Assembly (NCBI GenBank): GCA_010024385.1
Contig: RGHD01000004.1
Coordinates: 1 to 61,084 of the forward strand
Origin: Actinomycetota bacterium
GTDB lineage: Bacteria; Actinomycetota; Actinomycetes; Nanopelagicales; Nanopelagicaceae
Direction: 5' to 3'
DNA length: 61,084 nucleotides
Shown: positions 1 to 61,084 of the stretch, piece after piece
Numbering within the stretch: the stretch's first letter is position 1
Layout: the number at the start of each line of letters is the position of its first letter
Notes under the pieces: generated by a model
Database searches by the model: none
The model's input: only the letters and a program-made list of their open reading frames with translations
What the model was told of the DNA's origin: nothing
Position numbers and translations under genes: made by a program

Positions 1-120
1 ATCTGAACAGCATTTCTATTTTTCAATGTTGTTGAGTAGCCCATATCAAAAAATAAAAAAACTGAAGGGTCGTCGCTATGCCGTTTATTTCCCTAAAAAC
101 ACAAAAAAATTATACCTTTT
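1..120. other. AT-rich end segment unrelated to murF
   Basis: This stretch is much more AT-rich than the rest of the window. The minus-strand murF frame enters it near base 120, then runs through about 11 non-homologous residues to a stop at 85. No minus-strand frame here continues MurF. A 64-codon plus-strand frame from base 26 runs back into murF antisense, and I do not recognise it. The segment may be a chimeric contig end, the edge of a strain-specific insertion, or real DNA replacing the murF 3' end. An assembly artefact seems most likely because it lies exactly at the end of the sequence. Confidence 0.5.
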
Positions 121-1059
121 TGTTGGGATTTCAGCTGTAGATAAAGAACTAGCAATCAATTCCAACGGTAGTGCTAACGCAGTTCCCACTGCAGCAACTG
201 CCAGTGCATTTGCTACCTGATGGGCTCCCACTGCGCGCATTCCCACAGCATCTCGTCCCGCTGGAGTTACTAAGTCAAAGTGTGGTCGTCCCTCGCGCAT
301 TTCAACATCAGCTGCACGCACTTGAATATCTGCTTTTTCACCAAAGAGAATTACTTGGCCTTGATGCAGGGAGGCCATCTTGGGTGTGAATTCATCATAT
401 GTCCCAAGGATTGCAATTCCATCTTTATCAAGTGATGCAATCAGCTCGCCCTTGGTCTGTGCAATCACTTCACGAGAACCAAACTCACCAATGTGTGCTG
501 TTCCAACTGTTAATACAACACCAATATTTGGCTTTGCAATCTCACATAGACGAGCAATATCGCCCATATGTCGAGCACCCATTTCAAGGACGCAAAAACG
601 AGTACGATCATCACATTGCAGCAAAGTTATGGGTAGCCCTAAATCATTATTAAATGATCCGGTAGGTGCAACAGTTGGACCTACTGCGCCCAACATGTGG
701 GTCAACAAATCTTTAGTACTTGTCTTCCCTTGTGATCCTGTGATTCCAATGACAACTAGTTTGTCTAAACGCTTTCTCACAAAAGCTGCCAGGATAGATA
801 AAGCCTCTAGAACATCTTTCACAACAATGCATGGACCATCAATACGCTTCGATGTAAGAGAGAACATCGCACCATTTCGGTATGCCTCGGCTGCAAACTC
901 ATGCCCATCAGCGTTCTCACCTTTAAGGGCTAAAAAGAAACAACCAGGTGTTGCCAAACGTGAATCAAATACTGGTGCTTTTGAAATCAGCAAATCCCTA
1001 TCGCACAAAAGCTCTCCGCCAACTAATAGGGCAATCTCACCAGCAGTTAAAGTGATCAC
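85..1059 (-). CDS. murF: UDP-N-acetylmuramoyl-tripeptide--D-alanyl-D-alanine ligase, 3' end missing
   Basis: MurF adds D-Ala-D-Ala to the UDP-MurNAc-tripeptide in the last cytoplasmic step of peptidoglycan precursor synthesis. The GTG start overlaps the murE stop by 4 bases (GTGA). The N-terminal MurF domain is present (about residues 1-95), followed by the ATP loop GITGSQGKTSTK (near 105) and the central ligase domain with NDLGLPITLL and EMGARHMGDI. Homology stops at about residue 313, after STAEIPT. The next 11 residues are not MurF-like and the frame ends at 324, against about 450-460 in the family, so the C-terminal Mur ligase domain is absent. MurF is essential, so either the contig end is chimeric or a functional copy lies elsewhere. 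Confidence 0.88.
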   Translation of the reverse strand: MITLTAGEIALLVGGELLCDRDLLISKAPVFDSRLATPGCFFLALKGENADGHEFAAEAYRNGAMFSLTSKRIDGPCIVVKDVLEALSILAAFVRKRLDKLVVIGITGSQGKTSTKDLLTHMLGAVGPTVAPTGSFNNDLGLPITLLQCDDRTRFCVLEMGARHMGDIARLCEIAKPNIGVVLTVGTAHIGEFGSREVIAQTKGELIASLDKDGIAILGTYDEFTPKMASLHQGQVILFGEKADIQVRAADVEMREGRPHFDLVTPAGRDAVGMRAVGAHQVANALAVAAVGTALALPLELIASSLSTAEIPTKRYNFFVFLGK

Positions 1060-2546
1060 TTCTTATCTTCAATCGCTTTAGCTAATTCAATGCGATCATC
1101 AAATTCATGAACTTTTCCATTGATCTCTTGGCCTTTTTCATGACCTTTTCCTAGAACCATCACAACATCGCCGGCTTGCGCCAGGTTAACTGCAGTGCGA
1201 ATGGCTTGAGCTCTATCAACGATTACTTCACTAGGTGGCACCACATCTATATCTAAAACCATCTGAACCAGAATGTCTTCAGCTTTCTCAGAACGTGGGT
1301 TATCACTGGTGTAGATAGCAATGTCAGCGCCTTCATGAAGTGCTTGCCCCATCAAGGTGCGCTTTGTTTTATCTCTATCTCCCCCACAACCGAGCACGGC
1401 AATAACATTTCCATCAGTTATCTCTGCCGCAGCTTCTAATACTCGTTTCACCGCATCTGGTGAATGCGCATAATCAACGAGTGCTGTGAAGTTCTGTCCA
1501 AGGCGCACGGCCTCTAATCGCCCGGCGGCACCGGTGAGTGTTGGCAAGCTTGCCGCGATATCAAGGGGATCAATTCCACTTTCTACTGCAATGGCAACTG
1601 CCATCAAAAGATTGTCGTAGTTAAAACCACCATGCAAAGCAGTCTTACCTTCAATGAGAATTCCGCCACTTCCACGAATGGAGACTGAAGCACCAACATA
1701 ATCAGAGGCAATCGATGCATAGTGCCAGGTGGCGCTTGAATCTAATCTAGATAAAGTAACCACAGGTAACTCTGTTTGAGCTGCTAGTCGCTTTCCATAA
1801 GGATTATCAAGATTGATGACTGCTAAATCTGCATATTCAAAAGTAAATAGCTTTGCTTTGGCCGCAAAGTAATCTTCCATGTCTTTATGAAAGTCTAGAT
1901 GGTCTTGCGAAAGATTGGTAAATCCGACAACCGCAAAGTGGCTGCCACGAATTCGCTCTAAAGTGATTGCATGAGAGGAAACTTCCATAATCAGATTGCG
2001 CATATGGCGCTCACGCATCACAGCACATAACGCCTGTAAATCAGAGCTTTCAGGTGTTGTTCGCTCACTGGCGATTCTCTCAACACCAATGCGAGTTTCA
2101 ACGGTTCCAATTAACCCGCTATCTCTGCCAGCTGCGGTCATGATTTGATGAAGCAGAGTTGTCACTGTGGTTTTGCCATTAGTTCCTGTGACACCAACGC
2201 TATAGAGATCTCGCATTGGTTCTGAGTAAAACCAGGCACTTGCTATTCCAGCAGCTCTGCGAGGATTTGTTGAGACAAGTACGGGAACACCCTTTATCTC
2301 TTTAGCACCGTTAACATCAGTGAGAACAGCAACTGCTCCCCTGGAAATGGCTTCGGCGGCAAATTGCGCTCCATGCACCTTTTGACCAGGCAGAGCGATA
2401 AAGAGATCTCCTGGTAAAACCGCATTACTTGCTTGGGATATTCCGCTAACTTGAATACTTTCCAACTCTTTAGATGTTGATTCGGCCCCAACTATGGCGC
2501 ATAGCGCAGAGAGTTTTTTCTGATGGCTAGTTATTGGCCGTTGCAT
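1056..2546 (-). CDS. murE: UDP-N-acetylmuramoyl-tripeptide synthetase, meso-DAP adding
   Basis: MurE ligates the third residue of the peptidoglycan stem peptide in the cytoplasm. At 496 residues it is full length. The ATP-binding loop GVTGTNGKTTV lies near residue 120, and the substrate loop TTPESSDL and LDFHKDMEDYF follow. The amino-acid specificity motif is DNPRSE in the C-terminal domain, the DNPR form linked to meso-diaminopimelate rather than lysine. This predicts a DAP-type wall. The ATG start lies inside the end of ftsI (20-base overlap) and the stop overlaps murF, so it is co-translated within the mraZ operon. Confidence 0.96.
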   Translation of the reverse strand: MQRPITSHQKKLSALCAIVGAESTSKELESIQVSGISQASNAVLPGDLFIALPGQKVHGAQFAAEAISRGAVAVLTDVNGAKEIKGVPVLVSTNPRRAAGIASAWFYSEPMRDLYSVGVTGTNGKTTVTTLLHQIMTAAGRDSGLIGTVETRIGVERIASERTTPESSDLQALCAVMRERHMRNLIMEVSSHAITLERIRGSHFAVVGFTNLSQDHLDFHKDMEDYFAAKAKLFTFEYADLAVINLDNPYGKRLAAQTELPVVTLSRLDSSATWHYASIASDYVGASVSIRGSGGILIEGKTALHGGFNYDNLLMAVAIAVESGIDPLDIAASLPTLTGAAGRLEAVRLGQNFTALVDYAHSPDAVKRVLEAAAEITDGNVIAVLGCGGDRDKTKRTLMGQALHEGADIAIYTSDNPRSEKAEDILVQMVLDIDVVPPSEVIVDRAQAIRTAVNLAQAGDVVMVLGKGHEKGQEINGKVHEFDDRIELAKAIEDKK

Positions 2547-4326
2547 CCTGAGCCTTCTTTGCAGCTAACGCTTTTTTATCCAAAGGGATTGGATCAAATT
2601 TTGTACCGGTGGGTGCAATATGGCGTGACTGTAAAACAAATGACATTACTTTCTTAAATACTGGCCCACCTAGAACACCGCCCCAGTGCATCCCTTTTGG
2701 ATCTTGAATAGTAACGCTGATGACATATGCAGGATTATCTGCTGGAGCAAAACCGATAAATGAAGCGGTGTATCCGCGATAGCAACCGCATGTGTCATCG
2801 ATGCGCTGTGCTGTACCAGTCTTACCTGCCACGCGATAACCAGGGATTGCTGCACTTGGAGCAGTTCCATTTCCAGAAACAACACTCTCCATCATCAAAC
2901 GCATCGTTTTTGCAGTCTCTGCGCTAATAACGCGCTGACTTGTGCGTCCTGGTGCTGGTGTGAAGTTTCCGCTTGCATCTCGAGTACCTGCAATCACGGT
3001 TGGCGAAACTCGAACGCCATCATTGGCGATTGTGGCAAAAATACTTGTGGCTTGCATGGCAGTAAGTGAATAGCCTTGACCAAAAGCCATAGTAGGCGCT
3101 GACGTTCCTGACCAATCCGCCACCTTTGGAAGAATTCCTCGGGATTCACCAGGTAGTCCTGAACCAGTTTTTGAGCCCACGCCGAATTTAGTTAAATATT
3201 CATAAAACTTATCGTTAGATAGCCGCTCACCAATTTGAATAGATCCAGTATTACTTGAGACAGCTAACACCCCAGCAGTTGTTAAGTATTGTGTTGGATG
3301 TTTTTCATGATCATGGAAAACCTTATTTGAGCGCTTAAGTGCATACGGGACTGTAATAACTGTCTCTGGAGTTACTTTTTCCTCTTCAATGGCTGCAGCC
3401 AACGTCATAACTTTGCCAGTCGAGCCTGGTTCATATACATCTTGCACTGAGGGATTGCGCATGGCAACAAGTGCGACTTTTGAGGTTTTATTGGGATTAA
3501 AAGTTGGGGCGGTGGCATGGGCCAAGATTTCACCAGTCTTTGGATCCATAACTATGACAGTGCCACTAAGAGCATTTGAAGATTTAACGGCATCAGAGAT
3601 AGCTTGTGATGCAACCCATTGAATATCTCGATCTATAGTCAAGCGAACGGTTGTGCCAGTTTGTGCTGGAATGATCTCAGATTGAGAACCTGGGATTTCT
3701 GCCCCATATCCATTGGCAAATGAATACTTGCCATCAAGTCCTGAAATCGTTGAATTCATACTTGATTCAAGTCCGGTTGCACCTTTGCCATCACGATTAA
3801 CAAATCCCACTAAAGAGGCAATCAATGAACCAGATGGATACTCGCGGATATAACCACGCTCAGGGAAGAAGCCAATAATTCGATCTGGACTCATAGCTGG
3901 ATACTGAGAATTAAATTCTGAAATTGATTGAGTAAGTTTCTGCCATAGTGCTGGCTTGGCATTTTGATAGACCATGTTCCATTTGCGCTTACCGGTAATG
4001 CTGGCTTGAACTTGGGAAACCGGTAAATCAAGAATCGGTGCGATGAAATTAGCCACTCGTGCCGGGTTTGTAATCTGAGTTTGATCAACCACAATGCTGG
4101 TTGCAGCAACGCTTCTGGCAAAAGCGATTCCGTTGATATCTGTTATTTCACCGCGAGGAGCTGGAAGAGATTTTGTATTTTCCATTTCATTCACAGCACG
4201 CATGCGGTAATCCCCCGCCTGCACTGCCTGCACCTGAACTAGGCGCAAACCAAATACGAACATTGCTAATGCCAAGAAAAAGATTAGCGCTCTAATTCGG
4301 TTATGAGCTAATGAAAAGTTACCCAT
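2527..4326 (-). CDS. ftsI: Septal peptidoglycan transpeptidase FtsI (PBP3)
   Basis: Class B penicillin-binding protein that cross-links septal peptidoglycan. A short cytoplasmic N-terminus is followed by one membrane segment (about residues 10-30) and a PBP dimerisation domain. The transpeptidase domain carries all three active-site motifs in order: STGK (nucleophile serine, in EPGSTGK), SSN in AVSSNTG, and KTG in AGKTGTAQR. I chose the ATG at 4326, giving MGNFSLAHN with a GAGAG ribosome site 8 bases upstream. The longer frame starts at a GTG at 4335 that adds only three residues. The start overlaps the ftsL stop, and the 3' end overlaps murE. Confidence 0.95.
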   Translation of the reverse strand: MGNFSLAHNRIRALIFFLALAMFVFGLRLVQVQAVQAGDYRMRAVNEMENTKSLPAPRGEITDINGIAFARSVAATSIVVDQTQITNPARVANFIAPILDLPVSQVQASITGKRKWNMVYQNAKPALWQKLTQSISEFNSQYPAMSPDRIIGFFPERGYIREYPSGSLIASLVGFVNRDGKGATGLESSMNSTISGLDGKYSFANGYGAEIPGSQSEIIPAQTGTTVRLTIDRDIQWVASQAISDAVKSSNALSGTVIVMDPKTGEILAHATAPTFNPNKTSKVALVAMRNPSVQDVYEPGSTGKVMTLAAAIEEEKVTPETVITVPYALKRSNKVFHDHEKHPTQYLTTAGVLAVSSNTGSIQIGERLSNDKFYEYLTKFGVGSKTGSGLPGESRGILPKVADWSGTSAPTMAFGQGYSLTAMQATSIFATIANDGVRVSPTVIAGTRDASGNFTPAPGRTSQRVISAETAKTMRLMMESVVSGNGTAPSAAIPGYRVAGKTGTAQRIDDTCGCYRGYTASFIGFAPADNPAYVISVTIQDPKGMHWGGVLGGPVFKKVMSFVLQSRHIAPTGTKFDPIPLDKKALAAKKAQDATANN

Positions 4327-4726
4327 TGTCCACACTCTCTGCTGGTGTCGCTGGTGGATTAAGGCTTAAGAACGTTGGGGTTTCAGATGGCTTCATGCCT
4401 AGTGCAGTTGCTGCCTTTGCCAAATTCTCAGGAGCTGCAATTGCATCAATTTGGCGATTGATTGCCTCACGTTGATCACTGACCATCTTTGCCTCAAGCT
4501 TTAATTTACTAAGCGTGAAAGCATCTTGTGCAAGTAAAGTATTGATGAAGAGAAGAAACATCAAAGCAACAACGCCTACGACAGATACAAACTTGGCAAA
4601 ATACTTACGATTTTCTTGGCTCTGCTCTGAAACATCAGGAACTAGTTTGAGTGCAACTTCTGCAGTCTTAGTAGCGATAATTTCACGTGAGCGCGTGATT
4701 GCTGGAGCTAACGCTGTCATTGCCAT
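4319..4726 (-). CDS. ftsL: FtsL-like septum formation protein
   Basis: A small bitopic division protein of 135 residues. It has about 45 cytoplasmic residues, one membrane helix (VSVVGVVALMFLLFINTLL), then a periplasmic coiled-coil-like stretch (LKLEAKMVSDQREAINRQIDA) and a proline-rich tail. Sequence identity in this family is low, so the call rests on topology and on position between rsmH and ftsI, where ftsL sits in most bacteria. The family bridges FtsB/FtsQ and the FtsWI synthase. Its ATG overlaps the rsmH stop (TAATG). A second in-frame ATG two codons later is also possible. Confidence 0.85.
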   Translation of the reverse strand: MAMTALAPAITRSREIIATKTAEVALKLVPDVSEQSQENRKYFAKFVSVVGVVALMFLLFINTLLAQDAFTLSKLKLEAKMVSDQREAINRQIDAIAAPENLAKAATALGMKPSETPTFLSLNPPATPAESVDNG

Positions 4727-5679
4727 TATGCAGCCACCCTTTCAATTGCACGCAGACGAACAGATGCTGAGCGCGGGTTTTCATTGAGTTCTTCTTTTGT
4801 TGGAACTTCGCTGCCACGAATTACAAGTGAGAACTTGGCAGCAAATTCAGGTAGATCAAATGGCAGACCACGTGGTGTGCCAGAGGTTGTGGCTGCCACA
4901 AATAACTCTTTGACGATGCGATCTTCAAGGGATTGAAATGAGAGCACAATTAAGCGAGCACCAATATCGAGTAACCCCATAGCTGCAGGAAGTGCGCGAG
5001 TAATAGCACCGAGTTCATCATTGGTCTCAATGCGTAGAGCTTGGAATGTGCGCTTGGCAGGGTTTCCACCTGTGCGACGAGTTGCCGCTGGAATCGCCTC
5101 TTTAATCAGATCTGCTAACTGGGAGGTTGAGTTAAGCGGTGCAATGGCCCGGGCTTTAACGATTCTCTCCACCACTCTGGTTGCAAACTTTTCTTCGCCA
5201 TATGTGCGCAAAATCTTCACTAACTGGCCTGGCTCATATGAGTTAACAATCTCGGCAGCAGTTAGTGATTGGCTGCGATCCATACGCATATCTAGTGGGG
5301 CATCATGAGCGTAAGAAAAGCCTCGCTCGCTTTGATCCAGCTGCATCGATGAGACTCCTAAATCAAAGAGAGCACCATCTATTTTTGTGAAGCCGTGGGA
5401 TGCCACAACATCGCTAATCTGATCAAAGGTTGCATGGGATGTGCGAAGGCGATTGGCAAAGGGAGCAAGACGACTAGTTGCACTAGCCAAGGCATCAGCA
5501 TCACGATCAATACCAATTACAGTTAAGTGAGGGAACTTGGTAAGCAGGGCCTCGGTGTGACCACCAGCGCCAAGAGTTGCATCAACAACAACTGGATGTG
5601 CACTAGCTTGAATTGCTGGGGTCAGTAAATCAACACAACGATCTAGCATCACAGATACGTGTGCAACGTTGTTATTCAC
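4726..5679 (-). CDS. rsmH: 16S rRNA (cytosine-1402 N4) methyltransferase RsmH
   Basis: RsmH (formerly MraW) methylates C1402 of 16S rRNA in the P site using SAM. At 317 residues it is full length. The N-terminal motif HVSVMLDRCVDLL, the SAM-binding VVDATLGAGGHTEALL, the family signature DGALFDLGVSSMQLDQ and the helical insert with GNPAKRTFQALRIETNDEL are all visible. Translation starts at GTG with a strong GGGGGAGA ribosome site. The leader upstream is the structured RNA at 5738-5840. The downstream genes are ftsL and ftsI. Confidence 0.97.
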   Translation of the reverse strand: MNNNVAHVSVMLDRCVDLLTPAIQASAHPVVVDATLGAGGHTEALLTKFPHLTVIGIDRDADALASATSRLAPFANRLRTSHATFDQISDVVASHGFTKIDGALFDLGVSSMQLDQSERGFSYAHDAPLDMRMDRSQSLTAAEIVNSYEPGQLVKILRTYGEEKFATRVVERIVKARAIAPLNSTSQLADLIKEAIPAATRRTGGNPAKRTFQALRIETNDELGAITRALPAAMGLLDIGARLIVLSFQSLEDRIVKELFVAATTSGTPRGLPFDLPEFAAKFSLVIRGSEVPTKEELNENPRSASVRLRAIERVAA

Positions 5680-5737
5680 TCTCTCCCCCTTTCAACTCAT
5701 TCGTCAGTTTTTCTTTTCTTGCGCTTTACTGCTGTGC

Positions 5738-5840
5738 TCTCATCTCTGGTCACCGCCGGCCGACGGATCTGTTTGATAGCGGCGCCGGGGAAGGGGCGCC
5801 GTTATTTTCGAAGGGTCGGCGGTGGCCACAGATGAGAGAG
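5738..5840 (-). ncRNA. mraW-type structured RNA in the rsmH leader
   Basis: The gap between the mraZ stop and rsmH folds into a long imperfect stem. Bases 5738-5764 pair with 5816-5840 (arms around CATCTCTGGTCACCGCC and GGCGGTGGCCACAGATG). Inside it is a GC-only hairpin, CGGCGCC/GGCGCCG (5780-5801), with the loop CCTTCCCC on the minus strand. Position, lineage and shape match the actinobacterial mraW RNA motif, known from leaders of rsmH (mraW) operons and thought to be cis-regulatory. The family assignment is from memory of the motif, not from a covariance search. The base pairing itself is directly visible. Confidence 0.75.
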
Positions 5841-6272
5841 TTAGAACAGACCTGGGAATACCTCCTCTGAAACATCGGCAAATCCCTTTTCACGATCTGC
5901 TAGATATTCATTCCAAGAAGTTGCATCCCAAATTTCAACGCGAGTGTTTGCACCAATAACAACGCAATCTTTTTCAAGTCCTGCATATGTGCGAAGCCCT
6001 TGAGGAATAGTTATGCGACCTTGACGATCAGGAATTTCATCGTGTGCACCTGCAAACATCACACGCATGTAATCGCGAGCTGATTTAGCAGTGACTGGCG
6101 CTTGTTTTAGCGTCTCTGTAATAACTGAAAACTCTGCTGATGGAAAAACATAAAGACAACGCTCTTGTCCTTTAGTAATGACTAAACCTGAAGAGAGTTC
6201 TTCGCGAAATTTCGCGGGCAAAATTAAACGGCCCTTCTCATCAAGACGTGGCTCGTGGGTGCCAAGAAACAT
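5841..6272 (-). CDS. mraZ: Transcriptional regulator MraZ
   Basis: MraZ is an AbrB-fold DNA-binding protein that represses its own division and cell-wall operon. The 143 residues match the family length. The first SpoVT-AbrB repeat contains [23 protein letters not shown], and the second contains [20 protein letters not shown]. The two halves show the DxxGR[IL]xxP signature that folds into the ring-shaped oligomer. It is the first gene of the division operon. The ordered repeats upstream (6324-6401) are its likely operator. Confidence 0.96.
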
Positions 6273-6323
6273 TTTTAGCGCCCCCTTCCCCAGGTTCGCT
6301 GCGCTTACTTACCGCGCTCAATT

Positions 6324-6401
6324 CCCCACTTTACTCCACTTTCCTCCTTTTTCAACCACCTCTCGCCACTATTTACCCTTATCCGCCCCACCTCTCCCCA
6401 C
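6324..6401 (-). promoter_or_regulatory. MraZ operator: array of 10-bp phased GTGG boxes
   Basis: Read on the minus strand, the region upstream of mraZ carries repeated [AG]GTGG[GAC]G units. Their plus-strand complements start at 6324, 6334, 6354, 6364, 6385 and 6395, that is in three pairs with 10-base internal spacing and about one helical turn between positions. Degenerate units sit near 6344 and 6374. In other bacteria MraZ binds direct repeats of TGGGN spaced by 5 bases (10-bp period) upstream of mraZ. The phase and motif here fit that, with more boxes than the three or four described. The TAAATAG stretch near 6370-6378 on the minus strand could be the promoter -10. Confidence 0.7.
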
Positions 6402-6414
6402 CTGCTTTTAGGCA

Positions 6415-6442
6415 TGAAAAAAGGGCCCCCGCGGGAGCCCTT
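6415..6442 (-). terminator. Rho-independent terminator after the DUF3040 gene
   Basis: On the minus strand a stem AAGGGCTCCC / GGGGGCCCTT with a two-base loop and one mismatch is followed directly by a T run (plus-strand A run at 6416-6422). It lies about 20 bases past the DUF3040 stop and insulates that gene from the mraZ promoter region. Confidence 0.85.
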
Positions 6443-6462
6443 CGATGAAAAGAATTACTTAC

Positions 6463-6813
6463 TTACTCAGTACCACCGTTATTGCGCTCATCCCAGCGCT
6501 TTTCAAGGCGAGCGCTGATCGAAGATGAACCCTTGCGCTTTGGCAATGATGGACGCCCGATAGAAGAGATAGCTGTGATTACCCCACCCAAAGCGATGAT
6601 GAAGCCCAGTACACCCACAGGCGTTGTCTTTGAAATTAGACCAGTGAAGAGGACCAGAATTCCAAGGCCGACAAGGCTAAGGCCCAGGAGAATGCGGTTT
6701 TTGCCAAAACCCTTAGCCTCACCAGAAAGTGCTGAAACTAGACGTGGATCCTCCGTCATTAGCGCAGCTTCCATCTCCTGGAGCATTCGCTTCTCATGAT
6801 CAGATAAGGCCAT
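6463..6813 (-). CDS. DUF3040 membrane protein
   Basis: Small membrane protein of the actinobacterial DUF3040 family, function unknown. The N-terminus MALSDHEKRMLQEMEAALMTEDPRL is the conserved DUF3040 head. Two membrane helices follow (about residues 40-60 and 63-85: LLGLSLVGLGILVLFTGLI and VGVLGFIIALGGVITAISSI), then a basic tail. I start at the ATG at 6813 rather than six codons upstream because the family begins there and a TATTGT -10 element lies exactly 6 bases before it. DUF3040 genes are usually found next to dinB or the mraZ cluster, as here. Confidence 0.9.
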   Translation of the reverse strand: MALSDHEKRMLQEMEAALMTEDPRLVSALSGEAKGFGKNRILLGLSLVGLGILVLFTGLISKTTPVGVLGFIIALGGVITAISSIGRPSLPKRKGSSSISARLEKRWDERNNGGTE

Positions 6814-6819
6814 GGCCCA

Positions 6820-6825
6820 ACAATA
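6820..6825 (-). promoter_or_regulatory. -10 element of a leaderless promoter (DUF3040)
   Basis: TATTGT on the minus strand, then six bases, then the ATG at 6813. The expected transcription start falls on the start codon. No clear -35 element is seen. Confidence 0.5.
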
Positions 6826-6858
6826 GAACACGACTGGGCTTTGTGGCTACTTTAAAAT

Positions 6859-8049
6859 CTAATCCTCATCATCTTCACCTGCACTTATCAGTCGGGCAGG
6901 ACGCACTGAACCCTTACCAAAGCGCGCACGGGCTTGATCTATAGCTCCCTCTGCTTGGCGCCAACCAACTTCGCGCTCGCCCAGCATCATTTGGTGTGGC
7001 GCTGCCTGACTTAAGTTCTCCAGAGCAACCCCCACAAGGCGCAATCTGGCCCGCTCAATACGAAGTGCTTGATATAGCCCCTTCACCACTTCATAGACAT
7101 CATGGGTGCTATCAATCGGCAGCGGCAGAGTCTTACTGCGATTAATAGTTGAGAAATCAGCAAAGCGCACTTTGATACTTATTGTTTTTGCAAATAAATC
7201 ACGATCGCGCAATCTGGCAGTAGCTCTTTCAGTTAATCGCAAAAACTCTGTCAATATTTCTTCTGGATTATCTAGATCCTGTGCAAAAGTCTCTGCTGCA
7301 CTGATACTGCGATCAGGTTCATCCGGTGTGACATCTCGGTAATCACGGCCCCATGCAAGTTCATATAAAGATGCACCGTTTGCCTCACCAAGTGCTCTGA
7401 TGAGTGTGGCTCGCGGCAGCTTTGCAATATCTTCAATTGTTCGTAGCCCTAAACGTTCTAGAACTTCTGCCGTCTTTGGTCCCACTCCCCACATCGCTTG
7501 AATAGGCAGAGGGTGCAAAAAGGTAAGAATGCGATCAGCTGTTATCTCTAACATTCCATTAGGTTTGCAGTTGGCCGATGCTAACTTAGCGATGAACTTT
7601 GAAGGTGCGATTCCAACTGAACAGGTAATGCCCTCTTGCTCTTCTACTTTTTTGCGAATAGCAACTGCGATTTCACGGCCGGAGCCAAGTAGTTTTTGTG
7701 ATCCTGTCACATCTAAAAAAGCTTCATCGAGTGAAATTGGTTCAACCCATGGCGTGAAACTTTGGAAGATCTCCATCACATGTCCTGATACTTCTTGATA
7801 GCGCGCCATATCAACAGGTAAAAAGATTGCATGGGGTGCTAATCGACGAGCACGCCCCACAGGCATTGCTGAGTGAATACCAAATTTGCGTGCTTCATAG
7901 TTAGCTGCAGAGACAACACCACGTGCTCCCATTCCTATAACAACAGCTTTTCCCTTTAACTCTGGGTTATCGCGCTCTGCCACGGAGGCAAAAAATGCAT
8001 CCATATCAACATGAAGAATGGTGGCCTGTTTAGCGATTTCTTCACTCAT
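6859..8049 (-). CDS. dinB: Y-family DNA polymerase IV (DinB)
   Basis: Error-prone translesion polymerase. The catalytic carboxylates are intact: HVDMDAFFASV at the N-terminus and PISLDEAFLDV in the palm, followed by CSVGIAPSKFIAKLAS and a little-finger domain. This distinguishes it from ImuB, which lacks the catalytic acids. The C-terminus has a weak clamp-binding-like QMMLG. The start is the ATG at 8049, which overlaps the dnaE2 stop as ATGA; the longer frame adds ten non-family residues. It is the third gene of the LexA-box operon, so it is probably damage-induced. Confidence 0.94.
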   Translation of the reverse strand: MSEEIAKQATILHVDMDAFFASVAERDNPELKGKAVVIGMGARGVVSAANYEARKFGIHSAMPVGRARRLAPHAIFLPVDMARYQEVSGHVMEIFQSFTPWVEPISLDEAFLDVTGSQKLLGSGREIAVAIRKKVEEQEGITCSVGIAPSKFIAKLASANCKPNGMLEITADRILTFLHPLPIQAMWGVGPKTAEVLERLGLRTIEDIAKLPRATLIRALGEANGASLYELAWGRDYRDVTPDEPDRSISAAETFAQDLDNPEEILTEFLRLTERATARLRDRDLFAKTISIKVRFADFSTINRSKTLPLPIDSTHDVYEVVKGLYQALRIERARLRLVGVALENLSQAAPHQMMLGEREVGWRQAEGAIDQARARFGKGSVRPARLISAGEDDED

Positions 8050-11000
8050 ATTGCCAGCGTACTTTCTTTTGTGCGCCAAGATTCATAGGCCGCGCGTAAA
8101 TCCCATGCACCCGTTGCTCGAAGTGAAATACCGCGGGCCCCTGTGCGCCGGGTAATGCCACGAATGAGTAGCAGGGATGAGGAGTAGAGGGTGCTGGCAA
8201 AGTCGGTTTGGGCATCGCTAAAGAAAGTTGAATCACTACATCCATAGCCATCATCAAGGCTTACAAAGATGACGCGCTTTCCACTTCGCACCGGTGGGGT
8301 TTGCATCGCAACTTTTATGCCAGCTACTAATACTAAAGAGCGCGAACGCTGTGCTAGTAAATCACAGGAGCGCACGGCGCCAATGGAGTTAAGAAAATCG
8401 CTATAGAAGCTGACCAAGTGCTCAGACATATCAATACCTAAGCGCGCTATTTCATGTTGAACTATTTCAGCAGGGCTCATATCAGGTAGGCCGCTGCTAA
8501 TTAATGTGGGAGGTGCAAAAGCTAAATTCATCTGCGCTCCGGTTACCCCAGCGCTAGGTGATTTCTGTAGATCTGAAAAATGCAGCAGCAAATCACGGCG
8601 GTTAACATCGGTATGCAAGCGATCAAAAGCACCAGTCAAGATTGCACTTTCTGTAACAGGTGCGCTACATCCAGAGCGGCGCACAAAATCAGTTAAATCT
8701 ATATAGGGCCGCCCAGCAATAATCGATGCAACTTCCCCATCACTAATCTTTGTAATGGTGGAGAGTGCAATACGAACTGCGCTGCCATTTTCTTCCACAC
8801 GATAGAGCGCATCAGATTCATTGATATCAAGGGGTGCAACCTTTAACCCCATCTGTCGCACTTCATCAACGATTAAACGCCTTGGATACATCCCCGGATC
8901 ATGTGTGAGCACACCAGCTAAAAACGCTGCTGGGTAATGAGTTTTAAGCCAGGCTGATTGATAGGTGGGCAGGGCAAAGGCTGCAGCATGTGCTTTACAA
9001 AAACCAAAAGATGCAAAAGCACGTAATACATCCCAGATCTCATGGATGATTGGCAGTTCATAGCCCTTGGCCGTTGCAGCAGGAAAGAACCAATCACAGA
9101 CTTCTTGTTGTCCATCCCTATCCCCCAACGCCCGCCGCTTTTCATCAGCGCTAGCGAGTGAGACCCCTGTCATCGTTGCAATAATTTCAATGACCTGTTC
9201 ATGGAAAACAACAACACCTTCAGTATCGCACAAAATCTCATAGAGATCTGGGTGAATGATTTGGGCTTTTGCCCAGCCATGACGGGCCTTTAAAAAGGGT
9301 GTAATCATGTCGGATTTCACTGGCCCTGGTCGAAAGAGTGAGATATCAATAATCAAATCAGTAAATGTTTTAGGCTCTAACTTTCCAACAAGTTCGCGCT
9401 GGCCCGGAGATTCAATTTGAAACAAACCTAAAGTATTAGTGGATTGAATTAAGGCATAAGTATCAGGATCATCTAAGGGCACGGCATCGATATCCACCCT
9501 GAGATTTTCTGTACGCTCTATCTCAGTTAAAGCATAAGAAATAGCCGACTGCATCCTCACACCCAAGACATCGAGTTTTAACAAACCAATAGCTTCAACA
9601 TCATCTTTATCAAAGACCACCATGGGATAGCCGCTGGCATTAGAAAGAAGTGGCGTGCGATCAAGTAAACCGCCATCAGATAAAACAATGGCACATGGGT
9701 GCATGGATAGATGCCGTGGCAAACCATCAAGGCGCTCAGCTAAGGCAATTGTCATTGCAGTTAATGGCGCAGAGATATTAAGGGAGCGCAGCTCAGGTAA
9801 GTTCTCTAGGACCTTAGAGATATTACGTGCTCTCACATGTGGCATCGACTTTGCCAACATATCAATCTCCATGCCTGGCAGGCCAAGGGCGGCTCCTGCA
9901 TCTCGTATTGCATGACGAGCACGGTATGTATCAACCATGGCAACAGTTGCACATCGAGATTGATTGCCCGGCACATCCCAATCAGTATTGCCATAGCGTT
10001 TAAAAACCATGTCATAGATTTCAAGTCGCCTATGTGATTCAACATCTATATCAATATCTGGCAAAGCTCTGCGCAGCGGTGAACAAAAGCGCTCCATCAA
10101 TAGACCATGTTGCAGTGGATCAACACCTGAGATTCCAAGTAAGTGACAGATTAAAGAACCGGCACCACTTCCCCGTGCAGCAACTCGAATACCAGCACCA
10201 CGTGCCATGTCACAGATATCGGCAACAGTTAAGAAATATGATTCAAAACCAAGGGTTGCAACTGTTGATAGTTCATCATCAAGACGTGTGCGAGCTTTTT
10301 TAATCATCGCGCTATCGCTATAGCGCCAGTTGATTGCGGCTTCACTGCGAGTGCGCAGCAATACGCGCATCTCATGGGCTGAATCTGCCCCCACCACATG
10401 GGCTTCAGGTAGATGTGCACCACCTAGACCAATATCTCGCTGAGGAGATAACAAAGAGCGCTCTGCCCATGCACGAGTTGTTGCTAGTAACTGGCGCGGT
10501 GTTCGCTCCCCTGCTGCCCGTGCAATTTCACCGGCCAGTGAAATCATTTCATCACTTGATTTTAAAAAGCCTTCAGCATTTTGTCGCTCGATATGACGCG
10601 GATGCAACGGCACTAGCTGGCGAGCGCAATCTAAAACATCTGCCACAGGACCATCGGCCCTATCGCGCATGCGAACTGCGTTAGTGATGAGGGCGTCAAT
10701 ATCGTGATCACGGGCGAAAATTAAGGATTTTGCAGCATGGGATGTGGAGCGTGGACCTTTACCAGCCACTAGATGTGAAACACATTCAATGGCGTTATCT
10801 GCAAATAAATCACGGGTTTGATTAAAGGCAGCAAAAGCTGCATCAATGCGGTTATTGGTAATGAGTGAGCCCACTAGCGAGTGCGGTCCATGCAGGGCAT
10901 AGACGTTAGTGCTGTAATGGCTAAAGCGTTGTAGAAAATCAAGAGTCAGAACTGGATTACGGCTATCACTTGTCATTGCAAGAGATGTCAGCAACCTACA

Positions 11001-11273
11001 TAGCGAGCGCCATCCCCCATCACTATGTGCCAAAAGAGTCAGACGATTATTACTGCCTCCCATATCAACTGCCAGATTGACTCCAATAATTGGCGCGATA
11101 CCAAAATCAACACAGCTTTGAGCAAAGCGAATCGCACCGGCTAAACCGTCACGATCAGTTAGCGCCAGCGCCGGCATCTCAAAGGCAGCAGCGCGCTCTA
11201 CTAAATCAGCTGGCTGTGTTGTGCCATATTTGAGTGAATAAGCACTGGCAACGTTTAAGTGAATAAAGCTCAT
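8046..11273 (-). CDS. dnaE2: Error-prone DNA polymerase III alpha subunit, DnaE2/ImuC type
   Basis: C-family polymerase for damage-induced mutagenesis. The 1075 residues match DnaE2 (replicative DnaE1 is about 1150-1200). An N-terminal PHP domain begins FIHLNVASAYSLKYGTTQP. The palm contains PDIDIDVES and, further on, KLDVLGVRMQ, holding the three metal-binding aspartates. Finger and beta-binding regions and a C-terminal OB domain follow. It overlaps DUF6504 upstream and dinB downstream, each as ATGA. In many Actinobacteria DnaE2 works with ImuA'/ImuB; here the partner gene is an intact dinB. Confidence 0.93.
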   Translation of the reverse strand: MSFIHLNVASAYSLKYGTTQPADLVERAAAFEMPALALTDRDGLAGAIRFAQSCVDFGIAPIIGVNLAVDMGGSNNRLTLLAHSDGGWRSLCRLLTSLAMTSDSRNPVLTLDFLQRFSHYSTNVYALHGPHSLVGSLITNNRIDAAFAAFNQTRDLFADNAIECVSHLVAGKGPRSTSHAAKSLIFARDHDIDALITNAVRMRDRADGPVADVLDCARQLVPLHPRHIERQNAEGFLKSSDEMISLAGEIARAAGERTPRQLLATTRAWAERSLLSPQRDIGLGGAHLPEAHVVGADSAHEMRVLLRTRSEAAINWRYSDSAMIKKARTRLDDELSTVATLGFESYFLTVADICDMARGAGIRVAARGSGAGSLICHLLGISGVDPLQHGLLMERFCSPLRRALPDIDIDVESHRRLEIYDMVFKRYGNTDWDVPGNQSRCATVAMVDTYRARHAIRDAGAALGLPGMEIDMLAKSMPHVRARNISKVLENLPELRSLNISAPLTAMTIALAERLDGLPRHLSMHPCAIVLSDGGLLDRTPLLSNASGYPMVVFDKDDVEAIGLLKLDVLGVRMQSAISYALTEIERTENLRVDIDAVPLDDPDTYALIQSTNTLGLFQIESPGQRELVGKLEPKTFTDLIIDISLFRPGPVKSDMITPFLKARHGWAKAQIIHPDLYEILCDTEGVVVFHEQVIEIIATMTGVSLASADEKRRALGDRDGQQEVCDWFFPAATAKGYELPIIHEIWDVLRAFASFGFCKAHAAAFALPTYQSAWLKTHYPAAFLAGVLTHDPGMYPRRLIVDEVRQMGLKVAPLDINESDALYRVEENGSAVRIALSTITKISDGEVASIIAGRPYIDLTDFVRRSGCSAPVTESAILTGAFDRLHTDVNRRDLLLHFSDLQKSPSAGVTGAQMNLAFAPPTLISSGLPDMSPAEIVQHEIARLGIDMSEHLVSFYSDFLNSIGAVRSCDLLAQRSRSLVLVAGIKVAMQTPPVRSGKRVIFVSLDDGYGCSDSTFFSDAQTDFASTLYSSSLLLIRGITRRTGARGISLRATGAWDLRAAYESWRTKESTLAI

Positions 11274-11545
11274 ACGCTACGAATAATCCATTGACCACTA
11301 ACTTCATCGCGCTCTAATTCAAATGTTGTTAGCGCCCCAATAGGTGCTGCCTCCACGCGCCATAGCGCACGTGCTTGATCATCAGGTCTGTACTTGCCAT
11401 CGCTAATGCGATTCCACCAACCGCCTGCTTCACACCAGCGCGATAAGACTGCATGAATGCGAAAGCGTCGACCCTTGAAAGTAAATTCAATAGGCGTTGT
11501 CGCACCATCGATGGTGACATCGTGGGCTGGATTGACCTGCACCAT
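11270..11545 (-). CDS. DUF6504 family protein
   Basis: About 91 residues, first gene of the mutagenesis operon. The pattern EFTFKGRRFRIHAVLSRWCEAGGWWNR, then ARALWRVEAA and WIIRSV, matches the small actinobacterial DUF6504 family, which commonly sits just before dinB or dnaE2-like genes. Biochemical role unknown. I start at the ATG at 11545 (MVQVNPAHD). The longer frame would extend through the LexA box and lacks family similarity. The stop overlaps the dnaE2 ATG. An accessory role in translesion synthesis is inference from linkage. Confidence 0.8.
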   Translation of the reverse strand: MVQVNPAHDVTIDGATTPIEFTFKGRRFRIHAVLSRWCEAGGWWNRISDGKYRPDDQARALWRVEAAPIGALTTFELERDEVSGQWIIRSV

Positions 11546-11569
11546 GGGCTGAGGAGCCTTTCTGAGTAT

Positions 11570-11585
11570 TCGAACAGATGTTCGA
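11570..11585. promoter_or_regulatory. LexA (SOS) box
   Basis: TCGAAC-N4-GTTCGA, a perfect match to the actinobacterial LexA operator, lies 25 bases before the DUF6504 start. It predicts LexA repression of DUF6504-dnaE2-dinB and induction by DNA damage. The site is symmetric. The plus-strand doxX gene is further away (113 bases) and has its own palindrome. Confidence 0.92.
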
Positions 11586-11641
11586 AAAATAGACCCCTGG
11601 ACTGACAAATAGCAAGCGCACAGGCGTGTCGTGGCTCTGGG

Positions 11642-11659
11642 TAGTTGAAAGTTCAACTA
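11642..11659. promoter_or_regulatory. 18-bp palindromic operator before doxX
   Basis: TAGTTGAA-AG-TTCAACTA is a perfect inverted repeat (8+2+8). It overlaps a possible -10 (TATTAT, 11658-11663) and lies 38 bases before the DoxX start. The form suits a MarR/TetR-type dimeric regulator; I cannot name the regulator. No regulator gene is adjacent. Confidence 0.6.
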
Positions 11660-11697
11660 TTATTGCCCTGTTCGTATTCACCAATCTAAGGAGCACC

Positions 11698-12111
11698 ATG
11701 GACGTAGTACTCGTAATCGCTCGCATCTTGTTTGCTGGCATCTTCATCTCTTCAGGAATCAGCCACCTCACCAAGCTTGATGCAATGACTGGTTATGCCC
11801 AATACAAGAAAGTCCCAGCTGCAAAGCTCAGCGTGATCATTTCAGGTCTGATGATTCTTGTTGGCGGCCTCTACATTGCATTCGGCGTATACGCAGATCT
11901 TGGCGCATTACTTCTCGCGCTGTTCTTAATCCCGGCAGCGTTCATGATGCACGCATTCTGGAAAGAGAGTGATGCAACTGCAAAGCAAAATGAAACTATT
12001 GGATTCTTTAAAGATCTCTCACTTGCAGGAGCTGCGCTCATTATTTTTGTACTAGTTGGTTCTGGTACAGATTTTGGTCCAAGCATCACAGGTGCCTTCT
12101 TTAACCTATAA
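11698..12111 (+). CDS. DoxX family membrane protein
   Basis: 137 residues with four predicted membrane helices and the DoxX-type start VLVIARILFAGIFISSGISHL, followed by GYAQYKKVPAAK and MMHAFWKESDATAKQNETIGFFKDLSLAGA. DoxX proteins are small quinone-linked or redox-associated membrane proteins, and several are induced by thiol or oxidative stress. The start is ATG with an AAGGAG site 6 bases upstream. The gene is monocistronic: an operator-like palindrome lies upstream and a terminator immediately downstream. Confidence 0.88.
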   Translation: MDVVLVIARILFAGIFISSGISHLTKLDAMTGYAQYKKVPAAKLSVIISGLMILVGGLYIAFGVYADLGALLLALFLIPAAFMMHAFWKESDATAKQNETIGFFKDLSLAGAALIIFVLVGSGTDFGPSITGAFFNL

Positions 12112-12124
12112 ACAATTAGTCAGT

Positions 12125-12163
12125 AAAGCCCCTACGGAGAAATCTGTGGGGGCTTTATTTTTT
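12125..12163. terminator. Intrinsic terminator between doxX and the MFS gene
   Basis: AAAGCCCC (12125-12132) pairs with GGGGCTTT (12149-12156) and is followed by T6 on the plus strand, so it terminates doxX. It covers the stop codon of the convergent MFS gene and may act weakly for that strand too, where the trailing T run is poor. Confidence 0.88.
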
Positions 12164-13351
12164 AATAATGTGTGATTGATACCCGGCCAAAAGCAACATC
12201 AGCACCGGATACATCATTGCAACTGGAAGTGAAGTCAATTGAGCAAGTGCGCCAGTAACAGATGGCCCGATGAAATAACCAGCAATACCAATCACGCCAA
12301 CGCGCGCAATTGCAATAGATGATGCAATTCCAGGAACTTCAGAGGCTGCCAAAATATAGGCAGGAAACATTGGACCAATACCCAATCCAGCACACGCAAA
12401 ACCAATATTGACAATAATTAAGGCCAGAATTGGCTGTGAAGCAGAAAGTGGCACAGCGATTGCAATGCCAGCACCTAAACCAAGACCACCCAAATAACCA
12501 CCGTAGAGCACTGTCTTTCGCGGCCCAAAGTGATCAAGTGCTCTATCGCCTAAAAAGCGGGAAGTAATCATCGCTAATGAAAAGACGGCAAAAGCCGAAG
12601 CGTTAACGCCTATGCCATAGCCCATGTCATCGCGCAGCAAGATTGCGCCCCAATCACTTACTGCACCCTCTGCAATAAGGCCGCCCAGTAAACCAATGCC
12701 CATCCCCCACAGTGGAAGAACTGATTTTCCAAAGAGCGCAATCTTGGCTTCGGTCTCTTCTTCTCCGCCGCTATGTTCATCTTGATCTGAACTCAAAAGC
12801 ATGCGCATAGCTGGAATAAATAAGAAGAAGCAGACGATTCCCACTCCAACTAAGTTATCGCGAGGTGAAACATGTTTGGCAATTGATCCACCTAAAACCG
12901 TAGTTGCAAAAGCACCTGTCGACCACATGGCGTGAAATGAGGACATCACTCTGCGACCTAAGAGCTTTTCAATGACAACGGCTTGGGTATTAGATGCAAT
13001 ATCCATGCTGGAATATCCAAGACCCATGATGAATAAGCCGAAAATCAAAGTAATAGGTGAAGATGACAGGCCCATGAGTATCAATCCCAAAGGCATGATG
13101 AAGATGGCTACTCGAATAACGGCTTGAGTGCCAAAGGTATGAACTAAGCGCCCAGCAAGCTGTGCACCAAGAATTGCACCCGCTGTGCTTGAAATGAGAA
13201 TTAAGCCCAACTGAGCATTATTTAAACCATTGGCATCACGAATCTCAGGAATGCGAGCAACCCAGGCCATGGAGACAACACCCATAAAGAAAAAGGTGGC
13301 CAGTAGCCCTACGCGCGCACGCGATGCAATGGCTAATAAATCAGTGCTCAT
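12155..13351 (-). CDS. MFS transporter
   Basis: Twelve-helix major facilitator of 398 residues, similar in pattern to the YbjJ / fucose-permease-like branch. The N-terminal LLATFFFMGVVSMAWVARIPEIRDANGLNNAQLG matches that branch, where the IP-x-I/L motif after helix 1 and a short central loop are typical. A Glu/Asp-rich cytoplasmic loop (DQDEHSGGEEETEA) sits in the middle. Substrate unknown. It stands alone, convergent with doxX and divergent from the dehydrogenase gene at 13486. Confidence 0.85.
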   Translation of the reverse strand: MSTDLLAIASRARVGLLATFFFMGVVSMAWVARIPEIRDANGLNNAQLGLILISSTAGAILGAQLAGRLVHTFGTQAVIRVAIFIMPLGLILMGLSSSPITLIFGLFIMGLGYSSMDIASNTQAVVIEKLLGRRVMSSFHAMWSTGAFATTVLGGSIAKHVSPRDNLVGVGIVCFFLFIPAMRMLLSSDQDEHSGGEEETEAKIALFGKSVLPLWGMGIGLLGGLIAEGAVSDWGAILLRDDMGYGIGVNASAFAVFSLAMITSRFLGDRALDHFGPRKTVLYGGYLGGLGLGAGIAIAVPLSASQPILALIIVNIGFACAGLGIGPMFPAYILAASEVPGIASSIAIARVGVIGIAGYFIGPSVTGALAQLTSLPVAMMYPVLMLLLAGYQSHIIKK

Positions 13352-13485
13352 AAGCTGGCTACGGTAACTGACTTTGCCCCCTTTAGTCTGTCTTGGCAGG
13401 GATATGTTCTGAATCTTCTTCTAACTCTAAAAAGCCTTCTGCGATATAGAATCAAACCCATACCAACCTCAACAAGGAGTACTCC

Positions 13486-14664
13486 GTGGACAACATCAGC
13501 GCCTTTAATAATCATCTTCCAGTCAAGGTTCGCTTTGGAGAAGGTGTGGCAGAGACTTTGCCAGCAGTTGTTGCAGAACTTGGTGCCAGCAAAGTCTTTT
13601 TGATGGTTGATAAAGATATTGAGAAGTTTAATCCAGCAGCAGCAAAGCTCATTGATCAGATGAAGGCAGCAGCTGGCATTACCGTTACGCTTTTTGAAAA
13701 GCCAGCAGGTGAGCCAACAATTCAAATGGTCGATGATTCAATCGCAGCGCTTAAGGCAGCGGGTTCAGATGTTGTTGTTGCACTCGGTGGCGGTTCAGTT
13801 ATCGACACAGCCAAGGCTGCGCGTCTTTGCGCCCAACTCAACTGCACTTTCCGTGAATTCCAATCAAAGCCACCTGTCTATCCAGCACCAACGCCTCCAC
13901 TTGTTGCACTGCCAACATCTGCTGGCACAGGCTCTGAAGTATCTGGTGGTTCTGTTATCTCTGATCCAGAGGCTGGTCGCAAAGCAGGTATTGCAAATGG
14001 AAACCTTCGCGCGCAAGTTGCACTAGTTGACCCAGTGCTTACTTATTCCATGCCTCCTTCAATGACAGCCAACACAGGTATAGATGCTCTTGCTCAAGCA
14101 ATCGCAGGAATCATCGCTAAGTGCTCAACTCCAATTGGAGATGCCATTGGTTATGAAGCAGTGCGCATGATGACTCCTGCCTTAGTTGCAGCCTTTAAAG
14201 ATGGCAATGACAAAGTTGCACGTGCTGGAATGGCAGCTGGCAGCATGATGGCTGGTCTAACAATGAATATCTCTGACTGCACAGCAGAACACTCATTAGG
14301 TCAAGCAATCGGTGGTTTAAAGCATGTTCCACACGGTCTAACAATTGGTTTAGTTCTAGTTGAAACATTGACCCGCGAAGCAAAAATTGTTCCGCAAAAG
14401 ATGGAGCGCGTTGCAGATGCGATGGGTGTGCCACAAGATGGCACTAAGGATGGATCGCGCTGCGTGAACGCTGTGAGAAAGATCCTTGCAGAGCTTCAAT
14501 TCCCAGTGCTTTCATCACTTGGCTTTGTTGAAGGCGATATCGATGAACTAGCTGAAATCGCACTTAAAGACTTCTTTATTACACAAGCTCCAAAGCCTTG
14601 GAGCAAGCAAGAAGTTGTCGATGCCTTTATGTCAGCGCTAAAGCTTGAAAGCCGTGTTGCATAG
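13486..14664 (+). CDS. Group III metal-dependent alcohol dehydrogenase homologue with an altered metal site
   Basis: NAD(P)-dependent alcohol or aldehyde oxidoreductase fold, 392 residues. The nucleotide-binding GGGSVIDTAKAA and TSAGTGSEVSGGSVI are present. Family metal ligands are Asp, His, His, His. Here Asp200, His269 (AEHSLG) and His283 (PHG) are present, but the second ligand in GIDALAQAI is Gln204 instead of His. It starts at GTG with an AAGGAG site and a TATAGAAT element upstream. A changed metal or a changed reaction is possible. The substrate is unknown. YbaK, VOC and carotenoid genes follow closely. Confidence 0.87.
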   Translation: MDNISAFNNHLPVKVRFGEGVAETLPAVVAELGASKVFLMVDKDIEKFNPAAAKLIDQMKAAAGITVTLFEKPAGEPTIQMVDDSIAALKAAGSDVVVALGGGSVIDTAKAARLCAQLNCTFREFQSKPPVYPAPTPPLVALPTSAGTGSEVSGGSVISDPEAGRKAGIANGNLRAQVALVDPVLTYSMPPSMTANTGIDALAQAIAGIIAKCSTPIGDAIGYEAVRMMTPALVAAFKDGNDKVARAGMAAGSMMAGLTMNISDCTAEHSLGQAIGGLKHVPHGLTIGLVLVETLTREAKIVPQKMERVADAMGVPQDGTKDGSRCVNAVRKILAELQFPVLSSLGFVEGDIDELAEIALKDFFITQAPKPWSKQEVVDAFMSALKLESRVA

Positions 14665-14667
14665 ATA

Positions 14668-15156
14668 GTGGAAGAAGTTCTTAATAACCCTTCAGTTATC
14701 CGTGTTAGCGCCTTACTCAAAGAGCTGGGTTGTTCTGGTGAAGTAACAATTCTCTCTGATTCTGCTCGCACAGCACTCGATGCTGCCAATGCTCTTGGCA
14801 TTGAAGTAGGACAAGTTGCATCCTCAATTGTTTTTAAACTCCCCAGCGGCAATCCACTGCTAGTTATAACTAGTGGGCGCCATCGCGTTGACACAGAACT
14901 GGTGGCTAAGAACCTAGGTGTTGAAAAACTTCACCGCGCAGATGCTGACTTTGTGAAAAACGCCTCAGGATTTTCCATCGGTGGCGTCTCCCCTGTTGGT
15001 TGGGTGAACAAGCCAGAGATCACTTTGATTGATCAAGCGCTCAATGATTATGAGGTTGCTTGGGCAGCAGCTGGTCATCCTCACTCTGTTTATCCAACTT
15101 CTTTTGAAGAGCTAGCGCGCGTAACAGGTGCCACGCCGATGGTTGTTGGCGACTAA
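14668..15156 (+). CDS. YbaK/EbsC-type aminoacyl-tRNA deacylase domain protein
   Basis: 162 residues forming a single YbaK/ProX domain. The family edits mischarged tRNA such as Cys-tRNAPro in trans. Visible marks are VASSIVFKLPSGNPLLVITSG, RVDTELVAKNLG, the A-D-A-DFV stretch and the GGVSPVGW loop near residue 108. The start is GTG, three bases after the stop of the dehydrogenase, so the two are probably co-transcribed. The exact tRNA substrate cannot be read from the sequence. Confidence 0.88.
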   Translation: MEEVLNNPSVIRVSALLKELGCSGEVTILSDSARTALDAANALGIEVGQVASSIVFKLPSGNPLLVITSGRHRVDTELVAKNLGVEKLHRADADFVKNASGFSIGGVSPVGWVNKPEITLIDQALNDYEVAWAAAGHPHSVYPTSFEELARVTGATPMVVGD

Positions 15157-15158
15157 CT

Positions 15159-15542
15159 ATGAACACTCTAGGAATGATTGCAATCGTCATTGATGACTAT
15201 GACGTGGCAATTTCTCACTACGTTAATGATCTTGGTTTCACTCTTATCGAAGACACAGTTCTCTCACCTGAAAAGCGTTGGGTAGTAGTTGCACCTAGCT
15301 CACAAGGTGCTCGAATACTTCTGGCAAAGGCTGCTAATGAGGCGCAGGTAGCAGCGATTGGTAATTCAACTGGTGGTCGCGTGGGTTTCTTTATGTATAC
15401 AACCAACTTTATTGAAACATACGAGGGCTATAAATCAAAAGGCATTGAATTCATTGAAACTCCCCGCCAAGAGGCCTATGGTCAAGTGGTGGTTTTCAAA
15501 GACAAATATGGAAATAAGTGGGATTTAATTGAACAGAAATAA
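15159..15542 (+). CDS. VOC (glyoxalase/bleomycin resistance) family protein
   Basis: 127 residues with the two beta-alpha-beta-beta-beta units of the vicinal oxygen chelate fold: MIAIVIDDYDVAISHYVNDLGFTLIED in the first half, and GYKSKGIEFIETP then VFKDKYGNKWDLIEQ in the second. The closing DPxGN-like DKYGNxWDL pattern resembles the many small Actinobacteria dioxygenase-like VOC proteins. Reaction unknown. It starts two bases after the YbaK gene and overlaps the next gene. Confidence 0.88.
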   Translation: MNTLGMIAIVIDDYDVAISHYVNDLGFTLIEDTVLSPEKRWVVVAPSSQGARILLAKAANEAQVAAIGNSTGGRVGFFMYTTNFIETYEGYKSKGIEFIETPRQEAYGQVVVFKDKYGNKWDLIEQK

Positions 15543-15771
15543 CGATGCCTCTAAGGCGAGAATCTTTGAGTGGCTAGGTGTTGCAACTGCAATTGTCTAT
15601 TCACTTCTAGTTGCTGCAAATATTGGTGCTGAATTTATTGGTTTCACATTACTTCTCACATCCTCAGCCCTGATTGGAATCTGGGCATATCTAGGAAAGC
15701 ACAAAGGAATTCTCTTCCTGCAGTTTTTTTATGCAACCGCAGGCATTATTGGAATGATTCGCTGGTTTTAA
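15529..15771 (+). CDS. Small three-helix membrane protein
   Basis: 80 residues, hydrophobic throughout, with three predicted membrane helices. The pattern FEWLGVATAIVYSLL, LLLTSSALIGIWAYLGKHKGI and FLQFFYATAGIIGMIRWF recalls half of a PnuC/YgjV-like transporter, but I do not assign a family. The only good start is TTG at 15529, overlapping the VOC gene by 14 bases. The stop abuts the ATG of the crtA-like gene, so translation is probably coupled. Confidence 0.6.
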   Translation: MNRNNDASKARIFEWLGVATAIVYSLLVAANIGAEFIGFTLLLTSSALIGIWAYLGKHKGILFLQFFYATAGIIGMIRWF

Positions 15772-16428
15772 ATGATAGTTGCCTACTTCTGGACAATCAC
15801 TCCTAGCCGTATTCCATTTGCTCTTGTTGCAATGGGAATAGATCGATTTTTTCTTCGTTCATCCAAAAACGTTGGTTTTTTTAAATCACTTGGCACAGGC
15901 AAGGGCGAGACTTTCACACCTTCTGATGCCAATAATTTACGGTGGGGTTTGATTGCACAAGTTCACGATATTGAAGACTTTGATCAATCTTTCGTTGTGA
16001 AGAAATGGCGTAAAAATAGTGTGAGTGAATTTCGCGCCGTTCTTGAACCGATCTCATCCCATGGAAAATGGGCAAAGCAGCAACCTTTTGTTGCATCAGT
16101 GAAGGATTGGACTGGCCCAGTTGCTGCAATTACACGGGCACGTATTAAGTGGTATCAGAACATTCGCTTTTGGAGCTCTGTGCCACCTGTGACAATGTCT
16201 TTGAAATCAGCACCTGGCTTGATTTCCGCTATTGGAATTGGTGAAGCCCCTATTGGTTTGCAGGGCACTTTCTCTTTGTGGGAGTCAGGGGATGCAGTAA
16301 AGAACTTTGCCTATAAGGGTGCAGCCCACCAAAAGGCGATTGCGGACACATCTACCTATAAATGGTATTCAGAAGAGCTCTTTGCACGCTTTGCAGTAAG
16401 AGATATTCGCGGTTCGATTAATAGTTAG
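15772..16428 (+). CDS. crtA: Spheroidene monooxygenase-like carotenoid oxygenase (CrtA family)
   Basis: 218 residues that align by eye with purple-bacterial CrtA: FALVAMGIDRFFLRSSKNVGFFKSLGTGKGETFTP at the start, then RWGLIAQVHDIEDFDQSFVVKKWRK, LEPISSHGKWAKQQPF, AAITRARIKWYQNIRFWSSVPP and SEELFARFAV. CrtA introduces a keto group at C-2 of acyclic carotenoid ends. Location at the head of the carotenoid island supports a carotenoid substrate. It follows the small membrane protein with no gap (TAAATG). A related DUF of the same fold acting on another lipid is the main alternative. Confidence 0.75.
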   Translation: MIVAYFWTITPSRIPFALVAMGIDRFFLRSSKNVGFFKSLGTGKGETFTPSDANNLRWGLIAQVHDIEDFDQSFVVKKWRKNSVSEFRAVLEPISSHGKWAKQQPFVASVKDWTGPVAAITRARIKWYQNIRFWSSVPPVTMSLKSAPGLISAIGIGEAPIGLQGTFSLWESGDAVKNFAYKGAAHQKAIADTSTYKWYSEELFARFAVRDIRGSINS

Positions 16429-16454
16429 CAAGGCTTTTAGGGCAGACTTAAGCC

Positions 16455-17258
16455 ATGTCGATCCGTCATTACAATCCAAGACGGCGCCGCCATGGGGAGT
16501 TATCACCTCGCGCCAATGGCCTTTTGAACTCTGTTTTTGGCATCGCAATTGTGCTCCAAGTCCTTTATCCATTAGTAAATGGTGAGGTTTTGCGCTTGCT
16601 CACAATAAATGTTGTCTATTGGGGCGCTGGTGCAATGTTGTTACATGCACTCCTTGCATATGGCACCCGCTATGCCATCACTTATTTTTTCTTTACTTTT
16701 ATCTTTGCCCTCACCATTGAACACGTTGGTGTCTTAACCCAGTGGCCATTTGGTAACTATTCATACTCTGGCAACTTAGGCTTAAAGATCTTTGAAGTAC
16801 CACTTGTTGTGCCATTTGCTTGGATCATGATGGCTCACCCAGTGTTAATTGCCGCCCGTCGCATTGCAGGTCATTGGGTCTTCCTTTACGGCGGAGTTGC
16901 ATTAGCTGCGTGGGACTTGTTTTTAGATCCACTGATGGTGGCACAAGGTAATTGGACTTGGGTTGTTAATGGAGCACACGTTCCTTTTCAGCCTGAGATT
17001 CCTTTATCAAATACTTTCGGTTGGTTACTCAGTGGAATGTTCTTAATTGGCGTTCTGCATGTTATTACCCCTCGTGAAAAGCGAAAGGGTGGCGCCTCAT
17101 TCCGCACCACTGACATTTTCCTTTTATGGACATTGTTCTCAGGAGTAATCGGCAACGTGTTCTTCTTTAGTCGTCCAGGTGTTGCCTTCTTTGCCGGTGG
17201 TATTTTTGGCATAGTCCTTGCCCCTTATTTCTTTAACCGCTGGTTAGGACGCCCTTAG
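16455..17258 (+). CDS. cruF: CruF-like carotenoid C-1',2' hydratase
   Basis: Integral membrane protein of 267 residues with about seven helices, in the carotenoid biosynthesis protein family (former DUF422) that includes CruF and bisanhydrobacterioruberin hydratase. Marks are IEHVGVLTQWPFGNYSYS, the FAWIMMAHP helix, AAWDLFLDPLMVAQGNWTW and SNTFGWLLSG, including conserved acidic and histidine residues. CruF adds water to the psi end of gamma-carotene-type molecules. It lies between crtA and the glycosyltransferase and is separated from the latter by only five bases. Confidence 0.86.
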   Translation: MSIRHYNPRRRRHGELSPRANGLLNSVFGIAIVLQVLYPLVNGEVLRLLTINVVYWGAGAMLLHALLAYGTRYAITYFFFTFIFALTIEHVGVLTQWPFGNYSYSGNLGLKIFEVPLVVPFAWIMMAHPVLIAARRIAGHWVFLYGGVALAAWDLFLDPLMVAQGNWTWVVNGAHVPFQPEIPLSNTFGWLLSGMFLIGVLHVITPREKRKGGASFRTTDIFLLWTLFSGVIGNVFFFSRPGVAFFAGGIFGIVLAPYFFNRWLGRP

Positions 17259-17263
17259 AGTCC

Positions 17264-18337
17264 ATGGATTACCTCTTAATCATTCCTTCCAGTTTTATTC
17301 TCTTCATTTCCTTCATCAACTTCTTCACTATTCGTAACCCAAATAAGATCACTCAAATACAAGAATCAATCTCAGTAGTTGTACCCCTTCGCAATGAGGC
17401 AACGAATGTTGAAGGACTTATTAACACACTTCGCACTCAAATGAACCTGGCTCAAGTTGAGTTTCTACTTCTAGATGATAATTCTGAGGATGAGACTCTC
17501 ACTCTCTTGCAGCAACACACAGCTGATCTATCTAACTTTCACATACTAAATGGATCCACGCTGGAACAGGGGTGGATTGGTAAAACCTGGGCGTTGCAAC
17601 AACTCTTTGAAAGATCTAGCGGTGAAATCATCATATCCGTTGATGCTGATGTGCGATTGGCTCCAGATGCATTAAGTGCTGCAGTTACATTGCTTAAGAA
17701 CACACAGTTAGATTTTCTCTCCCCTTATCCATCACAGTTGGCACATTCTTGGTCTGAGCGACTCATTCAGCCACTTCTGCAATGGTCATGGATGTCCACA
17801 GTTATTTTGCGAATTGCCGAAAAGAGCTCTATCTCTTCAATGGTTGTGGCCAACGGTCAATTCTTTGTTGTAAGACGCGCAGCTCTTGCTCAAGTTGGTG
17901 GTTATGAGTGCGTTCGCAGCAAAGTTCTAGATGATGTGGAATTAGCAAGAGCCCTTGTTAAGCAAGGCTCACATGGCTGTGTGGCAAATGGCGCATCAAT
18001 TGCTTCCACTCGAATGTATTCATCCTGGAGTGAGATCCAAGCCGGATATGGAAAATCTCTGCATGCAGCTTTTGGTTCTGTTTTTGGTTGTGCACTTGCA
18101 ATTACATTCCTCTTTCTTACAGGAATCGCTCCACTTATCGCCGGAATCACAGGTTCATATGTGGCCTGGTATGCATATGCCGCGGTTACTCTTACCCGCG
18201 CAATGAGTTCAATTAAAACCGGCAAAAATGGTGTGGATGCGCTCTTGCATCCCATTTCTTCTGCACTTCTCATCTACCTCATCATTTACTCATGGTTAAT
18301 GCGTGGGCAAGTGCAATGGAAAGGCCGCACGCTATGA
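17264..18337 (+). CDS. cruG: Family 2 glycosyltransferase, CruG-like
   Basis: 357 residues. An N-terminal membrane helix is followed by a GT-A domain: SVVVPLRNEATNVEGL, LLDDNSEDET, the DxD metal site SVDADVR (near 128), LDDVELARAL, and RMYSSW in place of the Q-x-x-R-W motif. Two or three C-terminal helices follow. In Cyanobacteria and Salinibacter, CruG adds sugar to the 2'-hydroxyl of CruF products. The neighbour cruF suggests the same here. Sugar and exact position are inferred. The stop overlaps the next ATG (ATGA). Confidence 0.78.
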   Translation: MDYLLIIPSSFILFISFINFFTIRNPNKITQIQESISVVVPLRNEATNVEGLINTLRTQMNLAQVEFLLLDDNSEDETLTLLQQHTADLSNFHILNGSTLEQGWIGKTWALQQLFERSSGEIIISVDADVRLAPDALSAAVTLLKNTQLDFLSPYPSQLAHSWSERLIQPLLQWSWMSTVILRIAEKSSISSMVVANGQFFVVRRAALAQVGGYECVRSKVLDDVELARALVKQGSHGCVANGASIASTRMYSSWSEIQAGYGKSLHAAFGSVFGCALAITFLFLTGIAPLIAGITGSYVAWYAYAAVTLTRAMSSIKTGKNGVDALLHPISSALLIYLIIYSWLMRGQVQWKGRTL

Positions 18338-19848
18338 AGATAGTTGTCATTGGCGCTGGCATGGGCGGCATGATGTCAGCTGCGCGCTTAGCTAAAGCCG
18401 GTCATGAAGTCAGCCTCTATGAAGCATCAGATCGCGTGGGCGGAAAGTTACACACTGAATGGATAGGCAAGGTTGCCTTTGACACAGGGCCATCTCTTTT
18501 AACTTTGCCGGCTGTATATAAAGATTTCTTTGCGCGCACCGGTAAACATCTAGGACTACTCTGTGAGATACAGACCGTGGATCCATCTTTTGAATATCGA
18601 TTTGCCGATGGCACCAGCGTTACCTTCGCAAACCTTTCTAGGTATCACACGCTCAATAATCTACGTGCAGCCTATGGTGAATCTGTTTCTCGCCAATGGG
18701 ATCAACTCATGCGCAGAGCAGAAAAAATGTGGGATGTTTCCCGTGAGCCATTTATTGAAAATGAACTGCGCTCTCCGCTCTCATTGCTCAAGCGCTTCTC
18801 ACTTATCAGAGATTTAAAGATTATCGCGCCATGGAAAACTTTGAGAGATTTTGCAACCGAAGAACTTGCCGATGAGCATCTACGTTTCATCCTAGATCGC
18901 TATGCAACCTATAGCGGCTCTGATCCACGTAAGGCACCTGCAGTTCTCTCCACTATCGCCTATGTTGAAGAAACTTTTGGTGCTTGGCATATCAAAGGCG
19001 GCATTGGAACGCTGGCAACACTGGTGCATGAGCGCGCAGAGAATGTTGGGGTAACTTTCCACCTGAACTCAGCTGTTGCATCGATTAATGTAAATAGAGG
19101 CAAGGCAACTGGAATTACTTTAGAAAACGGTGAAGTTATTAACGCTGATGCTGTCATTGCAAATGCTGATGCATCACTGATCTATAACACACTTATCAAA
19201 GAAAAATTGAGAAAGATTAAGAAGGTTAGAAAGAATCTAGAGAAAGCTGATGTCTCCCTTGCCGGCTTCTCATTACTCCTTGGCATGCGAAAAGATGATT
19301 CAGTCCCCTTAAATCACCACACAGTTCTATTTCCTAAGGACTATGACGCAGAGTTCGATGCGATATTTACCCACAAGCAACCTGTTGCTGAACCCACCAT
19401 CTATATCTGCGCTCCTGGTGATGGTGCCATGTCTAAAGATGAACTATTAGAAGGGTGGTTTGTTTTAGTGAACGCACCTACCCACGGCGCTGACGGCTTT
19501 GATTGGAACAATGCAGAGTTTGCACGCACCTATGCCAACAGCATTATTGATCAAATTGAAGCGCGTGGTATCCAAGTTCGCTCACGCCTGGAATCAATGA
19601 CCATTAGAACTCCTGCAGATTTAGAGAATGCTGTTAGAGCACCTGGTGGTTCTATCTATGGAACTTCAAGTAATGGTCCGCGCGCAGCTTTTATGCGCGC
19701 AAAGAATCGTTCTCCAATTAAATCTTTGTATTGTGTTGGTGGTTCAGCCCATCCTGGTGGCGGATTACCTTTAGTCGGTTTGAGCGCTGAAATGGTTGCT
19801 AATGCAATTGGGAGCGCGCAAAACGGACAACCATTAAAAAGCCACTAA
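18334..19848 (+). CDS. crtD: CrtI/CrtD-type carotenoid desaturase
   Basis: 505 residues of the FAD-dependent phytoene desaturase superfamily. The Rossmann motif is VVIGAGMGGMMSAARLAKAGHEVSLYE, then DRVGGKLHTE and FDTGPSLLTLP. The C-terminal FAD motif is GGSAHPGGGLPLVGLSAEMVANAI. A second, more typical crtI lies at 21513, so this copy probably acts as a 3,4-desaturase (CrtD) on the hydrated end; that assignment is inference from context. The start is the ATG at 18334, overlapping the glycosyltransferase stop. The longer frame adds 14 unrelated residues. Confidence 0.8.
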   Translation: MKIVVIGAGMGGMMSAARLAKAGHEVSLYEASDRVGGKLHTEWIGKVAFDTGPSLLTLPAVYKDFFARTGKHLGLLCEIQTVDPSFEYRFADGTSVTFANLSRYHTLNNLRAAYGESVSRQWDQLMRRAEKMWDVSREPFIENELRSPLSLLKRFSLIRDLKIIAPWKTLRDFATEELADEHLRFILDRYATYSGSDPRKAPAVLSTIAYVEETFGAWHIKGGIGTLATLVHERAENVGVTFHLNSAVASINVNRGKATGITLENGEVINADAVIANADASLIYNTLIKEKLRKIKKVRKNLEKADVSLAGFSLLLGMRKDDSVPLNHHTVLFPKDYDAEFDAIFTHKQPVAEPTIYICAPGDGAMSKDELLEGWFVLVNAPTHGADGFDWNNAEFARTYANSIIDQIEARGIQVRSRLESMTIRTPADLENAVRAPGGSIYGTSSNGPRAAFMRAKNRSPIKSLYCVGGSAHPGGGLPLVGLSAEMVANAIGSAQNGQPLKSH

Positions 19849-20419
19849 TTTGAAGTGCTAGAAAAGCCACAGAGAGCACATAAACTCCTGGAAGATTTAA
19901 CTGCCACATAATCAAAACCACAAATAAGAATGATGCGCGCACTGGTCGCTCTGCTGGTGTAACAACACCAATATCTTCAACACCCAGTGATACTAACTTT
20001 GCTCGTGCATATTCTTGGAAAGAAGCAACGCACCAGAGTGTTATTACTAGCCAGGCTGGGACGCCGATGACATAAAGAGCGTAGAGCCAGAGCGCTTCGC
20101 TGATGCGATCAACTACTGAATCAAGGGTTGCGCCCCATGAACTTTGACGCTTTTGAAATATTGCAACGCTTCCATCAATGCCATCACAAAAGAGAGAGAA
20201 AACTAGAAAACCAACTGCCCACCATGAGGTTGCTGTGAGAGCGGTGGCAGCAGCTGAAAGAAGACCTAACATTGTTAAAACATTGGGTGAAATGCGCAGC
20301 AGAGTTGCTATTAGACCAAATCGATAAGAGATATTGAGCCACCAAGCAACAACCCCAGTTACAGGGGCATCGTTATGCAACGAACTCCACGTAGAGGTGA
20401 ACTCTTTCTTACTGAGCAT
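19799..20419 (-). CDS. CDP-alcohol phosphatidyltransferase family protein
   Basis: 206 residues with five to six membrane helices. The CDP-alcohol phosphotransferase signature is seen as CDGIDGSVAIFQKRQSSWGA then TLDSVVDR: all four aspartates and both glycines are in register, with Ile where many members have Arg, a form common in an actinobacterial subfamily. It probably transfers a phospho-alcohol in phospholipid synthesis; the acceptor is unknown. It lies antisense within the carotenoid island and overlaps the crtD-like gene end by 50 bases. The ATG at 20419 has a GGAAGAGAG ribosome site; the longer frame is rejected. Confidence 0.87.
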   Translation of the reverse strand: MLSKKEFTSTWSSLHNDAPVTGVVAWWLNISYRFGLIATLLRISPNVLTMLGLLSAAATALTATSWWAVGFLVFSLFCDGIDGSVAIFQKRQSSWGATLDSVVDRISEALWLYALYVIGVPAWLVITLWCVASFQEYARAKLVSLGVEDIGVVTPAERPVRASFLFVVLIMWQLNLPGVYVLSVAFLALQISGFLMVVRFARSQLH

Positions 20420-20455
20420 TTTCTCTCTTCCTTTTTCTGGCACTTGAGTATTCAT

Positions 20456-20461
20456 AGTATA
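20456..20461 (-). promoter_or_regulatory. Possible -10 element for the CDP-alcohol transferase gene
   Basis: TATACT on the minus strand lies 37 bases before the ATG at 20419, giving a short leader with a normal ribosome site. TTATGA at about 17 bases upstream is a weak -35. The crtE start (GTG at 20526) is divergent, and I see no clear crtE promoter. Confidence 0.35.
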
Positions 20462-20525
20462 GAAGTGCAGGCTCATAAGAGCGCTAAGAATGGCGTGGAG
20501 AACTGGGTGAGGGTACCTTTGCGCT

Positions 20526-21512
20526 GTGAGTTCAGCGACTAAATCAGAGTTACAAGAGACGCGCGATTGCGTAGAGATTGAACTCACTCAATTCATGCGT
20601 GATCAGAGCGCATTTGCCTATGCTGGAATCAAAAGCGCTGGGGGTTCTCTAACTCCAGCAACTACTAAAGCCATCTCCTGTCTTGAACTGCTTCAAGCAT
20701 GTGCTCTCATTCATGATGACTTAATGGATGGTTCTGACACACGTCGCGGTAAGCCATCTATTCATCGCCACTTTGAATCAATCCATGTCCAAGATGAGTT
20801 GGAAGGTTTCGCCCCTGCCTACGGTTTAGCCTCTGCAGTTCTATTGGGTGACTTGGCACTTGTCTGGTCAAACCAACTACTTAATACTTCTGGGATTTCA
20901 AGTGATGAGCTTCGCCGCGTTATGCCAATCTTTGATGAGATGCGCGTTGAGTTAATGGCAGGACAGTTCTTAGACATTCATGAGCAAACACAAAAGAACA
21001 CAGATCTTGATCGTTCAATGAAGATTGCTCGCTACAAATCTGGCAAATACACAATTGAGCGACCTCTTCACATGGGAGCAGCCCTAGCCGCAGATGTCTC
21101 CCCAGCACTTCTTATGGCTCTCTCCGACTATGGATTACCTCTTGGAGAGGCTTTCCAGTTCCGCGATGATTTACTTGGCGTCTTTGGTGATCCCTCAGTC
21201 ACAGGAAAACCTGCTGGTGATGATCTGCGTGAAGGAAAGCGCACAGCCCTTATCGCAATGACTGATGCCAGATGCACTGAAGCTATGAAAGCTGAGAGCC
21301 GCAAATATTTTGGTAAGAACGATATTGATGAAAAAGGCGTGGCCATCTTGCAAGAGATAATAATTTCAACAGGCGCAAAAGCAGCGATTGAAACTATGAT
21401 TGATGAATTGACCTCAAAGGCGTTAAAAGCTATTGAAAACCCAGTTATCGATAACGCTGGACGCGATTTACTCAATGAGCTAGCCCTGATCGCCACGAAG
21501 CGGAGTATGTAA
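20526..21512 (+). CDS. crtE: Geranylgeranyl diphosphate synthase-like polyprenyl synthetase, N-terminal segment missing
   Basis: Trans-isoprenyl diphosphate synthase family, expected to make GGPP for phytoene synthase. Both aspartate-rich motifs are present: DDLMDGSDTRRG at residues 64-75 and FRDDLLGVFGDPSVTGKPAGDD. The usual GGKRLRP segment that binds IPP is absent: VEIELTQFMRDQ runs straight into SAFAYAGIKSAGG, whereas relatives have about 30-35 residues there, ending in GGKRLRP. The 328 residues fit such a loss. The reading frame is intact. It starts at GTG, and its stop abuts crtI (TAAATG). Activity is uncertain without this segment. Confidence 0.85.
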   Translation: MSSATKSELQETRDCVEIELTQFMRDQSAFAYAGIKSAGGSLTPATTKAISCLELLQACALIHDDLMDGSDTRRGKPSIHRHFESIHVQDELEGFAPAYGLASAVLLGDLALVWSNQLLNTSGISSDELRRVMPIFDEMRVELMAGQFLDIHEQTQKNTDLDRSMKIARYKSGKYTIERPLHMGAALAADVSPALLMALSDYGLPLGEAFQFRDDLLGVFGDPSVTGKPAGDDLREGKRTALIAMTDARCTEAMKAESRKYFGKNDIDEKGVAILQEIIISTGAKAAIETMIDELTSKALKAIENPVIDNAGRDLLNELALIATKRSM

Positions 21513-22997
21513 ATGGTTGCCCGAGTTAAAGGCCCTACCGATCACGTTGTAGTTGTCGGCGCAGGCCTTGCTGGATTAAGCGCGGCACTGCGCCTTGCTG
21601 GTGCTGGTCGAAAAGTAACTGTTTTAGAGCGCGAAAGCGTTCCTGGTGGACGAAATGGTCTGCTTAACAAAGATGGCTATGCATTTGATACCGGGCCATC
21701 AGTTTTAACAATGCCATCTCTTATCAATGATGCCTTCAACTGCGTTGGCGAAGATATGAAAGACTGGTTGGAGCTCACTCCACTCACACCCCTCTATCGC
21801 GCTTTCTATGCTGATGGATCACAGTTAGATGTGCACTCTGATACCAATGAGATGGAAGCAGAGATTGCCAAGCACATCAGTAGCGATGAAGCTGCTGGAT
21901 ACCGCAGATACGTAGATTTTGTTACAAAACTCTATAAGTATGAAATGAATGATTTCATCGATAGAAATATCGATAGTCCTCTGAACTTACTCACACCTAA
22001 CCTTGCCCGCTTAATCGCACTGGGAGGTTTCCGAAAGCTCTCCCCTAAAGTAAATCAATTTATGAAAGATCCTCGTCTGCAAAAGGTTTATTCATTCCAA
22101 GCTATGTATGCAGGAGTGAGCCCGCAGCAAGCTCTTGCTATCTATGCCGTCATTGCATACATGGACTCAGTTAATGGAGTCTTTTTCCCTAAGGGTGGCA
22201 TGCATGCAGTTCCACGCGCACTTGCTGCAGCTGCCCAAAAGCATGGAGTTGTCTTTAAATACAACACCACAGTGACAAATGTTGAAGTCAGCAATGGCCG
22301 TGCAAAAGCAGTTATTACCGAATCTGGTGAGCGCTATGAGTGTGACGCCGTTATTTTGAATCCAGATCTACCCGTTGCCTATCGCGAATTGCTTGGTAAA
22401 TCCCCAGTATCAATTAAGCGCCTGAAGTACTCACCTTCTTGTGTGACTCTATTGATTGGTTCAAGTAAGAAATATGACTTTACGGCCCACCACAACATCC
22501 ACTTTGGTCACTCTTGGGATGGCGTCTTTGATGAACTCATCAAGAAAAAGCAGCTAATGAGTGATCCCAGCATCCTGGTCACCATTCCAACTCATGATGA
22601 TCCCAATTTAGCTCCACCAGGTAAGCATTCTTATTATGTTTTGTTCCCAACGCCTAACTTAGATAGCAATATCGATTGGACTAAACAAGCAGGTCCTTAT
22701 CGTGATCAAATGATTAAGACCATTGAAGAGCGCGGCTATAGCGGCTTTGGTGATGCTATTGAAACTGAAGTAATGACCACTCCACTTGATTGGAAAAATC
22801 AGGGAATGGAGATGGGTGCACCTTTTGCTAGTGCACATACATTCTTTCAAACTGGTCCCTTTAGACCACGCAACATGGCACAAGGTATTGATAACGTTGT
22901 CTTTGCCGGATCTGGAACACAACCTGGTGTTGGCGTTCCAATGGTTTTAATCTCTGGACGACTTGCCGCAGAGCGAATTGTGGGACCAGTTAAGTAA
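21513..22997 (+). CDS. crtI: Phytoene desaturase
   Basis: FAD-dependent CrtI, converting phytoene to lycopene or a related desaturated product at the membrane. 494 residues. The N-terminal FAD motif is VVVGAGLAGLSAALRLAGAGRKVTVLE with SVPGGRNG and FDTGPSVLTMP. The C-terminal motif is FAGSGTQPGVGVPMVLISGRLAAERI, with VNGVFFPKGGMHAVPRALA in the middle. It is flanked with no gaps by crtE and crtB, giving the canonical E-I-B order. All three are probably one transcript with coupled translation. Confidence 0.95.
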   Translation: MVARVKGPTDHVVVVGAGLAGLSAALRLAGAGRKVTVLERESVPGGRNGLLNKDGYAFDTGPSVLTMPSLINDAFNCVGEDMKDWLELTPLTPLYRAFYADGSQLDVHSDTNEMEAEIAKHISSDEAAGYRRYVDFVTKLYKYEMNDFIDRNIDSPLNLLTPNLARLIALGGFRKLSPKVNQFMKDPRLQKVYSFQAMYAGVSPQQALAIYAVIAYMDSVNGVFFPKGGMHAVPRALAAAAQKHGVVFKYNTTVTNVEVSNGRAKAVITESGERYECDAVILNPDLPVAYRELLGKSPVSIKRLKYSPSCVTLLIGSSKKYDFTAHHNIHFGHSWDGVFDELIKKKQLMSDPSILVTIPTHDDPNLAPPGKHSYYVLFPTPNLDSNIDWTKQAGPYRDQMIKTIEERGYSGFGDAIETEVMTTPLDWKNQGMEMGAPFASAHTFFQTGPFRPRNMAQGIDNVVFAGSGTQPGVGVPMVLISGRLAAERIVGPVK

Positions 22998-23870
22998 ATG
23001 AATGAGTTAGAGGAATCCTATGCCGAGTGCAAAAGATTAAATTCTCTTCACGGCAAAACCTATTACTTAGCCACACTTCTTCTACCTAAAGCTAAACGCA
23101 AATATGTTCATGCCCTTTATGGTTTTGCCCGCTATGCCGATGAAATCGTTGATGATCTTGCATCGACGCTGACTGTGCAGGAAAAGGCAAATGCATTGGG
23201 TGTGTGGGGTAAGAAGATTATTCAAGACCTCAAGAGCGGCCAAAGTAATGATGCAATCGGGCGAGCACTAATTGACACTGTCAATACATTTGCAATCCCC
23301 CACGAGCACTTTGAAGCTTTCCTTCACTCGATGACAATGGATTTAACTGTGCAGGAGTATCAAACATATGAAGATCTTCTGGAATATGTCTATGGATCTG
23401 CCGCAGTCATTGGTCTTGAGATGGTTCCAGTGCTTGGAGTTCTTCAAGATGGTGCTTATGAATGTGCCAAGAAGCTAGGTATTGCATTCCAATTAGCTAA
23501 CTTCATCCGCGATGTGGGAGAAGATTTAGATCGAGGCCGTATTTATCTGCCAATTACTGAGCTTGCTGAGCACGGTGTCACACGTGAAATGCTTGAGGAG
23601 CGGGTCCTAACGCCACAAATCATAAGCGCACTGAAGTTTCAAATAGCACGTGTGCGCCAGCTACAACAAGAAGCAACTCCAGGGATTCAAATGTTGGCAG
23701 CATCTAGTCGTCCATGTATTGAGGCAGCAAGTGAGCTCTACTGCGGCATTGTTGATGAAGTAGAAAAAATTGGTTATGACATCTTTAACAAGCGTGCCAA
23801 GACTTCCACCGCCCGCAGATTACGCGTCTTTATTAGCGCTTATTTGAAGCGCCTAGCCGTATCCAATTAG
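22998..23870 (+). CDS. crtB: Phytoene synthase
   Basis: CrtB condenses two GGPP into phytoene. 290 residues. Both aspartate-rich substrate motifs are visible: YADEIVDDLAS (DExxDD) near residue 50 and ANFIRDVGEDLDRGRIYLP (DxxxD) near 175. It starts directly after the crtI stop (TAAATG). Its last 38 bases overlap the convergent crtYd gene. Confidence 0.96.
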   Translation: MNELEESYAECKRLNSLHGKTYYLATLLLPKAKRKYVHALYGFARYADEIVDDLASTLTVQEKANALGVWGKKIIQDLKSGQSNDAIGRALIDTVNTFAIPHEHFEAFLHSMTMDLTVQEYQTYEDLLEYVYGSAAVIGLEMVPVLGVLQDGAYECAKKLGIAFQLANFIRDVGEDLDRGRIYLPITELAEHGVTREMLEERVLTPQIISALKFQIARVRQLQQEATPGIQMLAASSRPCIEAASELYCGIVDEVEKIGYDIFNKRAKTSTARRLRVFISAYLKRLAVSN

Positions 23871-24132
23871 ATAAAACACCCAGTACTAGCGCAAAGCCAA
23901 AGAGTAGGTCTTCCACTGGAGCTGATGCTATTCGCCAGCCAATAATTGCATCTGGGCTATACATCACAATATTTCTTGAAGTCAGCCACCAATTTGTTAA
24001 CAGTTGGAAGCCAACAATAATTGCGTAAGAGGTCCAAAAGACTCGGCGCTTGAGGAGCTGTGTATTGAAGAGATAGAGATCAAAAGAAATAGCGAAGAAA
24101 ACTGCAAAAATAGCAATCTGTGTATAGGTCAT
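23833..24132 (-). CDS. crtYd: Lycopene cyclase subunit CrtYd
   Basis: Small membrane protein of 99 residues with three helices, one half of the heterodimeric actinobacterial lycopene cyclase. The signature APVEDLLFGFALVLG carries the P-x-E-D/E pattern of the domain. It overlaps the crtYc stop as ATGA, so subunits are made in tandem. Heterodimeric CrtYc/Yd can form one beta ring (gamma-carotene) or two, and the cruF-type genes here favour a monocyclic product. The tail overlaps crtB on the other strand. Confidence 0.92.
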   Translation of the reverse strand: MTYTQIAIFAVFFAISFDLYLFNTQLLKRRVFWTSYAIIVGFQLLTNWWLTSRNIVMYSPDAIIGWRIASAPVEDLLFGFALVLGVLSNWIRLGASNKR

Positions 24133-24455
24133 TTATAGACCTGCCAATGCTTCTTAACCGTGCGAACAGCTTCAATAGTCATTAACGCTGCAATTGGAAC
24201 AACGATGAAGAACAAATACTCCTCCAGCGGAATACCAAATGGACCAAAAATGCCTAGGATTTGAGCTTTATCAAAATACCAATGGCCACTTGCAATCGCA
24301 TATTTGTCCCATGCAATGAATAGAAAAGCCACAGGAGCAATTGCTAGCACTACTCGCTTAAACTGCTTGAGAACCCCAACTTTTAAAAACACTTCTAGCC
24401 AAAACGAGCCAACGACTGTGAAAATAATCATGGCTAGGTATCCATACTTTTGCAC
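24129..24455 (-). CDS. crtYc: Lycopene cyclase subunit CrtYc
   Basis: 108 residues with three membrane helices. The signature GIPLEEYLFFIVVPI contains the PxEE motif of lycopene cyclase domains. It partners CrtYd, which follows with an ATGA overlap. It starts at GTG at 24455, and a TAGCGT -10 element lies exactly six bases upstream, so the mRNA is probably leaderless. The promoter is divergent from, and interlaced with, the TPP riboswitch region. Confidence 0.92.
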   Translation of the reverse strand: MQKYGYLAMIIFTVVGSFWLEVFLKVGVLKQFKRVVLAIAPVAFLFIAWDKYAIASGHWYFDKAQILGIFGPFGIPLEEYLFFIVVPIAALMTIEAVRTVKKHWQVYK

Positions 24456-24461
24456 GAGATA

Positions 24462-24467
24462 ACGCTA
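24462..24467 (-). promoter_or_regulatory. -10 element of a leaderless promoter (crtYc)
   Basis: TAGCGT on the minus strand, six bases, then the GTG start of crtYc. It lies only a few bases from the 5' edge of the TPP riboswitch on the opposite strand. Confidence 0.5.
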
Positions 24468-24473
24468 CTCTAA

Positions 24474-24556
24474 TAACCACGGGAGCCGCTTGCGGCTGAG
24501 AGGGTTTGAAATTCAAACCGACCGATTGACCCGTCCGATAATGCGGACGTGGAAAG
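24474..24556 (+). promoter_or_regulatory. TPP (THI-box) riboswitch
   Basis: The core CCACGGGAGCC ... GGCTGAGAGGG is followed by a variable stem, GACCGATTGACCCGTCC, then GATAATGCGGACGTGG. P1 pairs CCACG (24477-24481) with CGTGG (24548-24552). The invariant CTGAGA and the TAATGCGGACGT-like helix match the thiamine pyrophosphate aptamer. The ribosome site AAAGGA starts right after P1, seven bases or so before the pnuT ATG, and no terminator hairpin intervenes, so control is probably at translation initiation: TPP bound, ribosome site masked. Confidence 0.92.
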
Positions 24557-24562
24557 GAAACT

Positions 24563-25138
24563 ATGTCATTCACCGTTTTTACAGCGTGGGGCTATGAAGT
24601 CTCAGCTCTTGAATTGATTGCAGCAATTACTTCCATTACTGGCGTCTGGCTTGGCACAACTGGAAAGCGCATCACATGGCCATGGTGGGCTTTGAGCAGT
24701 GCTCTCTATATGGTCTTCTTTTATCAAGTTGATCTCTTTGCAAGTGCAGCGCTACAAATAGTTTTTATCGTTGCCGCTATTTGGGGTTGGCGTGATTGGG
24801 CACCAACTGGCGCAGTACCGGGATACCTCAACAATCGCCATCGCTTGTATTGGGTAAGTGCAACTCTTATCTCCGTTTCACTGCTTACACCAGTTCTATC
24901 TCGCCTTGGTGCAGCTGCAACATGGTCTGATGCATTTCTACTTGTTGGCTCACTGGCTGCTCAGATTCTTATGGTGTATGAAAAAGTTGAATCATGGGTC
25001 TTATGGCTCATCATCGACTTAGCCGGAACGATTCAATACGCCTATTTGGGTTATTGGTTTACTGCCGCGCTATACGCACTCTTCACCCTCGTTGCAATTG
25101 TCGGCTTGAAGCGTTGGTATGTCCTTAATCGCAATTGA
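24563..25138 (+). CDS. pnuT: PnuC-family transporter, predicted thiamine transporter PnuT
   Basis: 191 residues with about seven membrane helices. The family W-rich motif is seen in AAIWGWRDWAPTGAVPGYL. PnuC-type proteins are facilitators of vitamin precursors whose uptake is driven by intracellular phosphorylation. PnuC takes nicotinamide riboside, PnuT thiamine, PnuX riboflavin. The TPP riboswitch directly upstream argues strongly for thiamine. The next gene, a P-loop kinase, overlaps by 20 bases and is the obvious candidate for the trapping kinase. Confidence 0.88.
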   Translation: MSFTVFTAWGYEVSALELIAAITSITGVWLGTTGKRITWPWWALSSALYMVFFYQVDLFASAALQIVFIVAAIWGWRDWAPTGAVPGYLNNRHRLYWVSATLISVSLLTPVLSRLGAAATWSDAFLLVGSLAAQILMVYEKVESWVLWLIIDLAGTIQYAYLGYWFTAALYALFTLVAIVGLKRWYVLNRN

Positions 25139-25616
25139 TGGCAGAGCCGGTGCTGGTAAAACAACGTTAGCTGCCAGTATCTTTGAAGAACTATCTGCAG
25201 AAAACACTGTTGCTGTTATTCATATGGATGATCTCTATGATGGGTGGGAAAATGCTCTAAGTGAGCGCCTGACTCAAACTTTAGAGTCAATTGTGAAATC
25301 ACATCAGAACAAAGTTTCTTTTGAAATAGATATCTTCAACTGGCAATCGATGTCCTTTGATTCAAAGCGAGTGATGCATCCTGTTGATATCTTGATTTTA
25401 GAAGGTGTTGGAGCAGGGCAAAAAGTAGTTCGCGATGCTGGTGCAACCCTATATTGGCTAGATATTGATGCTGAAGTTGGCATACAAAGGGTTTTGAATC
25501 GAGATGGCAACCAGATTGCATTGCAGATGAAGCAGTGGCAAATTGCGCAAGAAATACATTTTTTGCGAGATAAGACACGCGAAAACGCGGAACACATTCA
25601 AAGCTCACCAGCTTAA
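25119..25616 (+). CDS. Uridine kinase-like P-loop kinase, candidate thiamine-trapping kinase
   Basis: 165 residues of the uridine kinase-like P-loop fold. Walker A is GRAGAGKTTLA near residue 8, HMDDLYDGWE is the DD motif typical of nucleoside kinases, then LILEGVGAG (Walker B-like) and a basic lid region NRDGNQIALQMKQWQ. This small actinobacterial family has no assigned substrate that I know of. Overlap with pnuT and shared TPP control suggest it phosphorylates thiamine or a precursor such as HMP or a thiazole. That substrate is inference. It is unlike ThiN, Thi80 or ThiL. Confidence 0.8.
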   Translation: MSLIAIDGRAGAGKTTLAASIFEELSAENTVAVIHMDDLYDGWENALSERLTQTLESIVKSHQNKVSFEIDIFNWQSMSFDSKRVMHPVDILILEGVGAGQKVVRDAGATLYWLDIDAEVGIQRVLNRDGNQIALQMKQWQIAQEIHFLRDKTRENAEHIQSSPA

Positions 25617-25622
25617 AAGCCC

Positions 25623-25628
25623 TAAAAT
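25623..25628 (+). promoter_or_regulatory. -10 element of a near-leaderless promoter (pknB)
   Basis: TAAAAT, then seven bases, then the ATG at 25636. It lies just after the kinase gene stop, giving the PASTA kinase its own start point. No ribosome site is visible before the ATG. Confidence 0.45.
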
Positions 25629-25635
25629 CGCCCAT

Positions 25636-27537
25636 ATGTCAGATCTATCGGGTGAGCTCATTGATGGGCGTTATCAACTTACCCGCCAGGTTGCCAATGG
25701 TGGAATGGCCAGTGTTTATGAGGCTATCGATACCCGCTTAGATCGAAAAGTTGCTGTAAAAATTATGCATCCGCATCTAGCCCAAGATGAAGCTTTCGTA
25801 AATCGCTTCATTAGAGAAGCTAAGGCGGCAGCTGCACTCTCCCATCCCAACATTGTTGCCGTCCAAGATCAAGGATGGAATCAAAACGGAGTTCCGGCAG
25901 TCTTTATTGTTATGGAGTTAATCGAAGGTCACACTCTTCGTGAATACCTAAATGAGCGCGGCAGGTTTGAGATTAAAGATGCCATTAACTACCTCACTCC
26001 CATACTCAGCGCACTTGCTGCTGCCCATGATTTAGGAATTGTTCACCGCGATATGAAGCCTGAAAACATTTTGATTTCAAAGGAAGGTCGCATAAAGATC
26101 GCAGATTTCGGTTTAGCGCGCGGAGAAATCATTGGTTCAACTATGACGGCTGAATCTAGTGTGATATTGGGTTCAGTTTCATACCTTTCTCCTGAACAAG
26201 TCCAACGTGGTGTTGCAGACTCAAGAAGTGATGTCTATGCAGTTGGCATCGTGGCATTTGAAATGCTGACTGGTGAGAAACCATTCCTAGGTGAGACGCC
26301 TATTCAAATTGCCTATATGCACGTGAATCAAGAGATTCCCTCCCTTCGCAGCAAGCGCAAAGAAATTCCAGAGGCTTTAGATGAATTGATTCTCAAAGCA
26401 ACTGATCGTGATCCAGATAAGCGCCCACGCACAGCAGGTGAATTCCTTAAAGCTTTGGAAACCATCCAAAATGAGATTGACCCTAAGACAACTCAGATGA
26501 AGTTAGCCCTTGATCTTCCTGTTGAGCCTATTAAGGAAAAGCCACGCGGAAAGATGAAGAAGCAGGTAGAGGAAGAAAAAGAAGAAAGCATTGAAATTAA
26601 AGAAACAACTAAAGAAATTAGAGCTGCAAAGGAAGAGAAAAAGAGGGCGAGCAAGCGTGTGCGCCGCAACCGCAAAGTAGCCATCATTTTGGCAATAGCA
26701 CTTGGTATTGGTGGTTGGTACACATTAGTAGGGCCTGGTTCGCGCGTAGTTGTTCCATCGGTAGTTGGTGGCACCTATGACGAAGCAATATCTACTCTCA
26801 CCCCTCTTGGTCTAACCACAGTAATTTTAGAAAAGCGCTTTGATGAAGATATTGCAAAGGGTGCAATCATTGAATCTGATCCCCCTGGTGGAGGACGTAT
26901 TGCATCTGGTGGGCAAGTCAAATTAATTGTTTCAAAAGGCCCAGAGCGATACATCATTCCGCAAGTTACAGGACTTACTCCTGAGGCTGCCACCGCTGCC
27001 CTTAAGAAATTCCCACTGATAGTTGGCACAAACACTGAAGTATTTAACAAAGAGATTCCTAAAGGCTTTGTCGTTTCTGCATCACCTGCATCAGGCACAC
27101 AAGTTAAGCGTGACACTCCAGTCTCACTAGTTATAAGCAAGGGTGTTGAGACTGTGGCACTTGCATCTTATTCCGGCAAGAGTGGTGAACAAGCACTTAA
27201 TGAATTAAATGATCTGGGCTTTAATGTTGAATCAACCTATGCTTTTAATGAAAAGGTTTTATCAGGTGTGGTTATCTCCCAGACTCCTAGTGGTGTGGAT
27301 GTTGCACCAAAGGGTTCAACTGTTTCTCTCGTCATTTCTAAGGGCTCACAGTATGTCTTTATCCCTAACGTCTTTTCACTTGATCAGATAAAGGCAACTC
27401 AAGCGTTGCAAGACCTGCAACTCAAGGTAGTCGTGAAGAAGTTAGGAACTAAGAAGGTCAAGAAGGTTACAAATATCTCTCCTAAGGTGGGTAGCAAAGT
27501 TAAGCGTGGCAGCGTGGTCACAATTACCGTAGGGTAA
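25636..27537 (+). CDS. pknB: PASTA-domain serine/threonine protein kinase
   Basis: Eukaryotic-type membrane kinase of 633 residues that senses muropeptides or lipid II and phosphorylates division and wall proteins. The cytoplasmic kinase domain (about 10-275) has GGMASVYEA, VAVKIMH, HRDMKPEN and DFGLA. A charged Glu/Lys linker, one membrane helix (about 347-367) and four extracellular PASTA repeats (from about 371 to the end) follow. I start at the ATG at 25636 (MSDLSGELIDGRY), where family homology begins. The longer frame runs back into the kinase gene. Endonuclease IV follows after four bases. Confidence 0.95.
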   Translation: MSDLSGELIDGRYQLTRQVANGGMASVYEAIDTRLDRKVAVKIMHPHLAQDEAFVNRFIREAKAAAALSHPNIVAVQDQGWNQNGVPAVFIVMELIEGHTLREYLNERGRFEIKDAINYLTPILSALAAAHDLGIVHRDMKPENILISKEGRIKIADFGLARGEIIGSTMTAESSVILGSVSYLSPEQVQRGVADSRSDVYAVGIVAFEMLTGEKPFLGETPIQIAYMHVNQEIPSLRSKRKEIPEALDELILKATDRDPDKRPRTAGEFLKALETIQNEIDPKTTQMKLALDLPVEPIKEKPRGKMKKQVEEEKEESIEIKETTKEIRAAKEEKKRASKRVRRNRKVAIILAIALGIGGWYTLVGPGSRVVVPSVVGGTYDEAISTLTPLGLTTVILEKRFDEDIAKGAIIESDPPGGGRIASGGQVKLIVSKGPERYIIPQVTGLTPEAATAALKKFPLIVGTNTEVFNKEIPKGFVVSASPASGTQVKRDTPVSLVISKGVETVALASYSGKSGEQALNELNDLGFNVESTYAFNEKVLSGVVISQTPSGVDVAPKGSTVSLVISKGSQYVFIPNVFSLDQIKATQALQDLQLKVVVKKLGTKKVKKVTNISPKVGSKVKRGSVVTITVG

Positions 27538-27541
27538 GCCA

Positions 27542-28411
27542 ATGCCTAAGGAGTCCAAAAAGCCACGTATTGGTGCCCACGTCCCAACAACTGGCGGAAT
27601 GGCAAAGCGCTCCATTGAATATGCCCAAGAAATCGGTGCAAGTGCTATTCAAGTATTTGCATCGAGTCCGCGTATGTGGGCAATGCCAGAAGCTAAACCT
27701 GAACTTGATGAGGCATACAAAATCAAAGCTGCTGAAATGGATCTTGAAACCTACGTTCATGCTCCTTTTCTTATTAACTTAGGCTCACCGACTGAAGCCA
27801 CATACCTCAACTCTTTAGCCTCTACCAAGTATTCATTGCAACGTGCTGCAGATATAGGAGCACTTGGCGCCGTTATTCACACTGGATCTGCTGTTGATGT
27901 AAACCACGTTGAAAAAGCGTGGAAGCAGATTCATGAGGGCATGATGCCAATTCTTAACGCTCTGCCCGATGATGCTCCATATTTGTTACTGGAACCAACT
28001 GCTGGACAAGGCCAATCCTTAGTTAAGAAGTTAGATGATCTTGAAAACTATTTGAAGGCTCTGGAGTACCATCCAAAGGTTGCAATCTGTCTTGATACCT
28101 GTCACGTCTTTGCTGCAGGCCATGACATCTCTGTTAAAGGCGGCATGAGCGCCACTATCGATTTACTCATTCAAATCGCTGGTGTTGAGCGTTTTCAATT
28201 AGTGCATGCCAATGACTCTATGGATGTATGCGGAGCACTTAAAGATCGCCATCAAAATATTGGCGATGGCCACATTGGTATAGAACCTTTTGCTGAGCTT
28301 CTTGCTCACCCGGCTATTGCTAACGCTCCATTGATTCTTGAAACACCGGGCTTGGAGGAAAAGCACAAGCCTGAAGTTGCGCTGCTTAAGAAGTTACGAG
28401 ATAAAAAGTGA
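27542..28411 (+). CDS. nfo: Endonuclease IV (deoxyribonuclease IV)
   Basis: AP endonuclease of the TIM-barrel AP2 family, 289 residues, cutting 5' to abasic sites in base-excision repair. Metal-ligand motifs are visible: YVHAPFLINLG, AVIHTGSA, LLLEPTAGQG, CLDTCHVFAAGHD, LVHANDSMDVCGALKDRHQNIGDGHIG and ILETPG. It follows pknB closely and its stop overlaps the next start (GTGA). Confidence 0.96.
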   Translation: MPKESKKPRIGAHVPTTGGMAKRSIEYAQEIGASAIQVFASSPRMWAMPEAKPELDEAYKIKAAEMDLETYVHAPFLINLGSPTEATYLNSLASTKYSLQRAADIGALGAVIHTGSAVDVNHVEKAWKQIHEGMMPILNALPDDAPYLLLEPTAGQGQSLVKKLDDLENYLKALEYHPKVAICLDTCHVFAAGHDISVKGGMSATIDLLIQIAGVERFQLVHANDSMDVCGALKDRHQNIGDGHIGIEPFAELLAHPAIANAPLILETPGLEEKHKPEVALLKKLRDKK

Positions 28412-29274
28412 GCGAAACAAAACACCTCTTTAAAATGAAGTTGGCTCCTTGGGCACTTCTTGCAGTTGCTGCAGCATGGGGTTGGGCATTTGTAATCATG
28501 AAGGATGCAATCCAGCGCCAGAGCGTTAACAATTTTCTTTTCACCAGATTCTTACTCGGCGCAGTCGTTATGGTGCTTATCCGTCCGAAGATTTTAACAA
28601 TTCTCAGTAAAGACATTCTGGTACGTGCTTCAGCCGCCGGCACTTTTCTAGGTCTTGGATTCATATTCCAAACCCTTGGACTAGATCGCACGGGGGCTGC
28701 AATCACTGGTTTTGTTACTGGCCTATACGTTGTTTTAACTCCACTGATTGCCTGGTTAGTCCTAAAACAAAAGGTCAATAGATTTACTTGGACCTGTATA
28801 GCTATTGCAACTATCGGACTTGGATTGCTCTCTATTCGTGGATTCACTGTTGGAATCGGTGAGCTCCTTGTATTTATGAGCGCAATTTGTTTTGCCTGCC
28901 ACATCATTTCACTGAGTAAATGGAGTTTGGGCCGCGATGTCTATGCCATGACGGTGGTGCAGTTATTTACGTGTGCTCTACTGGCTGGAATTGCATCTAT
29001 TCCAGAAGGTTATTCACCACCGCCTGATGCAGGCGTATGGGGTGTAGTGATCTTTACGGCAGTTTTTGCAACTGTTATTGCTTTCATTATTCAGACATGG
29101 GCTCAGGCACATATGAGTCCAACTAAAGTTGCCGTCATTTTGACGATGGAAGTTGTCTTTGCCGCCTTTTTCGCAATCATCTTTGGTGGTGAGCGCTTAA
29201 CGCTGCAGAGTGCGCTCGGTGGAATCCTTGTCGTAACTGCTATGTATTTGATTGTTATTAAAGAATCAAAGTAG
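28408..29274 (+). CDS. EamA (DMT) family permease
   Basis: 288 residues with ten predicted membrane helices, formed from two EamA repeats (WGWAFVIMKDAIQR in the first, WAQAHMSPTKVAVILTMEVVFAAFFA in the second). Drug/metabolite transporters of this type usually export amino acids or metabolites. Its place just before threonine aldolase may hint at an amino-acid substrate, but this is weak. It starts at GTG within the nfo stop. Confidence 0.88.
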   Translation: MSETKHLFKMKLAPWALLAVAAAWGWAFVIMKDAIQRQSVNNFLFTRFLLGAVVMVLIRPKILTILSKDILVRASAAGTFLGLGFIFQTLGLDRTGAAITGFVTGLYVVLTPLIAWLVLKQKVNRFTWTCIAIATIGLGLLSIRGFTVGIGELLVFMSAICFACHIISLSKWSLGRDVYAMTVVQLFTCALLAGIASIPEGYSPPPDAGVWGVVIFTAVFATVIAFIIQTWAQAHMSPTKVAVILTMEVVFAAFFAIIFGGERLTLQSALGGILVVTAMYLIVIKESK

Positions 29275-29284
29275 GCTCACAGCT

Positions 29285-30319
29285 ATGGCTATCGATCTGC
29301 GTTCAGACACAGTTACCCGCCCATCACAAGGGATGCGTGATGCAATTGCATCTGCGCCAGTTGGCGATGATGTTTATAGCGATGATCCAACAGTTAACTC
29401 TCTAGAAGAGCGTGTTGCTGCGATGTTTGGTAAAGAAGCTGGTCTGTTCACCCCAACTGGCTCTCTTGCAAATCAGTTAGCAATTCGTATGCTGGTTAAT
29501 CCTGGTGAAGAACTAATTGCCGAGACTAATTCACATATCGTGCGTGCTGAACTTGGAGCTGCTGCAGTATTTAGCGGTATCACTACCCGCACATGGCCAG
29601 CTGCATATGGATTACTCAAGGCAGCTGATGCACTTGAAATTGCCCGCCCAGATTCAGGACCATATCTAGTATCAACTACAGCGATTGCAGTTGAAAATAC
29701 TCACAACTTTGGTGGCGGAACTGTGCAACCACTAGATGAGATCAAGGCTTTACGTAAAGGCGCTGATGCAATGGGATTGGCTCTTCATTTAGATGGCGCC
29801 CGTATTTGGAACGCACATATCGCAAGTGGTGTTGCATTTAATGAATATGGAAAATACTTTGACACCATCAGCGTTTGTTTGTCTAAAGGACTAGGTGCAC
29901 CCATCGGTTCAGTAATGCTTTCAACTAAGGAGCGTGTTGCTAGGGCGCGTGTTTGGCGCAAGCGCTATGGCGCCGGCATGCGCCAGGTGGGATTGCTAGC
30001 AGCTGGTGCTCACTATGCACTTGATAACAACATCAATCGCCTATCGGAGGATCACCGCCGAGCTAAAGAGATTGCCGTTGCAATTGCTGCAATTGATTCT
30101 TCTCTTATTGATCCAACATCAGTTCAAACAAATATCGTGGGATTAGATTTAGCCCACCTTCCAATCACTGCTGCAGAGCTAGCAACTCGTTGCCGTGAAA
30201 AGGGTTTATGGATTAGCGCGCTAGGTCCAAAGTATGCACGCCTAGTGACTCATTTAGATTTTGATGATACTCAGTGCAAAGAAGCAATTGAGATTTTAAA
30301 GGTAGCCCTCGTGGCGTAG
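29285..30319 (+). CDS. ltaE: Low-specificity L-threonine aldolase
   Basis: PLP enzyme of fold type I that splits threonine or allo-threonine into glycine and acetaldehyde. 344 residues. IDLRSDTVTRPSQGMR is the family N-terminus; HNFGGGTVQP, LHLDGARIWNA and the PLP lysine in SVCLSKGLGAPIGSV are present. The start is the ATG at 29285; eleven upstream codons of the longer frame overlap the permease and lack homology. The 3' end overlaps the convergent ogt gene by 24 bases. Confidence 0.94.
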   Translation: MAIDLRSDTVTRPSQGMRDAIASAPVGDDVYSDDPTVNSLEERVAAMFGKEAGLFTPTGSLANQLAIRMLVNPGEELIAETNSHIVRAELGAAAVFSGITTRTWPAAYGLLKAADALEIARPDSGPYLVSTTAIAVENTHNFGGGTVQPLDEIKALRKGADAMGLALHLDGARIWNAHIASGVAFNEYGKYFDTISVCLSKGLGAPIGSVMLSTKERVARARVWRKRYGAGMRQVGLLAAGAHYALDNNINRLSEDHRRAKEIAVAIAAIDSSLIDPTSVQTNIVGLDLAHLPITAAELATRCREKGLWISALGPKYARLVTHLDFDDTQCKEAIEILKVALVA

Positions 30320-30769
30320 TAGCCACTCTTTCTTATTAACTCCGTAAGCATAATTACCTAACGCTCCCCCAGTTTTAACAACTCGGTGGCATGGGACAAC
30401 CAACATAATCGCGTTATTGGCACAGGCACTACCTGCTGCGCGCACAGCAGCTGGAGATCCAGCGCGCTGGGCAATATCAGAGTAAGAGAGAACTTTGCCA
30501 CCAGAGATCTTGCGCATGGCTTTCCATGCAGCCTGTGAAAATGGAGCACCTGGCTGGCTGACTTTGATGCCATTAATGGCAGTGATGTCCCCATCGAAAT
30601 AGTCATTGATCAGATCACTGATAACTGGAATAGATTTTACAATTTTTATGTCTTTGCCAGCATTAAAAGCACTAATAGTTGAAAGATTGGCACCAACTAA
30701 TATCTGATCATCAGCTATGAGATTTAGATTTCCCACAGGAGTCTTATGAGTTGTTACTAATAATGTCAC
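30296..30769 (-). CDS. ogt: Methylated-DNA--protein-cysteine methyltransferase
   Basis: Suicide repair protein that removes O6-alkyl groups from guanine. The active-site PCHRV sits in IMLVVPCHRVVKTGGALGNYA, after an Ogt-type N-terminal domain and the helix-turn-helix SYSDIAQRAGSPAAVRAAGSA. I propose the GTG at 30769 (about 157 residues) because the longer frame starts at a TTG inside aroG with no homology. No strong ribosome site is visible for either, so the start is uncertain. It lies ten bases after aroG on the same strand. Confidence 0.9.
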   Translation of the reverse strand: MTLLVTTHKTPVGNLNLIADDQILVGANLSTISAFNAGKDIKIVKSIPVISDLINDYFDGDITAINGIKVSQPGAPFSQAAWKAMRKISGGKVLSYSDIAQRAGSPAAVRAAGSACANNAIMLVVPCHRVVKTGGALGNYAYGVNKKEWLLRHEGYL

Positions 30770-30779
30770 AAGGAGAAAA

Positions 30780-32126
30780 TTAGCGGTCGCGCAACATCTC
30801 AGCAACTAGGAAGGCAAGCTCCAAGGACTGAGAGTGATTTAAGCGCGGATCGCATGCAGTCTCATAGCGAGAAGCAAGGTCCTCATGTGAAATCTGTTCA
30901 CCACCACCAACACATTCAGTGACATCATCACCGGTTAGTTCGATATGAATTCCACCTGGATGAGTGCCTAACACCTTATGGACTTCAAAGAATCCCTTTA
31001 CTTCATCCATAACATCATCAAATTTACGAGTCTTAAATCCGGTTGGTGCTTCATATGTATTGCCATGCATGGGATCGCAGACCCACAAAACCTTTGCCCC
31101 AGACTTAGTAACACCATCTACTAGAGCAGGCAGAGTTTCACGAATCTTTGCAGCACCCATACGCGTAATAAAAGTAATTCGACCTGGTTCACGATTTGGA
31201 TCTAGTTTGTCAATGAGAGCAAGAGCGTCATTAACTGTGGAATTAGGTCCAAGTTTGATACCAATTGGGTTTCTAACCTTTGAAGCAAAATCAACATGTG
31301 CACCATCTAGTTGACGTGTGCGCTCACCAATCCAGATGAAGTGACCTGACACATTGTATGGATTTCCGGTGCGTGAATCGATACGAGTTAGCGCCTTCTC
31401 GTATTCAAGAATCAATGCTTCATGGCTTGAGAAGAAATCGACAGATTTAAATGACTCAGGATCCACTCCGGCTGATTGCATAAATGAGAGTGCACGGCCA
31501 ATTTCATTGGCCATCTTTTCATAGCGCTCACCAACTGATGAATCGCGGATGAAACCCTTGTTCCACTCATGGACTTGGCGAAGATCAGCAAAGCCACCTT
31601 GTGTGAAAGCGCGTACTAAGTTCAAAGTTGAAGCTGATGTGTTGTAAACACGTACTAAACGGTTTGGATCTGGGGTTCTAGAAACCTCATTGAACTCAAT
31701 AGCATTTACTGCATCGCCGCGGTATGCAGGAAGAGTTACATCACCTCGGGTTTCGAAGTCATTCGAACGAGGTTTAGCAAACTGACCAGCCATACGACCA
31801 ACTTTTACAACTGGCAATGACGAGTAGTACTGCAAAACTGCAGCCATCTGCAAAATAGTTTTAATCCGGTTTCTAATTGAATCTGCAGTTGCTGCAGCAA
31901 ATGTCTCTGCGCAATCTCCACCTTGTAACCAGAATGCTTTTCCCTCTGCAGCAAGTGCAATACGTGCCTTTAAATCATCACATTCACCAGCAAAGACAAG
32001 TGGTGGAAATGATTTAAGTTCAGCAACTGCTGCCTTAATCGGAGCACCCTCTGGACCGCCAGGCCACTGTGGTTGCTGTGCAGCCACAAGACCAGGCGTG
32101 AAGAGATTATCTAGAGGAGAAGTCAT
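30780..32126 (-). CDS. aroG: 3-deoxy-7-phosphoheptulonate synthase, class II
   Basis: First enzyme of the shikimate pathway, joining PEP and erythrose 4-phosphate. 448 residues, the plant/actinobacterial class II type. LQGGDCAETFA, VKVGRMAGQFAKPRS, HFIWIGERTRQLDGAHVDF, GIKLGPNST and DPMHGNT are diagnostic. It has a TATCCT element six bases before the ATG and no ribosome site, so it is probably translated from a leaderless mRNA. ogt follows. Confidence 0.96.
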   Translation of the reverse strand: MTSPLDNLFTPGLVAAQQPQWPGGPEGAPIKAAVAELKSFPPLVFAGECDDLKARIALAAEGKAFWLQGGDCAETFAAATADSIRNRIKTILQMAAVLQYYSSLPVVKVGRMAGQFAKPRSNDFETRGDVTLPAYRGDAVNAIEFNEVSRTPDPNRLVRVYNTSASTLNLVRAFTQGGFADLRQVHEWNKGFIRDSSVGERYEKMANEIGRALSFMQSAGVDPESFKSVDFFSSHEALILEYEKALTRIDSRTGNPYNVSGHFIWIGERTRQLDGAHVDFASKVRNPIGIKLGPNSTVNDALALIDKLDPNREPGRITFITRMGAAKIRETLPALVDGVTKSGAKVLWVCDPMHGNTYEAPTGFKTRKFDDVMDEVKGFFEVHKVLGTHPGGIHIELTGDDVTECVGGGEQISHEDLASRYETACDPRLNHSQSLELAFLVAEMLRDR

Positions 32127-32132
32127 GGGTTA

Positions 32133-32138
32133 AGGATA
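32133..32138 (-). promoter_or_regulatory. -10 element of a leaderless promoter (aroG)
   Basis: TATCCT on the minus strand, six bases, then the aroG ATG. No -35 match is evident. Confidence 0.55.
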
Positions 32139-32167
32139 GAGAATCAATTGATAATCGCGTACCGCAA

Positions 32168-33193
32168 TTATCCAAAGAAGATCTCTGACTCCTTATAGCG
32201 ATCTAGGGGAACGAGTTTGAGCTGTTCAGTGGCAGATGCCAGCGGAACACGCACGATATCGGTGCCATGAAGTGCAACCATCTTGCCCCAGTCTCCTTCG
32301 TGAGCGGCAGTAATTGCCTGCAGACCAAATCGTGTAGCAAGAACACGATCAAATGCTGTTGGAGATCCACCACGTTGGATGTGTCCCAGAACAGATGTGC
32401 GTGCTTCTTTGCCTGTGCGCGCTTCAATCTCATTGGCTAGCCAATCACCAATACCTGAAAGCTTGACGTGACCAAATGAATCAAGTGTCTGATCCTTTGT
32501 GACCATGTCGCCCTCTTGAGGAATAGCACCCTCTGCAATAACGATGATGGGTGCGTAATGAGATTTGAATCGCGATTCAACCCATTCGCATACCTTTTCA
32601 ATTGAGAACTTTTGTTCAGGAATCAAAATACAAGCTGCTCCACCTGCAAGCCCTGAGTGAAGTGCAATCCAGCCAGCATGGCGACCCATTACCTCAACGA
32701 TTAATGCACGGTGATGTGACTCTGCTGTTGTGTGCAGACGATCGATTGCTTCAACTGCGATATTGACAGCGGTATCAAAACCAAATGTGTAGTCAGTGTT
32801 GTTCAAATCATTATCAATTGTCTTTGGAACACCAATAACTTTTACGCCAAGTGAATCAAGCTTTGTTGCAACACCCAGAGTGTCTTCACCACCGATTGCA
32901 ATAAGTGCATCGATACCAGCTTTAGCTAGATTGTCTTTAATCTTTTCTACGCCACCCTCGATTTTGAAGGGGTTAGTGCGAGAAGATCCTAAGATTGTTC
33001 CGCCGCGAGGCAAGATGCCACGAGTTGTTTCAATATTCAGAGGCATTGTTAAGCCCTCTAATGGACCTTTCCAACCATCGCGAAAACCTACAAATTCATG
33101 TCCATACTCTTTTACGCCTTTACGAACTACGGCACGGATCACAGCATTTAGACCTGGGCAATCTCCGCCACCAGTTAGCACACCAATACGCAT
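32168..33193 (-). CDS. pfp: 6-phosphofructokinase, predicted pyrophosphate-dependent
   Basis: 341 residues of the PfkA superfamily. It interconverts fructose 6-phosphate and fructose 1,6-bisphosphate. Family landmarks are GVLTGGGDCPGLNAV, PKTIDNDLNNTDYTFGFDTA and EVMGRHAGW. Two residues decide the phosphoryl donor: position 104 is Asp (GGEDTLG, numbering equal to E. coli PfkA) and 124 is Lys (PKTIDND). ATP enzymes have Gly at both; Asp and Lys mark PPi-dependent enzymes such as that of Amycolatopsis. The start is the ATG at 33193 with a GGAG site inside the longer frame. Confidence 0.93.
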   Translation of the reverse strand: MRIGVLTGGGDCPGLNAVIRAVVRKGVKEYGHEFVGFRDGWKGPLEGLTMPLNIETTRGILPRGGTILGSSRTNPFKIEGGVEKIKDNLAKAGIDALIAIGGEDTLGVATKLDSLGVKVIGVPKTIDNDLNNTDYTFGFDTAVNIAVEAIDRLHTTAESHHRALIVEVMGRHAGWIALHSGLAGGAACILIPEQKFSIEKVCEWVESRFKSHYAPIIVIAEGAIPQEGDMVTKDQTLDSFGHVKLSGIGDWLANEIEARTGKEARTSVLGHIQRGGSPTAFDRVLATRFGLQAITAAHEGDWGKMVALHGTDIVRVPLASATEQLKLVPLDRYKESEIFFG

Positions 33194-33277
33194 TATTAAC
33201 TCCATTGAAAAGAAAATGATGAAGGGCTCGAGCTATCAATAGCGCCCGGCCTGTGGTCAACGCTGACTGGAACAGTC

Positions 33278-33283
33278 TAGCCT
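33278..33283 (+). promoter_or_regulatory. -10 element of a leaderless promoter (xylB)
   Basis: TAGCCT, then six bases (TGCCAC), then the xylB ATG at 33290. The gap to pfp is 96 bases and divergent. Confidence 0.55.
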
Positions 33284-33289
33284 TGCCAC

Positions 33290-34693
33290 ATGGCCAATCA
33301 TCAAATTATCGCCGGCGTGGATTCATCTACTCAGTCGGTAAAAGTAGTGATGCGCGATGCTCACACGGGACAACTCGTGCGCCAAGGCCGAGCATCACAT
33401 CCAGATGGCACAGAAGTTGATCCCATACATTGGAAAAACGCCCTTGATAGTGCAGTAAAAGATGCGGGTGGGTTAGAAGATGTGCAAGCAATTTCTATCG
33501 CAGGACAACAGCACGGCATGGTCGCACTTGATAGTAATGGTGAAGTTATTAGACCAGCACTGTTATGGAATGACACACGTTCTGCAAAAGCTGCTGCAGA
33601 TTTAAACCGCGAAGAGGGCGGTAACGCTGAAATTGCTCGCAAAGTTGGTTCAGTTTTAGTTGCATCATTTACAGCTTCAAAGCTTCGCTGGTTGGCAGAT
33701 AATGAACCAGAAAGTGCCGCTCGTGTTGCATCTGTGGCCCTTCCCCACGATTGGCTCTCATGGCATCTACAAGGTGGTAAAGATTTCTCCACACTTTTCA
33801 CAGATCGAAGTGATGCATCTGGAACTGGATACTTTGATCCAACAACGTCTCACTACCGCGAAGACATCTTGCGCCTTGCACTGCGCCACGACTCTGAACT
33901 GCGTTTACCAAGAATCATCGCGCCAAATGAATTTGGTGGAACAACGGTCTCTGGAATTCCAATTGCTGCAGGTGCTGGTGATAACGCAGGGGCAGCCCTT
34001 GGTGTGCAAGCACAGCCTGGAGATGTTGTAGTTTCACTTGGAACTTCTGGAACAGCTTTTGCAGTATCTGACACTCCAACCCATGATGCAAAGGGCGCAG
34101 TTGCAGGTTTTGCTGATGCAACTGGTCGCTTCTTACCTCTGGTCTGCACATTAAACGCAGCACGCATCATGGATGCTGCAACAAAGATCCTTGGGAAAAC
34201 ACATGATGAAGTGGGAGCACTTGCACTATCGGCATCTGCTGGTGCTAATGGATTAACGCTACTTCCATATTTTGAAGGAGAGAGAACTCCTAACCGCCCA
34301 GATGCAACTGGGGTTTTCTCAGGGATGAACCTGAATAACTCCACTCCGTCCGATATTGCGCGTGCCATGATTGAAGGAATGTTGGCTGGATTAGCTGATG
34401 CCGTTGATGCATTGATTGCACTCGGTGTTAACGTCAACCGAATTCTTCTTATCGGAGGCGCTGCAAAGAACCCAGCGATTCCAACAATTGCTAGCGCACT
34501 CTTTGGACGAGAAGTTTTAGTACCGCCGGCTGGAGAATACGTGGCAGATGGCGCAGCTAAACAAGCAGCATGGGCTCTTCTTGGTCAGATGCCAACATGG
34601 GATTTAGGAAAAGTCTCACACCACGAATCTAAAGCCACACCACACGTGATGGATAAATATCGAACTTTGCGAGATAACACAGCAAATTGGTAG
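33290..34693 (+). CDS. xylB: Xylulokinase
   Basis: FGGY sugar kinase of 467 residues that phosphorylates D-xylulose for the pentose phosphate pathway. Marks are [47 protein letters not shown] and the C-terminal [18 protein letters not shown]. No xylose isomerase or transporter is adjacent. The phosphofructokinase next door and glgC beyond make this a sugar-metabolism stretch. The mRNA is probably leaderless. A different ketose specificity cannot be excluded. Confidence 0.92.
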
Positions 34694-34697
34694 AACT

Positions 34698-35921
34698 TTA
34701 AGCGGTAACGCGAACACCCTTACCAACAACAATAATTCCGCCGGGGCTAATAGTGAATCGAGCACGATCTCGCTCTAAATCAACGCCAATCTGTGCACCT
34801 GGCTCAACTACAACGTTCTTATCTAAAATCGCATTTCGAACGATTGACTTATCACCGATTCGAACCGAAGGCATCAAAACAGAGCCTTCAACAAGAGCGC
34901 CTCGTCCAACTGAAACATCATAGGAAACCACTGAGCCATTCAAGATTCCTCCGGCGATAATGGAACCAGCACCAACGATGGAATCGTGCGCTCCACCATT
35001 CTCACTAAATTTGGCAGGTGGCAATGATGGTGGATTAGTAAGCAAAGGCCATTCGCGGTTATAGAGATTAAAAATTGGATGAACTGAGACTAAATCCATG
35101 TGTGCGTCATAGTAAGAATCAATTGAACCCACATCGCGCCAGTAACCCTTATCACGATCTGTTTCTCCCGGGACAACGTTATTGGCAAAGTCATAAACTT
35201 TTGCTTCACCATTTTTAGTCAGGAAAGGAATGATGTTTCCACCTAAGTCATGGCGTGACTCGATATCTTCAGAATCGATAATGAGTGCTTCTTCCATGAC
35301 ACTTCGCTTGAAGATGTAGTTACCCATTGAAACCAAAGAGAGATCAGGATGACCTGGCATGGCAGGTGGATCAGAAGGCTTTTCATGAAATGCCTTAATG
35401 GTGATTCCATCCTCGGCTAATTCAATAACACCAAACTCATGTGCCTCAGATCGTGGCATACGAATGGCTGCAACTGTGATACCTGCAGCAGATTCAACAT
35501 GCTGGACAAACATCTGACCGGGATCCATGCGATAGACGTGGTCAGCACCAAAGACCAAAACATGCTCAGGGTTTTCATCATGAATTAAATTAAAATTTTG
35601 CAAGATGGCATCGGCACTACCCGTATACCAACGTGGACCCAAGCGCTGCTGGGCAGGAACTGGGGTTATGTAGTTGCCAAGTAGAGCTGACATTCGCCAG
35701 GTTGTTGTGATGTGACGGTCAAGTGAGTGCGATTTGTATTGAGTGAGCACGGCAATCTTTAACATGCTGGCATTTACTAGATTAGATAAAACAAAATCAA
35801 TCAGGCGATATGAACCACCAAATGGAACTGCAGGCTTTGCGCGATCTGCAGTCAGAGGCATTAAACGCTTTCCCTCACCGCCGGCAAGGACAATTCCAAG
35901 GGGAAGTTTAAGTTTTGCCAT
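34698..35921 (-). CDS. glgC: Glucose-1-phosphate adenylyltransferase
   Basis: Makes ADP-glucose for glycogen and alpha-glucan synthesis. 407 residues: the nucleotidyltransferase domain starts [26 protein letters not shown], with [11 protein letters not shown] and the substrate motif [10 protein letters not shown], and a left-handed beta-helix follows ([19 protein letters not shown]). It has a TATCGT element six bases before its ATG and no ribosome site. It is divergent from the glycogen synthase gene, as in mycobacteria and streptomycetes. Confidence 0.96.
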
Positions 35922-35927
35922 GTGCTA

Positions 35928-35933
35928 ACGATA
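35928..35933 (-). promoter_or_regulatory. -10 element of a leaderless promoter (glgC)
   Basis: TATCGT on the minus strand, six bases, then the glgC ATG at 35921. Confidence 0.55.
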
Positions 35934-35966
35934 GCCTGTACCTCTTGATGCGGATAGGGGGTTAAT

Positions 35967-37127
35967 ATGAGCGAACTAAAAGTTGGCATCGTCACCAAAG
36001 AATGGCCCCCTGCAATCTATGGTGGGGCTGGTGTTCATGTACTCCAGTTAACGCAAGCACTTCGCACAATCAAAGATGTTCATGTTGATGTCCACTGCTT
36101 TGGTGGAAAACGCAATGATGCCTTTGGATATGAGACTCCATCAGAGTTCACTTCATCAAATCCTGCAGTGCAAGCTATTGCCACAGATCTTGAAATTGCA
36201 ACAAATTTATCTAACGTTGATCTAGTCCATTCACATACTTGGTATGCAAACATGGCAGGCCACTTTGCCTCGCTGCAGTATTCAATCCCCCACATTGTTA
36301 GTGCCCACTCACTTGAACCACTTCGCCCTTGGAAAGCTGAACAACTCGGTGGTGGATATGCGATTTCATCGTGGGCAGAAAAAACTGCCTATGAAGGTGC
36401 AGCAGCAATCATTGCCGTTAGTGATGGAATGCGCGCAGATGTTTTAGCTACATACCCATCAGTAGATCCCAGCAAAGTTGTAACAATCCGCAACGGTGTT
36501 GATACATCTAAGTTTGCGCCAAATAATGATGCATCCGTGCCAGCTAAATACGGCGTCAGCGGTCCTTATGCAATCTTTGTTGGTCGTATTACTCGTCAAA
36601 AGGGTTTGGCACATTTACTTCGTGCTTGGAAAGAGGTCCCTGCCGAATACGGCCTTGTCTTGGCCGCAGGAACTCCAGATGAAGAAGGCATCGGCAATGA
36701 AGTTGCAGATTTAATTGCTGATCTTCAAAAAACCCGACGTAACATCTGGTGGATTAAAGAGATGCTTCCCCACGCCGAACTCACTGCGATGTTGACCCAA
36801 GCTCAGCTATTTCTGTGCCCTTCTGTTTATGAACCACTTGGAATTGTTAATTTAGAGGCGATGGGCTGTGAAACAGCTGTGTTGGCATCTCGTGTAGGTG
36901 GAATTCCTGAAGTTGTTGCACATCAAGTCAGCGGTGAATTAGTTGACTACAACGGTGATGGCCCAGCATTTGAAGCCTCATTCTCAGAATCCATTACGCG
37001 TTTAATGTCACAGCCAGAACTGCTAAAAAAGTATGGAACTGCTGGCAGAGTACGCGCCATGAGCGAATTCGGTTGGGAAGCAGTCGCGGCTGCAACTATT
37101 GCTCTCTATCGCCGCGTGATTGCATAA
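35967..37127 (+). CDS. glgM: Actinobacterial GT4 glycogen synthase / maltose-1-phosphate synthase
   Basis: 386 residues, GT-B fold: KEWPPAIYGGAGVHVLQLTQAL, SHTWYANMAG, VFVGRITRQKG-like YAIFVGRITRQKGLAHLL, and the donor-site CPSVYEPLGIVNLEAMGCETAVLA. This is the type often called GlgA in Actinobacteria. The mycobacterial protein in the same divergent arrangement with glgC is GlgM, which makes maltose 1-phosphate from ADP-glucose for the GlgE pathway. No glgE or glgB lies in the window, so the symbol is tentative. An AGGGGG ribosome site precedes the ATG. Confidence 0.85.
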   Translation: MSELKVGIVTKEWPPAIYGGAGVHVLQLTQALRTIKDVHVDVHCFGGKRNDAFGYETPSEFTSSNPAVQAIATDLEIATNLSNVDLVHSHTWYANMAGHFASLQYSIPHIVSAHSLEPLRPWKAEQLGGGYAISSWAEKTAYEGAAAIIAVSDGMRADVLATYPSVDPSKVVTIRNGVDTSKFAPNNDASVPAKYGVSGPYAIFVGRITRQKGLAHLLRAWKEVPAEYGLVLAAGTPDEEGIGNEVADLIADLQKTRRNIWWIKEMLPHAELTAMLTQAQLFLCPSVYEPLGIVNLEAMGCETAVLASRVGGIPEVVAHQVSGELVDYNGDGPAFEASFSESITRLMSQPELLKKYGTAGRVRAMSEFGWEAVAAATIALYRRVIA

Positions 37128-37991
37128 ATGACCCGTAAATCCTGGATTCAATTTGGCATCGTCGGCTTTTTGTGGGGAATTCCTTACCTTCTTATGAAGG
37201 TAGCCGTAGCTGATATTCCACCCGCGCTCATCGTTGCTGGCCGCACATTTATTGGCGCTGCCATTTTGATTCCTATTGCAATGCGCAAAAATACCTTCAA
37301 AGATGCGATTAAGGGAATTAAGTACGTTGCCCCTTATGCAGCACTTGAAATGATTGGTCCTTGGATTCTTATCACAAGTGCTGAGAAAGAAATCTCTTCT
37401 GGTCTTGCTGGATTACTTGTTTCAACTGTTCCAATTTTTTCAACAATTTTCTCATCTATGCGCGGAGATCACAGCGTCTGGCAACCAAAGAGAATCTTTG
37501 GTCTAGTTGTTGGCTTTATCGGAATTATCGCACTCGTTGGTATTGAATCAATTACTGGAAGCAGCAATCCCAAAGCAATTGCAATGGTGATTCTTGCCTC
37601 TATTCTCTATGCCTACGCCGTTCTAATGATCACAGCTAACTTGCCCGGCGTTGATGGAATTGCAATCAACGGTGTGGCAATGGGAATAACCTGTCTTTTC
37701 TACACACCAATTGCTATTGCAGTATGGCCAAGTAATCCAGTTTCTGCACAAGCAATTACCGCTCTTGTGGCACTTGGCGTGTTTAGCACCGCTATCGCCT
37801 TCATGCTTTTCTTTATTGTCATTGTTGAAATCGGTCCGGCCCGTGGATCGCTCACTACCTATGTAAACACCGCTGTTGCTGTGGTTCTTGGAATTATCAT
37901 CTTAGACGAGCCAATTACTCTAGGAATTATTGTGGGTCTGCCTATGGTTGTTTTAGGTTCTTATCTAGCAAGTCGTAAAGAAAAGGTTTAA
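37128..37991 (+). CDS. EamA (DMT) family permease
   Basis: 287 residues, ten predicted membrane helices in two EamA repeats (FLWGIPYLLMKVAVADIPPALIVAGRTFIGA; GPARGSLTTYVNTAVAVVLGIIILDEP). Substrate unknown. It begins directly at the stop of the glycogen synthase gene (TAAATG) and overlaps the convergent era gene by four bases. Confidence 0.88.
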   Translation: MTRKSWIQFGIVGFLWGIPYLLMKVAVADIPPALIVAGRTFIGAAILIPIAMRKNTFKDAIKGIKYVAPYAALEMIGPWILITSAEKEISSGLAGLLVSTVPIFSTIFSSMRGDHSVWQPKRIFGLVVGFIGIIALVGIESITGSSNPKAIAMVILASILYAYAVLMITANLPGVDGIAINGVAMGITCLFYTPIAIAVWPSNPVSAQAITALVALGVFSTAIAFMLFFIVIVEIGPARGSLTTYVNTAVAVVLGIIILDEPITLGIIVGLPMVVLGSYLASRKEKV

Positions 37992-38908
37992 CGACGCTCT
38001 TCAAAACCTAGTTTGTCGAGCATGCGAGCATCACGCTGCCACTCTTTGGAAACTTTGATGTGAAGACCTAGGAAAATCTTGGCAACAAGTGCGCGCTCAA
38101 TATCTGCGCGAGCTCTAATGCCAATTTCCTTTAGGCGAGTACCTTGATGGCCAAGCAGGATTGCGCGCTGTGTGTCACGTTCAACGTGGATGGTTGCGTG
38201 GACATCATAAAAGGGACGTGATCCTTTTTCCTCTCGCTCACCAAACTCATCAATTGTCACAACGATGGAGTGAGGTAGTTCCTCTCGAACATCCTGCAGC
38301 GCAGCTTCACGGATGAACTCACAAATCAACTGCTCAATTGCTTGATCACTTGTTGTTCCTTCAGGGTAATAGGCAGGACCTGCAGGAAGTGCAGCCCCAA
38401 TGAGGTTATTGAGTAAATCAATTTGATCATGAATTGCAGCAGAAACTGGAATGATTTCATCCCACGTAAAACCTTGGGCTAGCTCCATAATGCCAGTTAA
38501 GCGAAGTGCCAGCTTTTCTTTAGACAATAAATCAGTCTTTGTAATTACTGCAAACTTCTTTGCCCGTGGATGCTTGGCAATTTCTTGTGCGATGTATACA
38601 TCACCAGCACCTGATGTTTCATCAGCTGGAATACACAAAATCACCACATCAACTGAATCCATAGATTGATCAACAACTGCATTTAGGCGATGGCCCAATA
38701 AAGTCTTTGGCTTATGAACTCCAGGTGTGTCAACTAAAACTGCTTGGAAGTTATCTCCATGGACAATTCCGCGAATAGCACTACGGGTTGTGTTGGGATG
38801 ATGTGAAGTAATCGCAATCTTGCTACCAACTAAGGCGTTAATGAGAGTGGATTTTCCAACGTTAGGGCGGCCAACAATGGCAACGAAGCCCGAACGGAAA
38901 TCACTCAT
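37988..38908 (-). CDS. era: GTPase Era
   Basis: Ras-like GTPase with a KH RNA-binding domain, needed for 16S rRNA 3' end maturation and 30S assembly. 306 residues. G1 is GRPNVGKST, then the TTR loop HHPNTTRSAIRGI, DTPGVHKPK, ITKTDLL and the C-terminal KH domain (LGHQGTRLKEIGIRARADIERAL). dprA lies just upstream on the same strand. Confidence 0.96.
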   Translation of the reverse strand: MSDFRSGFVAIVGRPNVGKSTLINALVGSKIAITSHHPNTTRSAIRGIVHGDNFQAVLVDTPGVHKPKTLLGHRLNAVVDQSMDSVDVVILCIPADETSGAGDVYIAQEIAKHPRAKKFAVITKTDLLSKEKLALRLTGIMELAQGFTWDEIIPVSAAIHDQIDLLNNLIGAALPAGPAYYPEGTTSDQAIEQLICEFIREAALQDVREELPHSIVVTIDEFGEREEKGSRPFYDVHATIHVERDTQRAILLGHQGTRLKEIGIRARADIERALVAKIFLGLHIKVSKEWQRDARMLDKLGFEERR

Positions 38909-38920
38909 GGGTATATTCTC

Positions 38921-39805
38921 TCATTGATTTGCACCTATGAATTCCACAGCATCTGCAACGGATGTAATCAACTCTGCGGCACGTTCACTAATTAAGCGAT
39001 GACATCCCTGACTCATTGCAGAGTTAATCGGTCCTGGAATTGCCATGACTGGTCGCAGAAGTTCGGCGGCATCGTGTGCGGTGCGAAGTGAACCACTTTT
39101 ATAGGCCGCTTCAACCACCAAGGTTGCTTTGGCAATCGATGCAATTAAACGATTTCGCACAAGGAATCTGGATGGCATGGCGCTTTCATATGGCATGAGT
39201 TCACTAATCAATGCACCCTGTGTGCTCATCTCATTAAATAGTTTTTGATTCGATTTCGGATAGGCCACTTCAATCCCTGTAGCCAGAACCGCAATCGTTC
39301 TTCCATTTGCTTGAAGGGTTGCACGATGGGCATAGGAATCAATTCCATATGCTCCCCCGCTAATAATCGTCCATCCTAGATCTGAAAAACCACGAGCAAA
39401 CTCACTTGCAACATTTGCCCCGTAGTTTGTGGGTTTGCGTGAGCCAACGATTGCTAATGAGTCAGTTATCAGAGACTTTGAATTTCCTTTAACTATTAAT
39501 CCGATGGGTGGATTAATAAGTTGGTTGACTCCTATAGGCCAGTGCTCATGCTCTGGAGTTAAAAACTGCGCCTGAGCCTTTTCAATCTCAGAGAGAATCT
39601 GATCTACCTCAGCCACACGTATCGCATCAATGATGGATTTTGTCTTCTCAGCTGCATAGTTGCCAGAAAGTATGGATTCCAAAACTTTGAGTGGACCGTG
39701 CGCAGATATCTCAGCGCTCCAGAAAAAATGTCCAGGTTCAATGCATGAAAAGAGAATGGCGCGGGCTTCAAAGGGGGTCAAAAATGCTGGTGTTTGTATG
39801 TACAT
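38921..39805 (-). CDS. dprA: DNA processing protein DprA (Smf)
   Basis: Rossmann-fold protein that loads RecA onto incoming single-stranded DNA during transformation. 294 residues, shorter than many (about 360). The core is intact: LAIVGSRKPTNYG, DLGWTIISGGAYGIDSYAHRATL, TIAVLATGIEVAYPKSNQ, GALISELMP and RFLVRNRLIASIAKATLVVEAAYKSGSLRTAHDAAELLRPVMAIPG. The C-terminal winged helix seen in some relatives is absent. Only rnhB precedes it; the yraN and comM genes usually found between are missing. Confidence 0.93.
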   Translation of the reverse strand: MYIQTPAFLTPFEARAILFSCIEPGHFFWSAEISAHGPLKVLESILSGNYAAEKTKSIIDAIRVAEVDQILSEIEKAQAQFLTPEHEHWPIGVNQLINPPIGLIVKGNSKSLITDSLAIVGSRKPTNYGANVASEFARGFSDLGWTIISGGAYGIDSYAHRATLQANGRTIAVLATGIEVAYPKSNQKLFNEMSTQGALISELMPYESAMPSRFLVRNRLIASIAKATLVVEAAYKSGSLRTAHDAAELLRPVMAIPGPINSAMSQGCHRLISERAAELITSVADAVEFIGANQ

Positions 39806-39851
39806 AAGGCGCCACGTTAAATCTGGCGGGTGATAAAAAGCTTAAAACAAA

Positions 39852-40463
39852 CTACTGCTTGTGAATAAGTGCAGCTACATTTGAAAAAGAGTGGCGGTGC
39901 TGTGCACAAGGACCATGTTCATTCAGGGCCTGCGTGTGTGCTGCGGTGATGTAACCCTTATGTCCAGCAAAACCATAGAGCGGAAACTCTTTATCCATCT
40001 GGCGCATAATGCGATCGCGAGTTACCTTTGCAACTATAGAGGCTGCGCTTATGCTGACAACTACTTGGTCGCCTTTCCACACAGCTAAGTTAGGTAAACC
40101 TAAACCTTCAATGGCATATCCATCAGTTAAAACATAGGCTGGTGTTACATCTAGAGCGTTAACAGCTCTGCGCATTCCATCAAGATTTGCCACATGCACC
40201 CCGCGTGTATCTACATCTTTCGCTGGCACAATCACCACGCTAATGCTTGATGCTATGGATTGAATAAGTTCAAATACTTCTTCGCGCTTGCCTTCGCTGA
40301 TCTCTTTTGAGTCACGCACAGGTGCAAGCTCTGGTGCAAAAGGATCTCTTAAAACAACAGCTGCAATAACTAATGGACCAGCACATGCCCCGCGTCCTGC
40401 TTCATCAACGCCGGCAATCGGAGAGATTCCTGATTGAATGAGCAGCTGCTCAATGACCTTCAT
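39852..40463 (-). CDS. rnhB: Ribonuclease HII
   Basis: Cleaves RNA in RNA-DNA hybrids and at misincorporated ribonucleotides. 203 residues. The first catalytic Asp-Glu pair is in ISPIAGVDEAGRGACAGPLVIAAV; further acids are in YVLTDGYAI and the SIVAKVTRD motif. It lies six bases after lepB on the same strand in the conserved rplS-lepB-rnhB order. Confidence 0.96.
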   Translation of the reverse strand: MKVIEQLLIQSGISPIAGVDEAGRGACAGPLVIAAVVLRDPFAPELAPVRDSKEISEGKREEVFELIQSIASSISVVIVPAKDVDTRGVHVANLDGMRRAVNALDVTPAYVLTDGYAIEGLGLPNLAVWKGDQVVVSISAASIVAKVTRDRIMRQMDKEFPLYGFAGHKGYITAAHTQALNEHGPCAQHRHSFSNVAALIHKQ

Positions 40464-40469
40464 GTGGAA

Positions 40470-41123
40470 CTACTTTAAAACGTTGATTTGTGGAACATAA
40501 GTAATATGCTTAAAGGGCCAGATGACTGCAACAACTCGGCCAGTAATGCGTGAGAGTGGAACAAAACCTTTATTGATATCGTCTTGGTGATATCTGGAGT
40601 CGGCACTTGCTCCGCGGTGATCTCCCATAACCCATACTTTTCCTTTAGGCACGGTGACATCAAAATTCAATTCGCTGGGCTTGTTTCCAGCAAAAATATA
40701 AGGCTCTTTGATTGCTGTTCCATTGACTGTCAACAGACCAGCCTTGTCACAGCAAACAATGCGATCTCCCTCAACACCAATGACGCGCTTAACTAAATAC
40801 TGCTTTGCTGGGTTAGGTAAGACACCGACTGCAACTAAGCCTGTTTTAACTTTTGCAACATACTTATTAGTTGAATAATCAACAATTTCAGGTAACCAGC
40901 CGGCAGGATCACGGAAGACAACAACATCACCACGGGCGATATTGCGTGAGAGGAATGGAACTTTATTAACAGCAACTCGGTCTTTAATCTGCAGAGTGTT
41001 TTCCATTGAGCCCGAAGGTATATAGAAAAACTGAACAAGGAAAGTCTTTATTAGCAGGGAGACAACAAGTGCAACTACAACAAGGATTGGGAGCTCCCGA
41101 AGAAGGGAACCCTTACGACGCAT
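40470..41123 (-). CDS. lepB: Signal peptidase I
   Basis: Membrane-bound serine protease that removes signal peptides. 217 residues, one N-terminal membrane helix (LPILVVVALVVSLLIKTFLVQFF). The nucleophile serine is in IPSGSMENTL and the general-base lysine in KQYLVKRVIGVEGD; GDHRGASADSR is the family box E. It starts shortly after the rplS stop. Both secreted proteins in this window with signal peptides would be its substrates. Confidence 0.96.
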   Translation of the reverse strand: MRRKGSLLRELPILVVVALVVSLLIKTFLVQFFYIPSGSMENTLQIKDRVAVNKVPFLSRNIARGDVVVFRDPAGWLPEIVDYSTNKYVAKVKTGLVAVGVLPNPAKQYLVKRVIGVEGDRIVCCDKAGLLTVNGTAIKEPYIFAGNKPSELNFDVTVPKGKVWVMGDHRGASADSRYHQDDINKGFVPLSRITGRVVAVIWPFKHITYVPQINVLK

Positions 41124-41131
41124 GGAGTTGA

Positions 41132-41668
41132 TTATTCGGCTTTAGGAGTTTCTTCAACTGCTTCTTCAGCAACTGGAGCTTCAACAACAGCCTCAACTAC
41201 TGGAGCCTCTACAACTGCCTCAACTACTGGCGCTTCAACAACTTCCTCAACGACAGGAGCTGCTGCAACTACATCTTCGATTGGTTCTGGTGTTGAAAGA
41301 ATTCCATCACCGTAACCTTCAACGCCATCGCGCCTTTCGCGAATCTTTGCAGCCTTACCGCGTAGATCGCGTAGGTAGTAAAGCTTGGCGCGACGTACTT
41401 CGCCCTTCTTTACCAGTTCAATCTTTTCAATAACTGGTGTGTGAACAGGGAATGTGCGCTCTACGCCAACACCGTAAGAAACTTTACGGATTGTGAAAGT
41501 CTCGCGAACTCCATCACCTTGGCGACGGATAACGATTCCCTGGAATACCTGAAGACGGCTCTTGCTTCCTTCGATAACACGAACGTGAATCTTGAGCTCA
41601 TCACCAGCACGAAACTGTGGGATGTCTTTGCGCAGCGATGCTGCATCTACGGAGTCAAGAATGTTCAT
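41132..41668 (-). CDS. rplS: 50S ribosomal protein L19 with an acidic repeat tail
   Basis: Core L19 occupies about residues 1-115 ([64 protein letters not shown]). A tail of about 60 residues follows, with repeated V-V-E-A-x-V units ([19 protein letters not shown]) rich in Glu, Val and Ala. Usual L19 is about 115 residues, so the tail is an addition. The underlying DNA contains near-identical repeats. It leads the lepB-rnhB group and has a normal GGACG ribosome site. Confidence 0.95.
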
Positions 41669-41700
41669 GGAATTCGTCCTTTTTTATCTTCATCTCTTAA

Positions 41701-41720
41701 GCACCGGCTTTGGCAGGTGC
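41701..41720 (-). other. Hairpin in the rplS leader
   Basis: GCACC (41701-41705) pairs with GGTGC (41716-41720) around a ten-base loop in the 102-base gap between the inositol-phosphatase gene and rplS. No T run follows on the minus strand, so it is not a terminator. A leader role is possible but unsupported. Confidence 0.3.
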
Positions 41721-41770
41721 AGACTGCGTATCTTGCCACAGAAGGGGCCTTGAGCGTAAATCGGGTACAT

Positions 41771-42535
41771 CTAGGCGGGAATCTCCCGCATGAGCCCAGC
41801 ATGTAGGTGAGCACCACCAGCCACCGTTAACTCCATCCCCCGCCAAGAATGTGTAGTGACAATTGCCCCAGCCTCAGTGGCAATCAGAGCTCCAGCTGCT
41901 AAATCCCACTCCTTTAATCCAGTTTCGATGTAGCCATCCACCATTCCCGTTGCCACACAACACAGATCAGTTGCAGCAGCTCCCATACGGCGAATATCTC
42001 GAATCTTTGGAATTAATTGATTAACTAGATCTAATTGGTTAATTCGATCTTTGAGTTCATATGCAAAACCCGTTGCAATTAAAGCTCGGTTTAACTCAAT
42101 GGGTTCATTGCAAGAAATCGGTAGGTTATTAAGGAATGCACCGCCACCACGGGTTGCATGCCATGTGGCGTCAATTGTGGGTGCATGCACCACCCCTACC
42201 ACTGTTCCTTGAGAATCTTTAACTGCAATGCTGATGTTCCAGCCAGGTAGGCCATAGAAATAGTTAACTGTTCCATCTACTGGATCTATTACCCAGGTGT
42301 AACCGGAAGTAGTTACCGAGTCTGCGCCTTCTTCACCAATGATTCCATCATCTGGGCGGGCGGCAAGAATGGCGTTAACAATGAGTTTTTCACTTGCAAC
42401 ATCCATCTGCGTTGCAATATCTATCGCCGTCGACTTAGAAGTTAACTCCCAAGAGGCTGGGCGATCAACTAATAAACGGCCTGCTTGCTTGGCGATATCC
42501 AAAGCCAGCTCTAAGAGTTCATCATGAATACTCAC
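41771..42535 (-). CDS. Inositol monophosphatase family protein
   Basis: About 254 residues. The Li-sensitive phosphatase motifs are IIGEEGADS, WVIDPVDGTVNYFYGLPGWNIS and EWDLAAGALIATEAGA. The family includes inositol, fructose-1,6-bis- and histidinol phosphatases, so substrate is open. The longest frame starts at GTG 42541. I prefer the GTG at 42535 because a TAGGAT -10 on the minus strand lies exactly six bases before it, as at other leaderless genes in this window. Confidence 0.88.
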   Translation of the reverse strand: MSIHDELLELALDIAKQAGRLLVDRPASWELTSKSTAIDIATQMDVASEKLIVNAILAARPDDGIIGEEGADSVTTSGYTWVIDPVDGTVNYFYGLPGWNISIAVKDSQGTVVGVVHAPTIDATWHATRGGGAFLNNLPISCNEPIELNRALIATGFAYELKDRINQLDLVNQLIPKIRDIRRMGAAATDLCCVATGMVDGYIETGLKEWDLAAGALIATEAGAIVTTHSWRGMELTVAGGAHLHAGLMREIPA

Positions 42536-42538
42536 TTG

Positions 42539-42565
42539 CACATCCTAACCCTGTCGTAGGATGTG
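42539..42565. promoter_or_regulatory. Symmetric divergent promoter made from one inverted repeat
   Basis: CACATCCTA (42539-42547) and TAGGATGTG (42557-42565) form a perfect nine-base inverted repeat around a nine-base centre. Each arm holds a TAGGAT -10 element, one per strand, six bases before the GTG of the phosphatase gene and seven before the ATG of the MFS gene. It could also be an operator. Both genes would be leaderless and possibly co-regulated. Confidence 0.55.
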
Positions 42566-42569
42566 AGAC

Positions 42570-43811
42570 ATGTTCTCGGCATATACAACCCTGTTTCGCA
42601 CACCGGGAGCGATGAAGTTTTCTATTTCTGGCCTCATTGGCCGAATGCCGATTTCCATGGATTCATTAGCCCTGATTTTTATTGTTGTTGCAGTCAGCGA
42701 TTCCTATACATTAGCCGGGACGTTGAGCGCTGTTGCCTCCATAGTTATTTCAATTGCAAATCCATTTTGGTCAAGACTTGCAGATCGAATCGGGCAACGA
42801 AAAATGTTGATGCGAGTCGTGCCAATGAAAATCATTGGCCTATCACTCTTTATTGCACTCGTGATGAATGGAGCACCAGTCTGGACCTGGTTTGCTTCCA
42901 TCATTGTTGCTGAGCTTGCCTCCATAAATACTGGTGGGTTAGTGCGCCGCCGTTGGCTTCATGTCTTAAGTCCTGATAAATCAACAACGGCTGAAGATGA
43001 AACAGATAAGCATGTAGTCAACACCGCTTACTCTTATGAAGCACTCATGGATGAAGTTGTATTTATTGTTGGCCCAATTACTGCCACAGCATGTGCAACT
43101 TCGATTGCACCAGCTGCTGGTCTGATTGCTGGAATGATTTTGATGTCAATTGGTCTGCCACTCTTTGCAATGCAACGGGCAACTGAGCCACCACCATCTC
43201 CGGTACGAGTTAAGGATCCACATCCCCCAGTAATCGGAATACCAATTGTTCAGGCCATTGCACTTGCCACTACTTTTACTGGCGGCTTCTTTGGAGCTAT
43301 CTCAATTACAGTTGTTGGATTTGCAGAAAGCCAAGGAGAGAAATCCCACTCTGGATTACTGCTAGGTCTGTGGGCATCTGGCAGCGCAGTCATGGCCATC
43401 ATTAATGGGCTTATAAAGTGGAAAACTCCTTACGTTGGCCGTTTTCTAATCTTTTTAACTGCCCTAACTGCCCTTTCGATTCCATTTATATTTGTGGATT
43501 CAATATTCTGGCTAGCTATTGCCCTTTTCTTTAATGGCTTTGCAATCGCGCCATTGATTGTTAATGCTTATGGTGTTGTGCAAGAAGTCGTTCCTAGTGA
43601 ACAGATCACTGAATCATTTACTTGGGTAGTTGCCGGTATGCCGTTAGGTGGTGCAATTTCTAGTGCCCTTGGCGGATGGGTCATCGATACCTACGGGGCG
43701 CAAAGCGCTTTCTGGGTGCCCTTAGGTTTTATGTGTGCAGCTTTATTAGCCACACTGCCCTATTTTCGGGTTTACAAGGGGCTCATCCATTACTCTCTGA
43801 ACCGTGACTGA
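42570..43811 (+). CDS. MFS transporter
   Basis: 413 residues, twelve predicted helices. MFS loop motif RLADRIGQRKMLMRV follows helix 2 or so, and the N-terminal half contains SLALIFIVVAVSDSYTLAGTLSAV. It resembles the actinobacterial MFS transporters that sit next to sepH. Substrate unknown. The ATG is preceded by TAGGAT at seven bases, and the gene ends within the start of sepH (8-base overlap). Confidence 0.88.
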   Translation: MFSAYTTLFRTPGAMKFSISGLIGRMPISMDSLALIFIVVAVSDSYTLAGTLSAVASIVISIANPFWSRLADRIGQRKMLMRVVPMKIIGLSLFIALVMNGAPVWTWFASIIVAELASINTGGLVRRRWLHVLSPDKSTTAEDETDKHVVNTAYSYEALMDEVVFIVGPITATACATSIAPAAGLIAGMILMSIGLPLFAMQRATEPPPSPVRVKDPHPPVIGIPIVQAIALATTFTGGFFGAISITVVGFAESQGEKSHSGLLLGLWASGSAVMAIINGLIKWKTPYVGRFLIFLTALTALSIPFIFVDSIFWLAIALFFNGFAIAPLIVNAYGVVQEVVPSEQITESFTWVVAGMPLGGAISSALGGWVIDTYGAQSAFWVPLGFMCAALLATLPYFRVYKGLIHYSLNRD

Positions 43812-44583
43812 GCTTCGATTAAACGGCAAGAGTGAGGACGGCACTCACTTGTCCCTGCATGATAAAGATGGCAATGAGTTCACTGTTCGCATCAGCGACA
43901 CTTTGCGTGCCACAGTTAATCAACCTCGTCTTTCAGCAGTTCCAGAACAAGAAGTCGACACAATTTCTATCAAAGAGATTCAGCGACGATTGCGTGCTGG
44001 TGAGTTAGCTGAAGAGTTAGCACGCGAAAATAATATTCCGATTGAAAAAATCGAACGCTTCTCTGGTCCAATCTTGCAAGAGCGCATCTACATCATTGAT
44101 CAAGCACAACAAGTCTCTGTTCGCAAAGAAGGAAGCCGTGATCCAGTTACCTTGTTAGGTGTAGTTGTTTCCCGTCTTGCACCTCGCAATATCGATCTTT
44201 CAGATCTTTCCTGGAACGCATGGCGCCATGAAGATTCAACATGGACTGTGGAACTGCATTACCCAAACACCAGTGGTGTGGGAATTGCGCAATGGAACTT
44301 TGACACAACTCGTCGCACACTGACCTCTATGGATGAGAACGCACGATGGATGATGGGTGATGAACCACCAGCACGTCAGATGCCAACACCGGGACTTGTC
44401 TATTCAGATGCAAATCACCCTTCCTTGCGTGAAGAGGTCACCCCTATGCCAGAAGTTCCACGCTTGGCAGTTATTCGTGAGCTCCCAGATGATGAGGCTG
44501 CGCGCGATGGTGTTGTTGCTCGAGCAAAGGTTCCTAGCTGGGACGAAATTATGTTCGGCATCAAACCTACTGAAGATCAGTAA
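43804..44583 (+). CDS. sepH: Cell division regulator SepH (DUF3071)
   Basis: 259 residues. The N-terminal DUF3071 domain (about 1-175) contains LSLHDKDGNEFTVRISDTLRATV and the helix-turn-helix ISIKEIQRRLRAGELAEELARENNIPIEKIERFSGP. In streptomycetes and mycobacteria SepH binds FtsZ and stimulates its assembly. The C-terminal half is less conserved, and ends SWDEIMFG. It starts at GTG overlapping the MFS gene. The phosphodiesterase gene beyond is convergent with no gap. Confidence 0.93.
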   Translation: MTELRLNGKSEDGTHLSLHDKDGNEFTVRISDTLRATVNQPRLSAVPEQEVDTISIKEIQRRLRAGELAEELARENNIPIEKIERFSGPILQERIYIIDQAQQVSVRKEGSRDPVTLLGVVVSRLAPRNIDLSDLSWNAWRHEDSTWTVELHYPNTSGVGIAQWNFDTTRRTLTSMDENARWMMGDEPPARQMPTPGLVYSDANHPSLREEVTPMPEVPRLAVIRELPDDEAARDGVVARAKVPSWDEIMFGIKPTEDQ

Positions 44584-45696
44584 TTAACTTAACGTTGTAG
44601 TTAGCAATCCAACTTCAGATTCAATCTCACTATCTCCGCCGTGGTGTCCCACCATCGCACCTTCTTTTTCAGCCCGCTCCGGATCAAGTAAAACAACCTC
44701 ACTTTGGGCAATAGCAATAACTTCACCCATGCGATCTAATGCATCAGCACTCACATCTCTTCCAAATAACTCTGAAGCGATTGCACTTTCACGAGTAAGA
44801 ACAGTTGCTCTTTCACCCAAATACTCCTGCCACCTGCTAGCTAATTCACTTCGTGCGCTCAAGCTGTCATTTTCTGGTGAGAGATAGAGATGTCTGGCTC
44901 TTGGCTCTCCCCCAATAACTGCCACGCCTTCTAATAAAGGATTATCATCTCCAATAATTATCTTCTCACTTGCATTAACCATTCCGTGATCTGAAGTGAG
45001 CCAAATGCGGGTGCCTTGTGGCATCTCTTTCATGAGGCTTGAAAACATCTGATCAATCATTCCAAGTGCTGCTAACCATTTCTCACTTCCAACGCCATCA
45101 CTATGACCAGCTACATCTAAATCATTGACATAAAGATAAACAAAAGAAGGTGTCTTTTGTAGGGCTGCCTTAGTCTCTGCAATCAAATCTGCTGCAACAT
45201 TTGCGCCTTTGTAGTTAGCCCCACGAAAGACTGCTCGCGTGAATCCTGAGTTCTCATAGCGCTTAGCTGCAACGTGTGTGACATTAATGTTTTCAGCTGC
45301 TGCGCGCTCGAACATTGTTGGAACTGGCTGCCAATTAATTGGATCAACGCGCTCATCCCATTTAAGAGCGTTAAGGATGCGACCACCGCTGCGTGGAACT
45401 TGCACGGTATAACCGAGCATTCCGTGCACACCAGGCAAAGTACCAGTCATGAGTGTTGCTAATGAGGTTGCAGTAGTTGATGGAAAAGAAGTTTGAATAG
45501 TTGAAAACTTTGTGAGCCGGGAGATAGTTGGCATGACATCTGCGTATTTTTCAATGACATCTGCTCCAAAGCCATCGATAAGAAATAGAAGTTCACGCCC
45601 ACTGGGTGAAGGGCCCATCGCTAAATGGTCTTCAGAAGTCGATAGCCCCAAGGATGAAAAGATCGATGGAGTTATCTGGGATAAATGCACGTTCAT
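44584..45696 (-). CDS. Alkaline phosphatase superfamily nucleotide pyrophosphatase/phosphodiesterase
   Basis: 370 residues, no clear signal peptide. Metal and nucleophile motifs are LLFLIDGFGADVIEKY, SFPSTTATSLATLMTGTLPGVHGMLGY (threonine nucleophile), YVNDLDVAGHSDG, TSDHGMV and the C-terminal MVGHHGGDS. This matches the family next to sepH in Actinobacteria. Reaction is probably hydrolysis of a phosphodiester or nucleotide pyrophosphate; substrate unknown. The ATG has a GAGAAG ribosome site. Confidence 0.9.
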   Translation of the reverse strand: MNVHLSQITPSIFSSLGLSTSEDHLAMGPSPSGRELLFLIDGFGADVIEKYADVMPTISRLTKFSTIQTSFPSTTATSLATLMTGTLPGVHGMLGYTVQVPRSGGRILNALKWDERVDPINWQPVPTMFERAAAENINVTHVAAKRYENSGFTRAVFRGANYKGANVAADLIAETKAALQKTPSFVYLYVNDLDVAGHSDGVGSEKWLAALGMIDQMFSSLMKEMPQGTRIWLTSDHGMVNASEKIIIGDDNPLLEGVAVIGGEPRARHLYLSPENDSLSARSELASRWQEYLGERATVLTRESAIASELFGRDVSADALDRMGEVIAIAQSEVVLLDPERAEKEGAMVGHHGGDSEIESEVGLLTTTLS

Positions 45697-45715
45697 ATCT
45701 TCTCATTACATCGGC

Positions 45716-45721
45716 TAAGGT
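45716..45721 (+). promoter_or_regulatory. -10 element of a leaderless promoter (psuG)
   Basis: TAAGGT, six bases (TGTCCC), then the psuG ATG at 45728. Confidence 0.55.
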
Positions 45722-45727
45722 TGTCCC

Positions 45728-46630
45728 ATGAAGAGTGCAATTAAGTATTCGACTGAGGTTTCTGCTGCAATTGCAGCCAGAACACCCATCGTTGCACTCG
45801 AATCTACGATTATTAGCCATGGTTTGCCACGCCCATCCAATCTTTTAGTTGCCCAAGAGTGCGAAAGCATTATTCGATCTCGCGGAGCCGTCCCAGCCAC
45901 AATCGCACTCCTTGATGGCATTGTTCATATCGGTCTTGAAGCAAGTGAACTAAATGCAATCGCTAATCGTGATGATATTTCTAAAGCATCTAGTCGAGAT
46001 TTAGCCATCATCATTGCTCAAGGCAAAAGCGCCGCAACTACTGTTGCAGCAACCGCTCATATCGCAGCAATAGCTGGAATTAAAGTATTTGCAACCGGTG
46101 GTCTTGGCGGCGTTCACAGAGGTGCCAATGAATCATTTGATGAATCAGCAGATTTAACTGCGCTCTCACAGTTAGATATGACTGTTGTTTGTGCTGGAGT
46201 AAAATCTATTCTTGATGTTCATGCCACGCTAGAGCGCCTTGAGACCCTTTCAATTGGCATCGTGGGTTATAAAACCAACCGCTTCCCTGGTTTCTACTTA
46301 ACTGATTCAGGCTTTGAAATTGAACACCGCGTTGACTCAGCCGAAGAGATCGCCGCAATTATTCAAGCAAGAAGCCAAGTTGCAACCTCTAACCACGCTT
46401 TGATTGTTACTAACCCAGTTGAAAAGCAGATGGATAAAGTGCGCCATGATGAAATCTTGGCAACTGGTATGGCAAATGCTGCCCGTGATGGAATTGATGG
46501 AAAGTATGTAACACCATACTTACTTGAGCATTTCCACACCGCCAGCAAAGGTGAGTCCCTTGCCATTAATACTGAAATCATTAAATCTAACTGCGCATTA
46601 GCTGCAGATATTGCGATGGCGCTTAAATGA
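45728..46630 (+). CDS. psuG: Pseudouridine-5'-phosphate glycosidase
   Basis: Splits pseudouridine 5'-phosphate into uracil and ribose 5-phosphate. 300 residues. Marks are PIVALESTIISHGLPRP, RGAVPATIALLDG, KVFATGGLGGVHRGANESFDESADLTAL and TNRFPGFYLTDSGF. The next gene, a PfkB kinase, overlaps by four bases. Together they form a complete pseudouridine salvage pair, which fits scavenging of modified nucleosides by a streamlined plankton cell. Confidence 0.96.
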   Translation: MKSAIKYSTEVSAAIAARTPIVALESTIISHGLPRPSNLLVAQECESIIRSRGAVPATIALLDGIVHIGLEASELNAIANRDDISKASSRDLAIIIAQGKSAATTVAATAHIAAIAGIKVFATGGLGGVHRGANESFDESADLTALSQLDMTVVCAGVKSILDVHATLERLETLSIGIVGYKTNRFPGFYLTDSGFEIEHRVDSAEEIAAIIQARSQVATSNHALIVTNPVEKQMDKVRHDEILATGMANAARDGIDGKYVTPYLLEHFHTASKGESLAINTEIIKSNCALAADIAMALK

Positions 46631-47508
46631 AAAAGATTTTGTGCATTGGCGATCTAGCCCTGGATGTTATTTCCCAGCTCAAAGAGCCAATTAACTATGG
46701 CAATGACACTGCCAGCAGAATTTCAAGTCACCCAGGCGGGCAAGCTGCAAATGTTTCAACCTGGATTACTCGCACGCACTCCAAATCTCAGTTGGTTGCC
46801 CGCGTTGGTAATGATCCCGTTGGTTTTGCCCTTATCTCTGATTTAGATAAATACGGCGTGGAACACATGAATTTGATGCACTCAGGTCGTCCAACCGGTG
46901 TTGTGGTTATTTTGGTGGATGCCAATGGTGAGCGCACGATGTTTCCAGATAACGGGGCTAATGCCGATCTTGAAGTAAGCGACCTTCCACCATTAGATGA
47001 TGTGGACGGGGTGTATTTGAGCGGTTATGCATTACTAGATTTTCGTAGCCGCGACGCAGTTCTCTCCATGATTGGAAAAATTAAGGCAGCTGGAAAGCCA
47101 ATCTACTTTGATCCAACCACAACTGGAGCGATGAAGATTGTTTCCCGTGATGAAGTTCTATCCTGGGTCAAACTCATGGATGGAATTCTGCTTAACTCAG
47201 AAGAAGCTCTCTATCTAGGTGATGCTAAAGATGTCGAAACGGCAGAGAAGAATCTAACTGCTTACACACCACTTGTTGTCATCAAATTAGGTTCTCGCGG
47301 CGCTATGGCTGTTCATGGTGACATCTTTGCAAAGGTGTCAGCCGTCACTACTAATGTGGTCGACACAACTGGTGCTGGAGATTCATTTGCTGCTGGATTT
47401 ATTCCAAAATGGCTAGAAACAAATGATTTAGAAGCATCTCTTTCAGCCGGAACTGCACTGGCGGCAAAGTGTGTAGCAACTGTTGGGGCGCGCCCTCCCC
47501 TAGATTAA
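46627..47508 (+). CDS. psuK: PfkB-family kinase, predicted pseudouridine kinase
   Basis: 293 residues of the ribokinase fold: SSHPGGQAANVSTWITR near the N-terminus, GERTMFPDNGANADL in the middle, KLGSRGAMAVHGD and the catalytic DTTGAGDSFAAGFI near the C-terminus. Overlap with psuG (ATGA) points to pseudouridine 5'-phosphorylation. A ribokinase role is less likely on context. Confidence 0.86.
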   Translation: MKKILCIGDLALDVISQLKEPINYGNDTASRISSHPGGQAANVSTWITRTHSKSQLVARVGNDPVGFALISDLDKYGVEHMNLMHSGRPTGVVVILVDANGERTMFPDNGANADLEVSDLPPLDDVDGVYLSGYALLDFRSRDAVLSMIGKIKAAGKPIYFDPTTTGAMKIVSRDEVLSWVKLMDGILLNSEEALYLGDAKDVETAEKNLTAYTPLVVIKLGSRGAMAVHGDIFAKVSAVTTNVVDTTGAGDSFAAGFIPKWLETNDLEASLSAGTALAAKCVATVGARPPLD

Positions 47509-47533
47509 GCGACTCTCTTGGCACAATGCTCCA

Positions 47534-49066
47534 ATGGCAACTGCGAAGACACCCGCGAAAACTGCGGCAAAAGGTAAGAAACCGCTCGGTCCAAAACCTG
47601 GTGAATACCCAGGCAAGATCGTTGATATCGATGTTTCAAAGGAAGTTTCTGAATCTTTTCTTGAGTATGCATACTCAGTAATTTATTCACGCGCACTTCC
47701 TGATGCACGTGATGGTTTAAAACCAGTTCACCGTCGCATCTTGCATCAAATGGCAGATATGGGACTTCGCCCAGAGCGAGGACATGTTAAAAGTGCACGT
47801 GTTGTTGGTGAAGTTATGGGTAAGTTGCACCCTCATGGAGATGGTGCAATCTATGACGCACTTGTTCGTATGGCGCAATCTTTCTCAATGCGCCTTCCAC
47901 TCATTGATGGTCACGGAAACTTTGGCTCACTTGATGCCGGTCCTGCAGCGATGCGCTATACCGAAGCCCGCCTTGCATCTGCTGCAATGGCTATGGTTGC
48001 AGAAGCAGATGAGAACACCGTTGACTTTGGTCCTAACTATGACGGCCAATTAGCTGAACCTCTCGTCCTTCCTGCTGCATATCCCAACCTGCTCGTTAAC
48101 GGCGGTTCTGGAATTGCTGTGGGTATGGCTACCAACATGGCTCCACATAATTTAGGCGAAGTTATCGCTGCAACTAAATTTTTAATTGAAAATCCAACTG
48201 CCACAGTTAAGCAGTTAATGAAGCACGTTCCTGGTCCAGATTTTCCAACGGGCGGTGAACTTGTTGGTCTTGATGGTGTGCGCGAGGCGTATGCAACAGG
48301 TAAAGGCTCATTTAAAGTCCGAGCAAGTGTTGAGATCGAAAAGGTTTCATCACGAAAAATGGGAATTATTATTAAAGAGCTCCCCTTCACAATTGGACCT
48401 GAAAAAGTTGTTGAGCGCATTGCCGCCCTTGTTAAGGCCAAGAAAATCCAAGGAATTAGCGACATCATCGATTTAACTGATGGCCAGACTGGCACGAATG
48501 TAGTTATTGAGATCAAGAACGGTTTTGAACCAGAAGCAGTCCTAGAACAGCTCTATGCACTTACTCCAATGGAAGATACCTTCTCTATCAATGCTGTGGC
48601 ATTAGTGAAGGGAAAGCCTCAGACTCTTGGATTAAAAGAGCTGCTTAAAGTATTCATTGAGCACCGCATCGAAGTTGTTCGCCGTCGTTCTGAGTTCCGC
48701 AAAGCAAAGGCTCAAGGTCGCCTCACTCTCGTCGATGGTCTCTTAAAAGCGATTATAGATATTGATAAGGTCATCAAGATTATCCGTGGCAGCGATGATG
48801 CAGCAGCTGCTAAAGAGAAGTTGATGAAGGACTTTAAGTTAAATGATGAACAAACTACCTATATCTTGGATATGCCACTTCGTCGTTTAACAAAGATGAG
48901 CAAGCTAGAACTTGAAACAGAGCAAAAAGAGTTAAAAACAACGATTGCAGAACTGACTAAACTGCTAAAAAGTGAAGATGCAATCAAAGCACAGGTTTCA
49001 GATGAATTAACTGCAGTTGCTAAGTCATTTGCAACCCCCAGAAAAACTCGAATTGGCGCTGCCTAA
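47534..49066 (+). CDS. parC: DNA topoisomerase IV subunit A lacking the C-terminal beta-pinwheel
   Basis: Breakage-reunion subunit of a type IIA topoisomerase. The N-terminus carries a short Lys/Ala/Pro tail, then the winged helix (ALPDARDGLKPVHRRILHQM), GKLHPHGDGAIYDALVRMAQ, the catalytic tyrosine in MRYTEARL, the GyrA-type tower and the coiled coil. It ends at 510 residues with FATPRKTRIGAA, the usual exit from the catalytic core. The six-bladed C-terminal domain (another 300 residues or so in actinobacterial relatives) is completely absent, and the next gene begins 22 bases later. The partner is parE at 52595. Confidence 0.93.
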   Translation: MATAKTPAKTAAKGKKPLGPKPGEYPGKIVDIDVSKEVSESFLEYAYSVIYSRALPDARDGLKPVHRRILHQMADMGLRPERGHVKSARVVGEVMGKLHPHGDGAIYDALVRMAQSFSMRLPLIDGHGNFGSLDAGPAAMRYTEARLASAAMAMVAEADENTVDFGPNYDGQLAEPLVLPAAYPNLLVNGGSGIAVGMATNMAPHNLGEVIAATKFLIENPTATVKQLMKHVPGPDFPTGGELVGLDGVREAYATGKGSFKVRASVEIEKVSSRKMGIIIKELPFTIGPEKVVERIAALVKAKKIQGISDIIDLTDGQTGTNVVIEIKNGFEPEAVLEQLYALTPMEDTFSINAVALVKGKPQTLGLKELLKVFIEHRIEVVRRRSEFRKAKAQGRLTLVDGLLKAIIDIDKVIKIIRGSDDAAAAKEKLMKDFKLNDEQTTYILDMPLRRLTKMSKLELETEQKELKTTIAELTKLLKSEDAIKAQVSDELTAVAKSFATPRKTRIGAA

Positions 49067-49088
49067 GCTCTAAGCGTTAAACTACGGC

Positions 49089-50687
49089 GTGATTTCAACT
49101 CAAGCGCTAGAACTTCGAGCAGGTGCTCGCCTGCTGGTTAAAGGCGTAACTGTGCGCATCAATAGCGGTGACCGCATTGGTTTTGTGGGTAGAAACGGTG
49201 CAGGCAAATCCACTCTTGCAAAAGTATTAGCAGGTGAAACTATGCCGGCAGGTGGTGCGGTAAATCGCACAGGAAAAATTGGTTACCTTCCACAAGATCC
49301 GCGCACAGGTGATGAGCCTGGCACAGTAATCGAGCGAATTCTCTCTGCCCGTGATTTAGATCAGATTTCACATCGCATGCGCGCTGTTGAAGAAGAGATG
49401 GCAACTGCCCAAGGTGAAGCCCTTGAAAAAGCAATGGATCGTTACACCCGTGTTGAACATGAGTTCAGCGCCGCCGGTGGTTATGCAGCAACTGCTGAAG
49501 CAGAAGCGATTGCAACATCTTTAGGTGTAACAGAGGCTGTCTTTGGACATGAACTCTCCACACTCTCTGGTGGTCAACGCCGTCGTATTGAGTTAGCTCG
49601 CATTCTCTTTAGTGGTGCTCAGACTCTGCTGCTTGATGAGCCAACTAACCACTTAGATGCTGACTCAATTATGTGGTTGCGCGAGTTTTTAGCTAAATAC
49701 TCTGGCGGCCTTGTCATCATCTCCCACGATGTTAACTTGATTGAAACCGTTGTTAATAAAGTTTTCTATCTCGATGCCAACCGCAACGTTATCGATGTCT
49801 ATAACTTGGGTTGGAAGGCATACCTTCTCCAGCGCGAACAAGATGAACACCGCCGTAAGAAGGAGCGCGCCAACGCTGAAAAGCGTGCAGAGATTTTGCA
49901 GAAGCAGGGCGAGAAGATGCGTGCAAAGGCATCCAAGGCAACTGCAGCCCAAGGCATGTTACGAAGAGCCGAAAAGCTGCGCAGTGACTTAGAAGATGTT
50001 CGGGTCAATGACAAAGTTGCACGACTTCGCTTTCCAACTCCTGCCCCATGTGGCAAGACTCCCCTTTCTGGTGAAGAGCTTTCAAAATCTTATGGCTCAC
50101 TTGAAATCTTTACAGATGTTTCTTGTGTGATTGATAAGGGATCTCGCGTAGTAATCCTTGGTCTCAACGGTGCTGGAAAGACAACACTTCTTAGAATTCT
50201 GGCCGGTGAACTTGAATCTGATACCGGAAAAGTTGAAAAGGGTCACGGCCTAAAGATCGGTTACTACGCCCAAGAACATGAGTCCCTGGACTTTGAGCGC
50301 ACAGTTTTAGAGAACATGATGTCTGCAACACCAGATCTGCGCGAACCAGAAGCTCGTAACACTTTAGGTTCATTTCTTTTCATAGGCGATGATGTTCATA
50401 AACCCGTCAAAGTCTTATCCGGTGGTGAGCGAACACGTCTTGCTCTAGCAGTCCTAGTTGTCTCTGCAGCTAACGTATTACTTCTAGATGAGCCAACAAA
50501 TAACTTAGATCCAGCATCTCGCGCTGAAATCCTTGGAGCACTTGCTGAGTATCAAGGCGCTGTCATTATGGTTTCTCACGATGAGGGCGCTGTGCAATCA
50601 CTTAAGCCTGAGCGCGTAATTCTGTTGCCAGATGGCGATGAAGATTTATGGAAAGACGAGTACTTCGATTTGGTGAGTATCGACTAA
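49089..50687 (+). CDS. ABC-F family ATPase
   Basis: 532 residues, two ABC domains and no membrane segments: first Walker A GRNGAGKSTLAK, signature LSGGQRRRIELARIL, Walker B TLLLDEPTNHLD; a charged linker (about 240-300); second Walker A LNGAGKTTLLRIL, LSGGERTRLALAVL and LLLDEPTNNLD. ABC-F proteins act on the ribosome E site in translation factor or antibiotic-protection roles. It looks like the housekeeping actinobacterial type beside the parC/parE genes. It starts at GTG five bases after TAAACT. Confidence 0.93.
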   Translation: MISTQALELRAGARLLVKGVTVRINSGDRIGFVGRNGAGKSTLAKVLAGETMPAGGAVNRTGKIGYLPQDPRTGDEPGTVIERILSARDLDQISHRMRAVEEEMATAQGEALEKAMDRYTRVEHEFSAAGGYAATAEAEAIATSLGVTEAVFGHELSTLSGGQRRRIELARILFSGAQTLLLDEPTNHLDADSIMWLREFLAKYSGGLVIISHDVNLIETVVNKVFYLDANRNVIDVYNLGWKAYLLQREQDEHRRKKERANAEKRAEILQKQGEKMRAKASKATAAQGMLRRAEKLRSDLEDVRVNDKVARLRFPTPAPCGKTPLSGEELSKSYGSLEIFTDVSCVIDKGSRVVILGLNGAGKTTLLRILAGELESDTGKVEKGHGLKIGYYAQEHESLDFERTVLENMMSATPDLREPEARNTLGSFLFIGDDVHKPVKVLSGGERTRLALAVLVVSAANVLLLDEPTNNLDPASRAEILGALAEYQGAVIMVSHDEGAVQSLKPERVILLPDGDEDLWKDEYFDLVSID

Positions 50688-52534
50688 GGCTTACTAATCT
50701 TTACTGTATCCCCATTTGTATCATGGCCAACAACTTCAATTCTTAAACCCTCCACAGTAATCACATCCCCAAGGTGAAGCGCTGCATCAGTAAATTCTGG
50801 ATTAGTTGAACCCGGTCGACGCTGAACTTGCCACCCACCCTTGATAGATTGAATCGTCATATCAACTGTATAAACAAGCGAGCCTTCTTGGGCTGGAGTT
50901 AAGACATCCAAGCCCTCACTTCTTCGTGATTCTATAACCAAAATCTTGGAACTAGAAAGCCTTACAACAACTGCTTTATTCAGATCATTGATTCTCTCAA
51001 TTGGGTTAATTAATTGTGTGACCCCGGTTGAATTAATATCAGCCGAATTGAGACAGTTAATCTGGGAGTCAGAAATCCAACCCAACAGGTATCGATTCCA
51101 TGAATTAATCTCAATCGCACCAACTGACCAGTTATTCGACATCAAATCCCAAGTTCCATATACGGCAGGACCAGGGTTTACATACAAATCATGCAAACCA
51201 AATAAGTGGCCAGTCTCATGTGAAATCCAACGCCAAGCTGAACCTTGTGCAAGGTTTTGCCACGCATCTGCTCCAGATAAAGTGATATTCGTTATAGGAC
51301 CGTCATCGGTTGGAATACCACTTGAATTAAGAGGTCCAGCTGGCCCATATGCAATCGAACTCCATGGAATCTCGCGAGGACTTAAAACATAGACGACATC
51401 AAACTGTGAGTAGTCCACTAATGGATCTGCTGTCTCAACTGCCAATTTCCAGTAAGCCCAAGCATCTCCTTGGCCCCAAACTCCTAACTTATGGAAAGTG
51501 GAAGAGACTGGCATACGCACCCAGTTCTTGAGAACCTGATAATCAAACTTAACTTTGTTACCAGACATTTTGTAGTAGAACTCATTCATCCCATCGGTCA
51601 TAGGCGTGAACTCTTCAGCTGGAGGCCTTTGCCCGACAACATCGGCAAAATCAACTGGAACTATCAGGGCTTTTATAGTTCCAAAACTAGGTAAACGTCC
51701 TGGAGCTTTAGGAAAGCCCACTTGCATCTGCAGGTTATTTGTCTGATCCAGCAACTGGCATTGCGTGGTCGGAACAAACTTATTTGTAGATGCACTTTGA
51801 GGTAAATCAACTGTAACGGTAAAGAAACCAGCGCTGTTTGGGCGCATCCCAGAAATAGAGAGAACTCCAGAACTATTAACTGAAGCTGAGTAACGCTTTC
51901 GAACATATTGAGTTGGATTTGGTTCGACAATATCAAATAGATAAGAACCTGAAACTAAGTTGGCATAAAAGCTTCCATCGGCATTTCCTGGATAGAACTT
52001 CCACTCTCCTCCTGATATTTGCAAATAGACACCCGGTGATCCAGCTTTAGTTTTCTTATCTGCAGGGTTATAAACCCACAGTTTCACATTCGTTCCAGCT
52101 GGAGCAGCCTGCACAGAGACAGGTAGTTCAAAACTCACTTCAGCATTAGAAGGGGTTCCGCCAGCACCACCTGTGTAAACATTTATGCCTTTAACAGGAG
52201 CAGAAACTATTCCGTTTGAAGTTGGTGTCGGAATAGGAGTCGGAGTAGGAGTGGGCGTTGCAGAAGGCGTTGGAGTTGGTGTCGGAGTTGCAGAAGGTGT
52301 CGGAGTCGGAGTTGGAGTTGGTATTGCCTTAGCTTTTGGAACAACAGCAGCTGGTTTACTCCACACAAGTTTTTTACCAGATTTAATGCATGTGTAGTTT
52401 TTAGATTTATACAGTTGAATCAGACCTAGCTTGCTACAAGCTTTGCCGGTGACAGGTGCGGCTGCAGTACTTGCCGGAGCGAGCAAAACTCCCACAATCA
52501 GAGCAGTGAGAAGGATTGATAATCTTTTGCGCAC
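50684..52534 (-). CDS. Secreted zinc metalloprotease-like protein with a Pro-Thr linker
   Basis: 616 residues. A signal peptide (about 1-25, cut after STAAA) is followed by a small two-cysteine motif (KACSKLGLIQLYKSKNYTC ... LVWSK), a P-T-P-T/S-A-T-P repeat linker (about 72-105), and a beta-rich region. HETGHLFGLHD (439-449) is an HExxHxxGxxD zinc site, with YGTWDLMSNNW downstream resembling the Met-turn of M6-type metzincins. The substrate is unknown. The start GTG lies six bases after TATTCT. It is convergent with and overlaps the ABC-F gene by four bases. Confidence 0.82.
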   Translation of the reverse strand: MRKRLSILLTALIVGVLLAPASTAAAPVTGKACSKLGLIQLYKSKNYTCIKSGKKLVWSKPAAVVPKAKAIPTPTPTPTPSATPTPTPTPSATPTPTPTPIPTPTSNGIVSAPVKGINVYTGGAGGTPSNAEVSFELPVSVQAAPAGTNVKLWVYNPADKKTKAGSPGVYLQISGGEWKFYPGNADGSFYANLVSGSYLFDIVEPNPTQYVRKRYSASVNSSGVLSISGMRPNSAGFFTVTVDLPQSASTNKFVPTTQCQLLDQTNNLQMQVGFPKAPGRLPSFGTIKALIVPVDFADVVGQRPPAEEFTPMTDGMNEFYYKMSGNKVKFDYQVLKNWVRMPVSSTFHKLGVWGQGDAWAYWKLAVETADPLVDYSQFDVVYVLSPREIPWSSIAYGPAGPLNSSGIPTDDGPITNITLSGADAWQNLAQGSAWRWISHETGHLFGLHDLYVNPGPAVYGTWDLMSNNWSVGAIEINSWNRYLLGWISDSQINCLNSADINSTGVTQLINPIERINDLNKAVVVRLSSSKILVIESRRSEGLDVLTPAQEGSLVYTVDMTIQSIKGGWQVQRRPGSTNPEFTDAALHLGDVITVEGLRIEVVGHDTNGDTVKISKP

Positions 52535-52540
52535 TTGATG

Positions 52541-52546
52541 AGAATA
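52541..52546 (-). promoter_or_regulatory. -10 element of a leaderless promoter (secreted protease)
   Basis: TATTCT on the minus strand, six bases, then the GTG start at 52534. Confidence 0.5.
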
Positions 52547-52594
52547 GAGTCAAAGGCTAGAAAAACAAGGGAGGCGGTTGTATATCCCTACTAT

Positions 52595-54673
52595 CTAAGC
52601 GTCGATATGCTCGCGATCAATCTCAGCGTTAGCAATAAATTCCTTACGTGGGGCAACATCACTGCCCATCAAGAGTTCAAACATCGCCTCAGCAGCTGAT
52701 GCATCTGAGACTGTGATGCGACGAAGTGTGCGGGCATCTGGGTCCATTGTTGTTTCTCGCAGCTGGTCTGCATCCATTTCGCCTAAGCCCTTATAGCGCT
52801 GAATAGGCTCTTTCCATCGCTTTCCGCTCTTCTTCAAATCTGCAGTAATTTTCTTCATCTCATCATCGCTATAGGTGTAGATGTATTCACCCTTCTTTCC
52901 TCCACCGCCTATGACTTCAATGCGGTGCAGGGGTGGGATAGCGGCAAAAACACGGCCAGAATCAATAAGAGGGCGCATATATCGATACATCAAAGTGAGT
53001 AGCAAGCATCGGATGTGTGCTCCATCAACATCAGCATCTGACATCAAGATAACGCGGCCATAACGCGCTTCATCTAGTTCAAATGACTTTCCAGAGCCTG
53101 CGCCAATAACTTGAATAATTGATCCACACTCTTTATCTTCTAGCATCTGTGAAAGTGATGCTTTTTGAACATTAAGAATCTTTCCACGAATTGGCAAAAT
53201 CGCTTGGAACTCAGAGTTGCGTGCAGCCTTAGTTGTGCCAAGTGCTGAGTCACCTTCCACGATAAAAAGCTCGGTGCGAGTCACATCTTCAGAACGACAA
53301 TCTGAAAGCTTGGTTGGAAGAGATGATGATTCCAATGCATTTTTGCGGCGTTGTAGATCTTTATGTGCACGAGCGCTAATACGTGTGCGAGAAGCTGCTG
53401 CAATCTTTTCAAGTACCAAACGCCCATTAGCTTTATCAATTCGCTTTGAAGTATTGAAATACTCTTTCATCTTTTCTGCCACAACTGCTGAAACAATTCG
53501 TGTGGCAGCAGCTGTTCCTAGAACTTCCTTTGTCTGACCTTCAAACTGTGGTTCAGACATTCGAACAGTGACAACAGCAGTTAAACCTTCGATGACATCA
53601 TCTTTTATGACATCGAGTTCTTTGTTGGAAAGAGTCTTAGTAGAGCGAAGCGCCTCATTAACGACCTTGACTAATGCGCGCTCAAATCCCAGCACGTGGG
53701 TTCCACCCTTAGGGGTAGCAATGATGTTTACGAATGAGCGCTGGGTGGTCTCAAATCCATTGCCCCACTTCATGGCAATATCAACCTCCATATCGCGCTC
53801 AACTTCAGTTGAAACCATATGGCCCTTGTCATCCAAAACAGGGACAGTCTCTTGATAATGACCTGTGCCATAAATACGAATGACATCGCCCACGGCTTCA
53901 TCAGGTTGTAAGAAATTACAGTATTCAGTAATTCCACTCTTGTGGAAGAAAGTCTCTGTTGTTTTTGTCTTTGTGCGATTGTCATTAACAATCAGGGTTA
54001 AACCTGGAACTAAGTAAGAAGTCTGGCGAGCACGTGCATAGATTTCCTCTAGATCAAGCTCTGCCTCTTTAAGGAAAATCTGGCGATCACTCCACCACTT
54101 AATACGCGTGCCAGTAACTTTGCTAGAGATTTTGCCAATAACGCGCAATCCCGACTTTGGTTCAAATGGAGCTTTTGGTCCATCGCCATCAAATATTCCT
54201 GCAACACCACGTTGGAAAGACATCCAGTAAATCTTGCCATCACGATCAACTTCAGCATCAAGGCGAGATGCAAGTGCGTTCACAACAGATGCACCAACAC
54301 CGTGCAGACCACCGGAGGCTGCATATGAACCGCCACCGAACTTTCCACCGGCATGCAGTTTTGTTAGTACAACTTCAACTCCAGTTAAACCAGTTTTAGG
54401 TTCTTTATCAACTGGAATTCCGCGGCCATCATCATGGACTTCAACAGAACCATCTGATTCAAGATTAATTTCAATTTTCTTACAATGTCCAGCCAAAGAC
54501 TCATCGACTGAGTTATCAATGATTTCCCACAAGCAGTGCATCAGACCTCGTGAGTCAGTGGAGCCGATATACATACCTGGGCGCTTGCGAACGGCATCTA
54601 AGCCCTCTAAAACCGCTAAATCTTTTGCGGTATAGCTATCCTGCACATTTGTCGCAATATCTTTTTCAGCCAC
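52595..54673 (-). CDS. parE: DNA topoisomerase IV subunit B (GyrB/ParE family)
   Basis: 692 residues. GHKL ATPase domain: VLEGLDAVRKRPGMYIGS, EIIDNSVDESLAG, VHDDGRGIPVD, ASGGLHGVGASVVNALA. Toprim domain: ELFIVEGDSALG, ILPIRGKILNVQKA, MSDADVDGAHIRCLLL. C-terminal IQRYKGLGEMDADQL. Context next to parC, DUF7455 and the principal sigma factor is that of the actinobacterial topo IV B gene rather than gyrB near dnaA. I start at the GTG at 54673, which has TAACCT eight bases upstream; the longer frame starts at TTG ten codons earlier. Confidence 0.92.
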   Translation of the reverse strand: MAEKDIATNVQDSYTAKDLAVLEGLDAVRKRPGMYIGSTDSRGLMHCLWEIIDNSVDESLAGHCKKIEINLESDGSVEVHDDGRGIPVDKEPKTGLTGVEVVLTKLHAGGKFGGGSYAASGGLHGVGASVVNALASRLDAEVDRDGKIYWMSFQRGVAGIFDGDGPKAPFEPKSGLRVIGKISSKVTGTRIKWWSDRQIFLKEAELDLEEIYARARQTSYLVPGLTLIVNDNRTKTKTTETFFHKSGITEYCNFLQPDEAVGDVIRIYGTGHYQETVPVLDDKGHMVSTEVERDMEVDIAMKWGNGFETTQRSFVNIIATPKGGTHVLGFERALVKVVNEALRSTKTLSNKELDVIKDDVIEGLTAVVTVRMSEPQFEGQTKEVLGTAAATRIVSAVVAEKMKEYFNTSKRIDKANGRLVLEKIAAASRTRISARAHKDLQRRKNALESSSLPTKLSDCRSEDVTRTELFIVEGDSALGTTKAARNSEFQAILPIRGKILNVQKASLSQMLEDKECGSIIQVIGAGSGKSFELDEARYGRVILMSDADVDGAHIRCLLLTLMYRYMRPLIDSGRVFAAIPPLHRIEVIGGGGKKGEYIYTYSDDEMKKITADLKKSGKRWKEPIQRYKGLGEMDADQLRETTMDPDARTLRRITVSDASAAEAMFELLMGSDVAPRKEFIANAEIDREHIDA

Positions 54674-54681
54674 GGGGCGAA

Positions 54682-54687
54682 AGGTTA
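54682..54687 (-). promoter_or_regulatory. Possible -10 element for parE
   Basis: TAACCT on the minus strand, eight bases before the chosen GTG. A leader of one to three bases is predicted. Confidence 0.35.
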
Positions 54688-54741
54688 TCGCCCGTAGGCG
54701 CAAATGAGTTGCAAGCGCGCCGAATACGTCTCAGATACTGG

Positions 54742-54755
54742 AAATATCGATATTT
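54742..54755. repeat. 14-bp perfect palindrome in the parE / DUF7455 gap
   Basis: AAATATCGATATTT, perfectly symmetric, lies in the 199-base divergent region between parE and the DUF7455 gene. The rest of the gap is AT-rich (TTAACGAAAATAATTAAATT) with TATAAC near 54800, a possible plus-strand -10. The palindrome may be an operator, but AT-rich chance symmetry is not excluded. Confidence 0.35.
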
Positions 54756-54872
54756 GCCCAGCAAATTAACATCAATTTAACGAAAATAATTAAATTATAA
54801 CGAGCGGGGAATATCCAGACATGGTTTGATGTTCCATAGGAAGCAAGACACAACGCACGAACGGAGAGAGTT

Positions 54873-55088
54873 ATGTCAGAACAATTGATGCTCGAATCAG
54901 TACCTCTTAACGCCCTCGACCGTTGCGACCGCTGCGGAGCCCAGGCCTATGTTCGCGCCCTGCTTCTTAACGGCGGCGAACTCCTGTTCTGTGCTCACCA
55001 TGGCAAGGAATATGCCGAGAAGCTAAAGGTTGTTGCTGCAAAGATTGTCGATGAGAGCCAAAAGCTCGTCGAAACTTCAGCTAATTAA
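54873..55088 (+). CDS. DUF7455 small zinc-ribbon-like protein
   Basis: 71 residues. LDRCDRCGAQAYVRALLLNGGELLFCAHHGKEY gives a CxxC ... CxxH metal site; a helical tail follows. This is the DUF7455 family found next to parE and the principal sigma gene across Actinobacteria; role unknown. Good GGAGAGAG ribosome site before the ATG. It overlaps the convergent CDGSH gene by four bases. Confidence 0.9.
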   Translation: MSEQLMLESVPLNALDRCDRCGAQAYVRALLLNGGELLFCAHHGKEYAEKLKVVAAKIVDESQKLVETSAN

Positions 55089-55276
55089 TCTTTTTTAGCA
55101 GCCTTATCCTTATGTGATCCATCGCAGTTTGGCTTGTCTTTTGATAAACCACAGCCACAAAACTTCACATTCTCTTTAGTTTCTAAAATGTTGCCTTCGC
55201 GATCAACAAAATCAACTGCGCCAATAATCTTAATTGAACCACTTTCTGGGTTAATAAAGATTCGTGCATTGGTCAT
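55085..55276 (-). CDS. CDGSH iron-sulfur domain protein
   Basis: 63 residues. The 2Fe-2S signature C-x-C-x2-S-x3-P-x-C-D-G-S-H is complete in KFCGCGLSKDKPNCDGSHK. Small CDGSH proteins bind a labile cluster and are linked to redox or iron handling; the exact role is unknown. It starts three bases after the rpoD stop and is probably co-transcribed with it. Confidence 0.93.
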   Translation of the reverse strand: MTNARIFINPESGSIKIIGAVDFVDREGNILETKENVKFCGCGLSKDKPNCDGSHKDKAAKKD

Positions 55277-55279
55277 GGA

Positions 55280-56953
55280 TTAATCCAAGTAATCTCGAAG
55301 AACCTGGCTGCGTGAAGGGTGACGAAGCTTAGACATTGTCTTGGATTCAATCTGGCGAATACGCTCACGTGTAACGCCATAGACCTTTCCAATTTCATCT
55401 AAAGTCTTTGGTTGGCCATCAGTTAAACCAAAGCGCATCGCAACCACACCAGCTTCACGCTCTGAGAGCGTATCTAGAACTGAGTGCAGCTGCTCTTGCA
55501 ATAATGTGAATGAAACCGCATCTGCGGGAACAACAGCTTCGGAGTCTTCAATCAAATCACCGAACTCAGAATCTCCTTCTTCACCTAGTGGGGTGTGAAG
55601 TGAAATTGGTTCACGGCCATACTTTTGAACCTCGACAACCTTTTCAGGTGTCATATCCAGTTCTTTAGCTAACTCTTCTGGGGTCGGCTCGCGACCAAGA
55701 TCTTGAAGCATCTGGCGCTGAACACGTGCCAATTTATTAATAACTTCAACCATGTGAACAGGAATACGGATTGTGCGGGCCTGATCAGCCATCGCACGGG
55801 TAATAGCCTGGCGAATCCACCATGTGGCATATGTTGAGAACTTATAACCTTTTGTGTAGTCAAACTTCTCAACGGCTCGAATCAAACCTAAGTTACCTTC
55901 TTGAATAAGGTCAAGGAAAAGCATTCCGCGACCGGTGTAACGCTTTGCAAGAGAGACAACGAGGCGAAGGTTTGCCTCTAGTAAGTGATTCTTTGCACGC
56001 TTTCCATCTTCAACAAGCCATTCAAGTTCGCGCTTTAACTTCTTTTCAATCTTCTTCTCATCTTTTAGCTTTGCTTCAGCAAAGAGGCCCGCTTCAACAC
56101 GTGTAGCAAGCTCTACTTCAAGCTCTGCATTTAGTAGTGCCACGCGGCCGATTTGCTTCAGATAATCCTTTACTGGATCTGCTGTTGCACCTGCGGTCAT
56201 GACTGTTTGGGCAGGGGCGTCATCTTCTTCAGAGGCCTTTAATGTGAAGGCATCTTCTTCATTTCCAGATGCTTCTTCAGCTAGATTAACAACACGCGGT
56301 TGATTGCCCTTTTCCTCTTCTTCACTATCGATGATTTCTACAACTTCTTTAATCAAAGTCTCAACATCTTCAAGCTCAACTTCTTCAAGCTCTACTTCTT
56401 CTCCATCGATCTTAACAACTGCAGATTTGCCAGTCTTAGCTTCAATCTTTGGCGCAGCAGCTGGTGCCACCTTTGGTTCAATGAGTGCGTATTCACTCTT
56501 TTTCAAAATTCGAGAGGGTGAACCAAGGCCGGCCTTGCGAAGTTTTTCAACCATGAGTGGAACTTGCGTTGCAAGGGCACGGGCTTCATCTACTAAATCT
56601 TTGTCAGCTTTTTTAGGAATGCGGTTAATTGATGTAACACCGCGCTTTTCTAGCTCAGCTAAAACTTCATGCTGGCGCAATACTGCATTTTTAGCATCAA
56701 CAATTGCCTGAACATCTTTAGCTGTTAAATCTTTCTTCAGCGCAATCTTTACAGGTGCGCTCTTTTTAACGGAGGCAGCCTTTTTAACCGCTACTTTCTT
56801 TGCAGGGGCCGCCTTCTTTGCTGCAGCTTTCTTAACTGGCGCGCTCTTTTTGGCAGGTGCTCCCTTTTTTGCAGCGGTTTTCTTCACAGGTGCAGCTTTT
56901 TTTGTAGCAGACTTCTTTAACACCTTGTTTTTGAGCGCACTAAATACAGCCAC
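55280..56953 (-). CDS. rpoD: Principal RNA polymerase sigma factor (SigA/HrdB/RpoD)
   Basis: 557 residues. The long N-terminus has Lys/Ala/Pro repeats ([10 protein letters not shown]-type, about 1-75) and a Glu-rich patch (about 180-215). Region 1.2 begins [13 protein letters not shown]; region 2 has [35 protein letters not shown] and [15 protein letters not shown]; region 4 has [30 protein letters not shown]. The GTG start has an AAAGGA site. The N-terminal repeats are typical of actinobacterial housekeeping sigma factors. Confidence 0.95.
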
Positions 56954-56971
56954 AATTGTCCTTTGGTTTTT

Positions 56972-56989
56972 ATCAGCGAGCGCGCTGAT
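56972..56989 (-). other. Hairpin in the rpoD leader
   Basis: ATCAGCG (56972-56978) pairs with CGCTGAT (56983-56989) around AGCG, lying between the predicted promoter and the rpoD ribosome site. It has no T run. Possible leader structure, function unknown. Confidence 0.35.
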
Positions 56990-57000
56990 GCGATGGCTAT

Positions 57001-57006
57001 ATTATA
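57001..57006 (-). promoter_or_regulatory. rpoD promoter -10
   Basis: A perfect TATAAT on the minus strand, about 47 bases before the rpoD GTG. TGCATT lies 17 bases further upstream as a poor -35. Unlike many genes here, rpoD has a real leader. Confidence 0.5.
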
Positions 57007-57053
57007 ATTTGTCCACAGGGGTAAATGCACATCCAAAAGCGATAATTCGCCCC

Positions 57054-58133
57054 TTATTTAGCTAAATCCAGAGCCTGCCTAACCACATTTCCAACAGATT
57101 CAACCTCCACCAGGAAGCCATCGTGGCCAAATGGCGATGAAATCGTCACAAGAGGCGCTGCAAGGGGCGCAAAGTCAGCGATTTCAGCCTGCAGGCGCAC
57201 AGGAAAGAGGCGATCGGTATCAATAGAGACTGCCACCACCGGAATAGTGATCGATTCCAGGGCCGCAACGACTCCGCCCCTATCTCGTCCAATGTCATGG
57301 CTATTCATGGCCTCAGTCAGGCAAATGTAGGTGTTGGCATCAAAGCGCTTGGCCAACTTTTCTGCTTGGTGGTCAAGATATGACTCCACTGCATAGCGCC
57401 CCGTGTCATCTCCTTGAAGTTCTCGTCCAAAGCGAATATCCATCTCTGCCTCTGTGCGATAAGTCAGATGAGCAATACGACGGGCAATGCCCATTCCATC
57501 AATGGGACCACGCTCTTGCTCGTAGTAATCACCGTTGTTGAAATAAGGATCATTTTTTATCGCTCTAATTTGAATAGAGGCTGTGCCAATTTGATCTCCG
57601 GTAGCAACTGCTGATGAGCCGATGGTGCAGATAGCACCGACTCGATCTGGATGTTGCACCGCCCACTCCAAAGCTCGCATTCCTCCTAAGGAAGGACCAA
57701 CGGCCAGACAGTATTTTGCAATCCCAAGTAGATCAGAGAATTTAATCTCAGCAGCAACCATGTCGCGAATAGTTAGGGATGGAAAGCGCGACCCATATCG
57801 CTTGCCATCTGGGGCAATAGATGATGGACCAGTTGATCCCTGACATCCACCAATAACATTGGGACAGATAACAAAATACTTATCCGTATCAAAAGGCAAT
57901 CCTGGCCCCACCATGGAAGGCCACCAACCAGGAACATCTGACCAACCAGTTAATGCGTGATTAACTAAAATCGCATTATCTTTATTTGAATTTAACTCGC
58001 CCCAACTTTGGTAGGCGATAACCACATCCTCTAACGTCCCACCACTTTCCAGTGGCACATCGCCAATTTTTAGAAAGCGTCGTTCACCATGTGGATGCCT
58101 TTCAAGCCATGCGCCGGTGACTAACTCAGACAT
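57054..58133 (-). CDS. metX: Homoserine O-acetyltransferase
   Basis: Activates homoserine with acetyl-CoA for direct sulfhydrylation to homocysteine. 359 residues of the alpha/beta hydrolase fold: AYQSWGELN, LVNHALTGWSDVPGWW, CPNVIGGCQGSTGPSS, the serine nucleophile in VGPSLGGMRALEW and the catalytic His in SSPFGHDGFLVE. The start is the ATG at 58133 with an AAGGAAG site; the longer frame would run into the riboswitch. metY is not in the window. Confidence 0.95.
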   Translation of the reverse strand: MSELVTGAWLERHPHGERRFLKIGDVPLESGGTLEDVVIAYQSWGELNSNKDNAILVNHALTGWSDVPGWWPSMVGPGLPFDTDKYFVICPNVIGGCQGSTGPSSIAPDGKRYGSRFPSLTIRDMVAAEIKFSDLLGIAKYCLAVGPSLGGMRALEWAVQHPDRVGAICTIGSSAVATGDQIGTASIQIRAIKNDPYFNNGDYYEQERGPIDGMGIARRIAHLTYRTEAEMDIRFGRELQGDDTGRYAVESYLDHQAEKLAKRFDANTYICLTEAMNSHDIGRDRGGVVAALESITIPVVAVSIDTDRLFPVRLQAEIADFAPLAAPLVTISSPFGHDGFLVEVESVGNVVRQALDLAK

Positions 58134-58219
58134 GTGAACGCTTCCTTCCGCCTCGTGCACAACACCGATTCTGGATATGCCGAGTAAGGCGTATCAAGTG
58201 GAATTGGTGTTCCACGCTT

Positions 58220-58323
58220 ATCGACTGCCTTTTGCTAGTCGATCTGGTCTTCACCCGGAGCACCCCACCGTGGTGGAGGGTTGCCGTCTAGTAAGCCGGG
58301 GCTAAACACTAGAACTCGTGACC
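58220..58323 (-). promoter_or_regulatory. SAM-IV type riboswitch before metX
   Basis: Read on the minus strand: GGTCACGAG, TAGCCCCGGCTTACTAGACG, GCAACCCTCCACCACGGTGG, GGTGCTCCGGGTGAAGACC. P1 pairs GGTC (58320-58323) with GACC (58246-58249). A hairpin after P1, ATCGACT/AGTCGAT (58220-58243), is the extra stem that separates SAM-IV from SAM-I. About 87 bases then lead to the metX ATG. Two segments there (ACACCAATTC and GAATCGGTGT) can pair with one mismatch, a possible expression platform. Confidence 0.88.
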
Positions 58324-58350
58324 TATGGAAAAGACTAACAGAGCAACCTG

Positions 58351-58896
58351 CTACTCGAAAATCCCCGCTGTGACTTTAGGGTGAAGCTCAATTCGCATTG
58401 AAGCAAAAGCATTAGCGGGCCAGCCTGATCCAAAGACTCTGCGCAGCAAAATAGTTAAGGAGTAACCAGGTGCATCTGCGCTAGCGCGATCAAGGCAGCG
58501 ATAAGCAAGTGGAGTATCAGAGCGCTCATAGGCAAGGGTGGCAAATAATGTGGCAACGGGTGCTACAAAGCCTTTGGGAGCAATCTGTAATAAGTAATGC
58601 CACATCAACCAATATGTTTCAAAGCTCTCAGAATTATGTGTGCCGAGTGCAAAATCTCGCACTTGGATATCGCTCAAGCGCCCAATAACCCGAGCAATTA
58701 AATCAGGATTACTGGCCACACCATATTTCTCAAACTCGGTTGCCAAATCAATGACGGCCGTTGCACCATCGCGTTGCATGAAGGAAAGATCTGGACTATC
58801 TGGATCAACGCTAAAACTAGTAACGAGTGCAACAAAATCTTTATCAGATGCAAGTGGAAGGGATGCAATTTCTAGCTCTTCATAATCAGTTGTCAT
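58351..58896 (-). CDS. Short DUF4192-like protein
   Basis: 181 residues. The C-terminal half fits DUF4192: APVATLFATLAYERSDTPLAYRCLDRASADAPGYSLTILLRRVFGSGWPANAFA. Actinobacterial DUF4192 proteins are usually over 300 residues, so this one is reduced. Function unknown. I start at the ATG at 58896 with a GAGAAGA ribosome site; the longer frame runs back through the PKD gene. It lies eight bases after that gene on the same strand. Confidence 0.75.
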   Translation of the reverse strand: MTTDYEELEIASLPLASDKDFVALVTSFSVDPDSPDLSFMQRDGATAVIDLATEFEKYGVASNPDLIARVIGRLSDIQVRDFALGTHNSESFETYWLMWHYLLQIAPKGFVAPVATLFATLAYERSDTPLAYRCLDRASADAPGYSLTILLRRVFGSGWPANAFASMRIELHPKVTAGIFE

Positions 58897-58903
58897 GATC
58901 TTC

Positions 58904-59599
58904 TCATTTCGTAAAAGTTGAGTTAGCAGAAACCACGGTGATAACTGCAAAAGATGGGATTTTGATAGTTCCGGTAATGGCGCGAGTTGCACCGTTATGT
59001 TTGAAGGTGCCGTTCCATGTGGCAATCAAAGTGATGGTGTAAGTACCAGGGCGCTTATAGGTATGTGTAATTTTTTGATTGGGATAGGGAGCACCTGGTT
59101 CATTGGTTTGAAAAATCTGCCCATCCCCCCACTGCCAGGCAAATCCCGGACGCAGTGCAACATCGATAACTTCACCAATGATGTCGACTCGCGATTGAAA
59201 GAGTGTCGGCAGATCACACCAGAAAATAACTGGCACATGCACTAGCGGTTCAAACTCTGGTTGATAAGCAATCGTGGCCGTTGGAACCATTTTGATGAGG
59301 CGATCACTTAAGTTAACGCTGGTAGTTACTGCGCTCTTCACACGCACCCGTGGCTTATAGGTGCGCTTAATAGCAGCAACAGCTTTAGGTTTAGGTGGAA
59401 ACCACAGCGTTGGTTTGGGAGTAGGTGCAAGTACTGTGCGCTTTTTAACTACAGCCCCGCCATCTCCCTTTTTAGCCGTAATGATGATCTGGTTATCCTG
59501 GGTGAAAACATCAACACAGGCGCTGGTTGTGCACTCAGCTACTGCGCTAGCGGGGGTGAAGAGTGAGATGAAAAGGATGAGAATTAATAAGCGCTTCAT
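58904..59599 (-). CDS. Secreted PKD-domain protein
   Basis: 231 residues. Signal peptide KRLLILILFISLFTPASAVA, then two cysteines (ECTTSACVDVF), a basic proline-rich middle (APTPKPTLWFPPKPKA), and a C-terminal PKD-like fold with FAWQWGDGQIF, THTYKRPGTYTITL and a strand-rich end. PKD domains mediate extracellular protein or glycan contacts. No catalytic motif is seen. The ATG at 59599 starts the signal peptide; TATCGT lies eight bases before it. Confidence 0.8.
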   Translation of the reverse strand: MKRLLILILFISLFTPASAVAECTTSACVDVFTQDNQIIITAKKGDGGAVVKKRTVLAPTPKPTLWFPPKPKAVAAIKRTYKPRVRVKSAVTTSVNLSDRLIKMVPTATIAYQPEFEPLVHVPVIFWCDLPTLFQSRVDIIGEVIDVALRPGFAWQWGDGQIFQTNEPGAPYPNQKITHTYKRPGTYTITLIATWNGTFKHNGATRAITGTIKIPSFAVITVVSANSTFTK

Positions 59600-59680
59600 G
59601 TGCAGGCACGATAAATGGGCCAAAGGACTAATCCCTGAACTCGCTGCGCTAACTGTGGATAGTTGTGACACTCTTAGTTC

Positions 59681-60148
59681 ATGAGCGCGCGTGATGGTGA
59701 TGGTTGGATTCAATGCGCCTGTGGCAATAAGCATTGGGGCCTCAATGGCGCCGCTGGGATTTTAATCGTGCGTGGATCTGAAATTTTGCTCCAACACCGT
59801 GCCCCCTGGGTTCACAACGGAGACACATGGGGAATCCCAGGTGGTGCCCGGGATTCGCATGAGAGCACTGTTGAAGGAGCATTTCGCGAAGCTGTTGAAG
59901 AGATAGGAATTGATACTTCGCTGCTAACTGTTCTGCACACATACACAGATGATCATGGTGCTTGGAAGTATGAAACTGTTATCGCCAAGGGTTCAAATGA
60001 AATAGTTGCTCATGAAGTCAATGATGAATCCCATGAAGTTCGATGGGTAAACATTGAAAGAGTTGAAGAATTGCCTTTGCATCCAAGTTTTGCAAAGTCC
60101 TGGCCAGAGTTAATGAAACTGCTTAATAACCTTATCGGCCCAACTTAA
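59681..60148 (+). CDS. Nudix hydrolase
   Basis: 155 residues. The N-terminus WIQCACGNKHWGLNGAAGILIV has a short zinc-ribbon-like start. The Nudix box is GGARDSHESTVEGAFREAVEEIGI, a complete Gx5Ex7REUxEExGU. The substrate, a nucleoside diphosphate derivative, is unknown. The 3' end overlaps the convergent ABC gene by 39 bases. The ORF is divergent from the PKD gene. Confidence 0.92.
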   Translation: MSARDGDGWIQCACGNKHWGLNGAAGILIVRGSEILLQHRAPWVHNGDTWGIPGGARDSHESTVEGAFREAVEEIGIDTSLLTVLHTYTDDHGAWKYETVIAKGSNEIVAHEVNDESHEVRWVNIERVEELPLHPSFAKSWPELMKLLNNLIGPT

Positions 60149-60700
60149 TTCGCTCTCACTGCTATGGACAATAACGACAATAGTTTTTCCTTCTTCAGCC
60201 AGCTCTTTGAGTAGTTGGATAATTCTGCCGCGACTGTATACATCCTGAGCTGCTAATGGCTCATCGAGTAGAAGCACGGGAGTATTTTGTGCGATTGCTT
60301 GTGCAATTGCCACGCGCTGGGCTTCTCCCCCCGAAAGAGTGGTAACTAAGCGATCTGCAATGTCACCCAAGGCCAACTGCTCTATGACCTGATCAGCCTC
60401 CCCTGCCATTTCGATAATCTGACGGACGGTAAAACCTAAGGTAAAACTCTGATTTTGAACTGCCATAGCGCGTATTCGTGAAAGCTCTTGGGGTGAAGTC
60501 AGGATCGGATGCAGATCATCAATAGTGATAACGCCTTTATCTGGTGCAAAATCTCCAGCAATTGCTGCCAATAGCGTTGATTTACCACAACCATTTGGGC
60601 CCACGATCACTGTGATCGAGCCCGCAGGAATCTGCTCTGAATAGTCATAAATAATCTCTCGGCCTTCTCGAACTATTGTGATCTCATCAATGGTAATCAT
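60110..60700 (-). CDS. ABC transporter ATPase, iron/heme/cobalamin type
   Basis: About 196 residues. Walker A VGPNGCGKSTLLAA, Q-loop AVQNQSFTLG, signature TLSGGEAQRVAIAQA, Walker B PVLLLDEPLAAQD, and the H-loop VIVHSSESE. It belongs to the FecE/BtuD/HmuV group, slightly shorter than usual (about 250). The ATG at 60700 overlaps the permease stop (ATGA) and has a GGAG site; the GTG at 60712 is rejected. Confidence 0.93.
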   Translation of the reverse strand: MITIDEITIVREGREIIYDYSEQIPAGSITVIVGPNGCGKSTLLAAIAGDFAPDKGVITIDDLHPILTSPQELSRIRAMAVQNQSFTLGFTVRQIIEMAGEADQVIEQLALGDIADRLVTTLSGGEAQRVAIAQAIAQNTPVLLLDEPLAAQDVYSRGRIIQLLKELAEEGKTIVVIVHSSESELSWADKVIKQFH

Positions 60701-61084
60701 TGAGTTCTCCACACATTATTTTTAACTGTAACTAGCGCAATCAAGATTGGCGCACCGATTAATGCAGTTGCCAGCCCTATGGCAAGCTCATTGGGTTGGG
60801 CGATAGTTCTCGATAATGTGTCAGCAACAAGAACAATCAATGCCCCAATTAAGGCGCTATGAAGAGTTAACGCTCTATGGGAGGGCCCATAGATAAAGCG
60901 TGCAATATGAGGAGCAGCCAAACCAATAAAGGCAATGACTCCAACAGTGCTAACAGCACCACCTGCCAAAAGAGATAGAGAAATCAAGGCAAGGAATCGA
61001 ACTCTAGGGACGTTAACTCCTAAGTGAAATGCGCTTTGATCGCCCAAGGAAAGGCGATCTAGCTTTGGTGCTATAGACCAAGCA
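60697..61084 (-). CDS. FecCD-family ABC permease, partial
   Basis: Only the C-terminal 128 or so residues lie in the window; the frame stays open through base 61084. The sequence PKLDRLSLGDQSAFHLGVNV, then VIAFIGLAAPHIAR and LADTLSRTIAQPNELAIGLATALIGAPI-like stretches are typical of the BtuC/FecD/HmuU permeases for iron-siderophore, heme or cobalamin. The substrate cannot be chosen without the rest of the operon. It is co-translated with the ATPase. Confidence 0.92.
   Translation of the reverse strand, partial: AWSIAPKLDRLSLGDQSAFHLGVNVPRVRFLALISLSLLAGGAVSTVGVIAFIGLAAPHIARFIYGPSHRALTLHSALIGALIVLVADTLSRTIAQPNELAIGLATALIGAPILIALVTVKNNVWRTQ

Follow-up and report, generated by a model that had tools for sequence, protein, structure and literature searches.

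Members of the acI lineage are very abundant freshwater actinobacteria and a dominant lineage of lakes, and their route from imported thiamine to TPP had been left open; to our knowledge, no enzyme that converts thiamine to thiamine monophosphate (TMP) is known in acI. Which protein could carry out this step is a question raised by a locus in the window, i.e., the whole 61,084-nucleotide stretch of DNA analyzed here, where a TPP riboswitch, a pnuT carrier gene, and a P-loop kinase gene make up a single unit (Table 1); the genome is Planktophila-like (acI, Nanopelagicales).

The riboswitch, the carrier, and the kinase

The original prediction had placed a clear THI box before pnuT. A narrow, permissive Rfam scan recovered this element as a match to the full length of the RF00059 covariance model (positions 1 to 105) with 46 bits and an E value of 3.3e-8, which upholds the assignment, though the score falls short of the Rfam gathering score of 54.3, so that a default Rfam scan misses the riboswitch. 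Across the lineage, TPP elements before pnuT score about 26 to 47 bits. The THI-box core CTGAGA and the covarying helices are conserved among the aligned relatives, and double compensatory changes are seen at 11 of the 18 predicted aptamer pairs in an alignment with 32 relatives. No other RF00059 match was found in the window's 1.33-Mb genome, making the pnuT element its sole TPP element. Large TPP searches with strict filters reported zero elements in 23 genomes with the pnuT-kinase pair; when nine of these 23 were rescanned with lax settings, the element was at the expected place in all nine, one of them being weak (G023, 26 bits).

Judging from its sequence, the predicted riboswitch would bind TPP and control expression. 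Given that the 3'-terminal part of the aptamer contains the putative ribosome-binding site GGAAAGGA, just ahead of the pnuT start codon, this control is likely exerted on the translation initiation of pnuT, by sequestration of the ribosome-binding site. Two small lycopene cyclase genes (PF18916) are encoded upstream on the minus strand (23833 to 24455). The upstream cyclase gene starts 13 bases before the aptamer on the opposite strand, and with so small a gap the pnuT promoter must be located within or very near that gene. At another place in the window (58209 to 58323, minus strand), there is a strong SAM-IV riboswitch of 107 bits.

The carrier matches PF04973 with 129.4 bits (cutoff, 27.3; E value, 1.9e-37; residues 14 to 186) and is predicted to transport thiamine, on the basis of its relatives and of the TPP riboswitch that precedes it. 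The nearest pnuT loci in named genomes come from uncultured freshwater actinobacteria, from strain IMCC19121 (87% identity in PnuT), and from Candidatus Planktophila records. The acI type of these loci is in line with the work of Kang et al. 2017 (PMC5301498), in which four acI genomes are described as having a THI element ahead of a putative pnuC, the same strains are called thiamine auxotrophs, and ThiC and ThiD are given as generally absent in acI.

Table 1. Features of the locus and related genes discussed in the text
Feature	Position	Strand	Basis
TPP riboswitch aptamer (THI element), RF00059	24469..24572	+	Covariance-model match, covarying helices in relatives
Putative pnuT ribosome-binding site GGAAAGGA	24551..24558	+	Read from sequence; 4 bases ahead of ATG at 24563
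pnuT, PnuC-family carrier, 191 aa, predicted thiamine transporter	24563..25138	+	PF04973
P-loop kinase, 165 aa, predicted thiamine kinase	25119..25616	+	PF00485; AlphaFold model; linkage
ThiL of the window's genome, 255 aa	L054:3458-4225; G000 contig C35, about 53957-54724	-	
Choline-kinase/APH-family protein	G000 contig C20, 7869-8543; L094:1223-2200		TIGR02721, GntI model
NadR-like kinase behind TPP-pnuT, family f90	L086:3441-3983, L087, L088		PF13521
NadR-like kinase behind TPP-pnuT, family f89	L089:2964-3533, L090:351-911		PF13521

The kinase gene had been described as uridine-kinase-like and as overlapping pnuT by 20 bases. Both hold: the two genes have exactly 20 bases in common, and the protein matches PF00485 (phosphoribulokinase/uridine kinase) with 32.8 bits, above the gathering score of 22 (E value, 7.9e-8). 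It had also been described as unlike ThiN/Thi80 and ThiL/ThiK and as belonging to a small actinobacterial family without an assigned substrate. In agreement with the first point, a Pfam search found no ThiN domain (PF04263) in it, and the ThiK model TIGR02721 is absent among its listed NCBIfam and Pfam matches. Its best NCBIfam match is NF005115/PRK06547, a “hypothetical protein” (83.4 bits, residues 3 to 160) to which NCBIfam assigns no function; the cutoff of 173 is not reached, so that by curated score the kinase is a relative of this family and not a member. The description of the family holds only in part, since distant members occur in many Actinomycetes, including some with large genomes.

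The AlphaFold model of the kinase (pLDDT, 95.4) fits human uridine-cytidine kinase 2 best among PDB structures (Z score, 18.7; 23% identity; root mean square deviation, 2.4 over 163 residues); the fits to phosphoribulokinases and pantothenate kinases are slightly lower. Because nucleoside, pantothenate, and other kinases have this fold in common, the substrate cannot be read from it. The P-loop, D37, Y40, G42-W43, and W75 are among the positions invariant in 24 kinase homologues. The fold match, together with the PnuC family membership of the carrier, would also fit a nucleoside kinase (for uridine/cytidine or nicotinamide riboside) that serves PnuT-like nucleoside carriage and whose link to the riboswitch is incidental. 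The scores against the uridine kinase models argue against this, as they lie far under the cutoffs (38.5 versus 220.3 bits for TIGR00235 and 40.9 versus 180 bits for NF004018), and the genomic distribution of the kinase, described below, does so too.

Thiamine enzymes and kinase linkage across Nanopelagicales

Of the 121 genomes of the order, a set that includes close relatives and whose counts are therefore not independent events, 118 encode the kinase, and 110 have it immediately downstream of pnuT (103 with a PF04973 gene ahead among the rows listed, plus seven confirmed by reading the loci, namely, G045, G028, G037, G069, G074, G102, and G117). Named genomes from another collection show the same arrangement: the kinase adjoins pnuT in 80 of the 80 best pnuT loci, many of which probably stem from the same species.

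A normal thiN elsewhere in the genome, with a transporter of its own, was something that, according to the original prediction, would speak against a thiamine-related role of the kinase. A ThiN-type pyrophosphokinase (PF04263) was found in none of the 121 genomes, the window's genome included, with control genomes being positive. The expected absence of thiE was confirmed as well: a convincing ThiE (PF02581) is present in just five genomes and absent from 116, all of which have the kinase. Among the five genomes with ThiE, two have the kinase and three do not, a contrast that is exaggerated by the Fisher P value of 3.5e-5, since the three kinase-less genomes belong to one genus-level lineage and represent one event. 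In turn, ThiL (TIGR01379) is found with at least 176 bits in 111 of the 121 genomes (above the cutoff in 108) and is undetected at full score in the other 10.

The substrate of ThiL is TMP. In the absence of ThiE, this TMP must either be made by a thiamine kinase or be supplied from outside, and the fact that ThiL is kept while 116 genomes lack ThiE points to thiamine, and not HMP or HET, as the substrate of the reaction, with TMP as its product. Thus, a thiamine-to-TMP kinase is most likely the missing step in the order. One could also imagine that the kinase makes TPP straight from thiamine, through pyrophosphate transfer or two successive phosphorylations, and so replaces ThiN alone, given that ThiN is absent, that ThiL is damaged in the window's assembly, and that 10 of the 121 genomes do not show it at full score. 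The retention of ThiL in 111 genomes, almost all of them without ThiE, would then be pointless, and enzymes of the uridine kinase type transfer a single phosphate; we therefore consider direct formation of TPP quite improbable.

In the ThiL of the window's assembly, 51 residues (153 bases) are cleanly deleted in frame, and the conserved DIYAMG and GGD motifs are lost with them. ThiL is intact in G006, a close relative with a kinase 95% identical to that of the window, and it is solely from the comparison of G000 with G006 that the deletion is defined, the row of G008 having been left out of the alignment. Either the deletion reflects an error of the assembly or it is real, in which case this one genome would need another second step.

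Conversion of thiamine to TMP could, in principle, also fall to another protein of the window's genome, a choline-kinase/APH-family relative of ThiK encoded on a different contig, leaving the small kinase to do something else. This protein matches the ThiK model TIGR02721 with 66 bits (E value, 9e-19), which is far from the cutoff of 299 bits, whereas its best NCBIfam match is the model of the guanitoxin N-oxide kinase GntI, with 156 bits (below the cutoff of 357). Its distribution is patchy: of 41 genomes, only 16 show a strong match, and it is missing from complete genomes, including G001, G002, G003, G009, and G010, all of which have the small kinase. Hence, we give this possibility very little credence, and the small kinase stays our candidate for the step from thiamine to TMP.

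Carrier exchange and the occurrence of a second kinase type

Eight genomes of the order encode the kinase and lack this pnuT (G007, G043, G058, G075, G080, G088, G108, and G113). In seven of them, a TPP riboswitch elsewhere in the genome heads a gene for a ThiB-like binding protein (TIGR01254 above cutoff), which is followed by a ThiP-like permease gene where the contig extends far enough (ThiB/ThiP, here ThiBP). In the eighth, G043, one TPP riboswitch lies ahead of a PF09819 protein and an ECF-type ATPase. The slot of the kinase is unchanged in all eight genomes, with a carotenoid gene on one side and a gene for a PASTA-type protein kinase on the other (both named by eye), and on the kinase tree, read without the row NANO_thiBP_G108, the pnuT rows are interspersed with ThiBP rows at three or more points. 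The scattered position of these rows and the constant slot of the kinase indicate that the carrier changed repeatedly and the kinase stayed.

The three genomes without the kinase all retain ThiE. In one of them, G034, the slot that holds the pnuT-kinase pair in relatives is taken by thiE, thiO, and thiG with a TPP riboswitch (L053:4473-7759), flanked by a lycopene cyclase gene and the PASTA-type kinase gene; a second TPP riboswitch of this genome heads a CytX-type HMP carrier. G059 and G110 resemble G034 in having a TPP element about 440 bases from thiE on the opposite strand.

The pairing of carrier and kinase extends to a second actinobacterial family. In family f93, it is repeated at a different chromosomal place, with a 2-oxoglutarate dehydrogenase gene, an SDR gene (both named by eye), and a tRNA as neighbors, and two of its five genomes showed a TPP element. 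Family f87 includes two genomes with a TPP-controlled ThiBP and an unlinked kinase. The original prediction had proposed a search for co-occurrence of the kinase with pnuT and TPP riboswitches and had named the lack of a link to thiamine genes in other genomes as evidence against its reading; the tight linkage in 118 genomes, plus a second family outside the order, contradicts such a lack. The conservation of TPP control throughout the order and in further families, the persistence of the kinase where ThiB/ThiP replaces pnuT, and its absence from the ThiE-bearing lineage also make it unlikely that the protein is a nucleoside kinase.

A different arrangement is seen in three genomes of family f90 and two of family f89, where TPP-pnuT is followed by a NadR-like P-loop kinase (PF13521) unrelated to the uridine-kinase-like one, and no copy of the latter was found in these genomes. 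The pair of f90 occupies the same slot between the carotenoid and PASTA-type kinase genes. The uridine-kinase-like kinase is absent as well from two further f90 genomes with a TPP-ThiBP (G674 and G514). Around distant homologues of the kinase, i.e., 20 loci from other Actinomycetes covered up to about 8 kb per side, there were no thiamine genes among the genes queried, so that the thiamine function should not be extended to the wider family. On balance, we lean toward the view that P-loop kinases of at least two unrelated families, uridine-kinase-like and NadR-like, have been recruited by Actinobacteria as thiamine kinases behind TPP-controlled PnuT, that the salvage pair of Nanopelagicales stands in the thiE/thiO/thiG slot of a ThiE-bearing relative, and that carrier and kinase are interchangeable parts of one salvage module.

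The proposed salvage route and its relation to known systems

We propose, with a probability of roughly 0.78, that the unit is a thiamine salvage operon whose kinase is a thiamine kinase (EC 2.7.1.89 activity) with a P-loop fold of the uridine kinase type and that ThiL completes the formation of TPP. At low TPP levels, the riboswitch would leave the ribosome-binding site of pnuT free, thiamine would enter via PnuT, and the coupled kinase would use ATP to convert it to TMP and thereby trap it; ThiL, encoded elsewhere, would then add the second phosphate to yield TPP. Substrate, product, and translational control are what we infer here from comparative sequence data. The original prediction that a kinase under TPP control would act on thiamine or a thiamine moiety is supported by the absence of ThiN and by the thiamine linkage in 118 genomes. 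Several points count against a thiamine kinase, namely, the two f90 genomes with a TPP-ThiBP and without the kinase, the thiamine-free contexts of distant homologues, the shared fold, the nonindependence of the genome counts, and the 51-residue loss in ThiL of the window's assembly. If the proposal is true, it defines a new family of thiamine kinases, a protein family so far unassigned acquires a function, and the vitamin B1 model is complete for a dominant lake lineage.

Our literature search, which covered few subscription journals, found no report of a new or missing thiamine kinase in Actinobacteria and no use of the name PRK06547. TPP control of PnuT, THI-pnuC in acI (Kang et al. 2017), and ThiL are known, while the proposed thiamine kinase is new. 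The acI THI-pnuC/pnuT of Kang et al. 2017 (PMC5301498) shares lineage, riboswitch, and carrier with our locus, but the accessible part of that paper makes no mention of an adjacent kinase or of a route from thiamine to TPP. NF005115/PRK06547 is the nearest NCBIfam model, although the kinase is below its cutoff. The uridine-cytidine kinase family (PF00485; human UCK2) has the same P-loop kinase fold, but the kinase of the window reaches only 38 to 41 bits against cutoffs of 180 to 220 and has a thiamine genomic context. ThiK (YcfN, TIGR02721) resembles it in the proposed reaction, from thiamine to TMP with ThiL acting next; however, ThiK has the APH/choline kinase fold, and the small kinase matches no such model and is not homologous to ThiK or ThiN. 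In Bacteroides, a pnuT-tnr3 operon under a TPP riboswitch has been described, with tnr3 called a thiamine pyrophosphorylase (PMC5613172). It shares with our locus the TPP riboswitch, PnuT, and a phosphorylating enzyme directly behind it, but here a uridine-kinase-like protein takes the place of tnr3, ThiN is absent, and ThiL is kept.
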